41,031 nucleotides of DNA from Clostridia bacterium (GTDB lineage Bacteria; Bacillota; Clostridia; Oscillospirales; Acutalibacteraceae): positions 1 to 41,031 of the forward strand of contig JAFSDL010000036.1 of assembly GCA_017436285.1 (NCBI GenBank), read 5' to 3'. Positions within the stretch are counted from its first letter, which is position 1. The number at the start of each line of letters is the position of its first letter. Under the pieces are notes generated by a model. The model made no database searches. It was not told the DNA's origin and worked only from the letters and a program-made list of their open reading frames with translations. Of this stretch, positions 1 through 41,031 are shown in pieces. The translations under genes and the position numbers were made by a program.

Positions 1-101
1 ACGTAATTGCTCAAGCCGTTCACTACTTTAATTACGTTAAACCTTTGCGTAAACTAAATAGAAAAACGCCAGTCCAATACAGGATTGAACTGGCTGCTTA
101 A
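1..101 (+). CDS. C-terminal end of an IS3-family transposase (partial)
   Basis: Read from base 3, the frame gives about 32 residues ending at TAA (99-101). They contain YFNYVKPLRKLNRKTPVQYR, which matches the C-terminal end of IS3-family (IS150-like) OrfB integrases, where an 'N-x-x-R-x-x-x-x-L...TPVQYR' segment follows the DDE core. The catalytic residues lie upstream of the window. The IS right end probably falls in the bases just after the stop (about 110-130), but I cannot define its inverted repeat without the left end. Family assignment is fairly sure; whether the element is intact cannot be seen. Confidence 0.72.
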   Translation, partial: VIAQAVHYFNYVKPLRKLNRKTPVQYRIELAA

Positions 102-129
102 CTTATTCTTTTTTGTGTCTACAAAGTAT

Positions 130-297
130 TGACTATTTCAAAGCCTATCCCTCTTTTTTTACGAATGTAAAAAAGGAGGGGGGACCACCGAAGGTGGTGG
201 GTGGTACAATCTTAGCGATTTATTTATTAAATAAAATGGTGGTGGGTAGCCCCGTAGAGATAACCTTTTGTAAAAGTATTGCAAAATTTATTTTTTA
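130..297. repeat. Dispersed intergenic repeat, copy 1
   Basis: A GC-rich, palindromic non-coding element with a hairpin (CCTC...TTTACGAATGTAAA...GAGG, about 148-180), then ACCACC-GAAGGTGGT and a GGTGGTGGGTAGCCCC tail. The same architecture (hairpin + 'gggggacc' + AT-rich middle + GGTGG-type tail) recurs at 13812-13980 and 32140-32300. Copy 1 is the most diverged and lacks the GACGC...GCGTC terminal hairpin of the other two. A 61-codon open frame across it is not a credible gene. Confidence 0.6.
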
Positions 298-303
298 AAA
301 CAT

Positions 304-807
304 TTACTTCTTAAGCTTTTTATATACTTTTAATGATATAAGTACTCCAACAACCATAGGAATAAAGTATGCTATACTCAGTAATACAAGAATTGCACCA
401 TCAGTACCTGTGGGTATCAGTGACAATAATTGTTGATATACTGAAATCAACGGAACAGTAAAAATTAAACTGATATAGTTGGCGATATACGAAAAAATAG
501 GTGTGGTTACTTGTGCTATAGAATTAAGGAGTAAACAGATAATCCAAGCGATAAAAGGCAGAATAAAGCAAATAATTGATGTTTTGTAATATTCAGGCAT
601 ATTTTTATTTGCTGAATATTTTGCAATTAATATGCAAGCACCAAGGAAAATGAACGGGAAAATGATTGTTAAAGCTCCTGCACGGTATAAACTAATAGTA
701 TCGCCCGTAACAATCCTTCCTGATAGCAGAATTCCACTGCCCCAAAGCACAAGAGCGGTTAAAATACCTAAAATGATTTGTGTGATTTTTTTGTTTTGTG
801 TTTTCAT
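304..807 (-). CDS. Hypothetical integral membrane protein (167 aa)
   Basis: This 167-residue protein has about four to five hydrophobic segments (roughly residues 10-30, 43-63, 77-97, 105-125 and 138-160) and a Lys-rich C-terminus, so it is an inner-membrane protein. Its start ATG is preceded by GGAAGG at good spacing. I do not recognise a family. It lies alone, antisense to the downstream tRNA, and is bordered on its 3' side by repeat copy 1 and IS remnants. Its function is unknown. Confidence 0.7.
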   Translation of the reverse strand: MKTQNKKITQIILGILTALVLWGSGILLSGRIVTGDTISLYRAGALTIIFPFIFLGACILIAKYSANKNMPEYYKTSIICFILPFIAWIICLLLNSIAQVTTPIFSYIANYISLIFTVPLISVYQQLLSLIPTGTDGAILVLLSIAYFIPMVVGVLISLKVYKKLKK

Positions 808-920
808 ATTAACACCTTCCTTTCACCTAAAGTATATATCCTGCTTTTGAAAATTGTAAAGCAACACTTTGTTGCACTAATGAAAAAGTAAAATAAGTAT
901 CATAAGTAACAAAAAAAGTC

Positions 921-949
921 TTGACAATAACGGTTGTTGATATTATAAT
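921..949 (+). promoter_or_regulatory. Sigma-A promoter of tRNA-Leu
   Basis: TTGACA (921-926), a 17-bp spacer, then TATAAT (944-949). Both hexamers match the consensus and lie 11 bp before the tRNA 5' end. Confidence 0.9.
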
Positions 950-960
950 TTAATAGCTGT

Positions 961-1047
961 GCCGGTGTGGCGGAATAGGCAGACGCAAGGGACTTAAAAT
1001 CCCTCGGTGGCAACATCGTACCGGTTCAAGTCCGGTCACCGGCACCA
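961..1047 (+). tRNA. tRNA-Leu (anticodon TAA)
   Basis: The acceptor strands GCCGGTG and CACCGGC pair, followed by A and an encoded CCA. The anticodon stem AGGGA/TCCCT encloses loop CTTAAAA, giving anticodon TAA (995-997). A long variable arm (CGGTGGCAACATCG) is as expected for tRNA-Leu. The T-arm is CCGG-TTCAAGT-CCGG. A consensus promoter lies upstream and an intrinsic terminator immediately downstream, so this is a single-tRNA transcription unit. Confidence 0.97.
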
Positions 1048-1086
1048 AAAAACAGAGCCAAGTCAAAAGACTTGGCTCTGTTTTTT
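1047..1086 (+). terminator. Intrinsic terminator of tRNA-Leu
   Basis: Perfect stem ACAGAGCCAAGTC / GACTTGGCTCTGT with an AAAA loop, followed by T6. It starts right after the CCA end of the tRNA. Confidence 0.92.
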
Positions 1087-1091
1087 GTGTT

Positions 1092-1260
1092 TGTGTCCGT
1101 AAGGACACAACATCGTTTGCGAGTTTACTCGCAACATCATTTGACCTTTAGGTCAACATCCTTCCGCCTTGGCGGACACAAAACGAGGTTGCCTTACGGC
1201 AAATGAAGTGTCTTCGCCAATGAAGTGTGCCTACGCCACAACGAAGTACCCTTCGGGTAA
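1092..1260. repeat. Tandem array of short hairpins with common linkers
   Basis: At least seven small palindromes sit head to tail. They are TTGTGTCC-GTAA-GGACACAA (1092-1110), TTGCGAG-TTTA-CTCGCAA (1117-1134), TTGACC-TTTA-GGTCAA (1141-1156), TCCGCC-TT-GGCGGA (1163-1176), TTGCC-TTAC-GGCAA (1189-1202), an imperfect TGTGC...CCACA (1226-1240), and TACCC-TTC-GGGTA (1247-1259). Stem sequences all differ, but linkers are nearly constant: 'acatc(at)' in the first half and 'atgaag/acgaag' in the second. A shorter relative follows the tRNA-Arg (19102-19160). The open frame across it (1169-1351) is not credible as a gene. Function unknown. Confidence 0.8.
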
Positions 1261-1390
1261 CAGAATTATTTCCCTGAATCCACCATTATCATCTCTCACT
1301 ATTACATTTTCAGTTTTACTGCAAAGATGTTTGGTGGGATTTTTTATTTAAATATTGAAATTTAGCAAACTGTTATGATATACTATTTAT

Positions 1391-1552
1391 GCCAAACAAA
1401 TTAAATAAAGTAGAATTAGCGGTATCTTTTTTTCTTTTTTATAGGGATGATTATACCCTTTTTTAGTCACACTTATTGTGAGTTGGTAAAACCGCAGACT
1501 CCAATAAATAGTGTGGCTATGATGCCGTGATTCTATTTTTAATTTGTTTGGC
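1391..1552. mobile_element. MITE-like element with imperfect terminal inverted repeats
   Basis: The ends are inverted copies. The left end GCCAAACAAATTAAA (1391-1405) and the right end (rc, 1552-1538) are identical over 15 bases. Similarity then continues imperfectly through 'TAGAAT..CGGyATC' for about 32-36 bp. A second nested inverted repeat (CACACTTATTG at 1468 and CAATAAATAGTGTG at 1502) lies inside. It has no coding capacity. I see no clear target-site duplication, so a large structured RNA or hairpin is an alternative. The 1261-1390 stretch before it holds nothing I recognise. Confidence 0.5.
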
Positions 1553-1625
1553 GACAATCGGAGTTTGCGTTTTCGGTGCGTTAACTTCGGTTGGCGCACT
1601 TTTTTATTTTATGGGGGTAATATTT

Positions 1626-2072
1626 ATGAAAAAAACATTTTGGATTTTGGTGTGTGTAATTATGATTATAACACTGTCTGCTTGTGGTTTAACAGCCGAG
1701 AAAGAGCAAGAAATTGCCAAAAATATTTCTTGGCAGTGTGACCATATTGCTTCATTATCCTTTGATGGAACAAACTCTGCAACAACGGAATCAACTTATA
1801 ACACAGAAGAAAATACATATACACTTTACATCATTAACTCTAATGTAACTGAAGAAGATATGCAAAAACTTGAATGGCAGGAAAACGGCAAAGTTATACT
1901 TAATCTTGAAAATAGTATAAATGAATTGTGTTCATCAATGAAATCAGTTTTTGATGAAAGTGAATTAAAAACTGAAAATTATGATGTTATAATTCACTTT
2001 ACTGACAAAAGCAAAAAAACTTATTTTACAAGTACAAATGGAATTACTACATATTCTGAATGGGGAAGGTAA
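1626..2072 (+). CDS. Small secreted lipoprotein of unknown function (148 aa)
   Basis: I chose the ATG at 1626 because GGGGGT lies 8 bp upstream and it gives a clean signal peptide: MKK, a hydrophobic stretch, then lipobox LSAC with Cys20. A longer in-frame extension upstream has no ribosome binding site. The mature ~128 residues are acidic and polar, with no motif I recognise; the C-terminus 'DVIIHFTDKSKKTYFTSTNG' looks like a beta-rich domain. It probably sits on the outer face of the membrane. It is followed directly by the first of two ~70-bp terminator-like repeats, so it is probably its own transcription unit. Confidence 0.78.
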   Translation: MKKTFWILVCVIMIITLSACGLTAEKEQEIAKNISWQCDHIASLSFDGTNSATTESTYNTEENTYTLYIINSNVTEEDMQKLEWQENGKVILNLENSINELCSSMKSVFDESELKTENYDVIIHFTDKSKKTYFTSTNGITTYSEWGR

Positions 2073-2074
2073 GC

Positions 2075-2143
2075 TAATCCCTTATGAACACTCGTACCAA
2101 ATAGAGAATTTGCACTTATGTGTGAATTCTCTATTTTTGTTTC
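2075..2143 (+). repeat. Terminator-like direct repeat, copy 1 (left flank of the ABC/LytTR cassette)
   Basis: About 69 bp beginning 'taatcccttatgaacactcg' and containing the hairpin AATAGAGAATTtGCAC / GTGtGAATTCTCTATT followed by a T-run. It is nearly identical to 4719-4790, with only a handful of substitutions and indels. As an RNA it would terminate the lipoprotein transcript. Confidence 0.85.
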
Positions 2144-2218
2144 TATGAGAGAATAGGACTTGAACCGATTAGATTATAAAAACGACCGAAGAGTCAACAA
2201 TCAACATTTCTTCTTTTA

Positions 2219-2244
2219 CATTTGCTATGATGGTACTGCAAATG
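2219..2244. promoter_or_regulatory. Inverted repeat upstream of the ABC/LytTR operon (possible operator)
   Basis: CATTTGC (2219-2225), 12 bp, GCAAATG (2238-2244): a perfect 7-bp inverted repeat just before the AAAAGGAGG ribosome binding site of the first ABC gene. It could be an operator, or a weak RNA hairpin near the 5' end. It is a sequence observation only; I see no clear -35/-10 pair with it. Confidence 0.4.
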
Positions 2245-2262
2245 AAAAGGAGGCTAATGTAA

Positions 2263-2991
2263 ATGCAAGAAATAAAAGCAGTTGAGCTTGTCAAAAAATA
2301 CAAAAACCTTACTGCTGTGAACAAGCTGAATTTAGAAATACATCAAGGGGAGCTGTTTTCTCTTTTAGGTGTTAACGGAGCGGGAAAAACTACAACGATA
2401 AAGATGTTAACTTGCATAACAAAACCAACGGATGGGGATGCATTTGTAGGAGGCTATAGTGTAACCAAACAACCCGAACAGGTAAAGCAGTTGATTGGTG
2501 TATCTCCACAAGAAACTGCAGTAGCACCTAACCTTTCTGTAAAGGAAAACCTTGAATTAATCTGTGGTATTTATGGGTTTACCAAAGAAAAAAGTAAAGC
2601 CAAAATCAAAGAACTTACCGAGCGATTTGCTTTAGATTCTGTATTGAAAAGAAAGGCGGGTAAGCTATCAGGTGGATGGCAACGCCGTGTAAGTATTGCT
2701 ATGGCACTTATCAGTGAACCAAAAATTCTCTTTTTGGACGAGCCTACTCTTGGCTTGGATGTTATCGCACGTCACGAGCTTTGGGATATGATTAGCTCAT
2801 TAAAGAGCAAAGTAACCGTTATTCTTACAACACATTATATGGAAGAGGCAGAAGCACTTTCTGACCGTATAGGTATTATGAAAGATGGGAATCTTCTTGC
2901 TGTAGGAACTGCAGAAGAATTGAAGACAATTACAGGAGCAAAAGACTTTGAATCAGCCTTCGTTTCTATAGTGAAGGAGGGTGCATTATGA
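2263..2991 (+). CDS. ABC transporter ATP-binding protein
   Basis: This 242-residue protein is a complete ABC ATPase. Walker A is GVNGAGKTT (residues 36-44), the signature is LSGGWQRR (about 138), Walker B is ILFLDEP followed by a D-loop, and the H-loop His lies in 'LTTHYMEEAE'. The 'HYMEEAE' and 'GLDV' features are typical of the DrrA/CcmA-like branch that pairs with ABC-2 permeases and exports drugs, antibiotics or lipids. The gene has a perfect AAAAGGAGG ribosome binding site and overlaps the permease by 4 bp (ATGA), so translation is coupled. The LytTR and DUF3021-type genes follow in the same direction. The exported substrate cannot be told from sequence. Confidence 0.95.
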   Translation: MQEIKAVELVKKYKNLTAVNKLNLEIHQGELFSLLGVNGAGKTTTIKMLTCITKPTDGDAFVGGYSVTKQPEQVKQLIGVSPQETAVAPNLSVKENLELICGIYGFTKEKSKAKIKELTERFALDSVLKRKAGKLSGGWQRRVSIAMALISEPKILFLDEPTLGLDVIARHELWDMISSLKSKVTVILTTHYMEEAEALSDRIGIMKDGNLLAVGTAEELKTITGAKDFESAFVSIVKEGAL

Positions 2992-3719
2992 GAATGTTTA
3001 CATTTGCCAAAAGGTGCACAAAGGAGATTCTGCGCGACCCTATAAACCTTATTTTCGGTCTCGGTTTTCCTTTAGTTTTGCTATTACTTCTGAGCAGTCT
3101 GCAAAAAAACATCCCGACTGAACTGTTTTATATTGACACGCTTACACCCGGCATTACAGTGTTCGGTTTGTCATTTATGACACTTTTCTCGGCAACACTG
3201 ATTGCAAAAGACCGTGAAAGTGCTCTTTTACAAAGATTATACGCAACACCACTTAAGGGGCTTGATTTTATTCTCGGATATATGCTTCCGCTTTTACCCC
3301 TTGCAATCAGTCAGACAATTATTTGTTATATGTTCGCTATTCCTTTAGGGTTGACAGTTAGCATAAACATTATTTATGCTATAATAGGCACAATACCTAT
3401 GGCTGTTTTTAATATTGCATTGGGACTTTTGTGTGGTAGTATCTTTGGTGTTAAGCAGGTCGGTGGCATTTGCGGTGCGCTTCTTACTAATCTCTCTGCG
3501 TGGCTTTCCGGTGTATGGTTTGATTTGACGCTTGTAGGTGGATTTTTTGAAAGAATTGCGAATTTGCTACCTTTTGTTCACGCAACAGAATTAGAAAAAG
3601 CATTATTCAGCGGGAATTTTGAGCTTGCCTTAACTCATATTATACCCATTATTCTTTACAGTGTATTTATAACTGCGATAGCTGTATTCAGCTTCTTCAG
3701 ACAAATGAAAAAACAATAA
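2988..3719 (+). CDS. ABC-2 type transporter permease
   Basis: A 243-residue integral membrane protein with about six hydrophobic segments. It has a short cytoplasmic N-terminus with a Lys/Arg-rich helix, then the ABC-2 core including 'FMTLFSATLIAKDRESALLQRLYATPL', a hallmark of these permeases before the second membrane segment. It is the membrane partner of the overlapping ATPase gene and probably works as a dimer in an exporter. Full length for a compact half-transporter permease. Confidence 0.93.
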   Translation: MRMFTFAKRCTKEILRDPINLIFGLGFPLVLLLLLSSLQKNIPTELFYIDTLTPGITVFGLSFMTLFSATLIAKDRESALLQRLYATPLKGLDFILGYMLPLLPLAISQTIICYMFAIPLGLTVSINIIYAIIGTIPMAVFNIALGLLCGSIFGVKQVGGICGALLTNLSAWLSGVWFDLTLVGGFFERIANLLPFVHATELEKALFSGNFELALTHIIPIILYSVFITAIAVFSFFRQMKKQ

Positions 3720-3731
3720 GGATTTGATGCG

Positions 3732-4175
3732 ATGAAATACAAACTCATTATAGATAAAGATGCAGATGAAGAGATAATTGCAAGGGTTCATGCTCCATCT
3801 TCTTTGACCGAGCAGATAGAAAATCTCGTCTGTAGCTTTTCAGGTGCTGAAAGTATAATGGGATACAGTGATGATGAGATGAAAAAGCTCTTATTTTCTG
3901 AAATAGAGTGCATTACTGTAATTGATAAAAAGGTGATTGCCATTGATACAAACGGCAACCGTTTTTTACTTAAAGAAAGACTGCGTGATTTAGAGAATAT
4001 TCTGCCCTCTTATTTTATACGCATTAACAAGTCTGCTCTTGCCAACGAACATCGCATTGAGCGATTCTTGACTGTATTCAATGGCGGTGTGGATGCAGTA
4101 TTCAGATGCGGTTATCGTGAGTATGTTTCAAGGCGTTGTTTTTCACAAATTAAAAGGAGGTACGAGAGAATATGA
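3732..4175 (+). CDS. LytTR-type DNA-binding regulator (no receiver domain)
   Basis: A 147-residue protein whose C-terminal two thirds resemble a LytTR DNA-binding domain: 'IECITVIDKKVIAIDTNGNRFLLKERLRDLENIL' then 'FIRINKSALANEHRIERF', where family members usually have 'F.RIHRS.LVN...I'. The N-terminal ~45 residues are not a receiver domain. Stand-alone LytTR proteins of this size are usually followed by a DUF3021 membrane protein, as here (4-bp overlap), and commonly regulate an adjacent ABC transporter. By that analogy it probably controls its own operon. The start has only a weak AAGGA, consistent with readthrough from the permease gene 12 bp upstream. Confidence 0.9.
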   Translation: MKYKLIIDKDADEEIIARVHAPSSLTEQIENLVCSFSGAESIMGYSDDEMKKLLFSEIECITVIDKKVIAIDTNGNRFLLKERLRDLENILPSYFIRINKSALANEHRIERFLTVFNGGVDAVFRCGYREYVSRRCFSQIKRRYERI

Positions 4176-4630
4176 AAAGATTTATTTTGGATTTTTTTCG
4201 ACGTGGTATATTCGCTTGCGGTTTAGGTCCGATTGTTCTTGCTGTATTATATATGATTCTGCATAATAGAGGCTTGATAGATACATTAACTGTCAATCAG
4301 GTTTGTACAGGAATTTTTTCAATAACCGCACTTGCCTTTATTGCAGGTGGTATGAATGCTGTTTATCAGATAGAACGCCTGCCATTGATGTGGGCAATTT
4401 CGATCCACGGTATTATCTTATATTTCAGCTACTTAGGCGTTTATCTCATTAATGATTGGATTGATTGGGGATTGAATCCGATTTTGGTTTTTTCCGGTAT
4501 TTTTGTTATAGGCTATTTAGCAATTTGGGCTGTTATTTATTGTGTAACTAAACGGAATACAAAAAAACTTAATGAAATGCTGAAAGAAAAGCAGCAAAAG
4601 ATAATAGACGATAAGAAACAGTTAGATTAA
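4172..4630 (+). CDS. DUF3021-type four-helix membrane protein
   Basis: 152 residues with four predicted membrane helices (about residues 10-30, 42-62, 73-93 and 103-125) and a charged, Lys-rich C-terminal tail ('NEMLKEKQQKIIDDKKQLD') that may form a short coiled coil in the cytoplasm. Size, topology and position directly after a LytTR gene match DUF3021 proteins, which in related two-gene systems act as membrane partners that restrain the LytTR regulator. The ribosome binding site AAAAGGAGG lies inside the end of the LytTR gene and the start overlaps its stop. Function here is inferred from context. Confidence 0.85.
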   Translation: MKRFILDFFRRGIFACGLGPIVLAVLYMILHNRGLIDTLTVNQVCTGIFSITALAFIAGGMNAVYQIERLPLMWAISIHGIILYFSYLGVYLINDWIDWGLNPILVFSGIFVIGYLAIWAVIYCVTKRNTKKLNEMLKEKQQKIIDDKKQLD

Positions 4631-4638
4631 ATATTTTT

Positions 4639-4672
4639 ACTGCTCTCATTTTTTGAGGGCAGTTTCTTTTTT
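4639..4672 (+). terminator. Intrinsic terminator of the ABC/LytTR operon
   Basis: ACTGCTCTCA / TGAGGGCAGT stem (one G-U pair) with a T-rich loop, then TTTCTTTTTT. It starts 8 bp after the stop codon. Confidence 0.85.
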
Positions 4673-4718
4673 GTCAGAATCGGCCCTAATAGTAATGGGA
4701 ATAAACACCACCATTAAG

Positions 4719-4790
4719 TAATTCCCTTATGAACACTCGCACCAAATAGAGAATTTGCACTTTTGTGTAAATTCTCTATTTTTTTGTTTC
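4719..4790 (+). repeat. Terminator-like direct repeat, copy 2 (right flank of the ABC/LytTR cassette)
   Basis: Near-identical to 2075-2143, in the same orientation: 'cccttatgaacactcg', then the AATAGAGAATTtGCAC hairpin and a T7 run. The upstream operon already has its own terminator, so this copy is not needed for that and may mark a duplication or insertion boundary. Confidence 0.85.
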
Positions 4791-4854
4791 CTGTTGAAAT
4801 TGATTTGAAAATGAAATACAATATACCTAACCCTTAAATATGAGGAGTGATATA

Positions 4855-6288
4855 ATGAAACAGAATGTATTTACCCCCGAAAAGCAATTAAAGCTTTCTC
4901 AGAAAAGAGAAAAGGAAATTGCAAAATGGGAAAAAGAAAAAAGTAAGCCTAAAGGAAAATTTTATCTTCCTTATCTGATTTTTATAATCAGCCTTATTTA
5001 CCTTACAGATGAGGTTGCATCACAGATTGGTCCTTTAATGAAGACTGAAATTGCAAACGGACTTTTTTCAGGTGACAGCTCCGTTGGTATTCTTGAAATT
5101 CTTAATATGATTGCAATACCATTTCAGTGCCTTGCAATATTTTATAAACCTCTTTCCGATAAATTCGGTAGAAAGAAGTTTTTGTTTATAAATACCTTTG
5201 GTCTTGGTACTGCTATGCTTATAGTGTTCCTTTCCAATAACATTCCTCTTTATGTTATCGGTACTTGTATGATTCAGTTTTTCGTTCCCCACGATATGCA
5301 GGTGGTTTACATAATGGAATCTGTACCCAGTAAGCACAGAGCAAGAATTTATTTCACCATTAAGAGCTTTGCAACTCTCGGTATAATGCTTGTGCCTCTT
5401 CTTCGCAGGGTGCTTATGGATAATATGTATGAGTGGCGAAATGTTTTCCTTGTGCCTGCAATAATCGGGCTTGCATCCTCACTTGTTGCCTTTTTCTTTG
5501 CAAGAGAAACCGATGCTTTCATTGATTCTCGGCTTAAATACCTGAAAATGACAGATGAAGAAAGAGAAAAGGAAAAAAACAAAAAGGAGCTTGGCAATGC
5601 TCAGGGCGGTATTATAAACGCTCTAAAATTCGTTTGGTCACATAAGCAATTAAAATGGCTTTATGTAACTATGGCGCTTATGAATTTAGGTTATCTCATA
5701 ACAATGTACTATCAAGTGGTCATTTCATACGGCTATGCAGGAAAATACGGCGAAATAACCGAAGCGGTTTTAAATCAGGTAAGCTTGAATGAGGTTACGT
5801 CTGCATTGTTTTTCTTCCCTATAGGCAGTGCGGTTGTTCAGTTGTTTGTAGGTTTCTTAAGTGACTCCTTCGGAAGAAAGAAAACTGCAATTGTGATGTC
5901 TGTTTTATGTGTTCTTTCCTTCCTTGGTTTTGCTCTGGGTTCATCCTGGGGATGGGAGACCTGGTTGGTAGGTCTTTGTTCAGGTGCTTGTATTGGTAGC
6001 TTCTGGGGTGCAGGTGATGTCACAAGCTTAATGATTAGCGAATCTTCGCCAACAAATCTCCGTTCATCAATTCTTTCAACTCAATTTATTGCAATGGGTG
6101 TGGGTATAGCCTTCTCTTATGTTGTAGGTATTCCCTTAATTACAGTTCTTGGTAACTCCATTATCGGTACTCTTTGCATTTGCTTTGCTGTTCCTGGCTT
6201 TATATCAGCTCTTGCAGTTCTTATGCTTAAAACAAAGGATACAACAGGAATTGATTTGAATAAGGTTACGGGTAATGAATTTGAATAA
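4855..6288 (+). CDS. MFS transporter (about 477 aa)
   Basis: A major facilitator carrier with about twelve membrane helices. The conserved loop 2-3 motif appears as DKFGRKK and again, in the second half, as DSFGRKK. The ATG at 4855 (MKQNVF...) is preferred over an in-frame ATG 15 bp upstream, because the upstream one forms part of the GAGGAG ribosome binding site. The cytoplasmic N-terminus (~40 residues) is strongly Lys/Glu-rich, and a charged loop of ~40 residues separates the two halves. It is the first gene of a region rich in sugar carriers, so an organic acid or sugar substrate is plausible but not shown. It ends in a terminator. Confidence 0.9.
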   Translation: MKQNVFTPEKQLKLSQKREKEIAKWEKEKSKPKGKFYLPYLIFIISLIYLTDEVASQIGPLMKTEIANGLFSGDSSVGILEILNMIAIPFQCLAIFYKPLSDKFGRKKFLFINTFGLGTAMLIVFLSNNIPLYVIGTCMIQFFVPHDMQVVYIMESVPSKHRARIYFTIKSFATLGIMLVPLLRRVLMDNMYEWRNVFLVPAIIGLASSLVAFFFARETDAFIDSRLKYLKMTDEEREKEKNKKELGNAQGGIINALKFVWSHKQLKWLYVTMALMNLGYLITMYYQVVISYGYAGKYGEITEAVLNQVSLNEVTSALFFFPIGSAVVQLFVGFLSDSFGRKKTAIVMSVLCVLSFLGFALGSSWGWETWLVGLCSGACIGSFWGAGDVTSLMISESSPTNLRSSILSTQFIAMGVGIAFSYVVGIPLITVLGNSIIGTLCICFAVPGFISALAVLMLKTKDTTGIDLNKVTGNEFE

Positions 6289-6295
6289 AAAAGGA

Positions 6296-6333
6296 GAACC
6301 TATGAGAGTGATGATTCTCATAGGTTCATTTTT
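6296..6333. terminator. Bidirectional intrinsic terminator
   Basis: GAACCTATGAGAGT / ATTCTCATAGGTTC with a GATG loop, then T5 on the plus strand. It ends the MFS gene and also lies at the end of the convergent minus-strand gene. Confidence 0.88.
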
Positions 6334-6339
6334 GTTTGT

Positions 6340-6756
6340 TTAATATTTTTGTGAAAGGAAAAAGCATACCCACAATGCAATAACAAATGCACTTTCTGCA
6401 GGGATTGCAAGCTTTGTGTAGGGGCATTTCCAGCCCTTATCAACGCAAAGGAAAATTGTTCTTGTAACTAAAACTGTTGTTGCAAAAATACAACCGCCAA
6501 CAAGAGAATAGGTTGCGGTATGTAAGGTAAGAGCAAGGTATAAAAGGAATGCACCTAAAGCGAACGAAATACCACCGTAATAAACACGTATTTCCGTTTT
6601 ACCTGCGTTATCAACAGGCTTGATTGAAAAGCTTTCCGCATTTTTCAAGGGCTTGGAAATAAAAACAACTGCCATACCCCAGAAATAACCGATGAGGCAA
6701 ATAACCGCAAAGGCTGCAGGTGGGTTAGCCAACCATATTTCTTTTAAAAGTTCCAT
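6340..6756 (-). CDS. Small membrane protein, DUF4345-like
   Basis: 138 residues, four hydrophobic segments (about residues 14-34, 60-80, 84-103 and 117-134). The segment 'EIRVYYGGISFALGAFLLYL' resembles the E-x-R-x-x-YGG-x-x-x-x-x-G motif of DUF4345 proteins, but I can only call it a likely relative. The start ATG has AGGAG seven bases upstream. It runs divergently from the GPH symporter gene and convergently with the MFS gene, so it probably shares an intergenic promoter region (6757-6878) with the symporter. Function unknown. Confidence 0.72.
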   Translation of the reverse strand: MELLKEIWLANPPAAFAVICLIGYFWGMAVVFISKPLKNAESFSIKPVDNAGKTEIRVYYGGISFALGAFLLYLALTLHTATYSLVGGCIFATTVLVTRTIFLCVDKGWKCPYTKLAIPAESAFVIALWVCFFLSQKY

Positions 6757-6878
6757 AAATTTATCTCCTTATTCTTTTTTTATCAATATATCACATTACA
6801 GCATCAAAATCAATATTTGTATATTTTTATATATTTTGAGAAAAGTAATTGATGTAATTGGGAAAAAGGAGTGCTTTT

Positions 6879-8270
6879 ATGAAAATTAGTTCCAATGTGA
6901 GACCCTTCGGAATAAAAGATAAATTAGGCTATTTATTCGGGGATTTCGGTAATGATTTCACATTTATATTATCTTCCTCATTTCTTATGAAATTCTATAC
7001 GGACGTTATGGGCGTTTCACCTGCAGTTGTCGGAACAATAATGGCAATTGCAAGATTTGTTGATGCCTTTACTGATGTTACAATGGGGCGCATCTGCGAC
7101 AGAAGCAAAACAACGAAAAACGGTAAATTCCGTCCCTGGCTTTTAAGAATGTGCGGTCCTGTTGCACTTTCTTCATTTTTAATGTATCAGTCCTCTTTGG
7201 CAGGCTTGCCATACGCTGCAAAGGTTATCTATCTTTTTATAACATATATTTTATGGGGTTCTGTTTTCTATACCTCTGTTAATATTCCTTATGGCTCAAT
7301 GGCATCTGCAATATCAAATAACCCTGATGACAGACAGTCTCTTTCAACCTATCGCTCAATGGGAGCAATGCTTGCAGGTGCTTTTGTAACCGCAGTTATC
7401 CCTCTTGTTGTTTATGATAAGGTTAATGGTAAGGATATTATGAATGGTGGCAGATTTACCATTGTTGCAGGTGTGTGCTCAGTGCTTGCAATTGCTTGTT
7501 ATATTCTTTGCTATAGCCTTGTAAGAGAAAGGGTAACCTTTAATTCCCAACCCCTGAAGCATACTGATAACAATGTTTTCAGAATGTTAGGTAATGCAGT
7601 AAAAAATCGTGCTTTGATATCAATAATTGTAGCATCGGTTGTTATGCTCCTTGCTCAATTAACCTTGCAACAAATGACAAACTATATTTACCCAAATTAC
7701 TATGGCAATGCAAGTATGCAAAGCGTTTCAACCCTTGCAATGTCAGGCGGTATGATTGTTGCCGCCTTTGTGGCAAAGCCACTTGCACGAAAATTCGGTA
7801 AAGCAGAATTAAGTGCATTTTCAAATCTTTTAGCAGGTCTCGGTAGCTTTCTGATTTATTTCATAAGACCGCAGAATGTTTGGGTATATATTGCAATTCA
7901 AACAATCTGTTGGCTTGGCTTGGGTGTATTCTCAATGGTGAGCTGGGCGCTTATTACCGATGTTATAGACTATTCCGAAATTAAAAACGGAGTAAGGGAG
8001 GATGGCTCTGTTTATGCCCTTTATTCCTTTGCAAGAAAATTAGGTCAGGCGGCGGCATCCGGGGTAACAGGTGCGCTTTTAACTGCTATCGGCTATTCAG
8101 AGGCAACTGCCTTTGACAGAAATGTGCTTGAGGGCATATTTGATATTTCAACTCTTGTTCCTGCAGTTGGTTTTATATTACTTGCTTTGGTTTTGTGGTT
8201 CTGGTATCCGCTTCATAAAAAGCAGGTTAATGAAAATGTTGAATTTTTAAATAAAAAGCATTCAAAATGA
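6879..8270 (+). CDS. GPH-family sugar symporter (glycoside-pentoside-hexuronide), first copy
   Basis: 463 residues, about twelve membrane helices, of the GPH:cation symporter branch of the MFS. Hallmarks are 'KLGYLFGDFGNDFTF' at the N-terminus, 'D..MGRICDRSKTTKNGKFRPW' in loop 2-3, 'YGSMASAISNNPDDRQSLSTYR' near helix 5, and 'DVIDYSEIKNGVREDGSVYALYSFARKLGQA' in the second half. I chose ATG 6879, which follows AAAAAGGAG; an in-frame TTG 21 bp earlier has no ribosome binding site. It is expected to import a glycoside, pentoside or hexuronide with Na+ or H+. Adjacent to an AraC regulator, it is likely inducible by its substrate. Confidence 0.93.
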   Translation: MKISSNVRPFGIKDKLGYLFGDFGNDFTFILSSSFLMKFYTDVMGVSPAVVGTIMAIARFVDAFTDVTMGRICDRSKTTKNGKFRPWLLRMCGPVALSSFLMYQSSLAGLPYAAKVIYLFITYILWGSVFYTSVNIPYGSMASAISNNPDDRQSLSTYRSMGAMLAGAFVTAVIPLVVYDKVNGKDIMNGGRFTIVAGVCSVLAIACYILCYSLVRERVTFNSQPLKHTDNNVFRMLGNAVKNRALISIIVASVVMLLAQLTLQQMTNYIYPNYYGNASMQSVSTLAMSGGMIVAAFVAKPLARKFGKAELSAFSNLLAGLGSFLIYFIRPQNVWVYIAIQTICWLGLGVFSMVSWALITDVIDYSEIKNGVREDGSVYALYSFARKLGQAAASGVTGALLTAIGYSEATAFDRNVLEGIFDISTLVPAVGFILLALVLWFWYPLHKKQVNENVEFLNKKHSK

Positions 8271-8307
8271 AATGAACGGAATTGCAAAACAATTCCGTTC
8301 ATTTCAT
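8267..8307. terminator. Shared bidirectional terminator containing both stop codons
   Basis: A perfect 18-bp stem, ATGAAATGAACGGAATTG / CAATTCCGTTCATTTCAT, around a CAAAA loop. The TGA of the symporter (8268-8270) lies in the left arm and the TGA of the convergent AraC gene (8299-8301 read on the minus strand) in the right arm. Confidence 0.9.
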
Positions 8308-9522
8308 ATATTTTTCTCTATATTTCTTTGGTGTCATTTCGGCATACTTTTTGAATGTTTTGGTGAAATAGTTAACATCAAGCATACCGCAACGCTGAGC
8401 GATATTCTGTATCTGAATATTGGTTGAAACAAGCAATTCCTTTGCTCGTTCAATTCGCATTTTGTTTACATAGTCTGTTAAGGTGCTTCCCGTTTCCTTT
8501 TTAAAAAGGGAAGATAGGTAGCTTGAATTTACCTCAAATATTTTTGAAAGATTATTCAGGCTTAAATCTGATGCTATGTCGCTTTCAATCTGGGTTATAA
8601 CCTTTTGAATTAAAAGTGAATAGTTTTTTTGAGAATGCTTGTTAACAAGTCTGCAGTATTTTTTTACCATATATTTTAAAAGCTCACCGCATTCCTCAAC
8701 GCTTTGAGAAGCCTCAATTTTCAAAGCAAAGTCAGAAGAAACCATATCAATATGAAAAGGGTGCACCTTTCCTTGTTCTGCGCCCTTTCTCAGAAGAGTG
8801 TTGAGAATTATAAGATAATTTTTTGTGTTTCTTAAGGAGTCTGTATGCCGGCATTCCAAGGCATTTTCGGGTGTTATATTGGTGAAAATCATTTCTGCCT
8901 TGTGGGTCAGTCCTTTTGAAACTGCATCAATAAGCTCGTTTTCCTTTGCATAGCGTCTTTCAAGAAGCTGTACCGTCATCCAGGCTTCTGCCTCTTTGGG
9001 TTGATTGTTGTTAGAAAAAACAGGTATTTCAACCTCTCTTTCGGAGTGCTTGTGAATTATTGTAAAATTTTCAATACCCTTGAAAATAATTTCAGCAAAG
9101 CAGTTCACAAGGGCAAGAATTGAATCGTCATTAGGGAAATAGGGCACAGCACCATAAAACTTTTCAAGCTGAATATTGATGTAAGGAGGGAGTGAGCTCT
9201 CAACTGTTTTTTTGTTTATTGAGTTTTTTGTTATAAGCTCTTTTGTGTAGGGGCCCAAAACAAGTATTGAAGAGGGTTCGCTTTCAGGCAGAGGAATAAA
9301 AATATAGTTACACATAAACATATCTGAAACAATATTTATCCGGCTTTCACCAAAAGCAATATTTTCATTGAAAAATTTGTCATAGTCGTCTTTTAAATTC
9401 AAAAGACGGCGTATACCCATATCAATATCCTCGGGTATATTATTTTTTGTGATTAATGCACTGCGGATTTTCAGGTTTTCCATAGATTTTGTAAAGAAGT
9501 CCAATTCTTTTTTATAGAACAA
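8299..9522 (-). CDS. AraC-family transcriptional regulator (about 407 aa)
   Basis: The C-terminal ~100 residues are a clear AraC/XylS DNA-binding domain with two helix-turn-helices: 'LNNLSKIFEVNSSYLSSLFKKETGSTLTDYV' and 'IQNIAQRCGMLDVNYFTKTFKKYAEMTPKKYR'. The N-terminal ~290 residues are not a cupin; they look like the long sensory regions seen in two-component-type or PocR-like AraC regulators. I favour TTG at 9522 because AAGGGGTG lies six bases before it; a GTG three codons earlier (9531) would lie inside that ribosome binding site. It sits between two GPH symporter genes, divergent from the second, and probably regulates both in response to a sugar. Confidence 0.93.
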   Translation of the reverse strand: MFYKKELDFFTKSMENLKIRSALITKNNIPEDIDMGIRRLLNLKDDYDKFFNENIAFGESRINIVSDMFMCNYIFIPLPESEPSSILVLGPYTKELITKNSINKKTVESSLPPYINIQLEKFYGAVPYFPNDDSILALVNCFAEIIFKGIENFTIIHKHSEREVEIPVFSNNNQPKEAEAWMTVQLLERRYAKENELIDAVSKGLTHKAEMIFTNITPENALECRHTDSLRNTKNYLIILNTLLRKGAEQGKVHPFHIDMVSSDFALKIEASQSVEECGELLKYMVKKYCRLVNKHSQKNYSLLIQKVITQIESDIASDLSLNNLSKIFEVNSSYLSSLFKKETGSTLTDYVNKMRIERAKELLVSTNIQIQNIAQRCGMLDVNYFTKTFKKYAEMTPKKYREKYMK

Positions 9523-9729
9523 TCTGCTCACCCCTTAATATTACATTTATTATCGTACAATTTTTATAAAATTTCAATACTATACAAAAAATATTACTAA
9601 AAAAAGCAAAAAAAATACTCACAAAAAACTTGATTTTATAATAAAATTAACTTGTTGAAAGATTTTGTGTATTTTTGCCAAAAATTACTGACAAAATCGG
9701 AAAAATATAGAAAAAGGAGAGAATCTATT

Positions 9730-11319
9730 ATGACTAAAAAAGAAGTTCAATTAGATTCAAAGGGTTTCCGCAAGTTCGGTATGCGCGATAAGGTTGCATA
9801 TGCACTTGGCGACTTCGGTTGTAATATGAGCTTTGCTCTTAAGGGAACTGTTCAGACATTCTGGTTAGTTTTTATGACTATGGAAACAGGTCTTTTATCA
9901 GGCCTTTTGTTGCTTGTTCAGGCTTGGGATGCAATTAATGACCCGCTTATAGGTGGTCTTATCGATAACGATAAAAGAAACTATAAAATGGGTAAATTCA
10001 AAACATATATTTTCATCGGTGCTTGCGGTTTGCTTGTTGCAGGTGCAGCGGTATTCCTTCCTTTCCCCAATGCAAGTGTTGTTGTAAAGGCAATTTTGTT
10101 TGTTCTCGGTTATCTCGTATGGGATGCTTGTTACACAGTTGCTAACGTTCCTTATGGTTCAATGCTTTCTCTTATTACAGAAGATACAGGCGAACGTGCT
10201 CAGCTTTCAACTTGGCGTTCAATCGGTTCTATGTTCGGTAATATTGTTCCTATGGTAATTCTTCCAATGATTATCTGGCAGAAGGTTACTTATGACGGAA
10301 CAACAGACTTCCTTAACCGTATTGAAATTCCTGAGGGCTTTGATAAGAGTCAGTTCCTTACAAATCCTGAAACCGGTCTTGCTTATAAGATAGGTGACGA
10401 AGTTCTTAGCCCTGCAACCGGAAAGCAGGTTGAAATTCTTCTTGGTGAAAGAGTTTTCTTTGCCGCTCTCATAATGGGTATTTTCGGCTTCATTGCCTTT
10501 ATGATAATGATTAAAATTACAACAATCAGAGCAGATGAAAATACTGTTAAAACAAATGAAAAAGGCGAAAAGATTAACATCATATCTTCTTTCGGTAAAT
10601 TTATGAAAAACCGTCCTGCAGTAGGCGCAACTGTTGCTGCTATGGGTATGTTCCTTGGTATGCAGTCTGCCTCAACAGCTAATACAATTATGTTTGCTAC
10701 ATACTTTAACAATGCTGGTATGTCAGGCGTTGTAACTGCAATCGGTTTTCTTCCTATGGTTATATTCATTCCCTTTATTAAGCCTCTTGTTAACAAATTC
10801 GGTAAAAAAGAAATTTCTGTTGTTGGTTCAATTGTAACTCTTGTTGGTGCGTGTATTATGATGATATTCCCAACAGTAGATAATACAGACACTGCACTAC
10901 TTGTATATCTCGTTGGTCTTGTATTCTTTGGTATCGGTATGGGTGTTTATACCTGTGTTTCATGGGCTATGATGAGTGATGCTATTGAATACAATGAGTG
11001 GAAATTCGGCACTCGTGAGGAAGGTACAGTTTATTCACTCCACTCATTCTTCCGTAAGCTTGCTCAGGGAGTTGGTCCCTCTATCGTTCTTCTTATTATG
11101 GGTGCTCTCGGTTATGTCTCAGAGCTTGGTACTATCGGTCAGAGCTTCCAGACTGCAAAGAATATGTGCTGGCTTGTTGCAGGTCTTTATCTCTTCAGCG
11201 CGGTTTTACAGTTTATCGGCATTGCTCTGATTTATAACCTTAATAAGAAAACAGTTGACACAATGAATGCAGAACTCGGTGCAAAGAGAGCATCTGCAAA
11301 AGCAGAAATTGCAGAATAA
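9730..11319 (+). CDS. GPH-family sugar symporter, second copy, with an extra hydrophilic loop
   Basis: 529 residues, about twelve helices. GPH hallmarks are 'KVAYALGDFGCNMSF', 'DAINDPLIGGLIDNDKRN..MGKF', 'YGSMLSLITEDTGERAQLSTWR' and 'DAIEYNEWKFGTREEGTVYSLHSFFRKLAQG'. Compared with the first copy it carries about 60 extra hydrophilic residues (roughly 195-250, rich in D, E, T) between helices 6 and 7. ATG 9730 follows AAAAAGGAGAG; an in-frame TTG at 9652 has no ribosome binding site. The GH2 glycosidase follows 110 bp downstream, so this carrier probably imports the glycoside the enzyme splits. Confidence 0.94.
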   Translation: MTKKEVQLDSKGFRKFGMRDKVAYALGDFGCNMSFALKGTVQTFWLVFMTMETGLLSGLLLLVQAWDAINDPLIGGLIDNDKRNYKMGKFKTYIFIGACGLLVAGAAVFLPFPNASVVVKAILFVLGYLVWDACYTVANVPYGSMLSLITEDTGERAQLSTWRSIGSMFGNIVPMVILPMIIWQKVTYDGTTDFLNRIEIPEGFDKSQFLTNPETGLAYKIGDEVLSPATGKQVEILLGERVFFAALIMGIFGFIAFMIMIKITTIRADENTVKTNEKGEKINIISSFGKFMKNRPAVGATVAAMGMFLGMQSASTANTIMFATYFNNAGMSGVVTAIGFLPMVIFIPFIKPLVNKFGKKEISVVGSIVTLVGACIMMIFPTVDNTDTALLVYLVGLVFFGIGMGVYTCVSWAMMSDAIEYNEWKFGTREEGTVYSLHSFFRKLAQGVGPSIVLLIMGALGYVSELGTIGQSFQTAKNMCWLVAGLYLFSAVLQFIGIALIYNLNKKTVDTMNAELGAKRASAKAEIAE

Positions 11320-11360
11320 TAGTTTTGCAAATCGGCAGAAAATGAATAAATAAAAATGAA

Positions 11361-11391
11361 ACTGCCGACAATTAATGTGTCGGCAGTTTTT
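11361..11391 (+). terminator. Intrinsic terminator between symporter and glycosidase
   Basis: ACTGCCGACA / TGTCGGCAGT stem with a short T-run. It could end the symporter mRNA or act as a partial terminator that lowers glycosidase expression. The GH2 gene has its own ribosome binding site (AAAGGAGAAAA) 40 bp further on. Confidence 0.85.
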
Positions 11392-11429
11392 AATAAAATA
11401 AATCCAACATTTTCCTAAAGGAGAAAATT

Positions 11430-13673
11430 ATGAGAAAAATCTTAAACATTAACAGAAAATGGGCTTTTTCAAAGCAGGCTTCAACAGTACCCGCAGAAAT
11501 GCCAACAAATTGGTGCTTTGTTAATCTTCCTCATTCCTGGAACGCTATTGACGGTCAGGATGGCGATAACGATTATTACAGAGGCACCTGCTATTATGTG
11601 AAAAGCTTTAAGAGCTTTGAACTTCCCGAAGCAGAAAAATATTACCTCGAAATCAAGGGTGCAAACTCTTCTGCAGATGTTTATCTTAACGGCAAGGTGC
11701 TTGCTCACCACGATGGCGGTTATTCAACCTGGAGAGTTGATATAACAAACGGTATCAAGGATGAAAATCTTCTTGCAATTGCAGTTGATAACTCTGCAAA
11801 CGACAAGGTTTATCCTCAGATGGCAGACTTTACATTCTATGGCGGTCTTTACAGAGATGTTAATATTATCTGTGTAAGCGACTCTCACTTTGAGCTTATG
11901 CATCACGGTGGACCCGGTCTTAAAATCACACCCGAAATCAACGGTATCAATGCTGATGTTGAAATTGAAACTTGGGTTGTTAATTTAAAAGAAAATCAGA
12001 AGCTTCGCTATGTAATTAAAGATGCAGAGGGTAAAGCTGTTGCAGAAAAAGTAACAACAGATACAAAGGTTTCTCTTGAAATCAATAATGTTCATCTTTG
12101 GAACGGTAAAAAAGACCCTTATCTTTATACTGCAGAAATCGAGCTTGTTGATGGCGAAAATGTTGTTGATAACATTTCCTCCCGTTTCGGTTGCCGAACC
12201 TTTAAAATTGACCCCGAAAACGGCTTTATTCTCAATGGTGAAGAATACCCCTTGCGTGGTGTTTCTCGCCATCAGGACAGATGGGGCTTGGGTAACGCTC
12301 TTCTTCCCAAGCATCACGAAGAAGATATTGACCTTATCTGTGAGGTTGGTGCTACAACAATCCGCCTTGCTCACTATCAACACGACCAATATTTCTATGA
12401 CCTTTGCGATGAAAAGGGTCTTGTAATCTGGGCAGAAATTCCCTATATTTCAAACCATATGCCCGGTGGCAGAGAAAACACAATTTCTCAGATGAAGGAG
12501 CTTATTGTTCAGAATTACAACCATCCTTCAATAGTTGTTTGGGGTCTTTCAAATGAAATTACAATGAAGGGCGATTCTGACCCCGATTTACTTGAAAACC
12601 ACGAAATTCTTAATGACCTTGCTCACGAAATGGATAAAACAAGGCTTACTACTATTGCCGCAGTTTCAATGTGCGATATTGATAGCCCCTATATTCAGAT
12701 TCCAGATGTTGTTTCCTATAACCACTATTTCGGTTGGTACGGTGGGGACACCACAATGAATGGACCTTGGTTCGATAATTTCCACGCTAAATACCCCAAT
12801 ATTCCAATCGGTTGTAGCGAATACGGTTGCGAAGCTCTTGATTGGCACACATCAGACCCCAAGCAGGGTGACTATACCGAAGAGTATCAGGCATATTACC
12901 ACGAGGAGCTTATCAAACAGTTTTTCAGCAGAAAATATCTCTGGGCAACTCACGTATGGAATATGTTTGACTTTGGTGCAGACAGTCGTAACGAGGGTGG
13001 CGAAAACGGACAGAACCATAAGGGTCTTGTAACCTTTGACCGTAAATATAAAAAGGACTCCTTCTATGCTTATAAGGCTTGGCTTTCTGATGAAAAATTC
13101 GTTCACATCTGCGGTAAGAGATATGTTGACAGAGTTGAGGATATAACAAAGGTTACTGTGTATTCAAATCTTCCTGAGGTTGAGCTTTTCGCAAACGGAA
13201 AGAGCCTCGGCAAGCAGACAAGCGATGTTCATTTCTTCTATTTTGATGTTCCCAATGTTTCGGAAACAGAGCTTAAAGCTGTTGCAGGTGATTATAAGGA
13301 TACCTCAAAAATCAGAAAGGTTGAAAAATTCAACGAGGCTTACAGACTCCGTGAAACAGGCGCAGTTCTTAACTGGTTTGATATTGAAGAACCGGAAGGC
13401 TATTTCTCACTTAACGATAAAATGAGCGATATTATGGCTTCTGAAGAGGGAAAACAGCTCTTTATGGGGCTTATGGCAAACGCTATGAAGAATCACGGTG
13501 ATAAGTCAATGATGGGGGATATGGGCGCAGAAATGATGAGCGGACCTATGATGCAGATGATGGGTGGCTTCACTGTTCTTCGTCTTATGAATCTTATGGG
13601 CGCGGCAAACCTCCATTTCACAAAGGAAGAGCTTCTCCAGCTCAATGCAGCACTAAATAGAATTAAAAAGTAA
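11430..13673 (+). CDS. Glycoside hydrolase family 2 (beta-galactosidase/beta-glucuronidase type) with a Met-rich C-terminal extension
   Basis: 747 residues, no signal peptide, so cytoplasmic. Domain order: a GH2 sugar-binding jelly roll (about 15-150), an immunoglobulin-like domain (about 155-260), a TIM barrel starting 'LRGVSRHQDR' (about 275-560), a beta domain with 'VTVYSNLPEVELFANGKSLG', then an unusual Met-rich tail. The acid/base is Glu376 in GLSNEI and the nucleophile Glu464 in CSEYGCE. An N-H-K-G motif (529-532) fits the N-x-K seen in enzymes acting on uronides but also occurs in galactosidase-type GH2. The substrate is therefore a beta-galactoside or beta-glucuronide, undecided. It follows the second GPH symporter and probably hydrolyses its cargo. 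Confidence 0.94.
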   Translation: MRKILNINRKWAFSKQASTVPAEMPTNWCFVNLPHSWNAIDGQDGDNDYYRGTCYYVKSFKSFELPEAEKYYLEIKGANSSADVYLNGKVLAHHDGGYSTWRVDITNGIKDENLLAIAVDNSANDKVYPQMADFTFYGGLYRDVNIICVSDSHFELMHHGGPGLKITPEINGINADVEIETWVVNLKENQKLRYVIKDAEGKAVAEKVTTDTKVSLEINNVHLWNGKKDPYLYTAEIELVDGENVVDNISSRFGCRTFKIDPENGFILNGEEYPLRGVSRHQDRWGLGNALLPKHHEEDIDLICEVGATTIRLAHYQHDQYFYDLCDEKGLVIWAEIPYISNHMPGGRENTISQMKELIVQNYNHPSIVVWGLSNEITMKGDSDPDLLENHEILNDLAHEMDKTRLTTIAAVSMCDIDSPYIQIPDVVSYNHYFGWYGGDTTMNGPWFDNFHAKYPNIPIGCSEYGCEALDWHTSDPKQGDYTEEYQAYYHEELIKQFFSRKYLWATHVWNMFDFGADSRNEGGENGQNHKGLVTFDRKYKKDSFYAYKAWLSDEKFVHICGKRYVDRVEDITKVTVYSNLPEVELFANGKSLGKQTSDVHFFYFDVPNVSETELKAVAGDYKDTSKIRKVEKFNEAYRLRETGAVLNWFDIEEPEGYFSLNDKMSDIMASEEGKQLFMGLMANAMKNHGDKSMMGDMGAEMMSGPMMQMMGGFTVLRLMNLMGAANLHFTKEELLQLNAALNRIKK

Positions 13674-13713
13674 AAAACAAAGCTCTTTGCGAAAGCAAGG
13701 AGCTTTGTTTTTT
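13674..13713 (+). terminator. Intrinsic terminator of the GH2 gene
   Basis: CAAAGCTCTTTGC / GCAAGGAGCTTTG with a GAAA tetraloop, flanked by an A-run and T6. It begins at the stop codon. Confidence 0.9.
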
Positions 13714-13714
13714 A

Positions 13715-13785
13715 GTTGCCAGTCACCAGTCGCCAGTCGCCAGATGCTAGCAGATAGCAGATAGCAAATAGCTGTTAGCATTGGA
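13715..13785. repeat. Degenerate microsatellite
   Basis: Successive short units 'ccagtca/ccagtcg' (three copies) followed by 'agcagat/agcaaat' (three to four copies). It lies directly between the GH2 terminator and dispersed repeat copy 2, the same arrangement as at 32061-32300. Confidence 0.8.
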
Positions 13786-13811
13786 TAAAATGTTGGTAGA
13801 AGAATGAAGTT

Positions 13812-13980
13812 GTTGTAGGTGGTGCCTGCCTTCGAAGGCGGGGGGACCACCTTTTGATTAGTTGTTTTTATGAATAGAGTTTCAAACGAGCCAATTAATA
13901 AAGTTTAAAAAGATGTTTGTCGGGTGGTGGGTGGTTCTCGACGCGAGTTACCGAGCGTCGTTGAAGCGGTCGCTTCAATT
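13812..13980. repeat. Dispersed intergenic repeat, copy 2
   Basis: It opens with a near-palindrome around TTCGAA (CCTGCC-TTCGAA-GGCGGG, 13825-13842). Then come 'gggaccacc', an AT-rich middle with 'cgagccaat', 'ggtgggtggttct' and a terminal hairpin GACGC...GCGTC, followed by TTGAAGCG-GT-CGCTTCAA. Same plan as 32140-32300 and, more loosely, 130-297. No gene is visible in 13674-14001. Confidence 0.75.
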
Positions 13981-14001
13981 TACATATCTTTCTGTATTGT
14001 T

Positions 14002-14532
14002 TTATTTTGATGTTTTCTTTGCTTTTGCTCGTTTCATCTTCTTTTTAAAATCAAGCACAGCCTGAACGATAAAAATTATTGCAAAAATATACATTACAAT
14101 ACCAAAAGCAAAAAATCCAATAGAATTATTTTTTAATGCTTTCTGTGCATAGTCGAAATCAAGAAGAATTACATCTTCTGCAATTAACTCAACAACATAA
14201 TCATTATTTGGATTTACTAATATTTTAAATTCAGTTCCAATAGGTGTCTTTTTAAGAGCTTCAAGTAATTCATCAGTAACGCAACAGCTACTTATATATT
14301 GTCGTTGCTCATCGTAAAAAAATAAAGATACTTCAGTATATCCACCTTTTAGTTTTCTATAACCTTCAGCTTCCTTGAAATCACCGATTATCTGTGTTGC
14401 TTCTTCTCGTGTGATTGGTTGATTTGGATATAGCATAGACGAAAATACCGTACCCATAAAAATTGAAATCAAAGCCATAACCAAAGCAACCCATTTGTTT
14501 AAGGGCTCTGATTTTTTGTATCGTTTTGCCAT
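14002..14532 (-). CDS. Hypothetical membrane protein with an extracytoplasmic domain (176 aa)
   Basis: A Lys-rich start, one membrane helix (about residues 13-33), roughly 90 residues that would lie outside the cell, a second helix (about 132-155) and a basic tail 'KKKMKRAKAKKTSK'. This hairpin topology with a beta-rich middle ('YTEVSLFFYDEQRQYISSCC', 'GTEFKILVNPNN') recalls DUF3592-type proteins, but I am not sure of the family. The ribosome binding site is GGTGAGGA, very close to the ATG. It stands alone between repeat copy 2 and palindromes. Function unknown. Confidence 0.7.
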   Translation of the reverse strand: MAKRYKKSEPLNKWVALVMALISIFMGTVFSSMLYPNQPITREEATQIIGDFKEAEGYRKLKGGYTEVSLFFYDEQRQYISSCCVTDELLEALKKTPIGTEFKILVNPNNDYVVELIAEDVILLDFDYAQKALKNNSIGFFAFGIVMYIFAIIFIVQAVLDFKKKMKRAKAKKTSK

Positions 14533-14567
14533 TTCCTCACCTACACAAATCTATAGTTGTACTCTGT

Positions 14568-14662
14568 GGTATGGGCAAGCCCATACCTTACGGTTTTTGC
14601 TCTGAAATAATGTGCTCAATTAAACCACTACACCCGTAAGGCACTGGCTTGCCTGTGCCACA
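14568..14662. repeat. Cluster of small palindromes
   Basis: GGTATGGG-CAAG-CCCATACC (14568-14587), then CCTTACGG (14586-14593) with its inverted partner CCGTAAGG (14634-14641), then GGCAC...GTGCC. These resemble the short hairpins following the tRNA genes. They fill the gap between two minus-strand genes. Confidence 0.6.
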
Positions 14663-14681
14663 CGATAGCAAAACAGGATTT

Positions 14682-15716
14682 TTATTTATGAATATTTATA
14701 AACTCAATCAATCTCAACCAATCCTGACGGCTGAAATAGTGCAGACCATCTCTCATATGATAGCCGATGTCGCCCTCAAGGAATTTGTCGTCAATCTGTG
14801 GTGGTCTGTCCTCATATTTAAAACCATTATTGAAAGCATCGCTTGATGCTACGCAACAAAGCATTTCTGAAAGAGGGTCTGCCCATTTATCAAGTGCGGC
14901 ACTGCCTATGAGCACCTTTCTCGGTGCAATTGATGCCACAAGATAATGCTGGTCAAAGGGCATATTATCTTCGTTGTTGCAGTATTTCTTATAGTTCTCG
15001 CAGAACCAGAAGGGGAAATTGCGACAGATATCTGCAACTCTTTCGCCACCCTCGGCAGTGCCTCTTGCAATTGCCGCGCCACTGCAGCCTGAGTCGTTTG
15101 AATATGAAAAGGTGAATCTTTCATCAGTTGCACCTGCTAAAAGTGCAGTTTTGCCAAGGCGAGAATGACCGCAAACTGTTGCACAGTCAAGGTCAAGCCT
15201 TTCGGGAATTGTATAAGCATAGTCTAAAACTCTCTGTGCACCCCAAGCCCACATAGCAATTTTGCCACAGTCGGTTGCACCTCTTTTTCCCTCTGGGTAT
15301 AAAATACCTGCAAGACCATTTGTGAAATCACCATCATCGCTTGAAATATCGTTATAATACAAAGATAAAACCGCAAAGCCATTGTCAACAAGCTCTTCTG
15401 TCGGCATATATCTGTCGGGATTATCGGGTCTGAAATTCACGTGAATGAAAAAGGGATGCTTTTTATTATCTGTGGGGAGAGTTGCTAAAAAGGGGAATGA
15501 AAATTCCTTGCCGTTTATAATGCAATTAGCAGTAACTCTGTTGCAAACTGCTTTACCTGCGCAGAATTTAGGAATTATAGCTTCCTCAACCTCAAAAGTA
15601 ATCTTATCGGGTTTTGGTGGCATATAGCCGAATAAATCGGTATGAATCAATTCGAGCATTTCTTCTCTGGTTTTAAGTTCGGGAACATTTCTTTCCTTAA
15701 GCATTTCTTTGAGCAT
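14682..15716 (-). CDS. CE15-like glucuronoyl (methyl)esterase, alpha/beta hydrolase
   Basis: 344 residues, no signal peptide. It carries the CE15 pattern: 'GAQRVLDYA', the nucleophile elbow GHSRLGKTALLAGATDERF with Ser185, 'SNDSGCSGAA..RGTAEGGE.V.DICRNFPFWF', and the late catalytic His in GLHYFSRQDW (His326). CE15 enzymes split esters of glucuronic acid in glucuronoxylan, or related sugar-acid esters. Most characterised CE15 enzymes are secreted; this one appears cytoplasmic, suggesting small imported esters. Start at 15716 was chosen for AGGAG eight bases upstream; upstream extension is unlikely. It lies downstream of the TAXI-TRAP genes on the same strand. Confidence 0.86.
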   Translation of the reverse strand: MLKEMLKERNVPELKTREEMLELIHTDLFGYMPPKPDKITFEVEEAIIPKFCAGKAVCNRVTANCIINGKEFSFPFLATLPTDNKKHPFFIHVNFRPDNPDRYMPTEELVDNGFAVLSLYYNDISSDDGDFTNGLAGILYPEGKRGATDCGKIAMWAWGAQRVLDYAYTIPERLDLDCATVCGHSRLGKTALLAGATDERFTFSYSNDSGCSGAAIARGTAEGGERVADICRNFPFWFCENYKKYCNNEDNMPFDQHYLVASIAPRKVLIGSAALDKWADPLSEMLCCVASSDAFNNGFKYEDRPPQIDDKFLEGDIGYHMRDGLHYFSRQDWLRLIEFINIHK

Positions 15717-15742
15717 ATTCTCATCTCCTATAGGGTGAAATG

Positions 15743-15774
15743 AAACTCTGCAAGGCACGAGCCTTACAGAGTTT
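15743..15774 (-). terminator. Hairpin at the end of the TRAP permease gene
   Basis: AAACTCTG...AAGGC-ACGA-GCCTT...CAGAGTTT, between the TRAP permease and the esterase. On the minus strand the following T-run is poor, so it may allow readthrough into the esterase gene. Confidence 0.6.
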
Positions 15775-15783
15775 TTAACATAT

Positions 15784-17733
15784 TTAAGCAATTGCTTTTT
15801 TATGTTTTTTTCTTGTTAAAAGCTGAATAACAAACATTACTCCAACAAGTCCGAGACCGATAGCATCTGTTACAATACCGGGGTATATAAGTAATAAACC
15901 GCCTACAATACTTATAATTCTTTCAAACAAATTCATCTTGTGTAAGAAATAGCCTTGTAATGCAGCCGCAACACCAAACATACCGATAAGTGAGGTAATG
16001 CAGATTAAGATAACCTCAGGTACAGTTGTGTCAATGAAAAGCATTGCAGGATTAAGTGCGAACACATAAGGAACAATAAATGCGCCGATAGCAAGCTTTG
16101 TTGAGGTAAGTGCCGTTTTCATCGGGTTTGCCTGAGCAATTGCAGCACCTGCATACGAGGCTAACGCAACGGGAGGAGTAAGGTCTGCAACAATACCGAA
16201 ATAGAAAACGAAGAAATGAGCCGCCACCATAGGAACGCCCATCTGCACAAGAATAGGAGCACAGGTTGCTGCCATAATGCAGTAGTTTGCGGTTGTGGGA
16301 ACACCCATACCAAGAACAATACAGCAAAGCATTGTTAAGAAGAGGGCAATAATAATCTTGTCGCCTGCTAAAGCAATAATGCCGTTAAAGAGCATAAAGG
16401 CAAGTCCGGTAACACCTATGATACCTGCAATAATACCTGCAACACCGCAAGCTGCGGCAACAGTAATCATACCCTGACCGCCTGCTGCAAGAGCTTCAAG
16501 AATTCTCTTGGGTGTAATACGATGGTCCTTGTTGAACAAGCTTACAACAATTGCAACAACAATTGCAATTGCAGCTGCATAAGCAATTGAACGGGTGCTT
16601 GTACCAACAAGATAAATAAGAAGTATCAATGGCAAAAGCAAATATGTCTGTTTAAGTAAGGGCTTTAGGCGAGGTAACTCTTCCTTGGTAAGACCGCGAA
16701 GACCTTCTTTTTTAGCCTCTAAGTGAACCGTGATGAAAACACCGGCAAAATATAACACAGCAGGTAAAATTGCTCTTACAACAATGTTTGAGTAGGGGAC
16801 ACCGACAGTTTCTGCCATAAGGAAGGCAGCCGCGCCCATAATAGGGGGCATAATCTGACCACCTGTTGAAGCGGATGCTTCAGCCGCAGCAGCAAACTCG
16901 GGCTTGTAGCCGGTTCTTTTCATAAGGGGAATTGTAACCGCACCTGAGCCGACTGTGTTAGCAACAGATGAGCCTGAAACCATACCCTCAAAAGCAGATG
17001 CAACAACCGCAACCTTTGCAGGACCACCTGAAAAACGGCCGACAAGTGCATTAGCGATTTTAATAAAGAAATCGGCAATGCCTGTTCTTTCAAGGAATGC
17101 ACCAAAGATAATAAACATAACAATATATTTGGAGCAAACATTGATTGGTGTTGAAAGAATACCTTCCTTTGAATAGAAGAGAACTCTGACATACTCAGTT
17201 ATACGGGCAAACATATCGGGATTTGTTGAGCCCCAGATGAGAGCATAAACCAACAATACGCCTGCCACACATAAAATCGGTAATCCGACACTACGGCGAC
17301 AAAGCTCAATAAGGCAGATAATACCGATAATACCAACAGTAACCTCAACGGGTGTGATTTTAAAGCGGGATACGATTTCTGTTGCGTTTGCGCAGAAGTA
17401 AAGGAATGCGCCCGTACCTGCAAGCATAAGAATAATATCATACCAGGGTATATAGTTGGTTTTCTGCACACCTTTTTTAGCAGGGAACACCATATAACCT
17501 ATAAAGATTATAAAAGCCATAAAGGATGTAAGGCGTACCTCATCAAGCCAGGTTGCAAATAAGGTTACATAAATACAAAAGATTGAAAAAGCCGCAAGAA
17601 TGCAAGTAACAATTGTTTTGGGAACACCCTCCCAGACACGTGTGTTAGACTCGCGGTCAAACTTTTTCATAACGTCCTCAAGATTCATAGGCTCCTGAGT
17701 TTCAGGAGCTGTTTTTTTCTTTAAAAACGCCAT
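15784..17733 (-). CDS. TRAP transporter fused permease (DctQM fusion)
   Basis: 649 residues with about sixteen to eighteen hydrophobic segments. The N-terminal part (residues ~40-200) corresponds to the small DctQ-like subunit and the rest to the large DctM-like subunit, as in fused permeases that serve TAXI receptors. The segments 'GTGAFLYFC', 'ASAFEGMVSGSSVANTVGSGAVTIPLMKRTGY', 'ASASTGGQIMPPIMGAAAFLMAE' and 'GMGVPTTANYCIMA' are characteristic. Start at 17733 follows AAGGAGG. It is driven by an ion gradient, probably Na+. The receptor gene lies immediately upstream. Substrate unknown; given the neighbours, an organic or sugar acid is plausible. Confidence 0.95.
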   Translation of the reverse strand: MAFLKKKTAPETQEPMNLEDVMKKFDRESNTRVWEGVPKTIVTCILAAFSIFCIYVTLFATWLDEVRLTSFMAFIIFIGYMVFPAKKGVQKTNYIPWYDIILMLAGTGAFLYFCANATEIVSRFKITPVEVTVGIIGIICLIELCRRSVGLPILCVAGVLLVYALIWGSTNPDMFARITEYVRVLFYSKEGILSTPINVCSKYIVMFIIFGAFLERTGIADFFIKIANALVGRFSGGPAKVAVVASAFEGMVSGSSVANTVGSGAVTIPLMKRTGYKPEFAAAAEASASTGGQIMPPIMGAAAFLMAETVGVPYSNIVVRAILPAVLYFAGVFITVHLEAKKEGLRGLTKEELPRLKPLLKQTYLLLPLILLIYLVGTSTRSIAYAAAIAIVVAIVVSLFNKDHRITPKRILEALAAGGQGMITVAAACGVAGIIAGIIGVTGLAFMLFNGIIALAGDKIIIALFLTMLCCIVLGMGVPTTANYCIMAATCAPILVQMGVPMVAAHFFVFYFGIVADLTPPVALASYAGAAIAQANPMKTALTSTKLAIGAFIVPYVFALNPAMLFIDTTVPEVILICITSLIGMFGVAAALQGYFLHKMNLFERIISIVGGLLLIYPGIVTDAIGLGLVGVMFVIQLLTRKKHKKAIA

Positions 17734-17771
17734 AAGAAGCCTCCTTTTTCCGTGAGTGATAAAATAATTTT

Positions 17772-17794
17772 GGCTGCAGCATTTAACTGCAGCC
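17772..17794 (-). other. Hairpin between TAXI receptor and permease genes
   Basis: Perfect GGCTGCAG / CTGCAGCC stem with a 7-nt loop in the 87-bp gap. Such hairpins commonly protect or partially terminate the receptor message so that more receptor than permease is made; that role is inferred here. Confidence 0.65.
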
Positions 17795-17820
17795 AAGCAA
17801 AACAAACAGTTCAGAAAAGA

Positions 17821-18801
17821 TTATTCTGTTTCTACAGTAACACCTTTTTCGCTGAAATACTTAGCAGCACCTGCGTGGAAGGGAACAGTCATACCGCTTG
17901 TAGCATTTTCGATTGAAAGCTCTGCACCCTTTGCGTGAGCATCTGTGATACCATCAATATTATCAAAGATAGCCTTTGTGATGTTATAAACATCATCCTC
18001 TGTTGCAGATGCGTTTACGATTAAGGTAGCCTTAACTGTAACAGTTGTTACATCCTCTTCCTGACCCTCGTAAGTGTTTGCGGGAATTTCATAAGTTGTG
18101 TAGAAGGGGTTTGCCTTCATAAGCTTGTCAGCAATATCACCATCAATGGGGATGAGATATGCGCTTGCAGTTGCGCAAAGCTCCTGAATAGCGGGAGTGG
18201 GAGCACCTGCAACAACAAATGCTGCATCAATTTTACCGTCCTTAAGAGCATCTGCGGAATCAGCAAATGACTGATACTGAGGAACGATATCTGATTCCTC
18301 TAAGCCTGCAGCGTTAAGAACATCAATTGCGTTAAAATAAACACCTGAGCCTGCAGCACCGATGGAAACCTTTTTGCCCTTGAGGTCCTGAACAGTTTTG
18401 ATGTTTTTGTCCATTGTTACAAGCTGAACTGCCTCTGCATACAAACCACCAATAACTCGGAATGAGTCAATTTTGCCTTCCTCCTGGAATGCGCGGGAGC
18501 CTTCCCAAGCATAAGACATAACGTCAGACTGAACAGTACCAAGCTGATAGTTGCCTGTATCGATACCGAGAATGTTTGCCTTTGAACCATCAGTAGCAAC
18601 AACATTAACTGTGACACCGGTTGAAGTTTTAATCTGGTTACCAAGAATTCCGCCGTAGCCATAGTAAGTACCTGCTGTACCACCTGTACCCATTGTCATA
18701 GCGGTTGCACCCTTGTTAGTATCAGCCTCACCATTGCCGCCACATGCTGCTAATGAAAATACCATTGCCAATACCATTAAGATTGCGATTAAGCGTTTCA
18801 T
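17821..18801 (-). CDS. TAXI-family TRAP solute receptor lipoprotein
   Basis: 326 residues. The signal peptide ends in lipobox SLAAC (Cys20). The mature start 'AMTMGTGGTAGTYYGYGGILGNQIK' is the typical beginning of TAXI receptors, followed by 'GSKANILGIDTGNYQLGTVQSDVM', 'VQDLKGKKVSIGAAGSGVYFNA' and a C-terminal 'ATSGMTVPFHAGAAKYFSEKGV' region that fits the family. In a Gram-positive cell it is anchored outside and delivers solute to the fused permease encoded next. Start 18801 has a strong AAGGAGG. A consensus promoter lies 65-95 bp upstream, so it is the first gene of the TAXI-TRAP(-esterase) operon. Confidence 0.95.
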   Translation of the reverse strand: MKRLIAILMVLAMVFSLAACGGNGEADTNKGATAMTMGTGGTAGTYYGYGGILGNQIKTSTGVTVNVVATDGSKANILGIDTGNYQLGTVQSDVMSYAWEGSRAFQEEGKIDSFRVIGGLYAEAVQLVTMDKNIKTVQDLKGKKVSIGAAGSGVYFNAIDVLNAAGLEESDIVPQYQSFADSADALKDGKIDAAFVVAGAPTPAIQELCATASAYLIPIDGDIADKLMKANPFYTTYEIPANTYEGQEEDVTTVTVKATLIVNASATEDDVYNITKAIFDNIDGITDAHAKGAELSIENATSGMTVPFHAGAAKYFSEKGVTVETE

Positions 18802-18865
18802 AAATTTTCCTCCTTTAAAAGACATAAACAATTTCAACAAAACCATTTATGTTTGCAATAAAAAT

Positions 18866-18894
18866 ATTATACAATAGTTAAAAATATTTTGCAA
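18866..18894 (-). promoter_or_regulatory. Promoter of the TAXI-TRAP operon
   Basis: On the minus strand: TTGCAA (18894-18889), a 17-bp spacer, TATAAT (18871-18866). Both hexamers are near consensus. It lies 65 bp before the start codon. Confidence 0.75.
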
Positions 18895-18943
18895 GAGGAA
18901 ATTGTATATAGAAAACGAGACAAAATATTTTTGTTGTTTTGTC

Positions 18944-18972
18944 TTGAAAATAAGCGATAATATGTTTATAAT
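18944..18972 (+). promoter_or_regulatory. Sigma-A promoter of tRNA-Arg
   Basis: TTGAAA (18944-18949), 17-bp spacer, TATAAT (18967-18972), ending 14 bp before the tRNA. It is back to back with the TAXI-TRAP promoter. Confidence 0.88.
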
Positions 18973-18986
18973 AACTAATTGTATTT

Positions 18987-19063
18987 CCGTCCATGGCGCA
19001 GTTGGATAACGCAGCAGATTCCGATTCTGAAGAACGGGGGTTCGAATCCCTTTGGGCGGGCCA
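18987..19063 (+). tRNA. tRNA-Arg (anticodon CCG)
   Basis: Acceptor CCGTCCA pairs with TGGGCGG (one G-U), discriminator G, encoded CCA. The anticodon loop TTCCGAT gives CCG (19021-19023), reading CGG. The T-loop is TTCGAAT. The 27-43 pair of the anticodon stem appears mismatched (G-A). Flanked by its own promoter and terminator. Confidence 0.95.
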
Positions 19064-19070
19064 AAAAATC

Positions 19071-19096
19071 CGACAAGTTTCGACTTGTCGATTTTT
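19071..19096 (+). terminator. Intrinsic terminator of tRNA-Arg
   Basis: CGACAAGT-TTCG-ACTTGTCG, preceded by an A-run and followed by T5, eight bases after the tRNA CCA. Confidence 0.92.
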
Positions 19097-19101
19097 CATT
19101 T

Positions 19102-19160
19102 ATGTCCGCAGGACATAACTTCGTTACGAGCGAAGCGAGTACTTCATTTGACAGATAACG
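19102..19160. repeat. Short hairpin array after tRNA-Arg
   Basis: ATGTCC-GCA-GGACAT (19102-19116), linker 'aacttcgt', an imperfect TACGAGCGAAGCGAGTA palindrome, then linker 'acttcatt'. The linkers are the reverse complement of the 'aacgaag/aatgaag' linkers in the array after tRNA-Leu, and the stems are again different. Confidence 0.7.
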
Positions 19161-19181
19161 TAAACACAAAAATAAAGGGGC

Positions 19182-19208
19182 TGTAAAAAAACGACAAGTT
19201 TTTTTACA
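19182..19208. other. A7/T7 hairpin upstream of the transporter-LRR operon
   Basis: TGTAAAAAAAC / GTTTTTTTACA, a perfect 11-bp stem with loop GACAA, flanked by AAAGGGG and TCCTCTTT, which can partly extend the stem. It could act as a bidirectional terminator closing off the tRNA unit. Confidence 0.6.
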
Positions 19209-19334
19209 TCCTCTTTTGTTCAACTCTAACAAGAAACCGATAAAGTATTCTACATCCTAAACGGTTTTTCTTCATTGTTATTTGAACTTATTTATGATAA
19301 AATTATTTTATTATATGGAAAAGGAGGAATGTTT

Positions 19335-21104
19335 ATGGGTAAAGGTAGCATCAACTCTGCAGTTGATAAGGTCAAATGGTTTGCCGGTGAAATTAAAGAC
19401 CATTGGAACACTCCTGCAGAGGGTAAATATGTTCCTTATAAGGAATATAAAGATGTTGTTATTGGTGTTGGTGCAAACTATACAGGTTCAAAAACACTTG
19501 AATATATCGGTTTCTGGTCAAGCTGTTTCCTTATTATGCACCATTATAAATTACCTTATCTTACATTCTCGGTTATCGGTCTTCTGAATATGCCTTTGGG
19601 TTATATTTCAGCTCTTATCTGGTGGTATGTTTGCGATAACTTAGGTTTCTTACCTAAAAAAACCGAAAGAAAGGTTTATTTAGTTTACGGTCTTATGATG
19701 GCGTTTGGTATTTCAACGCTGTTGTTTGACTATTCGATGCTGTTTAACCAATCGGGCTCGTTTATTACTATGCTCAACAGCTTTGAGGGAATGAATGCCA
19801 CGGCGTGCTTCAAGACCTTCGGTACTCATTTCCTGTATACAGGTTGGGTTGGTGCCCGTAATATTTTCTGGCGTAAAAAGCTTATTCCAAAATACGGCAG
19901 ATATAAATACAGCCTTTACTGCGATGTTATTCCAAAAGCTATAATGGTTATTCTTATCGGTTGGCTTCCTGTTTATAATATCGGTGATGTTGCAACAAGA
20001 GTCTGGGTTGCAAACCTTTTATTTGCTACATATAATGTGTTCGGATTTGGTAATGTACTTGAGGAATGCTCAAAGAGAATCAGTCCCAATCTTCAGGAAA
20101 GAATTCTTGTCCGTAGCTATCCCGTTAAAATTTCACATATCTTTAACTCCATTCTTGCTATTATTCTTCCTGCCATAGTCGGTATGCTTCGTCACGAATG
20201 GGCAGATATCAATTTCTACAGATGGGTTATTCCGATTACATTTATTATTTCTGCTGCGTTCACAATGGGGCTTTCAGGCAGAATTAAGGAAAGAATTCCT
20301 CAGCCGCCCATTGAAAAGAAGGTTCAGATTAAATTCTGGGATGGTATGCTGGGTGTTCTGAAGAATAAATATCTTCTTATCAATACCATTGTTGGTCTTA
20401 TTGACTCTCTCGGTAACGGTATGCTTCCCTTTGCAACAATTCTTTATTTCTACACCTTCCGTCTGAGCGGTCTTCCTTATTCATTGTTGGTTGCCCTCAT
20501 TTCCTTTGCGGGTACACCACCTGATTTGTTATCACCGTATTTCCTCAAGAGATTTTCATATAAGCAGATTATGATTTTCTATCAGCTGAGTCGTGCAATA
20601 GGTAATGTTATTATTGCAGTTTCAATGTGGACCTTGGGTGATAACCTTGCCCTTTGCGGAACAATCTGTGTTGTTGTTCTCTTCTTTATGGAAATGACAA
20701 AAACAGTTCCCACAACCGCAGGTCACGATATGGGCGTGCGTATCGGCGACTATCAGATGTATTTGTCAGGTGAGCGTCTCGAAAGCTTTGCAGGTATTTT
20801 CGGTTGGTTTACAGGGCCTATCACATCCTTTGTCGGTCTTATTATTCCCATATTCCTGCTTAAATACGGCTTCAACAGTAACTGGGAAATCCTCTTCTTT
20901 GATGGTTCAAGAAGAAACATTGTTGTTGTGCCCATAATTGTTGATGCAATCGGCTTCTTCCTTATGACAATCCCGTATCTCTTCTGGGATTATGATAACA
21001 AGAAACAGAATCTTGTTATGGAGGTTCTTAAGCGACGCGCCGAGGTAACGGAAAAGAAGGCTGTTGAAGAAGGCACTTCCGTTTCCGGTGGCTATAAGGG
21101 TTAA
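19335..21104 (+). CDS. MFS-type (GPH-like) membrane carrier, 589 aa
   Basis: A large polytopic protein with about twelve hydrophobic segments after a ~55-residue cytoplasmic N-terminus. 'DYQMYLSGERLESFAGIFGWFTGPI' in the second half matches the helix 10-11 'DY..Y.TGERxE' region of GPH-type symporters, and the overall length is somewhat above theirs. The loop 2-3 signature is poorly conserved, so this is a divergent branch. ATG 19335 follows AAGGAGGA; the in-frame upstream start has no ribosome binding site. It is the first gene of a tight pair with the LRR protein (14-bp gap). Substrate unknown. Confidence 0.8.
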   Translation: MGKGSINSAVDKVKWFAGEIKDHWNTPAEGKYVPYKEYKDVVIGVGANYTGSKTLEYIGFWSSCFLIMHHYKLPYLTFSVIGLLNMPLGYISALIWWYVCDNLGFLPKKTERKVYLVYGLMMAFGISTLLFDYSMLFNQSGSFITMLNSFEGMNATACFKTFGTHFLYTGWVGARNIFWRKKLIPKYGRYKYSLYCDVIPKAIMVILIGWLPVYNIGDVATRVWVANLLFATYNVFGFGNVLEECSKRISPNLQERILVRSYPVKISHIFNSILAIILPAIVGMLRHEWADINFYRWVIPITFIISAAFTMGLSGRIKERIPQPPIEKKVQIKFWDGMLGVLKNKYLLINTIVGLIDSLGNGMLPFATILYFYTFRLSGLPYSLLVALISFAGTPPDLLSPYFLKRFSYKQIMIFYQLSRAIGNVIIAVSMWTLGDNLALCGTICVVVLFFMEMTKTVPTTAGHDMGVRIGDYQMYLSGERLESFAGIFGWFTGPITSFVGLIIPIFLLKYGFNSNWEILFFDGSRRNIVVVPIIVDAIGFFLMTIPYLFWDYDNKKQNLVMEVLKRRAEVTEKKAVEEGTSVSGGYKG

Positions 21105-21118
21105 GGGGGGTGAGTTGA

Positions 21119-22333
21119 ATGAGTAAAAAAGAAAAGAAAAAGGTTAACGATTGGGGAACTGATGTTCATCTTGATATTCCCGAGGATGAAATATGGACAT
21201 ATCAGGTTCCGGGTCTTGCAGCACCTCATATCAACAAGCCCTATAAATACTATACTTTAAAAAAGATAGTATTTGTTCTTGTTATTATTGTTGCAGTTTC
21301 ACTTTCAATTTATTTCAGTGTCCTTGCCTTGCAGAACGATACATTTGAATATACCGATACTGCAAATGGTATTGAGTTTTCAAAATTCAGTAACACAGGC
21401 TATCTGTATGAGCTTGATATCGACTATGTAAGCGATATTGAATATATTCCCGGTAATAATGACCCTAACACCAATTTCAAGGTTGTTAAGGACACAACAA
21501 AGCCTATTACATCTGTAAGAGAGTTCACTTTGAATTGTGATGATAAAATCACAACCATCAGAATCGGTGCAAATGTAACCGATATTGATGCAAAGGCGTT
21601 TTATTCCTGCTGGGCTTTGCAGAATATTGAGGTTGATGAAAATAACCCCAATTACTGCGATGTTGACGGTGTTCTTTATAATAAGGATAAAACCGAGGTG
21701 CTTTGCTACCCCTGTGACCACGATGAATATCTCCGTCAGAAATACGGTTATGAAAAAGAGCTTTATAAGGATGAGGTAACTCCTGAATATGAAAGAGATA
21801 TTCAGACCTATGTTGTTCCCTCAACAGTTGAAAAAATTGCTGAAATGTGCTTCAACTATGCAAATCTTCGTGTGATTTATTTACCCGAGGGCTTGAAGAC
21901 GGTTGAAACCCTTGCAGTTTTCAAGCTTCACGAAAAGGTTGACCAATGGGGCACAACTCCGTCACTTACAAATATTTATACCTATAAATCAGATAAGGTG
22001 ACAAGCACTCATTTCACAAGTGAAAAGAAATTAGGAGAGGTTTATAATTCCTTGCCCGAGGGTCTTGAATTTATCGGCTCAGATGCCTTCAGCTATAATC
22101 AGGCTCTTTCTTATGTATATATTCCCGAAAGCGTTAGCTATATCGGTCATCACGCATTCTGGGATACTGTTTATAAGGAAGATGGCGAGCTTAAGGGCGT
22201 AACAGAAATGTATGTTGCTGTTTCCGAAGAGGAGTTTGAAAGCCTCGAGGTTGGCGACGACTGGAAGCCTAAATATGACTATATGCTCTTCAAAAAAGCA
22301 GTAGAAACAGTTTTTGAGGCTAAAAGAAAGTAA
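21119..22333 (+). CDS. Membrane-anchored BspA-type leucine-rich-repeat protein
   Basis: 404 residues. A cytoplasmic ~55-residue start ('DWGTDVHLDIPEDEIWTYQVPG') is followed by one membrane helix (about 57-77). The remaining ~320 extracytoplasmic residues contain LRR_5/BspA-like units: 'ITTIRIGANVTDIDAKAFYSC.ALQNIEVDENNPNYCDVDGVLYNKDKTEVL', 'VVPSTVEKIAEMCF...LRVIYLPEGLKTV' and 'LEFIGSDAFSYNQALSYVYIPESVSYIGHHAF'. Such repeats typically mediate surface binding. It follows the carrier gene with a GGGGGGTGAG ribosome binding site that overlaps the carrier's end region, and the pair ends in a strong terminator. This suggests the LRR domain works with the carrier; that is inference. Confidence 0.85.
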   Translation: MSKKEKKKVNDWGTDVHLDIPEDEIWTYQVPGLAAPHINKPYKYYTLKKIVFVLVIIVAVSLSIYFSVLALQNDTFEYTDTANGIEFSKFSNTGYLYELDIDYVSDIEYIPGNNDPNTNFKVVKDTTKPITSVREFTLNCDDKITTIRIGANVTDIDAKAFYSCWALQNIEVDENNPNYCDVDGVLYNKDKTEVLCYPCDHDEYLRQKYGYEKELYKDEVTPEYERDIQTYVVPSTVEKIAEMCFNYANLRVIYLPEGLKTVETLAVFKLHEKVDQWGTTPSLTNIYTYKSDKVTSTHFTSEKKLGEVYNSLPEGLEFIGSDAFSYNQALSYVYIPESVSYIGHHAFWDTVYKEDGELKGVTEMYVAVSEEEFESLEVGDDWKPKYDYMLFKKAVETVFEAKRK

Positions 22334-22345
22334 TATAAAAAATAA

Positions 22346-22388
22346 ACAGGTGTATCAGAAAAATCCATTTTCTGATACACCTGTAATT
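22346..22388. terminator. Bidirectional terminator between the LRR gene and the glycosyltransferase
   Basis: ACAGGTGTATCAGAAAAT / ATTTTCTGATACACCTGT, a perfect 18-bp stem. The plus-strand copy is followed by AATTTT and the minus-strand copy by a T-rich stretch. Confidence 0.9.
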
Positions 22389-22399
22389 TTACTCACTGA

Positions 22400-23392
22400 T
22401 CATAAGTTTTTGTTAATCAACTTCAGCGAAAGGTTTATTATACGCATTGACAGAAATCCCCACGGACGATAGAGATGAGTATAAACATAGTCAAAAATTT
22501 TGCCGAAAAAATCTGTGCGGTTATGTTGGTATGATTTTGTAACTGTGCATTCCTTGGGTGTTTTATAAGGAAATAAACCACAACTTTTTAAATCCTTCAG
22601 ATAAGGTTTAGAAAACTTCAAAGGCATTTGTGTTAATGAATATAATCCGCCACAAAGATAAATTATAAGTCTGTTGGCGGTTTCTGTAGGATAAATGCCA
22701 TCATTTCTTTCGTAGTATTGCTGAACGATTTTTGCTTCAGTTATTGTAGATTGTGTTCTTTTTTGAGAAAAAGAATACGAATTATTGTTTGAAGCAGAGC
22801 CTGCAACGATTCTGTGGTAGTATACTAACAAATCAGCTTCGTAAATTTTGGGGTTACAACGAAAGCATTCAAAAAGATATAGTGCATCCTCGCCAAATAC
22901 TAAACCGGGGTAATAACGCAGATTGTTGCTATTTAAAAATTCCTTTTTAAAAATATTGCGCCATACTACACTGTCTTTCCAGGATTCTTTGGCTGCTTCT
23001 TTCGTGAATAACTCATCAATGCTTTCAAAGGTTTTGCTATTGATGATAATTCGCTCGTATTCATTAGTTTCGGCGATTTCTTTTATGTCGCTCAAGCAAT
23101 TTTCTTTTATTAAGTCATCAGAGTCAATACACCATATGTAATTTCCCTTAGCATGCTCTATGCCAACATTTCTTGCTACAGAAACTCCACTGTTTTGTTG
23201 GTCAATAACACGTACATTTGAGTGAGCAAGAGCATACTTGTTAAGAATATCAAGACTTGAATCTTTAGAGCCATCGTTAACACAAATAATTTCATATTCG
23301 TCCGATGGAATGTTTTGTTTTAATAAGGAATCAAGACATTCAGAAATATATTTCTCAGTATTATAAACCGGTACAATAAATGATAAAAACAT
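22400..23392 (-). CDS. Family 2 glycosyltransferase
   Basis: 330 residues. The GT-A fold starts 'FLSFIVPVYNTEKYISECLDSLLKQ', then 'YEIICVNDGSKDSS', 'GVSVARNVGIEHAKGNYIWCIDSDD' with the metal-binding D-S-D-D (about residues 93-97), and 'GEDALYLFECF' for the catalytic ED region. No C-terminal membrane anchor is obvious. It should transfer a nucleotide-activated sugar to a cell-surface polysaccharide or glycolipid. The ribosome binding site is weak (GGTGAAG). It follows comM by 32 bp and may be co-transcribed with comM and the YfhO gene, which also concerns cell-envelope glycans. Confidence 0.93.
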   Translation of the reverse strand: MFLSFIVPVYNTEKYISECLDSLLKQNIPSDEYEIICVNDGSKDSSLDILNKYALAHSNVRVIDQQNSGVSVARNVGIEHAKGNYIWCIDSDDLIKENCLSDIKEIAETNEYERIIINSKTFESIDELFTKEAAKESWKDSVVWRNIFKKEFLNSNNLRYYPGLVFGEDALYLFECFRCNPKIYEADLLVYYHRIVAGSASNNNSYSFSQKRTQSTITEAKIVQQYYERNDGIYPTETANRLIIYLCGGLYSLTQMPLKFSKPYLKDLKSCGLFPYKTPKECTVTKSYQHNRTDFFGKIFDYVYTHLYRPWGFLSMRIINLSLKLINKNL

Positions 23393-23424
23393 ATTGCTTC
23401 ACCTGAATTTGTTTATTTTTTCTT

Positions 23425-24957
23425 TTATGCTTTCCAGAATTTTCTGTCTAAGCTTCTGTATTGTATTGCCTCAAGAATATGCTTGTTTTCAACTGCTTCG
23501 CTTCGGTCAAGGTCGGCAATTGTTCTTGCAACCTTCAAAACCTTGTCATAGGCTCTTGCAGAAAGACCAAGCTTTTCAAAGGAAGCCTGAAGTGTTTTTT
23601 CTGCAGCAGGGGAAAGCTGGCAGTATTTTCTTGTAAGGGATGATGTCATTTTGGCATTACAGGTGATTCCCGTACCCTTGAAGCGCTCAATCTGAATTTG
23701 TCGTGCTTTGTTTACTCTTTCTCTTATTGAAGCAGAGCTTTCGCCCTCTTCCTTGTCGGAAAGCTGATTATAGTCAACGGGTGGCACCTCAATATGTATA
23801 TCGAGTCTGTCTAAAAGGGGGCCCGATACCTTTGAAAGATACCTTGCAGGCGCACCCTTGGGGCAACTGCACATTCTTGTTGGGTGCCCGTAATAACCGC
23901 AGGGGCAAGGGTTCATAGCGCATATAAGCATAACAGAGCAGGGGTAGGTTAAAGCGCAAGCCGCACGGGAAATTGTAATTGTTCCGTTTTCAATGGGTTG
24001 CCTTAAAACCTCCATTGTACTTCTGTTGAATTCGGGAAGCTCATCAAGGAAAAGAACACCATTATGTGCAAGTGAAAGCTCACCCGGTTTCGGAATTGTT
24101 CCGCCACCTGAAAGCCCTGCAGGAGATACTGAATGGTGGGGTGCTCTGAAGGGGCGATAATTGATTATCGCCTCATCCTTGGAAAGATTACCCGAAAGAG
24201 AGTAAATCTTTGTGGTTTCAAGTGCCTCATCAACCGTAATATCGGGCAGGATTGTTGGAATACGCTTGGCAAGCATACTCTTACCCGAACCGGGAGGGCC
24301 AATCATCATAACATTATGACCACCTGCGGCAGCAACCTCTAAGGCTCTTTTAACCTCAAGCTGACCCTTAACATCCTTAAAATCAGGTAGATGCTCAGGC
24401 ATTTCATAGTGCCTGAAGGGTATAAGCTCAACAGGCTTGATTCTCTGAATATCATTTATATGGTCAACAAGCTGTTTCAGGCTTTCAACACCATAAACAT
24501 TAATTCCCTCAACAATTGCCGCTTCCTGACAGTTATCAAAGGGCACATAAATATCCTTAACACCATTTTCCTTTGCGGCAATTACCATCGGTAAAACACC
24601 CTTTACGGATTTAACTGCACCTGAAAGGGAAAGCTCACCGATAAAAACTGCTTCTTTATAGTTTCCAATAATCTGCTTTGTTGCGGAAAGCACTGCAATT
24701 GCCATAGGCAAATCGTAAAGAGAGCCCTCTTTTCGCACATCTGCAGGTGCAAGGTTAAAGGTAAAGTGTGAGGATAAGTGCATAATTAAGCCTGAATTAT
24801 TAATTGCCGCAATAATTCTGTCACGGGCTTCGTTAACTGCAGTGTCGGGCAGACCTACAATATCGAGCATAAATCTGCCACCTGTGATATTCAGCTCAAT
24901 ATCAATCATATATGACTCAAGTCCTAAAAGACCCACACTTTTAATTTTAGTAAACAT
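23425..24957 (-). CDS. comM: YifB/ComM-family Mg-chelatase-like AAA+ ATPase
   Basis: 510 residues. The N-terminal Lon-protease-like domain begins 'MFTKIKSVGLLGLESYMIDIELNITGG' and contains 'DIVGLPDTAVNEARDRI'. The AAA+ core has Walker A GPPGSGKS (220-227), 'FRAPHHSVSPAGLSGGG', Walker B 'GVLFLDELPEF' and a Mg_chelatase_C region 'MNPCPCGYYGHPTRMCSC' with conserved Cys residues. ComM homologues are branch-migration helicases acting in DNA recombination and natural transformation. It starts 2 bp after the YfhO gene stop and has no clear ribosome binding site, so translation is probably coupled. Confidence 0.95.
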   Translation of the reverse strand: MFTKIKSVGLLGLESYMIDIELNITGGRFMLDIVGLPDTAVNEARDRIIAAINNSGLIMHLSSHFTFNLAPADVRKEGSLYDLPMAIAVLSATKQIIGNYKEAVFIGELSLSGAVKSVKGVLPMVIAAKENGVKDIYVPFDNCQEAAIVEGINVYGVESLKQLVDHINDIQRIKPVELIPFRHYEMPEHLPDFKDVKGQLEVKRALEVAAAGGHNVMMIGPPGSGKSMLAKRIPTILPDITVDEALETTKIYSLSGNLSKDEAIINYRPFRAPHHSVSPAGLSGGGTIPKPGELSLAHNGVLFLDELPEFNRSTMEVLRQPIENGTITISRAACALTYPCSVMLICAMNPCPCGYYGHPTRMCSCPKGAPARYLSKVSGPLLDRLDIHIEVPPVDYNQLSDKEEGESSASIRERVNKARQIQIERFKGTGITCNAKMTSSLTRKYCQLSPAAEKTLQASFEKLGLSARAYDKVLKVARTIADLDRSEAVENKHILEAIQYRSLDRKFWKA

Positions 24958-24959
24958 AG

Positions 24960-27836
24960 TTATTCAGCATCGCTTTCTTCTGTTACATCTTCTGTAACAC
25001 CGACATCAACTAATAATTTGTCAATTTCTTCTATGAGGTTTTCCTTTTCCTCTTCGTTCTTATCCTCTAAAACAGGCTCTAATTCATCGGGCTCTTCAAC
25101 ATAAAGAGGAGGATTGAAGTCAAACAAGCCTGATTTGAGAATATAAATCAGTAAGAGGAAAATAACAACTGTAAATGCAGAGATAGCACAACCTAACCAA
25201 AGACCCTGAGGAGTATATTTAAAGCTTATTGTGTGCTCACCCTTTGTGATATAAACACCTAAAAGAGCCTGGTCACCGATATCAACTATCTGCTCTCCTG
25301 AAGCCTTTTGTCCGTCAATATAAATACTCCAACCGGTGTCGTAGTTTATTGATGTGTAAAGAATACCATCCTCGGAAACATTGATGTTACCCTCAATTTC
25401 TGTTTCATCAAACTTTGTAACATTAAGGGAATCTGCCTTTAATTGCTCATAACCCTTTTCAAAGGATTTGCTATCAAGTGTTACGGCATAGAGGTACACA
25501 TACCCCTCAATGCCCTCACTGATAGGAGCATAGAGCTTAATAGTGCTGCCTGCCTTCTGATAGCCTAAATCCATAATATAGGGCTTGGTGTCAACACCCT
25601 GAGCAATAACATTTCCATCATCGAGGGTGTAGGTTATATTATCAATACTGTTACCGCTTGTTTTTAAATAAACATAGGCATTACCGCTTTTTTTGATTTC
25701 AAGTGTAAAGGTTAATGAAGCACCTGCGGTGTTTTCTACTGTGTAGGGATAGCAACCTGAATCGCTTAAGCTCATATCTGTGCAGGAAGCACCCGTGCCT
25801 GAAATATCGGTAATCTCAATATCGTTATAAACTGTGTGTATACCCGTAGCAGAGCCGAAAAGGTCACTTTGCACCTCAAAGGGATTAGTGTTGTCGTGAG
25901 ACCACATTCTTATTTCTTCATTAGCTCTGAAGGCTATGGGAAGCTGATAAAGGTTTTCATAAGCGGTGTATTTATCAACCGTGAAAAGCTCCTTATAAAG
26001 CTGTGAATTCATTGGTGCCTTTGCACCTGTGAAGTTGTCAACTATATAATCAAGAGCGAAGAAGGCGTTGTAAACAGGTGTTTGTCTGTTGTAGGTATAG
26101 CTGTTTATATAGTTTGAGAACATACCTAAGTTTGATTGCATATTTGCAACACTTTCATAAGCCATAGAGGTAAAGGTTGAAACACCGTTGTAGTAATACC
26201 AGCAGGGGTCCATACGGGCTCTTAAAGAGGTTAACTCCATTCGGTAGCTTTCGTTACCCTCGTATTCGTCAATTTTATCTTTAATTTCCTGGAAATTGTC
26301 ATAGTCACCAACAAAGTTTGTTTTTGTCTGGTCCATACTGTAATTGTTGGTGTTTGCAACTGTGTATTCCGCACAAACAGAGCAGAGAATAAGTGCTGCC
26401 GCCGCAATAGCAGGGTATTTATCATTTTTAAGAATACCAAGTGCAAGGCAGTAAATACCGATAAATGCAACGCAAATCCACACGCCTGTTTCACTGAAGT
26501 TCTTTGAGCCGATTTCCTGAACAATGATTATAAAGAAGGTTGTTGCAACCCCAACGCCTATAATCTGGCGGTTAGTGAATTCCTTGATGTTTCTGATTGC
26601 CTTATATGCAAATACAAGCAAAAGGAAGGAATACATATAAGAGAAGCGGTAAGGCAGGTCATTGGGAAAATGGAAACCGTGCCATACATAATTAAGGTAA
26701 TTTGTGTAGCAGCTTGCAAACATAATGCCTAAAATACCAACACTCATAATTTTCTCTTTAAGAGAAATTTTGTTAGAGAAAATAAACAAGGGCACAAGCA
26801 TAACAGTAAGAATACCGCAATAAACGTTGGGTAAAACATCTGTGCCACTGCTTCTGATTGTGGGGTCAAGGTATGCAAGGTGATTTGCAAGGAAATCAAA
26901 AATTGAAAAATAGGTTTTAAATTCAGTTGGGAAGGTGCCCGAGGTTGCCGAGCAATTCAAAAGAATAAAGTAAACGGGTAAAAGCATAAATGCAGAAAGC
27001 AGGCCTGCACCAACCGAGCAGAAGGCGAATTTAACACCGTTGTCGAAAAATCTTGAGTTTCTTAAATTGTTGTAGCCCCAGGAGAAAAAGCCCTTAATAC
27101 CTTTTTCTCTTTTAGCAAGTCTTCCGAAATATGTGTCTGTAAAATTATAGCTACTGAAGAAATAATAAATGAAATAAAGAACAGAGAAAATGCAAGCCAT
27201 ATAGCCCATATAGTAGTTTGTAATAAGAGTGAGCGCCAGAGTTATTGTGTAAAGCTTAAGCTTGCGCTCACTTATTAATTTCTCAATTCCAAGCATAACA
27301 AGCGGGAAAAGGTAAAAGGAATCAATCCACATAATGTTCCAATAATAAGCGATAAAATAACCGCTACAGGCATAAAGAACACCAAATGCAGATGTGAGAG
27401 GGGAAGCCTCTTTATTCTTTTTTGATATGAAATATGAGAATGTGAAGGATGCAAGGGCAGCCTTGAGAAGAACCATAACAGCAATTGCTTCGGGCATATT
27501 TTTATGACCTAAAATAAGCATTACTATAAGGAAGGGTGATGAAAGGTAGTTATAGAAATTACCTAAAAATGCGCTACCGCCACCTGAGGTCCAGGAGTAA
27601 AGCAGGCTGTCAAGGTTTGTCACTCTTTCATAAAGCTCTGCAAACAACGGTCCGTATTGGTGATAAAGGTCCATACGCAGTATTGTTGTGTCACCAAAGG
27701 GTATCATATCGTAGCAGAAATATACCACCAGCATAATTCCCGCAGTGCAGGCTGCCGCAAGCAAGGAGAACCTTGTGTTGTAAAAGGGCTTGCCTAAGCG
27801 GGAGTTTTTCATATTTTCTGTTAAGCTCTTAATCAT
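24960..27836 (-). CDS. YfhO-family polytopic membrane protein
   Basis: 958 residues. About thirteen membrane helices occupy residues 20-510, then a ~360-residue extracytoplasmic beta-rich region (ends 'YTSINYDTGWSIYIDGQKA...GVYITKGEHTISFKYTPQG'), one last helix (~895-915) and an acidic tail. The opening 'FGDTTILRMDLYHQYGPLFAELYERV...LYSWTSGGGSAFLGNFYNYLSSP' is characteristic of YfhO. In Bacillus and Listeria, YfhO is involved in glycosylation of lipoteichoic acid or other surface polymers as a GT-C-type transferase. The ribosome binding site is AAAAGGAAG. First gene of the YfhO-comM-GT2 minus-strand run. Confidence 0.93.
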   Translation of the reverse strand: MIKSLTENMKNSRLGKPFYNTRFSLLAAACTAGIMLVVYFCYDMIPFGDTTILRMDLYHQYGPLFAELYERVTNLDSLLYSWTSGGGSAFLGNFYNYLSSPFLIVMLILGHKNMPEAIAVMVLLKAALASFTFSYFISKKNKEASPLTSAFGVLYACSGYFIAYYWNIMWIDSFYLFPLVMLGIEKLISERKLKLYTITLALTLITNYYMGYMACIFSVLYFIYYFFSSYNFTDTYFGRLAKREKGIKGFFSWGYNNLRNSRFFDNGVKFAFCSVGAGLLSAFMLLPVYFILLNCSATSGTFPTEFKTYFSIFDFLANHLAYLDPTIRSSGTDVLPNVYCGILTVMLVPLFIFSNKISLKEKIMSVGILGIMFASCYTNYLNYVWHGFHFPNDLPYRFSYMYSFLLLVFAYKAIRNIKEFTNRQIIGVGVATTFFIIIVQEIGSKNFSETGVWICVAFIGIYCLALGILKNDKYPAIAAAALILCSVCAEYTVANTNNYSMDQTKTNFVGDYDNFQEIKDKIDEYEGNESYRMELTSLRARMDPCWYYYNGVSTFTSMAYESVANMQSNLGMFSNYINSYTYNRQTPVYNAFFALDYIVDNFTGAKAPMNSQLYKELFTVDKYTAYENLYQLPIAFRANEEIRMWSHDNTNPFEVQSDLFGSATGIHTVYNDIEITDISGTGASCTDMSLSDSGCYPYTVENTAGASLTFTLEIKKSGNAYVYLKTSGNSIDNITYTLDDGNVIAQGVDTKPYIMDLGYQKAGSTIKLYAPISEGIEGYVYLYAVTLDSKSFEKGYEQLKADSLNVTKFDETEIEGNINVSEDGILYTSINYDTGWSIYIDGQKASGEQIVDIGDQALLGVYITKGEHTISFKYTPQGLWLGCAISAFTVVIFLLLIYILKSGLFDFNPPLYVEEPDELEPVLEDKNEEEKENLIEEIDKLLVDVGVTEDVTEESDAE

Positions 27837-27985
27837 TTCTGTTTCTTCCTTTTAGAACAAAATTATTCATATTAAATAATACCATAAATGGTAATGTCTT
27901 TCAATGCTTTTTTATTAACAAATGGTAAAAATTAGTTCTAAATTCGGACAAGTGATAATACTATGTTTTGAAAGGATTGATAAAT

Positions 27986-28906
27986 TTGAAGGATTATTTG
28001 AATGCTATATCTCTTCTGCCCGAGGAGTTTAAAAGGGTTTTAGGAGAAATACCCGAAAAAATAGCTGTAACTGTTAAAGAAATCAGGTTCAGAAACGGTG
28101 AGCCCGTTACATTGAACACAAGAGAAACAATTTATTACATACGAAAAAACGGTGCTTTAACGGTTTCCTTTTCCTCGGATTTGCTTTGCACAAGCGAAAG
28201 GGATTTGCAGGAAATTGTGTTTTGCCTTTCCCGTCGCTCTCTTCATACATATCAGGATATGATTGCAAAGGGCTTCATACCCTTGCGGGGCGGATGTAAA
28301 GCAGGGGTGGTAGGAAGAGCGGTTATGAAAAATGGCTCTGTCTATTCTGTTTCATCCTTTAACTCCGTTAATATTCGTGTTGCAAGAGAATTTTACGGTT
28401 GCTCTGAGGATTTAATCAGAAAAATAGGTGACGATTGCACCTCTTTTCTCATAATCGGCTCACCACTTTCGGGAAAAACAACTCTTCTGAGAGATTTGTG
28501 CAGATATTATTCGGGACAAAGCCGATTAAATCCGTTGAAAACAGCAGTTGTTGATGAGCGTGATGAAATTGCGTCCCGTTCATTCGGTGAGGGTGTAGAT
28601 GTGGGGCTTCACACAGATGTTTTGACCCTTTACCCCAAAGCTATAGGCACGGAAATTGCAGTGAGAACGCTTTCACCGGATATTGTTATTCTTGATGAAA
28701 TCGGCTCGGATGCAGAGGCGAGAGCAATGCTTTCGGCAGTTAATACAGGTGTCAGCTTCATTGCAACTGCTCACGGCTCAAGCTTTGAAGAGGTGTTGAG
28801 AAGACCTAATATCAAAAGGCTTGTGAATGCAGGTGCTTTTAAAAAGGCGGTTATTCTCAAGGGTAAGGAAGAGCCCTGCATTGTTAAGGAGATGGTAACA
28901 TTTTGA
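27986..28906 (+). CDS. spoIIIAA: SpoIIIAA, stage III sporulation ATPase
   Basis: 306 residues with the type II/IV secretion-like ATPase fold: Walker A GSPLSGKTT (158-166), then 'AVVDERDEIA..FGEGVDVG.HTDVLT' and Walker B-like 'DIVILDEIG'. It powers the feeding-tube (SpoIIIA-SpoIIQ) channel between mother cell and forespore. I prefer TTG 27986, ten bases after AAAGG; an in-frame TTG at 27968 has no ribosome binding site. It opens the complete spoIIIA operon and overlaps spoIIIAB by 4 bp. In Bacillus the operon is under sigma-E; I could not pick a confident sigma-E promoter here. Confidence 0.96.
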   Translation: MKDYLNAISLLPEEFKRVLGEIPEKIAVTVKEIRFRNGEPVTLNTRETIYYIRKNGALTVSFSSDLLCTSERDLQEIVFCLSRRSLHTYQDMIAKGFIPLRGGCKAGVVGRAVMKNGSVYSVSSFNSVNIRVAREFYGCSEDLIRKIGDDCTSFLIIGSPLSGKTTLLRDLCRYYSGQSRLNPLKTAVVDERDEIASRSFGEGVDVGLHTDVLTLYPKAIGTEIAVRTLSPDIVILDEIGSDAEARAMLSAVNTGVSFIATAHGSSFEEVLRRPNIKRLVNAGAFKKAVILKGKEEPCIVKEMVTF

Positions 28907-29349
28907 AAACCATTTTTGTTTTATTGATAGCTTTTTCCTTCCTTGCATTTGGCTTTTTCAATGTTATCAGACAAATTAAAATCACAAAAGCATTAGATGA
29001 AATTGTTCGTTTTGTAAGCCTTGTTAAAACTGAAATGAATTACAGAAAATCAGAGTTTTTACATATATATTCCATAGGTGAAAAGCAGGGTTATAAATAT
29101 ATTTCCTTTTCTGATGGTCAGATATTCGCAGATGAAGCAGTTGGCGTGGGAATAATTGCGGAATTCAATTCCTTTATAAAAAATATCGGCACAACTGACC
29201 AGGATGGGCAAATAAGCCTTTGTGATGAATATAAAAGCCGTTTTGAAGAGGCTTTGATAAACAGAAAATCAAAGGATAAGGAAAAGCTTCAGGTTAATAC
29301 CGCCCTGAGTGTTTTCGGTGCATTAACAGTTCTTATTTTCTTTTTGTAG
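28903..29349 (+). CDS. spoIIIAB: SpoIIIAB
   Basis: 148 residues: an N-terminal membrane helix, a helical soluble domain and a C-terminal hydrophobic anchor ('VFGALTVLIFFL'). This matches SpoIIIAB, which resembles GspF-type platform proteins. It probably starts at TTG 28903, which overlaps the spoIIIAA stop (TTGA) and has AAGGAG upstream. It is at the short end of the family. Identity rests on topology, size and its place between spoIIIAA and spoIIIAC. Confidence 0.9.
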   Translation: MKTIFVLLIAFSFLAFGFFNVIRQIKITKALDEIVRFVSLVKTEMNYRKSEFLHIYSIGEKQGYKYISFSDGQIFADEAVGVGIIAEFNSFIKNIGTTDQDGQISLCDEYKSRFEEALINRKSKDKEKLQVNTALSVFGALTVLIFFL

Positions 29350-29356
29350 GTGAGCT

Positions 29357-29551
29357 ATGGACTTTACTATCATTATAAAAATAGCGGGTATTGCCCTTGT
29401 AATAGCCTTTTTAAACCAGTTATTGCAAAAGGCAGGTAAGGAGGAATACATCTTGCTTCTAACTCTTGCAGGGCTTCTGATAGCATTTATGGCGATTATA
29501 CCCGAGTTAAACGAATTAAAGGATGCATTGTCATCTGTCATAGAGATATGA
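29357..29551 (+). CDS. spoIIIAC: SpoIIIAC
   Basis: 64 residues with two hydrophobic helices separated by 'LLQKAGKEEY', the classic SpoIIIAC pattern, ending 'IPELNELKDALSSV'. A membrane component of the mother-cell-to-forespore channel. AGGTGAG ribosome binding site; overlaps spoIIIAD by 4 bp (ATGA). Confidence 0.96.
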   Translation: MDFTIIIKIAGIALVIAFLNQLLQKAGKEEYILLLTLAGLLIAFMAIIPELNELKDALSSVIEI

Positions 29552-29937
29552 TGTTTATAAAAATTCTGATTTTTGTTTTAGCTGGTGTTGTGTTGCTTTT
29601 TCTTCTTAAGCACAATGCACCGTCCTTTGCAATTTTGGGGGAACTAACGCTTGTTGCAATAATAGTGTTGGCAATAGTGCCTGAAATAAAAAACCTAACT
29701 TCTCTTTTCAGTAGCCTTCAGGAGCTTTCAGTTGTCAGTGAAGCCTCCCTGAAAATTATGCTGAAAGCCTTTGGTATGCTATCGGTTGGTGCGGTGGTGG
29801 CAGATATATGCCGTGATAACGGAGAGGGTGCAGTGGCAGGTGTTGTGGAATTAAGTGTGAAAATACTTGCGGTTTCCTGTGCCTTGCCTGTGTTTACAGC
29901 TGTAACGGAAATTGCCTTAACTTTTTTTAACAGGTGA
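29548..29937 (+). CDS. spoIIIAD: SpoIIIAD
   Basis: 129 residues, four hydrophobic helices. The first half repeats the SpoIIIAC-like fold ('LLFLLKHNAPSFAILGELTLVAIIVLAIVPEIKNLTSLF') and the second half contains 'SLKIMLKAFGMLSVGAVVADICRDNGEGAVAGVVEL', which is strongly conserved in SpoIIIAD. Start overlaps spoIIIAC. Confidence 0.95.
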   Translation: MMFIKILIFVLAGVVLLFLLKHNAPSFAILGELTLVAIIVLAIVPEIKNLTSLFSSLQELSVVSEASLKIMLKAFGMLSVGAVVADICRDNGEGAVAGVVELSVKILAVSCALPVFTAVTEIALTFFNR

Positions 29938-29941
29938 AAAA

Positions 29942-31063
29942 ATGAAAAGGATTTTAAAAAAATGCCTCTCTTTAGTTGTGTTTATTGTATTGTTCTTTTC
30001 TTTGTCGATGAATACTTATGCATTGGAAGAAAATATCGATAGCTACAAGGAAGAGTTTGATTTTCAAAGCATAGCAGATGCAATAGATGATGAAACTGCA
30101 GAAATTTTAGCGGAAATCGGTATTGATGAAATAAGCTTTGAGAAGCTGTTTTCCGTAAGTCTTTCAAAAATTTTCAATGTGCTTTTTGATTTAACCAAAC
30201 GCTCGTTAACCCAACCCTTGAAATTCCTTGTATCTGCAATTGGTGTATTGATTCTTACCGCTCTTTTTTCCTCCTTTTTCAATTCCTCGCAGACTGTTTC
30301 CGTTATCGGTAATTCAATATTGGCTCTTACCTTGGCAGTTCCTGTGGTGAATGCTGTAACAACTGCTTTTTCTGTTTTAGAAGGTCTTAATGCCTTCACA
30401 ACTGCCTTTGCAGGTGTGTTCAGTATGATAGTTTCTTCCTCGGGAAAGGTGGCTCTGGGAACATCCTACGCATCCCTTGCAGTTCTCTCTGATACCTTGT
30501 TTTCCTCTCTCTTATCGGGCATCAGTCAGCCTGCGGTTAATGCAATGTGTTCATTGGGGTTTCTCTCTTGCTTTGATATATATAAATTCAGTGAAAAAAT
30601 CTCTTCAATAGTTAAAAAATTATATATATCATTTTTAGGCTTTATCGGCACATTTTTTTCGGGAATTGTCACCTTAAAGGGAGTTATGGGCGCAGGGGTG
30701 GATTCCCTTACCTCAAGAGGAATCCGCTTTGTTGTGGGCAGAACGGTTCCCGTTGTAGGTGGCGCGGTCAGTGATACATATTCCGCTTTGATATCAAGCC
30801 TTTCTCTGATAAAAAGCACAGTAGGAATTTTTGGTATTGTAACAGTTGTGTTAACAGTTTTGCCCTCGCTTTTGGAAATTATCGGTTGGGTATTTGCATT
30901 GTATATTGTAATTTCCGTTTCAGAGTTTTTAGGCTCAACCGAGGGTGTGGGTATGCTGAGCATTTTCAAGGATGCACTGACTCTTTTAGGTGCAACAACG
31001 GTGTTCTCTTCAGTAATTTTCATTGTGTCCGTTGGGGTTGTTATATTTGTAAAGGGTGTCTGA
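29942..31063 (+). CDS. spoIIIAE: SpoIIIAE
   Basis: 373 residues. A signal peptide is followed by a short soluble region ('IDDETAEILAEIGIDEISFEKLF') and then about seven membrane helices including 'SRGIRFVVGRTVPVVGGAVSDTYSALISSLSLIKSTVG', a conserved SpoIIIAE motif. It is the largest membrane subunit of the channel. AGGTGA ribosome binding site, 4 bp after spoIIIAD. Confidence 0.96.
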   Translation: MKRILKKCLSLVVFIVLFFSLSMNTYALEENIDSYKEEFDFQSIADAIDDETAEILAEIGIDEISFEKLFSVSLSKIFNVLFDLTKRSLTQPLKFLVSAIGVLILTALFSSFFNSSQTVSVIGNSILALTLAVPVVNAVTTAFSVLEGLNAFTTAFAGVFSMIVSSSGKVALGTSYASLAVLSDTLFSSLLSGISQPAVNAMCSLGFLSCFDIYKFSEKISSIVKKLYISFLGFIGTFFSGIVTLKGVMGAGVDSLTSRGIRFVVGRTVPVVGGAVSDTYSALISSLSLIKSTVGIFGIVTVVLTVLPSLLEIIGWVFALYIVISVSEFLGSTEGVGMLSIFKDALTLLGATTVFSSVIFIVSVGVVIFVKGV

Positions 31064-31064
31064 A

Positions 31065-31535
31065 ATGACAGAAGCTATTAAAACAGTTCTTTTGAATTAT
31101 GCAGTGTGCGCCCTTGTGGGTGGGGTGCTTGAATATCTGGCACCTGAAAAAACAAGAAAAACTCTTCGTGTTGCAGTGGTTTCTGTGCTTCTTTTAGCAA
31201 TATTATCTCCGATTTTTAAAGGTGAAATCAATATTGAAAGCCTGCTCCCCGAGGTTGAAGTAGCGGAAAATGTAAATTATAAAGCACTTGTTCACACCGC
31301 AAGCCTTACAGAAAAAAAGCTTCGGGATGAAATGAAAGAAATACTCATAAATGAAGGTGTGAATGAATATGAAGTATATGTAACCACAACCATTGATGAA
31401 GAGGAGAACACAGTATATCTTGAGGAAATAAAAATAGAGGTGGGGAAAGCCTTTGAGCATAAAATTCCAAGCATAAAAAAGAAGGTTTCTCAGGATTATC
31501 AGGAGGTCTTAAAGGTCAGTGTGAAAAATGAATGA
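31065..31535 (+). CDS. spoIIIAF: SpoIIIAF
   Basis: 156 residues: two N-terminal membrane helices ('YAVCALVGGVLEYLAP...VAVVSVLLLAILSPIF') and a soluble C-terminal ring-building-motif-like domain. ATG 31065 follows AAAGG and lies one base after the spoIIIAE stop; an in-frame GTG three codons earlier overlaps spoIIIAE. Overlaps spoIIIAG by 8 bp. Confidence 0.92.
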   Translation: MTEAIKTVLLNYAVCALVGGVLEYLAPEKTRKTLRVAVVSVLLLAILSPIFKGEINIESLLPEVEVAENVNYKALVHTASLTEKKLRDEMKEILINEGVNEYEVYVTTTIDEEENTVYLEEIKIEVGKAFEHKIPSIKKKVSQDYQEVLKVSVKNE

Positions 31536-32070
31536 TTTATTGAAAAATATAAAAAAACTGAAAATCGGTAAGAAGAATATGATTCTTTTAGGTCTTGCAG
31601 GCTTTATAATGCTCGTTCTTCTTGTCGGTGAGGCTTTCGGTTCGGATTCGTCCGAAACAGTATCTAAAGAGGATACTGTGAATTTTTCAGTTGAATACAT
31701 TGAAAAAACCGAAAAGAGCCTTGAAGCTCTTCTTGAAAAAATAAACGGAGCAGGGAAGGTCAGGGTTATGATAACCCTTGAAAACTGCTATGAAAATGTT
31801 TATGCAAGGGGCTATAACGAAAAAAGTGATAACAGAGAAGGCTCAACGGAATATGAATCCGAGGAGGAATATATAATTGTAAAAAACGGCTCAAATAACG
31901 AGGAATGCCTTGTGGTTAAGGTATATGAGCCAACCATCAAGGGTGTTGCCGTAGTAGCCGAAGGCGCAGGCAACACACAGGTGAAAAATGCAATAACCCA
32001 GACTGTTTGCGCTCTGTTTGATATAAGCACCGCAAGGGTTTCGGTAGAGACAATGGCAAATAGTAATTAG
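31528..32070 (+). CDS. spoIIIAG: SpoIIIAG
   Basis: 180 residues. One membrane helix (about 16-36) precedes a ring-building domain with 'LEALLEKINGAGKVRVMITLENCYENVYA' and the C-terminal 'PTIKGVAVVAEGAGNTQVKNAITQTVCALFDISTARVSVETM', both strongly conserved in SpoIIIAG, which forms the large ring in the channel. The last codons (N-S-N-stop) lie inside the start of a microsatellite, so the original C-terminus may have been altered by repeat growth. Confidence 0.95.
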   Translation: MNDLLKNIKKLKIGKKNMILLGLAGFIMLVLLVGEAFGSDSSETVSKEDTVNFSVEYIEKTEKSLEALLEKINGAGKVRVMITLENCYENVYARGYNEKSDNREGSTEYESEEEYIIVKNGSNNEECLVVKVYEPTIKGVAVVAEGAGNTQVKNAITQTVCALFDISTARVSVETMANSN

Positions 32071-32098
32071 CAATTAGCAATTAGTAATTAGTAATTGG
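32061..32098. repeat. Microsatellite overlapping the end of spoIIIAG
   Basis: Five or so 7-bp units of 'tagtaat/tagcaat' from inside the last codons of spoIIIAG into the intergenic region. It precedes dispersed repeat copy 3, exactly as another microsatellite precedes copy 2. Confidence 0.85.
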
Positions 32099-32139
32099 TT
32101 ATAAGCAAAATGTAATTTAGGAAAATAAGGTTTTGGTTT

Positions 32140-32300
32140 GTTGTACCTCTCTTCGAAGAGAGGGGGACCGTCTTGAATATCTGAAACTAATTTATATCAT
32201 TTCTAAGCGAGCCAAATGTAAATTAACCTATTAAAATGGGGCGGAACGGTGGAGAGTTCTTGACGCGAGCCCCTGAGCGTCATTTCACCAAAGGTGAAAC
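32140..32300. repeat. Dispersed intergenic repeat, copy 3, inside the spoIIIA operon
   Basis: A perfect 18-bp palindrome CCTCTCTTCGAAGAGAGG (32146-32163), then 'gggggacc', an AT-rich middle with 'gcgagccaa', 'ggtggagagttcttgacgcg' and the terminal hairpin GACGC...GCGTC, followed by TTTCACC-AAA-GGTGAAA. Same plan as copies 1 and 2. It separates spoIIIAG from spoIIIAH. Confidence 0.8.
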
Positions 32301-32359
32301 TGTAATACACTCGATGTTTTCAAAATGTTTATTCTGATTTAAATTTGGAGGGATTTTCT

Positions 32360-32896
32360 ATGAATTTATTAATTAAAAGACGACAGCTTATTCTTGCAAC
32401 ACTTGTTGTGGCTTTAGGTGCGGCAGTGTTTGTGAATTGGTACTACACAGGCAATAATTCAACAATTCAGTCACCTGAGCAAACAACCGAAAGCGATTAT
32501 GTGCAAAATCTTGGTGAAGCAAAATATGTTAATGCCTCAGGTGAGGAGGCAGATTATTTCAGTGAGGTTAAGCTTAATCGTCAGAAATCAAGGGACGAGG
32601 CGTTAGATAAGCTTAATAAATCCCTTGAAAAAGCAAAAAGCGGAAGCGATGAAGCCAAAGAAATAACAAAATCAATTGATGAGCTTACCGCTCAGATAAA
32701 GCTCGAAAGTGATGTGGAAGCTCTCATTTCCGCAAAGCTTGCAAGTGAATGTGTTGCAGTTATCAATGAAAAATCCGCACAGATTGTAGTTTCAAAGGAT
32801 TCCTTAAGCGATGACGCCACTCTGCAGATAATTGATGTTATAACAACAAATACCGAGCTGACAGCAGATAAAATTAAAATAACCGAATCCAAATAA
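32360..32896 (+). CDS. spoIIIAH: SpoIIIAH
   Basis: 178 residues: one N-terminal membrane helix (about 10-28), a charged helical linker with 'LGEAKYVNASGEEADYFSEVKLNRQKSRDEALDKL', and a C-terminal YscJ/ring-building domain with 'SECVAVINEKSAQIVVSKDSLSDDATLQIIDVI'. SpoIIIAH binds SpoIIQ across the intermembrane space in sporulating cells. ATG 32360 has GGAGGG eight bases upstream; an upstream in-frame start does not. It stands 289 bp from spoIIIAG instead of the usual close linkage. Confidence 0.95.
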   Translation: MNLLIKRRQLILATLVVALGAAVFVNWYYTGNNSTIQSPEQTTESDYVQNLGEAKYVNASGEEADYFSEVKLNRQKSRDEALDKLNKSLEKAKSGSDEAKEITKSIDELTAQIKLESDVEALISAKLASECVAVINEKSAQIVVSKDSLSDDATLQIIDVITTNTELTADKIKITESK

Positions 32897-33054
32897 TGTT
32901 CAATAAATGTCAGTAAAAAGCAGGAAAATGTAGAGAGAATGTTCATAACTTGCGAAAAAATGTTCAAAACTCATCAAAAATTTTTTCACAAAAACTATAT
33001 TGATATTGATTTTTTCTACTACTTCTATCTATTTTTATATTTATATTGGCTAAA

Positions 33055-33094
33055 TTCGGTAGCGTTCGGTAGCGTTCGGTAGCGTTTGGTAGCA
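33055..33094. repeat. Four tandem 10-bp repeats
   Basis: TTCGGTAGCG three times exactly, then TTTGGTAGCA, without spacers. It lies in otherwise AT-rich DNA between spoIIIAH and the palindromic terminator. No gene is visible in 32897-33177. Confidence 0.95.
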
Positions 33095-33107
33095 GACGAA
33101 AAATAGT

Positions 33108-33136
33108 GACGGTTACGAATTCGTAGCCGTCTTTTT
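33108..33136 (+). terminator. Terminator-like palindrome, copy C
   Basis: A 24-base near-perfect palindrome (GACGG, a wobble pair, TACGAA/TTCGTA, CCGTC) followed by T5 on the plus strand. The same sequence occurs at 34058, 35341 and 36253. Here it is free-standing, downstream of spoIIIAH. Confidence 0.85.
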
Positions 33137-33143
33137 CTAAAAT

Positions 33144-33172
33144 AAAAAAACTCTACGAAAAAATCCGTAGAG
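33144..33172 (-). terminator. Terminator of the first Fic operon
   Basis: On the minus strand CTCTACG / CGTAGAG around an 8-nt loop, followed by T7. It lies just after the fic stop codon. Confidence 0.85.
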
Positions 33173-33177
33173 TAAGT

Positions 33178-33768
33178 TTAATGTTTAACATGATTCTTGA
33201 ATATTTCTTTAAGGTAATCTGTAATACCATTTGCAGAATGTATTGTTGCAACCATAAGCTCATCGGTATCTATTTCAGAAAAGTTTATGTCATAACCATT
33301 AAAGCGTATAAGCTGTGCAATAAAAATTCTTTGTGTTCTGCCATTGCCTTCTCTGAAAGGGTGAAGCATATTAGTTGAACAGTAAAAATCAACTATGTTG
33401 TCAATAAAATCATCAAAATCAAGATTTTTAAAATAGTTATTATCCTTTAATCTTTTAAAGCAAGCGTTGGCAATTGTTTCAATATTTTCTGCTTGTGTAA
33501 AGCTTGTTCCTTTTTTAGAAATATCAACAGTTCTGATTTTTCCTGCCCATTCATATAAATCTTCAAATAAGTATTTGTGTATTTGCTTATAATGTTCAAA
33601 ATCAAAAGAGTTGCTTGTAGGGTTTCTTTCTAATTCAGCAGTTTTCGCTAATGTGATACCGGCTTCAAGTTTTGCAAGTTGTTCTTCGTTTTGTATATTG
33701 AACTTGTTAACAAGACAACTTGTACCTTCATAATAATCGTCAGTTAAGGCTGTAATAGTATAACTCAT
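33178..33768 (-). CDS. Fic-domain protein (toxin of a Fic toxin-antitoxin pair), first copy
   Basis: 196 residues. The Fic motif HPFREGNGRTQR starts at His136; all catalytic residues of an AMP-transferase are present. The beta-hairpin flap preceding it ('FDFEHYKQIHKYLFEDLYEWAGKIRTVDISKKGTSF') is typical. It should attach AMP to a target protein hydroxyl and halt growth when unneutralised. I set the start at ATG 33768, which shares one base with the antitoxin stop (TAATG), rather than 26 codons upstream inside the antitoxin gene. No inhibitory helix is visible within the protein itself; the antitoxin supplies it, so this is a class I Fic. Confidence 0.93.
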   Translation of the reverse strand: MSYTITALTDDYYEGTSCLVNKFNIQNEEQLAKLEAGITLAKTAELERNPTSNSFDFEHYKQIHKYLFEDLYEWAGKIRTVDISKKGTSFTQAENIETIANACFKRLKDNNYFKNLDFDDFIDNIVDFYCSTNMLHPFREGNGRTQRIFIAQLIRFNGYDINFSEIDTDELMVATIHSANGITDYLKEIFKNHVKH

Positions 33769-33929
33769 TATGCGACACCAACCGATTGCTTTATAAGTGA
33801 AATATACTGTTCCATTGATATTTCTTTGTTGAGTAGCTTTCTGCATAAATCTTTGCTTTGTTCATCAATTGAAAAACCTTCCATTTCAACAGATGCAGCA
33901 GCATTTTCTATTGCTTTATCAATAGACAT
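33768..33929 (-). CDS. Fic antitoxin (VbhA-like), 53 aa
   Basis: A short gene of 53 codons, MSIDKAIENAAASVEMEGFS... to ...GVA-stop. It contains S-V-E-M-E-G, an exact (S/T)xxxE(G/N) inhibitory motif whose Glu blocks ATP binding in class I Fic toxins. The length and the helical pattern after the motif ('SKDLCRKLLNKEISMEQYISLIKQS') fit VbhA/FicA-type antitoxins. The ribosome binding site is GAGGTGA, and it shares one base with the fic start. The motif position (residues ~13-18) agrees with its partner at 35436. Not recognised by length filters alone, but the evidence is strong. Confidence 0.9.
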   Translation of the reverse strand: MSIDKAIENAAASVEMEGFSIDEQSKDLCRKLLNKEISMEQYISLIKQSVGVA

Positions 33930-34005
33930 ATATTTCACCTCGCTTTTTATCTAATATACCACAATCCATAGTTATTATCAAGTGTTTATTGTTTGTTGTT
34001 TTCTA

Positions 34006-34282
34006 TCTGCCTACCCGTATGGTCAATTTCATAATTATCCCAATAAATAAGCTCACTGACGGTTACGAATTCGTAGCCGTCTTTTTGTAATTTAGTAAGG
34101 ATTTTATCAAGTGCCTCGGGTGTATTTTCAACTCCGTTATGAAACAGTATAATTGAACCGTTCTGCACTGTATTAACCACGCGATTATACATTTTGTAAA
34201 CAGAAAGCAGCTTCCAATCCAAAGAGTCAACACTTAATAAAATGGTACATTGTTGTATATATGTAGAGCATAATAAAATCAA
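34006..34282 (-). pseudogene. Truncated duplicate of the polysaccharide deacetylase gene
   Basis: Bases 34006-34228 align without gaps to 36201-36423, the 3' end of the full deacetylase gene. The encoded ~75 residues ('DSLDWKLLSV..MYNRVVN.VQNGSI.LFHNGVENTPEALDKILTKLQKDGYEFV...') are almost identical, with a mostly synonymous spread of changes. The NodB core (metal-binding Asp/His residues) is missing and the first ~20 residues of the open frame are unrelated, so it cannot be a working deacetylase. It is a partial duplication, possibly carried with the fic module. Confidence 0.85.
34058..34086 (+). terminator. Terminator-like palindrome, copy B (inside the deacetylase duplicate)
   Basis: Same 24-base palindrome plus T5 as the other three copies. 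It lies in the deacetylase fragment, in the codons for 'DGYEFVTV'. Confidence 0.8.
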
Positions 34283-34289
34283 AAAACGA

Positions 34290-34320
34290 TTGGTCAGGAT
34301 TTCTCATGATCAACCTTTTT
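34290..34320. terminator. Hairpin after the XRE gene
   Basis: ATTGGTCA...TGATCAAC around a short loop, with T-runs on both strands (CCTTTTT on plus, CGTTTTTT on minus). The pairing includes wobbles, so it is a weaker candidate. Confidence 0.55.
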
Positions 34321-34323
34321 ATA

Positions 34324-34530
34324 TTAGTCTGCTTTATCGGTTCTGTCTAATAGATAATCAATAGTAACATTGTAATAATCTGCTAATTTTATTAATATTT
34401 CAGCAGTTAAAGATATTACACCTGTTTCATATTGAGAGTATGTGTTTTGTGAAACATTTAAATACTTCGCAATATCTTTTTGTTTAATATCTCTGTCTTC
34501 TCTGATATTTTTCAAATTTTTAAAAACCAT
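34324..34530 (-). CDS. XRE-family transcriptional repressor (68 aa)
   Basis: A small single-domain Cro/CI-type helix-turn-helix protein: 'LKNIREDRDIKQKDIAKYLNVSQNTYSQYETGVISLTAEILIKLADYYNVTIDYLLDRTD'. The 'IAKYLNVSQNTYSQYE' part is the HTH. The ATG at 34530 has GGTGA upstream; a GTG three codons before (34539) overlaps it. It is divergent from the lipoprotein at 34629, and the 98-bp gap carries two palindromic operators and a consensus promoter. It most likely represses the lipoprotein gene and itself. Confidence 0.94.
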   Translation of the reverse strand: MVFKNLKNIREDRDIKQKDIAKYLNVSQNTYSQYETGVISLTAEILIKLADYYNVTIDYLLDRTDKAD

Positions 34531-34556
34531 TTTCTTCACCGCTATTTATTATGCGG

Positions 34557-34602
34557 TATCTGTAATAAAGATATTGACTTTTATCTGTAATACAGATATA
34601 AT
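34557..34602. promoter_or_regulatory. Promoter with two palindromic operators between XRE and lipoprotein genes
   Basis: The operators are TATCTGTAATAAAGATA (34557-34573, one mismatch) and TATCTGTAATACAGATA (34582-34598, perfect 8+1+8 palindrome), with centres 25 bp apart. The lipoprotein promoter is TTGACT (34574-34579), 17-bp spacer, TATAAT (34597-34602). The second operator fills the spacer, so a bound repressor would block RNA polymerase. Confidence 0.85.
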
Positions 34603-34628
34603 ATTGTTAAAACTTGGAGGTGTTATTA

Positions 34629-35285
34629 GTGAATAAAGTTATGTGCATTTTGTTGATTATTGGTGTTTTATTTTCGTTTGTTTCTTGTGATATATCGAAA
34701 AACGAAATTGTTAATCAAAATTATCAAACACAAAGCGATAAGTTAAATAGTGTTGAGGAAAATAGTGTTGTCATAACAACGGGAACAGTTCCTATTGAGG
34801 ATTTTGAGTTTAGATATGGGTGTTGGGGGGATGATATGGCTGAAATAAAAAAACGCGAAGAGTGCGAGTTTTTGGGTGAAACAGAGGATAATTTAGTATT
34901 TGAAGGATCGTTATTAGGTTATGATTGTAGTATAGTTTATCAATTCGATAGTAATAAATTGTTTGGTGGGGGATATATATTTGACGGTATTTTTACAAAT
35001 GCAGGTCAATATATTGTAGCTTACAATGCAATGAAAGAAGAACTTAATGAAAAATACGGAGAACCAGTTACTGATGAGGTTGTTAAAATGCAAAATGATA
35101 ACTTGATAGAAGCGGCTGGTGCTGCTAATGCACTTGAGTATGGCTATGTTGCCTATAAAACTTGCTGGGAAACCGAAAATACTGAGATAACAATGGGTAT
35201 GATGTCTGAAAACTATTCGGTTAGGATTGTGCTGAATTATACTGACATAGACTATGAAGTAAATGATGATGTTGTAGGCTTTTGA
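34629..35285 (+). CDS. Secreted lipoprotein of unknown function (218 aa)
   Basis: Probable GTG start at 34629, six bases after GGAGGTG. The signal peptide ends in FVSC, with Cys20 as lipid anchor. The mature domain contains 'FRYGCWGDDMAEIKKREECEFLGETEDNLVFEGSLLGYDCSIVYQFD', 'YNAMKEELNEKYGEPV' and 'GMMSENYSVRIVLNYTDIDYE'. This is an arrangement I have seen in unnamed Clostridia surface lipoproteins, but I cannot name the domain. It is controlled by the divergent XRE repressor through two operators and terminates at palindrome copy D. Being regulated with Fic modules on both sides hints at a mobile accessory patch. Confidence 0.88.
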   Translation: MNKVMCILLIIGVLFSFVSCDISKNEIVNQNYQTQSDKLNSVEENSVVITTGTVPIEDFEFRYGCWGDDMAEIKKREECEFLGETEDNLVFEGSLLGYDCSIVYQFDSNKLFGGGYIFDGIFTNAGQYIVAYNAMKEELNEKYGEPVTDEVVKMQNDNLIEAAGAANALEYGYVAYKTCWETENTEITMGMMSENYSVRIVLNYTDIDYEVNDDVVGF

Positions 35286-35340
35286 TTTTGTGAATAGGTT
35301 AATCTAATTTATAATATAATCTTACGGAATTAAACTCACT

Positions 35341-35369
35341 GACGGTTACGAATTCGTAGCCGTCTTTTT
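35341..35369 (+). terminator. Terminator-like palindrome, copy D (lipoprotein terminator)
   Basis: Same 24-base palindrome with T5, 56 bp after the lipoprotein stop. The preceding bases 'aactcac' and the following G also match the copy in the deacetylase gene. Confidence 0.88.
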
Positions 35370-35435
35370 GCGATTTTTCGGTTGATATATTCTTTCGTTT
35401 ATGATATAATATAGTCAGAAATGAGGTGGCATTTT

Positions 35436-35603
35436 ATGAGTGAAATTGAACGTATTATCAATGAGGTTGATAGCTCAATGTCTATGGAGGGCTTACCACT
35501 TACAAATGCAGATAAAGAACGAATTTCAGTTTGTCTTAACAATCCTAAAATGCTTGATAGTATGATTAATGAATTGTTGAACAAACATAAGGTTAATGCA
35601 TAA
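35436..35603 (+). CDS. Fic antitoxin (VbhA-like), 55 aa
   Basis: MSEIERIINEVDSSMSMEGL... carries S-M-S-M-E-G, an exact (S/T)xxxE(G/N) inhibitory motif (residues 14-19), followed by a helical C-terminus 'DKERISVCLNNPKMLDSMINELL'. ATG 35436 is preferred to an earlier in-frame ATG because GAGGTGG lies eight bases before it. It ends three bases before the fic gene, so the pair is translationally coupled. Sequence similarity to the 33768 antitoxin is limited to the motif and general plan, so the two pairs are not recent duplicates of each other. Confidence 0.9.
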   Translation: MSEIERIINEVDSSMSMEGLPLTNADKERISVCLNNPKMLDSMINELLNKHKVNA

Positions 35604-35606
35604 GCT

Positions 35607-36200
35607 ATGAAGAGTTACAGTTATGACTATGAGTGGGATATTGAATATTGCTATCCTGATTCCAATGTTTTGAAAAATAAACTTAATATTACTAATTCGG
35701 AAGATTTAGCAATCGCTGAACGAGAAATAACCTCAATCAAATTAGCTTACGCAAAGCAAAATATTATTGAGGGTGATTTTGATTTTTCACATTTGAAGAA
35801 GATACACCGGTTTCTTTTTGAAGATATTTATGACTGGGCAGGAGAATATCGTCATGTTAATATTTCAAAAGGAAATCAGTTTTGCTTGTGGCAGAATTTA
35901 GAATCTTATGCTGATACTGTTTTTTCATCTTTGAAGAAAGAAAATTATTTGAAGAATTGCGATAATATTGCAGAAAGATTAGCTTATTATCTCAGCGAAA
36001 TAAATGTTTTGCACCCTTTCAGAGAAGGGAATGGCAGAACCCAAAGATTGTTTATTGAATATCTTGCTTTGAATGCAGGATATAGGGTTGATTTTTCGTC
36101 TGTTACTCCTGAAGAAATGATTGTTGCAAGTGCAGAGTCCTTTACTTGCGAATACGATAAAATCAACGAAATGTTTAAGAGAATAACAACTAAGCTTTAA
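35607..36200 (+). CDS. Fic-domain protein (toxin), second copy
   Basis: 197 residues with the complete motif HPFREGNGRTQR starting at His136, the same residue number as in the first copy. Upstream, 'FDFSHLKKIHRFLFEDIYDWAGEYRHVNISKGNQF' is the family-typical flap region. It is predicted to AMPylate a target and to be held inactive by the antitoxin gene just before it. Only partly similar to the first Fic. It ends inside the 3' end of the convergent deacetylase gene (11-bp overlap), and the U-rich palindrome that would end its mRNA lies within that gene. Confidence 0.93.
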   Translation: MKSYSYDYEWDIEYCYPDSNVLKNKLNITNSEDLAIAEREITSIKLAYAKQNIIEGDFDFSHLKKIHRFLFEDIYDWAGEYRHVNISKGNQFCLWQNLESYADTVFSSLKKENYLKNCDNIAERLAYYLSEINVLHPFREGNGRTQRLFIEYLALNAGYRVDFSSVTPEEMIVASAESFTCEYDKINEMFKRITTKL

Positions 36201-36945
36201 TCTGCCTACCCGTATGGTCAATTTCATAATTATCCCAATAAATAAGCTCACTGACGGTTACGAATTCGTAGCCGTCTTTTTGTAATTTAGTAAGGATTTT
36301 ATCAAGTGCTTCGGGTGTGTTTTCAACTCCGTTGTGGAATAAAACAATTGACCCGTTTTGCACCTTGTTAACCACACGATTATACATTTCATCAACGGAA
36401 AGCAATTTCCAGTCCAAACTGTCGCAATCCCATTGAATTGTTTTCATACCAAGGCTATCTGCCACCTCTATGCTCTTGTTGTCATAGTCGCCGCTTGGGG
36501 CTCTCACAAGCCTTGGTGCAACACCTGTTATTGCTTCAATTTTCTTGTTGCAGTTAAGTATTTCCTGCTTTATTTCCTCACGACTTATCTTGCTGAATGC
36601 TGCGTGAGTGTCGGAATGATTTGCCATTTCGTGACCATTTTTATGAAATTTCTTTACTGCATCAGGGTTTTTCTCAACCCAGTCGCCAACTGCAAATATA
36701 GTGGCTTTTGCATTGTGCTTTTTCAGTATTTCAATAAGCTCATCGGTGTCCTCGGCACTCCACGCCGCATCAAAGGTAATTGCAATTTTTTTCTCGTCGG
36801 TTTCTACGGAGTAAATCGGTAATTTTCTTGTTGTATTACTGACCTTAACGCCAATATGTGAAATGGTAACAGTTGAAATAATTGTGAGCGCGAGAAGAGA
36901 AAAAACAATAAAAAGTGAGCTTATTCTAATAACCTTAAATTTCAA
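36190..36945 (-). CDS. Polysaccharide deacetylase, PdaB-like (NodB domain)
   Basis: 251 residues. One N-terminal membrane helix (about 8-28) and a NodB domain: TFDAAWSAEDT (motif 1, the Asp being the base), 'NHSDTHAAF' with the metal-binding H-x(3)-H, 'RAPSGDYD', 'DCDSLDWK' and 'LFHNG'. The 'ITFDAAW' variant is typical of sporulation-linked PdaB-like enzymes, which deacetylate peptidoglycan or other GlcNAc polymers. Start appears to be TTG, with GAGGTGG at 36950-36956 only 4-5 bases ahead and located inside the upstream terminator stem. Its last ~75 codons are duplicated at 34006-34228. Confidence 0.9.
   Translation of the reverse strand: MKFKVIRISSLFIVFSLLALTIISTVTISHIGVKVSNTTRKLPIYSVETDEKKIAITFDAAWSAEDTDELIEILKKHNAKATIFAVGDWVEKNPDAVKKFHKNGHEMANHSDTHAAFSKISREEIKQEILNCNKKIEAITGVAPRLVRAPSGDYDNKSIEVADSLGMKTIQWDCDSLDWKLLSVDEMYNRVVNKVQNGSIVLFHNGVENTPEALDKILTKLQKDGYEFVTVSELIYWDNYEIDHTGRQIKA
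36253..36281 (+). terminator. Terminator-like palindrome, copy A (inside the deacetylase gene)
   Basis: The same 24-base palindrome followed by T5 on the plus strand, here within the deacetylase codons for 'DGYEFVTV'. It lies 53 bp past the fic stop and would terminate the convergent Fic transcript. Confidence 0.8.
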
Positions 36946-36946
36946 A

Positions 36947-36982
36947 AAACCACCTCGGGAAATAATATTCCTGAGGTGGTTT
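36947..36982. terminator. Bidirectional terminator between flavoproteins and deacetylase
   Basis: A 15-bp stem AAACCACCTCGGGAA / TTCCTGAGGTGGTTT with one G-U pair, T-rich on both sides. On the minus strand it ends the flavoprotein operon and its 3' arm contains the ribosome binding site of the deacetylase gene. Confidence 0.88.
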
Positions 36983-37002
36983 GTCTTATGAAATATAAAA
37001 GC

Positions 37003-38601
37003 TTAATATTCGCCACTTAAAACTGCTTCTGCACAACGGATACCATCAACGCCTGCAGAAACAATTCCGCCTGCATAGCCTGCGCCCTCGCCACAGGGGT
37101 AAAGACCCCGAAGCCTTGTTGCCTGATAGAATTCATCCCGAATAATTCTTATAGGTGATGAACTTCTCGATTCGGGAGCGGTAAGCACTGCATCATATAA
37201 ATTAAATCCGTGAAGCTTGTTGTCAAAATCCTGAATTGCCCCTGCAATAGTGTCGGTAACTTTTTTTGGAAGCACTTTTCTGATGTCGGTCATTGTAACA
37301 CCTGTGGGGCAGGAGGGGTTAACTGCACCAAGCCTGGTTGATGGTGTATCCTTCAAAAAGTCACCTAAAAGCTGAGCAGGTGCGGTATAATCACCACCGC
37401 CAAGCTTAAATGCCTTTTGCTCAATTTCTCTTTGAAGATACATACCTGCAAGGGGATGGTCGCTTTCAAAGGGTGGCTCAATGCCAACAAGTAAAGCACA
37501 GTTTGCATTTTCTTTATCTCGGGCGTATTCGCTCATTCCGTTAACAACCATTCCGCCTTCTTCGGATGATGCCGCAACAACAGTACCGCCGGGGCACATA
37601 CAGAAGGTGTAAAGACCTCTGCCGTGCTTGGGGTGGCAGGCGAGCTTATAATCTGCCGCAGGAAGCAGGGGAGAATTCCACAGAGAGCCATATTGAGCCT
37701 TGTTGATATGCTCCTGAGGATGCTCGATTCTTGTACCAACAGAGAATGGCTTCTGTATAATTTCAAGACCCTTTCTGTAAACAAGCTCAAAGGTATCTCT
37801 TGCAGAATGACCGATTGCAAGAATAAGTGCATCGGTTTCAATATCGGTTGTTGTTCCGTCAGGGTTTTTGTAGGTGATTCCCTGAACAAATCCGTTGGCA
37901 GTAATAATATCAACCAATTGAGTGTTGAACTTGATTTCACCACCAAGGCGTATAACCTCGTTTCGAAGATTTTTAACTACCGTTTTAAGCTTATCTGTGC
38001 CGATATGAGGAGTTGCAGAGTAAAGAATTTCTTCAGGTGCGCCAAATTCTGCAAAGCGCAGAAAAACCTCTCTGCATCTGCCATCCTTAATGCCCGTTGT
38101 AAGCTTACCGTCTGAAAATGTGCCTGCACCACCCTCACCGAACTGCACATTGGAGTTGGTGTTGAGAACACGCTCGGTCCAGAAGCGGTTAACCTCATTT
38201 GTTCTTTCCTCAACTGCAGAGCCACGCTCTAAAACAATGGGGTTCAAGCCTGCTTTTGCAAGGGTTAATGCGGCAAACATACCTGCAGGTCCAAAGCCAA
38301 CAACAACCGGTCTTAAAGGGAAATTCCTTTTTGCTTCAGGCAAAATATATTCGTATTTCTGAGTAACAAAAGCCTTGTTGGGTGGGAAGGGTGAAACAAT
38401 TTTTTCTTCATCAAGTTCTGTTTCAATTTCAACAGAATAAACAAGTATTATGTTGTCCTTCCTGCGTGAGTCAATAGACCGCCTTGCAAGAGAGAATGAT
38501 TTTATATCATTTTCTTTAATTTTTAATGCCTTTGCGGTTGCTGATTTAACTTCCTCATCCGTTGCACCCAAGGGCATTTTTATTTCATTAATCCGTATCA
38601 T
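37003..38601 (-). CDS. FAD-dependent oxidoreductase, COG2509-like
   Basis: 532 residues. A ~95-residue N-terminal domain ('MIRINEIKMPLGATDEEVKSATAKALKI...SFSLARRSIDSRRKDNI') precedes the FAD-binding GFGPAG (102-107) of a Rossmann fold. 'NSNVQFGEGGAGTFSDGKLTTGIKD' and the late 'YPCGEGAGYAGGIVSAGVDGIRCAEAV' are typical of this uncharacterised flavoprotein family. The substrate is unknown. The gene starts 9 bp after the HI0933-like gene on the same strand and has an AAGGA ribosome binding site. It ends in the terminator at 36947. Confidence 0.93.
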   Translation of the reverse strand: MIRINEIKMPLGATDEEVKSATAKALKIKENDIKSFSLARRSIDSRRKDNIILVYSVEIETELDEEKIVSPFPPNKAFVTQKYEYILPEAKRNFPLRPVVVGFGPAGMFAALTLAKAGLNPIVLERGSAVEERTNEVNRFWTERVLNTNSNVQFGEGGAGTFSDGKLTTGIKDGRCREVFLRFAEFGAPEEILYSATPHIGTDKLKTVVKNLRNEVIRLGGEIKFNTQLVDIITANGFVQGITYKNPDGTTTDIETDALILAIGHSARDTFELVYRKGLEIIQKPFSVGTRIEHPQEHINKAQYGSLWNSPLLPAADYKLACHPKHGRGLYTFCMCPGGTVVAASSEEGGMVVNGMSEYARDKENANCALLVGIEPPFESDHPLAGMYLQREIEQKAFKLGGGDYTAPAQLLGDFLKDTPSTRLGAVNPSCPTGVTMTDIRKVLPKKVTDTIAGAIQDFDNKLHGFNLYDAVLTAPESRSSSPIRIIRDEFYQATRLRGLYPCGEGAGYAGGIVSAGVDGIRCAEAVLSGEY

Positions 38602-38610
38602 TTTTAATCC

Positions 38611-39813
38611 TTATTTTAAAAATTTTCCTGCACTGTAGCCTGCAATTCTGCCCGTTGTAAAGGCAAGATGCAGGTTATAACCGCCACAGTCACCGTGTAT
38701 ATCAAGAATTTCACCACAGAGGAATAAGCCCTCTGCTTTTTTTGACATCATTGTGAGAGGTGAAACCTCATTAGTTTTAATTCCGCCCTTTGTTACCTGA
38801 GCACTTTCAAAGCCCTTGGGGGATTTTATGTTGATTTCAAAGCATTTTAACAGCTTAACCACTTCATTGAGCTGAGCACTCTTTAAAGCCTTGCATTTGC
38901 TTTGTGGCTTAATACCGCTTCTGTTCATAACCGCAAATCCAAGCTTTAAATTAACAATACCGTTAAGAATTGCTTCAAATTCAGCGTCAGGGAAGCTGTT
39001 AATGCCTTGCTTCAGGTGATTGAATAAGGCCTTTTCTGTAATTTCAGGGCATAAATCAAGGTTGATTTTTAAGCTCCTTTTGCTTTCACACAGGTGAGAA
39101 AGATTCATAACGGGAATACCCGAAATTGCTTTATCTGTGAATTGAATTTCTCCCGCCTCGCTGCCTGAAAGCATATTATCTGAATATAATCTCACAAGAG
39201 CTTCTGCACGAACACCCTTAAGCAAATTCAAATCCTTATCGCTTATAACAAGACCGCAAAGAGCAGGGTAGAGGCTTGTAAGACTGTGACCCAATTCCTC
39301 TGCCAATTTATAGCAGGAACCGTCCGAACCGTGAACCGAGGAGGCTTTACCGCCACCACATAAAATAACACCATCAAAAAATTCGCCATTAACAGTAAAT
39401 CCGTTTTTTGATTTTTTTATGTCAGAAATACGGAACTCTGTTTTTATTGTTGTTTTTTCGTTCTGAGCACCCTTTAAAAGTGCCTCCTTAATGGTTGATG
39501 CCTGTTGTGAGCGGGGGTAAATTCTTCCGTCCTCTTCGTAGGAAAGCACACCGAGATTTTTGAAAAAGGCTTTAATATCAGAAAACTCACTTGATAAAAT
39601 GCTTTTTAAAAACTCATTCTCACCATAAAAATGCTTCAAGGAGAGGTCGTTGTTAGTGAAATTGCATCTTCCGTTGCCTGTGGCAAGAATTTTTTTACCG
39701 CATTTTTGCATTCGGTCAAAAATGGTTATTTTTAAATCAGGGTTCGCCTTTTGTGCTTCAATTGCCGCACAAAGACCAGAAGCTCCCGCACCGATAATAG
39801 CAAGCTTTTTCAA
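38611..39813 (-). CDS. HI0933/YhiN-like NAD(P)/FAD-dependent flavoprotein
   Basis: 400 residues from TTG 39813, which lies six bases after AAGGAGG and gives the natural start MKKLAIIGAGASG with the FAD-binding GAGASG (8-13). An in-frame extension upstream would place the ribosome binding site inside the gene. Family features include 'KKILATGNGRCNFTNNDLS', 'GILFLCGEILDIHGDCGGYNL'-type ending ('GEILDIHGDCGGYN') and 'TGRIAGYSAGKFL'. Members are uncharacterised flavoproteins, often annotated aminoacetone oxidase. It probably forms an operon with the COG2509-like gene. Confidence 0.93.
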   Translation of the reverse strand: MKKLAIIGAGASGLCAAIEAQKANPDLKITIFDRMQKCGKKILATGNGRCNFTNNDLSLKHFYGENEFLKSILSSEFSDIKAFFKNLGVLSYEEDGRIYPRSQQASTIKEALLKGAQNEKTTIKTEFRISDIKKSKNGFTVNGEFFDGVILCGGGKASSVHGSDGSCYKLAEELGHSLTSLYPALCGLVISDKDLNLLKGVRAEALVRLYSDNMLSGSEAGEIQFTDKAISGIPVMNLSHLCESKRSLKINLDLCPEITEKALFNHLKQGINSFPDAEFEAILNGIVNLKLGFAVMNRSGIKPQSKCKALKSAQLNEVVKLLKCFEINIKSPKGFESAQVTKGGIKTNEVSPLTMMSKKAEGLFLCGEILDIHGDCGGYNLHLAFTTGRIAGYSAGKFLK

Positions 39814-39919
39814 AAAATCCCTCCTTGTTATTTTTTTACAACAAAATATTATATTACATTTCGCCAAAAGTTACAATAGTTATTATAAAATACAACAAAT
39901 ATTTTGTAACGGAAAAAGG

Positions 39920-39948
39920 TTTACAAAATTAAAGTATTTTGATATAAT
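39920..39948 (+). promoter_or_regulatory. Sigma-A promoter of the aminotransferase gene
   Basis: TTTACA (39920-39925), 17-bp spacer, TATAAT (39943-39948), 31 bp before the start codon. Ribosome binding site TTGGAGA. Confidence 0.8.
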
Positions 39949-39979
39949 GCTATGCAGTTTAATTAGATTGGAGAAAATT

Positions 39980-41031
39980 ATGTCTAAATCATATCTTTCA
40001 ATGACAAAAGAAGAATTGTTGAATGAGTATAATTCCGTAAAGGCAGAATATGAAAATCTTAAGGCACAGGGCCTTTCAATTGATATGTCCCGAGGCAAAC
40101 CGGGTGCAGACCAGCTTGATATTTCCGATGGTATGCTTGATGCACTTTCTGATGGTAATTTTAAATGTGAAAACGGTCTTGATGTAAGAAACTACGGTGT
40201 TCTTGACGGTATCCCCGAGTGCAAAAGGCTTTTTGCAGATTTGCTCGAGGTTAAGCCTGAAAATATAATTGTTGGCGGTAACTCAAGCCTTTCACTTATG
40301 TTCGATTATGTTGCTCAGTGCTTGTATATGGGTGCAGGCTTCACCCCTTGGTCTCAGCAGGGTGAGGTTAAATTTCTTTGTCCCTGTCCCGGCTATGACA
40401 GGCATTTTGCAATCTGCGAATATCTCGGAATTGAAATGATTAACATTCCTATGACAGAGCAGGGTCCCGATATGGATGTTATTGAAGAGGCAGTTAAGGA
40501 TAGCTCTGTTAAGGGTATGTTCTGCGTTCCCAAATATTCAAATCCTCAGGGAATTACATTCTCTGCAGAAACTGTTAAAAGAATTGCAAATCTTGATGTT
40601 GCAGATGATTTCAGAATTATCTGGGACAATGCTTACTGTGTTCATGACCTTACTGATACAACAGATGAGCTTCTCAATATCTTTGATGTTCTTCCCGAAA
40701 AGAACAAGAATATGGTTGTTGAGGTTGCTTCAACATCAAAAATTTCTTACCCCGGTGCAGGTGTTGCTTGCATTGCAACATCCGTTGAAAATATTGTAGA
40801 TGCAGATACTTATGAAGCAGCTCTTCTTGGTGGTACTTTCACAGAAGAAAATGCAAAATACGGACAGGCGTTGAAACTTGCAGGTGGAGATGCAAATGGT
40901 CTTTCTATTCCAAACATTATAAATACAGGAACCAACAGTTATTCCATTTCTATGTGGTATAAACAGGATTCGGCAAATAAAATGATTCTGGCTCAGCAGG
41001 ATGGAGTGCGTCGTACACTGTTGATTGTATA
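39980..41031 (+). CDS. Class I aminotransferase, 3' incomplete, switching into a LamG-like sequence
   Basis: An open frame of 350 codons to the window edge. Residues 1-272 are a PLP-dependent class I/II aminotransferase: 'GLSIDMSRGKPG', 'NYGVLDGIPECKRLF', 'CPGYDRHF', 'PKYSNPQGITFS', 'WDNAYCVHDL' and 'ASTSKISYPGAG' with the PLP lysine at Lys254. After residue ~272 (from about 40796) the aminotransferase C-terminal domain is absent. Instead the frame reads '...GGTFTEENAKYGQALKLAGGDANGLSIPNIINTGTNSYSISMWYKQ...', which resembles a LamG/concanavalin-like lectin domain. Codon usage stays similar. The most likely reading is an assembly junction; a genuine fusion is possible but would lack the small domain needed for catalysis. 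Confidence 0.85.
   Translation, partial: MSKSYLSMTKEELLNEYNSVKAEYENLKAQGLSIDMSRGKPGADQLDISDGMLDALSDGNFKCENGLDVRNYGVLDGIPECKRLFADLLEVKPENIIVGGNSSLSLMFDYVAQCLYMGAGFTPWSQQGEVKFLCPCPGYDRHFAICEYLGIEMINIPMTEQGPDMDVIEEAVKDSSVKGMFCVPKYSNPQGITFSAETVKRIANLDVADDFRIIWDNAYCVHDLTDTTDELLNIFDVLPEKNKNMVVEVASTSKISYPGAGVACIATSVENIVDADTYEAALLGGTFTEENAKYGQALKLAGGDANGLSIPNIINTGTNSYSISMWYKQDSANKMILAQQDGVRRTLLIV

Follow-up and report, generated by a model that had tools for sequence, protein, structure and literature searches.

Introduction

In integron cassette arrays, foldable sites lie between small modules. The arrays at the 3′ end of pdaB genes described here are built in a similar way. They differ in that no recombinase-family match is found inside them, their sites are 24 bp long and conserved in sequence, and their genes run in both directions.

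Class I FicTA modules, as defined in PMC5033356, include VbhTA of Bartonella and EcFicTA of E. coli, in which a small antitoxin with an [S/T]xxxE[G/N] motif is encoded upstream of the toxin. The two Fic modules of our locus are alike in this arrangement and in the full FIC motif, second arginine included, VbhT being the nearest solved structure. However, antitoxin 2 lacks a VbhA match and has diverged in its C-terminal half, and both modules are cassettes in a Clostridia-type chromosome.

On Acinetobacter plasmids, small dif modules, some of them toxin-antitoxin pairs, lie between short Xer-site repeats (PMC6449649). Elements without an integrase that retain att-like ends and stack at the end of a target gene are known as CIMEs or as products of tandem accretion (PMC5704250). 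The present locus shares with the former the small modules, some of them toxin-antitoxin, between short repeats, and with the latter the att-like ends without an integrase and the stacking at a gene 3′ end. It departs from the dif modules in that its repeat is unlike the palindrome beside xer, is confined to one chromosomal gene, and has terminator-shaped cores, which in the window all lie in one orientation (4/4). It departs from CIMEs in its small units (~0.4–2.8 kb, most of them holding one or two transcription units), which are re-assorted between species, and in a palindromic boundary that is conserved as a terminator shape. To our knowledge, the dif modules of Acinetobacter plasmids carry no recombinase of their own.

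Organization of the locus

The window, that is, the whole stretch of 41,031 nucleotides analysed, contains the following features.

33108..33131, plus strand: core 4, palindrome, the array's end on the spoIIIAH side
33150..33173, minus strand: terminator shape of the Fic1 operon
33178..33768, minus strand: Fic1 toxin, VbhT-like, 196 aa counted from its own ATG (Pfam Fic 7.7e-16)
33768..33929, minus strand: antitoxin 1, 53 aa from its own ATG, motif SVEMEG (Pfam VbhA 8.1e-5, 23.0 bits, below the cut-off of 25.9)
33953..33981, minus strand: promoter-like TTGATA-17-TATATT of the Fic1 pair
34005..34228, minus strand: pdaB 3′-end fragment (displaced gene end), homology beginning near VDSLDW
34058..34081, plus strand: core 3, palindrome within the pdaB fragment
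34324..34539, minus strand: XRE/HTH_3 repressor gene (HTH_3 1.6e-17)
34557..34599, no strand assigned: two 18-bp direct repeats (TATCTGTAATAAAGATAT-like, repeat family D19) overlapping the promoter of the lipoprotein-like gene
34574..34602, plus strand: promoter-like TTGACT-17-TATAAT of the lipoprotein-like gene
34632..35285, plus strand: lipoprotein-like gene, 217 aa, signal judged by eye, no family match above cut-off
35341..35364, plus strand: core 2, palindrome with terminator shape, 3′ of the lipoprotein-like gene
35382..35410, plus strand: promoter-like TTGATA-17-TATAAT of the Fic2 pair, directly past core 2
35436..35603, plus strand: antitoxin 2, 55 aa, motif SMSMEG, 95% identical to its ortholog in genome G020
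35607..36200, plus strand: Fic2 toxin, VbhT-like, 197 aa (Pfam Fic 1.3e-17)
36190..36945, minus strand: pdaB-type sporulation polysaccharide deacetylase, the array's host gene (Polysacc_deac_1 1.6e-36, above cut-off)
36253..36276, plus strand: core 1, palindrome within the final pdaB codons (DGYEFVTV), with the next T5 an intrinsic-terminator shape on the plus strand

The locus probably represents small gene cassettes arrayed on the chromosome at the pdaB 3′ end. The sequences themselves show where the cassettes are bounded, what is conserved, that different species re-use cassettes, that tails of ~52 bp are repeated and that the pdaB frame is intact. The four palindromes divide the locus into three cassettes, one with the Fic2 pair, one with the repressor, the lipoprotein-like gene and the pdaB fragment, and one with the Fic1 pair. 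Every cassette has a copy of the 24-bp palindrome, itself a piece of the pdaB coding sequence, at either end.

The preliminary description presented the Fic pairs as convergent and facing each other. The left pair is encoded by the minus strand and the right one by the plus strand, which makes them divergent, and the orientation is corrected here. The XRE gene, the lipoprotein-like gene and a gene fragment do lie between them as it stated, but the fragment, which is the 3′ end of pdaB, was incompletely described and the four palindromes were overlooked. The two 18-bp TATCTGTAATAAAGATAT-like repeats are likely operators of the XRE repressor. The promoter-like sites of the Fic1 and Fic2 pairs score 10/12 and 11/12, each with TG ahead of the -10 element, and such sites are no commoner in the region than in shuffles. 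In the window the array adjoins spoIIIAH, whereas relatives show another flank.

The Fic toxins and their antitoxins

Several elements of the preliminary description hold. The HPFREGNGRTQR motif is intact in both toxins, with its histidine at residue 136 in each, and a small frame carrying (S/T)xxxE(G/N) precedes each Fic gene on the same strand (SVEMEG and SMSMEG, read from the sequence). By coordinates, antitoxin 1 and the Fic1 start overlap by one base, and 3 bp separate the end of antitoxin 2 from Fic2. The motif HPFx(D/E)GNGRxxR, with the catalytic histidine and both arginines, is present in Fic1 and Fic2, and the stretch H136–R147 is kept in 8/8 aligned Fic proteins with one exception, an A replacing T at position 145. 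The two toxins are 44% identical, and the nearest solved chain is VbhT 3zcb for both (2.6e-34 for Fic1, 1.8e-37 for Fic2). With their upstream antitoxins, both modules look like class I (VbhTA-like) FicTA.

The Pfam VbhA cut-off is exceeded by the antitoxin 1 orthologs of G014, G008, G018 and G016, four of the six tested (the window's included). Antitoxin 2 gave no match to this profile; its weak Pfam matches to PhiKZ gp119 and RepB were judged to be chance. A separate upstream frame with [S/T]xxxE[G/N] stands ahead of all eight aligned Fic1/Fic2-type genes of the genus, and no such antitoxin-type frame is listed upstream in G012, the one inspected among the weaker Fic relatives (33–36%). The earlier reading depended on the small frames being translated, which is supported by dN/dS: six antitoxin 1 pairs give 0.026–0.109, and the single antitoxin 2 pair, with the G020 ortholog, gives 0.032. 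Both toxins and their 53- and 55-residue antitoxins are intact and under coding constraint.

The two antitoxins had been said to be alike in nothing but the motif. This is so in pairwise comparison, where BLASTP gives no alignment, but not by profile: hhalign, with profiles built from 4 and 6 relatives, aligned 51 columns with a probability of 94.8%. This alignment favours the view that they are two distant members of one antitoxin kind. The [S/T]xxxE[G/N] helix would block the ATP site of the cognate toxin, and a freed toxin would, as deduced from VbhT, AMPylate some target protein, for example DNA gyrase or topoisomerase IV.

A pattern scan of viral contigs revealed no relatives of Fic1 or Fic2. 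Relatives of Fic2 occur in 13 phage-collection records, each below 60% identity, and a plasmid search with the Fic1 pair returned nine records, none reaching 80% coverage of the pair.

The palindrome and its host gene

The host protein matches TIGR02764 (PdaB) with an E value of 8.6e-65 and 218 bits, under the cut-off of 237. Its frame is intact ahead of the array, and the listed pdaB matches contain no internal stops. The displaced fragment is a 224-bp repeat with 90% identity. A pdaB tail of ~52 bp is repeated after many cores, whereas cores 2 and 4 of the window are without it. Around cores 1 and 3 an identical tract of 110 bp is preceded by 100 bp that are 80% alike, which looks like gene conversion and not like clean site-specific insertion. 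Among the titles and abstract openings listed by literature searches, none dealt with pdaB as an integration site.

Four exact copies of the 24-bp palindrome are present in the window, against 0 matches in 100 shuffles, and no further copies with up to 3 mismatches were found outside the locus in its genome. The core occurs in 14 of 60 genomes searched (this one included), all within the genus, and its 29 copies were all assigned to this locus. Two or more cores are found in 8 of the 22 genus genomes, one in 6 and none in 8.

The palindrome with its T-run has an intrinsic-terminator shape antisense to pdaB, found independently at 4/4 cores, and could serve transcripts heading into pdaB. The core is conserved at silent sites, also where a cassette is absent: over 13 pdaB genes, third-codon-position conservation reaches 0.96 in the core window, the highest of all windows, the median being 0.50. 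Departures from Watson-Crick pairing occur in 39 of 290 stem-pair cells; in 36 the bases pair on the antisense strand only (27 of them being a single pair, 6–19), in 1 on the sense strand only and in 2 on neither.

Of 15 matching stretches in a wider search, two come from Paenibacillus; they belong to other deacetylases and fall in the DGYEFVTV codons there too. By a rough estimate, such matches would be expected from codon choice over many genomes.

Cassettes in related genomes

Cassettes were found in 8 of the 22 genus genomes, in differing combinations. All genomes compared are apparently MAGs, and several arrays stop at contig ends. At the same locus, G007, G014 and G008 carry the Fic1 cassette and no Fic2 cassette, and G020 carries the Fic2 cassette without Fic1. 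Cassettes are 81–91% identical between species, as against 70–74% for pdaB of the same species. For instance, the Fic2 cassette and that of G020 share 89.2% over 886 bp (pdaB 69.9%), and the cassette with a repressor and a surface protein is 91.3% identical between G008 and G020 over 2836 bp (pdaB 72.7%). The Fic1 cassette, tail excluded (832–850 bp), is 85.6, 85.1 and 80.6% identical to those of G007, G014 and G008, with pdaB at 74.2, 73.6 and 71.8%. The level of identity shifts at the core.

These data fit the earlier proposal that the Fic modules are separate lineages brought together; each is found singly at this locus in other species. The cassette structure indicates how they came to be neighbours: side-by-side diverged copies of one toxin-antitoxin type are explained as separate cassettes at one site. 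The proposed search for further genomes with both modules returned, among the 22 genus genomes, the window genome only, the arrays of G020, G006 and G017 reaching contig ends.

Origin and movement of the cassettes

Att-like direct repeats flank the units and the end of the target gene is retained, as in accreted elements. The cassettes may have entered a single site by tandem accretion as, or within, integrative elements since stripped of their integrase, and the repeated pdaB ends may now also let them be exchanged by homologous recombination; movement would reflect decayed integrative elements or such recombination. As possible traces of an ancestor bearing integrase or transfer genes, only a DUF6291 gene, next to the pdaB fragment of G017, and a remnant, in G002, were seen; DUF6291 has a link to phages. 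The pdaB fragment as query retrieved four viral contigs at 43–46% identity, and in L085 and L088, the two whose frames were listed, the pdaB-type gene adjoins phage-like genes; the core was absent from the inspected stretches of these four.

A site-specific system is a possible but doubtful alternative for movement. Here a phage or integrative element would provide, in trans, a tyrosine-type recombinase that acts on the palindromes (9-bp arms, 6-bp centre), like Xer at dif modules. The 20 base deviations among 29 cores are concentrated centrally (13 at the six positions of the centre against 7 at the 18 of the arms), exchange units run from core to core, and the DUF6291 gene and remnant point the same way; a terminator loop, however, would also vary at its centre, and the centre differs inside 4 of 8 arrays (G008, G020, G002, G006), which would count against it under a strict overlap-identity rule. 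No recombinase common to the cassette-bearing genomes was found, tyrosine or serine: the only tyrosine recombinase of G020 (98% complete) is an xer-like gene, and a search for a serine recombinase in G008 was negative. Up to the contig ends, the genus arrays contain no match to either family. Phage_integrase has no match in them or on the window contig, so an IntI-type integrase, as in integrons, is lacking there. The core pattern was found in no viral contig, and the palindrome beside the genus xer gene differs from the core, for which reason the resident Xer was rejected as catalyst.

Somewhat less likely is homologous recombination alone, in which repeated pdaB ends (core and tail, ~76–110 bp) loop the flanked DNA out and into the pdaB of another strain, the core being kept as a terminator only. 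The 110-bp identity tract beside less similar flanks, the missing common recombinase and the antisense-strand pairing of the terminator-shaped core agree with this, but unrelated DNA abuts cores 2 and 4, where few tail bases and ~30 bp of homology are left, and exchange boundaries lie close to the core.

An improbable reading is that the toxin-antitoxin modules are an ordinary tandem set at some generic variable position, with palindromes acquired as terminators with each operon. All four cores are good terminator shapes, but in eight genomes this core sits within pdaB codons and where cassettes meet, was found nowhere else, and is often followed by pdaB tails.

That the palindrome is the chromosomal dif and the cassettes Xer-driven integrative elements is very improbable: although 6 of 22 genomes have a single tyrosine recombinase and in many relatives the adjacent genes run towards the core from both sides, in G009, the one genome subjected to the skew test, the dif reading was rejected, as GC skew and gene strand switch at ~201 kb on C3, at xer, with the core at 389 kb, and a different palindrome (ACTTATACAAAAT...ATTTTGTATAAGT), the dif candidate, which the boundary repeats do not resemble, adjoins xer in 14 of 17 loci, the core being at least 9 substitutions away there.

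As a cassette array at the pdaB 3′ end, the locus might, tentatively, represent an undescribed cassette system of gut Clostridia, in which a coding-end hairpin in a sporulation gene acts both as terminator and as entry and exchange site of an array without its own recombinase. For operons acquired horizontally, a site kept in frame within a sporulation gene and shaped like a terminator would offer an economical place to dock, and addiction to the FicTA modules could help to keep the array stable. The 14 related genomes, whose cassettes at this position number none, one or several, form a natural series in which addiction, cross-neutralisation and exchange can be compared. The cargo of the cassettes comprises toxin-antitoxin pairs, a repressor with a surface protein, and small unknown genes.

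Organization of the array

The two Fic toxin-antitoxin pairs lie in an array of small gene cassettes at the 3' end of pdaB, a sporulation polysaccharide deacetylase gene (TIGR02764, 8.6e-65; 218 bits, below the cut-off of 237). The cassettes are separated by a 24-bp palindrome, the core (GACGGTTACGAATTCGTAGCCGTC), present in four exact copies, each directly followed on the plus strand by TTTTT. No exact copy appeared in 100 shuffles, and no further core with three or fewer mismatches was found in the window genome (assembly 84% complete).

36253, core 1, inside pdaB (codons DGYEFVTV), followed by a 53-bp pdaB tail
cores 1 to 2, 888 bp, plus strand, antitoxin 2 (55 residues) and Fic2
35341, core 2, without pdaB tail
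cores 2 to 3, 1259 bp, lipoprotein-like gene, XRE repressor and pdaB 3' fragment
34058, core 3, followed by a 53-bp pdaB tail 100% identical to that of core 1
cores 3 to 4, 926 bp, minus strand, antitoxin 1 (53 residues) and Fic1
33108, core 4, without pdaB tail

At 32896-33108 the array is joined to spoIIIAH, and tandem 10-bp repeats (TTCGGTAGCG) adjoin core 4 at this junction (33055-33093). Many relatives instead have ferredoxin-like, rpoD-like and dnaG-like genes (named by eye) after pdaB and its cassettes. Unlike in the window, where the array abuts spoIIIAH, this gene is followed by other sequence in genomes G007 and G009. The junction is either a rearrangement or a misjoin at a repeat.

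Cores and cassettes in related genomes

Among 60 genomes searched, the window's own included, the core occurs in 14 (29 copies), all of them within the 22 genomes of the genus. Eight carry at least two cores (G000, G002, G006, G007, G008, G014, G017 and G020), six a single one (G001, G005, G009, G012, G015 and G018), and eight genus genomes none. The copies sit in pdaB or between pdaB and the right-hand flank; five of them (two on contig C49 of G006, one on C27 of G020, two in G017) are on contigs without a complete pdaB, and their placement was deduced from the genes around them. Apparently all genomes of the genus are MAGs; the named records are, and bear the label Oscillospiraceae or Clostridia. 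Those titled RGIG were obtained from deer, sheep and buffalo (colon, rectum or cecum); the titles of the SIG records name no source.

Cassettes are shared among these genomes. The Fic1 cassette is also present in G007, G014 and G008, and the Fic2 cassette in G020. G008 and G020 share a cassette with a repressor and an 801/804-residue protein, whose G020 copy has dockerin, metallophosphatase and repeat matches. One small cassette occurs in G008 and G017 and partially in G006, G014 and G020. In each of the five pairs computed, the cassettes are more alike than the pdaB genes (the three Fic1 pairs being compared without the tail). Between G008 and G020 the identity changes at the core: it is 66-78% in pdaB (86% in the last 50 bp), 82-99% in the cassette and, beyond the next core, 82% in the first 50 bp (pdaB tail) and then 46-65%.

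Contigs C40 and C49 of G006 carry an inverted repeat (TTCTACCTCTCTGG, by eye) just inside both broken array ends, perhaps an inserted transposon. In Paenibacillus, the same palindrome lies in the DGYEFVTV codons of two deacetylases (L043, L044).

The core as a putative terminator

Across 13 pdaB genes, third-position conservation is highest at the core (0.96, against a median of 0.50 of windows). With six of these genes coming from single-core genomes, the core thus seems to be selected at the DNA level and not just for the protein it encodes. The plus-strand RNA of the four window cores is predicted to fold into a 10-bp stem with a 4-base loop (-16.4 to -16.9 kcal/mol); the opposite strand, computed for core 1, folds less well (-12.4 kcal/mol). 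A terminator scan found five (the four cores and one Fic1 terminator) against 1.9 expected (sd 1.2).

In the core stems, 39 of 290 pair cells are non-Watson-Crick: 36 still pair on the pdaB antisense strand but not on the sense strand, one does the reverse, and two, both in G005, pair on neither. A single stem pair (6-19) accounts for 27 of the 36, so that the distinct changes number four antisense-only, one sense-only and two neither. The G005 core (L028:1682-1705) has changes in both stem arms, and no cassettes are present; the neighbouring gene has the same orientation as pdaB, so that this locus may not need an antisense terminator. In G012 the next gene is likewise co-oriented, yet the core is intact.

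Promoter-like sites lie directly after core 2 and ahead of the Fic1 pair, such sites not being enriched in the region (19 against 20.0 in shuffles). Together with the terminator shape of the core, they make a cassette look like a complete transcription unit.

Origin and movement of the cassettes

That the core is dif, the chromosomal Xer site, was excluded for G009, where the GC-skew switch (10-kb windows) coincides with the xer gene and the core lies 188 kb away. At this switch (C3, about 201 kb) sits the genome's only tyrosine recombinase. Beside xer, 14 of 17 loci (L055-L069, L074, L075) carry a different, near-perfect palindrome, ACTTATACAAAAT...ATTTTGTATAAGT, a good symmetric dif candidate for a lone Xer. 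No recombinase common to the cassette-bearing genomes was found.

The pdaB fragments of the window, G002, G007 and G017, plus a decayed one in G014, share nearly the same starting point, VDSLDW, and four of the five have similar upstream bases; an ancestral element that carried a pdaB end, or displaced one, would be expected to leave such a pattern. A DUF6291 gene adjoins the fragment in G017, and a remnant does so in G002. The 110 bp surrounding window cores 1 and 3 are identical, whereas the preceding 100 bp are 80% alike, which points to gene conversion. The favoured account is that decayed integrative elements would have accreted at the pdaB end and that homologous exchange would have acted later. 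Dif modules (PMC6449649) and accretion of CIMEs, elements keeping att-like ends without an integrase (PMC5704250), are the closest systems in behaviour. No mention of pdaB serving as a docking site turned up in the portion of the open-licence literature covered.

Four IMG/VR contigs (L085-L088) carry a pdaB-type gene, on L085 and L088 directly before what look like ssb-, terminase- and portal-like genes (by eye).

The Fic pairs

Sequence inspection bore out the preliminary description as to both Fic genes and the small frame upstream of each, the motifs, the 1-base overlap and the 3-bp gap. The pairs had been called convergent, which is incorrect: they are divergent, Fic1 and antitoxin 1 forming the left pair (minus strand), Fic2 and antitoxin 2 the right pair (plus strand). 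In comparisons between genomes, both small frames behave like genes, the dN/dS being 0.026-0.109 for antitoxin 1 (six pairs from four genomes) and 0.032 for antitoxin 2 (one pair); each pair differs by 8-20 synonymous changes.

Both toxins match Pfam Fic (Fic1 7.7e-16, Fic2 1.3e-17), and their closest solved structure is VbhT (2.6e-34 and 1.8e-37). According to PMC5033356, a Fic protein is of class I when its antitoxin is a separate protein with [S/T]xxxE[G/N]; the same paper reports that adenylylation by VbhT inactivates DNA gyrase and topoisomerase IV. The antitoxin 1 kind passes the Pfam VbhA cut-off (25.9 bits) in four of six genomes (G014, G008, G018, G016), the window protein (23.0) and its G007 ortholog (25.7) falling below it. 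Antitoxin 2 has no Pfam VbhA match, and direct search of solved chains did not find VbhA for either antitoxin.

The modules had been ascribed to two different lineages. They are diverged, the toxins being 44% identical, but the profile of antitoxin 2 and its relatives from G020, G037 and G169 can be aligned with the antitoxin 1 profile (94.8% probability, profile-profile); on these comparisons, both are taken as diverged lineages of one kind. Fic1 relatives of at least 80% identity occur in four of the 22 genus genomes, always at the pdaB array locus. Those of 64% (G018) and 61% (G016, where pdaB was not found) are on other contigs. The rest of the matches are the Fic2 copies, at 44-45%, and six weaker matches at 33-36%.

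Fused antitoxins were also observed. In G169 (L118:2079-2585, minus strand), a 168-residue antitoxin ahead of a Fic2-type toxin joins a Phd/YefM-like part (1.6e-5, below cut-off) to a FicA-like part with TMAMEG. A candidate before a Fic gene of G046 (L120:2052-2423, minus strand) joins an HTH_17-like part (below cut-off) to a FicA-like part (TFSVEN). In G037 (L117), a 60% Fic2 relative has a VbhA-like antitoxin (2.4e-4, below cut-off); nearby are a DNA cytosine methylase-like gene and a membrane protein of conjugation-related look, both by eye, the latter without Pfam support.
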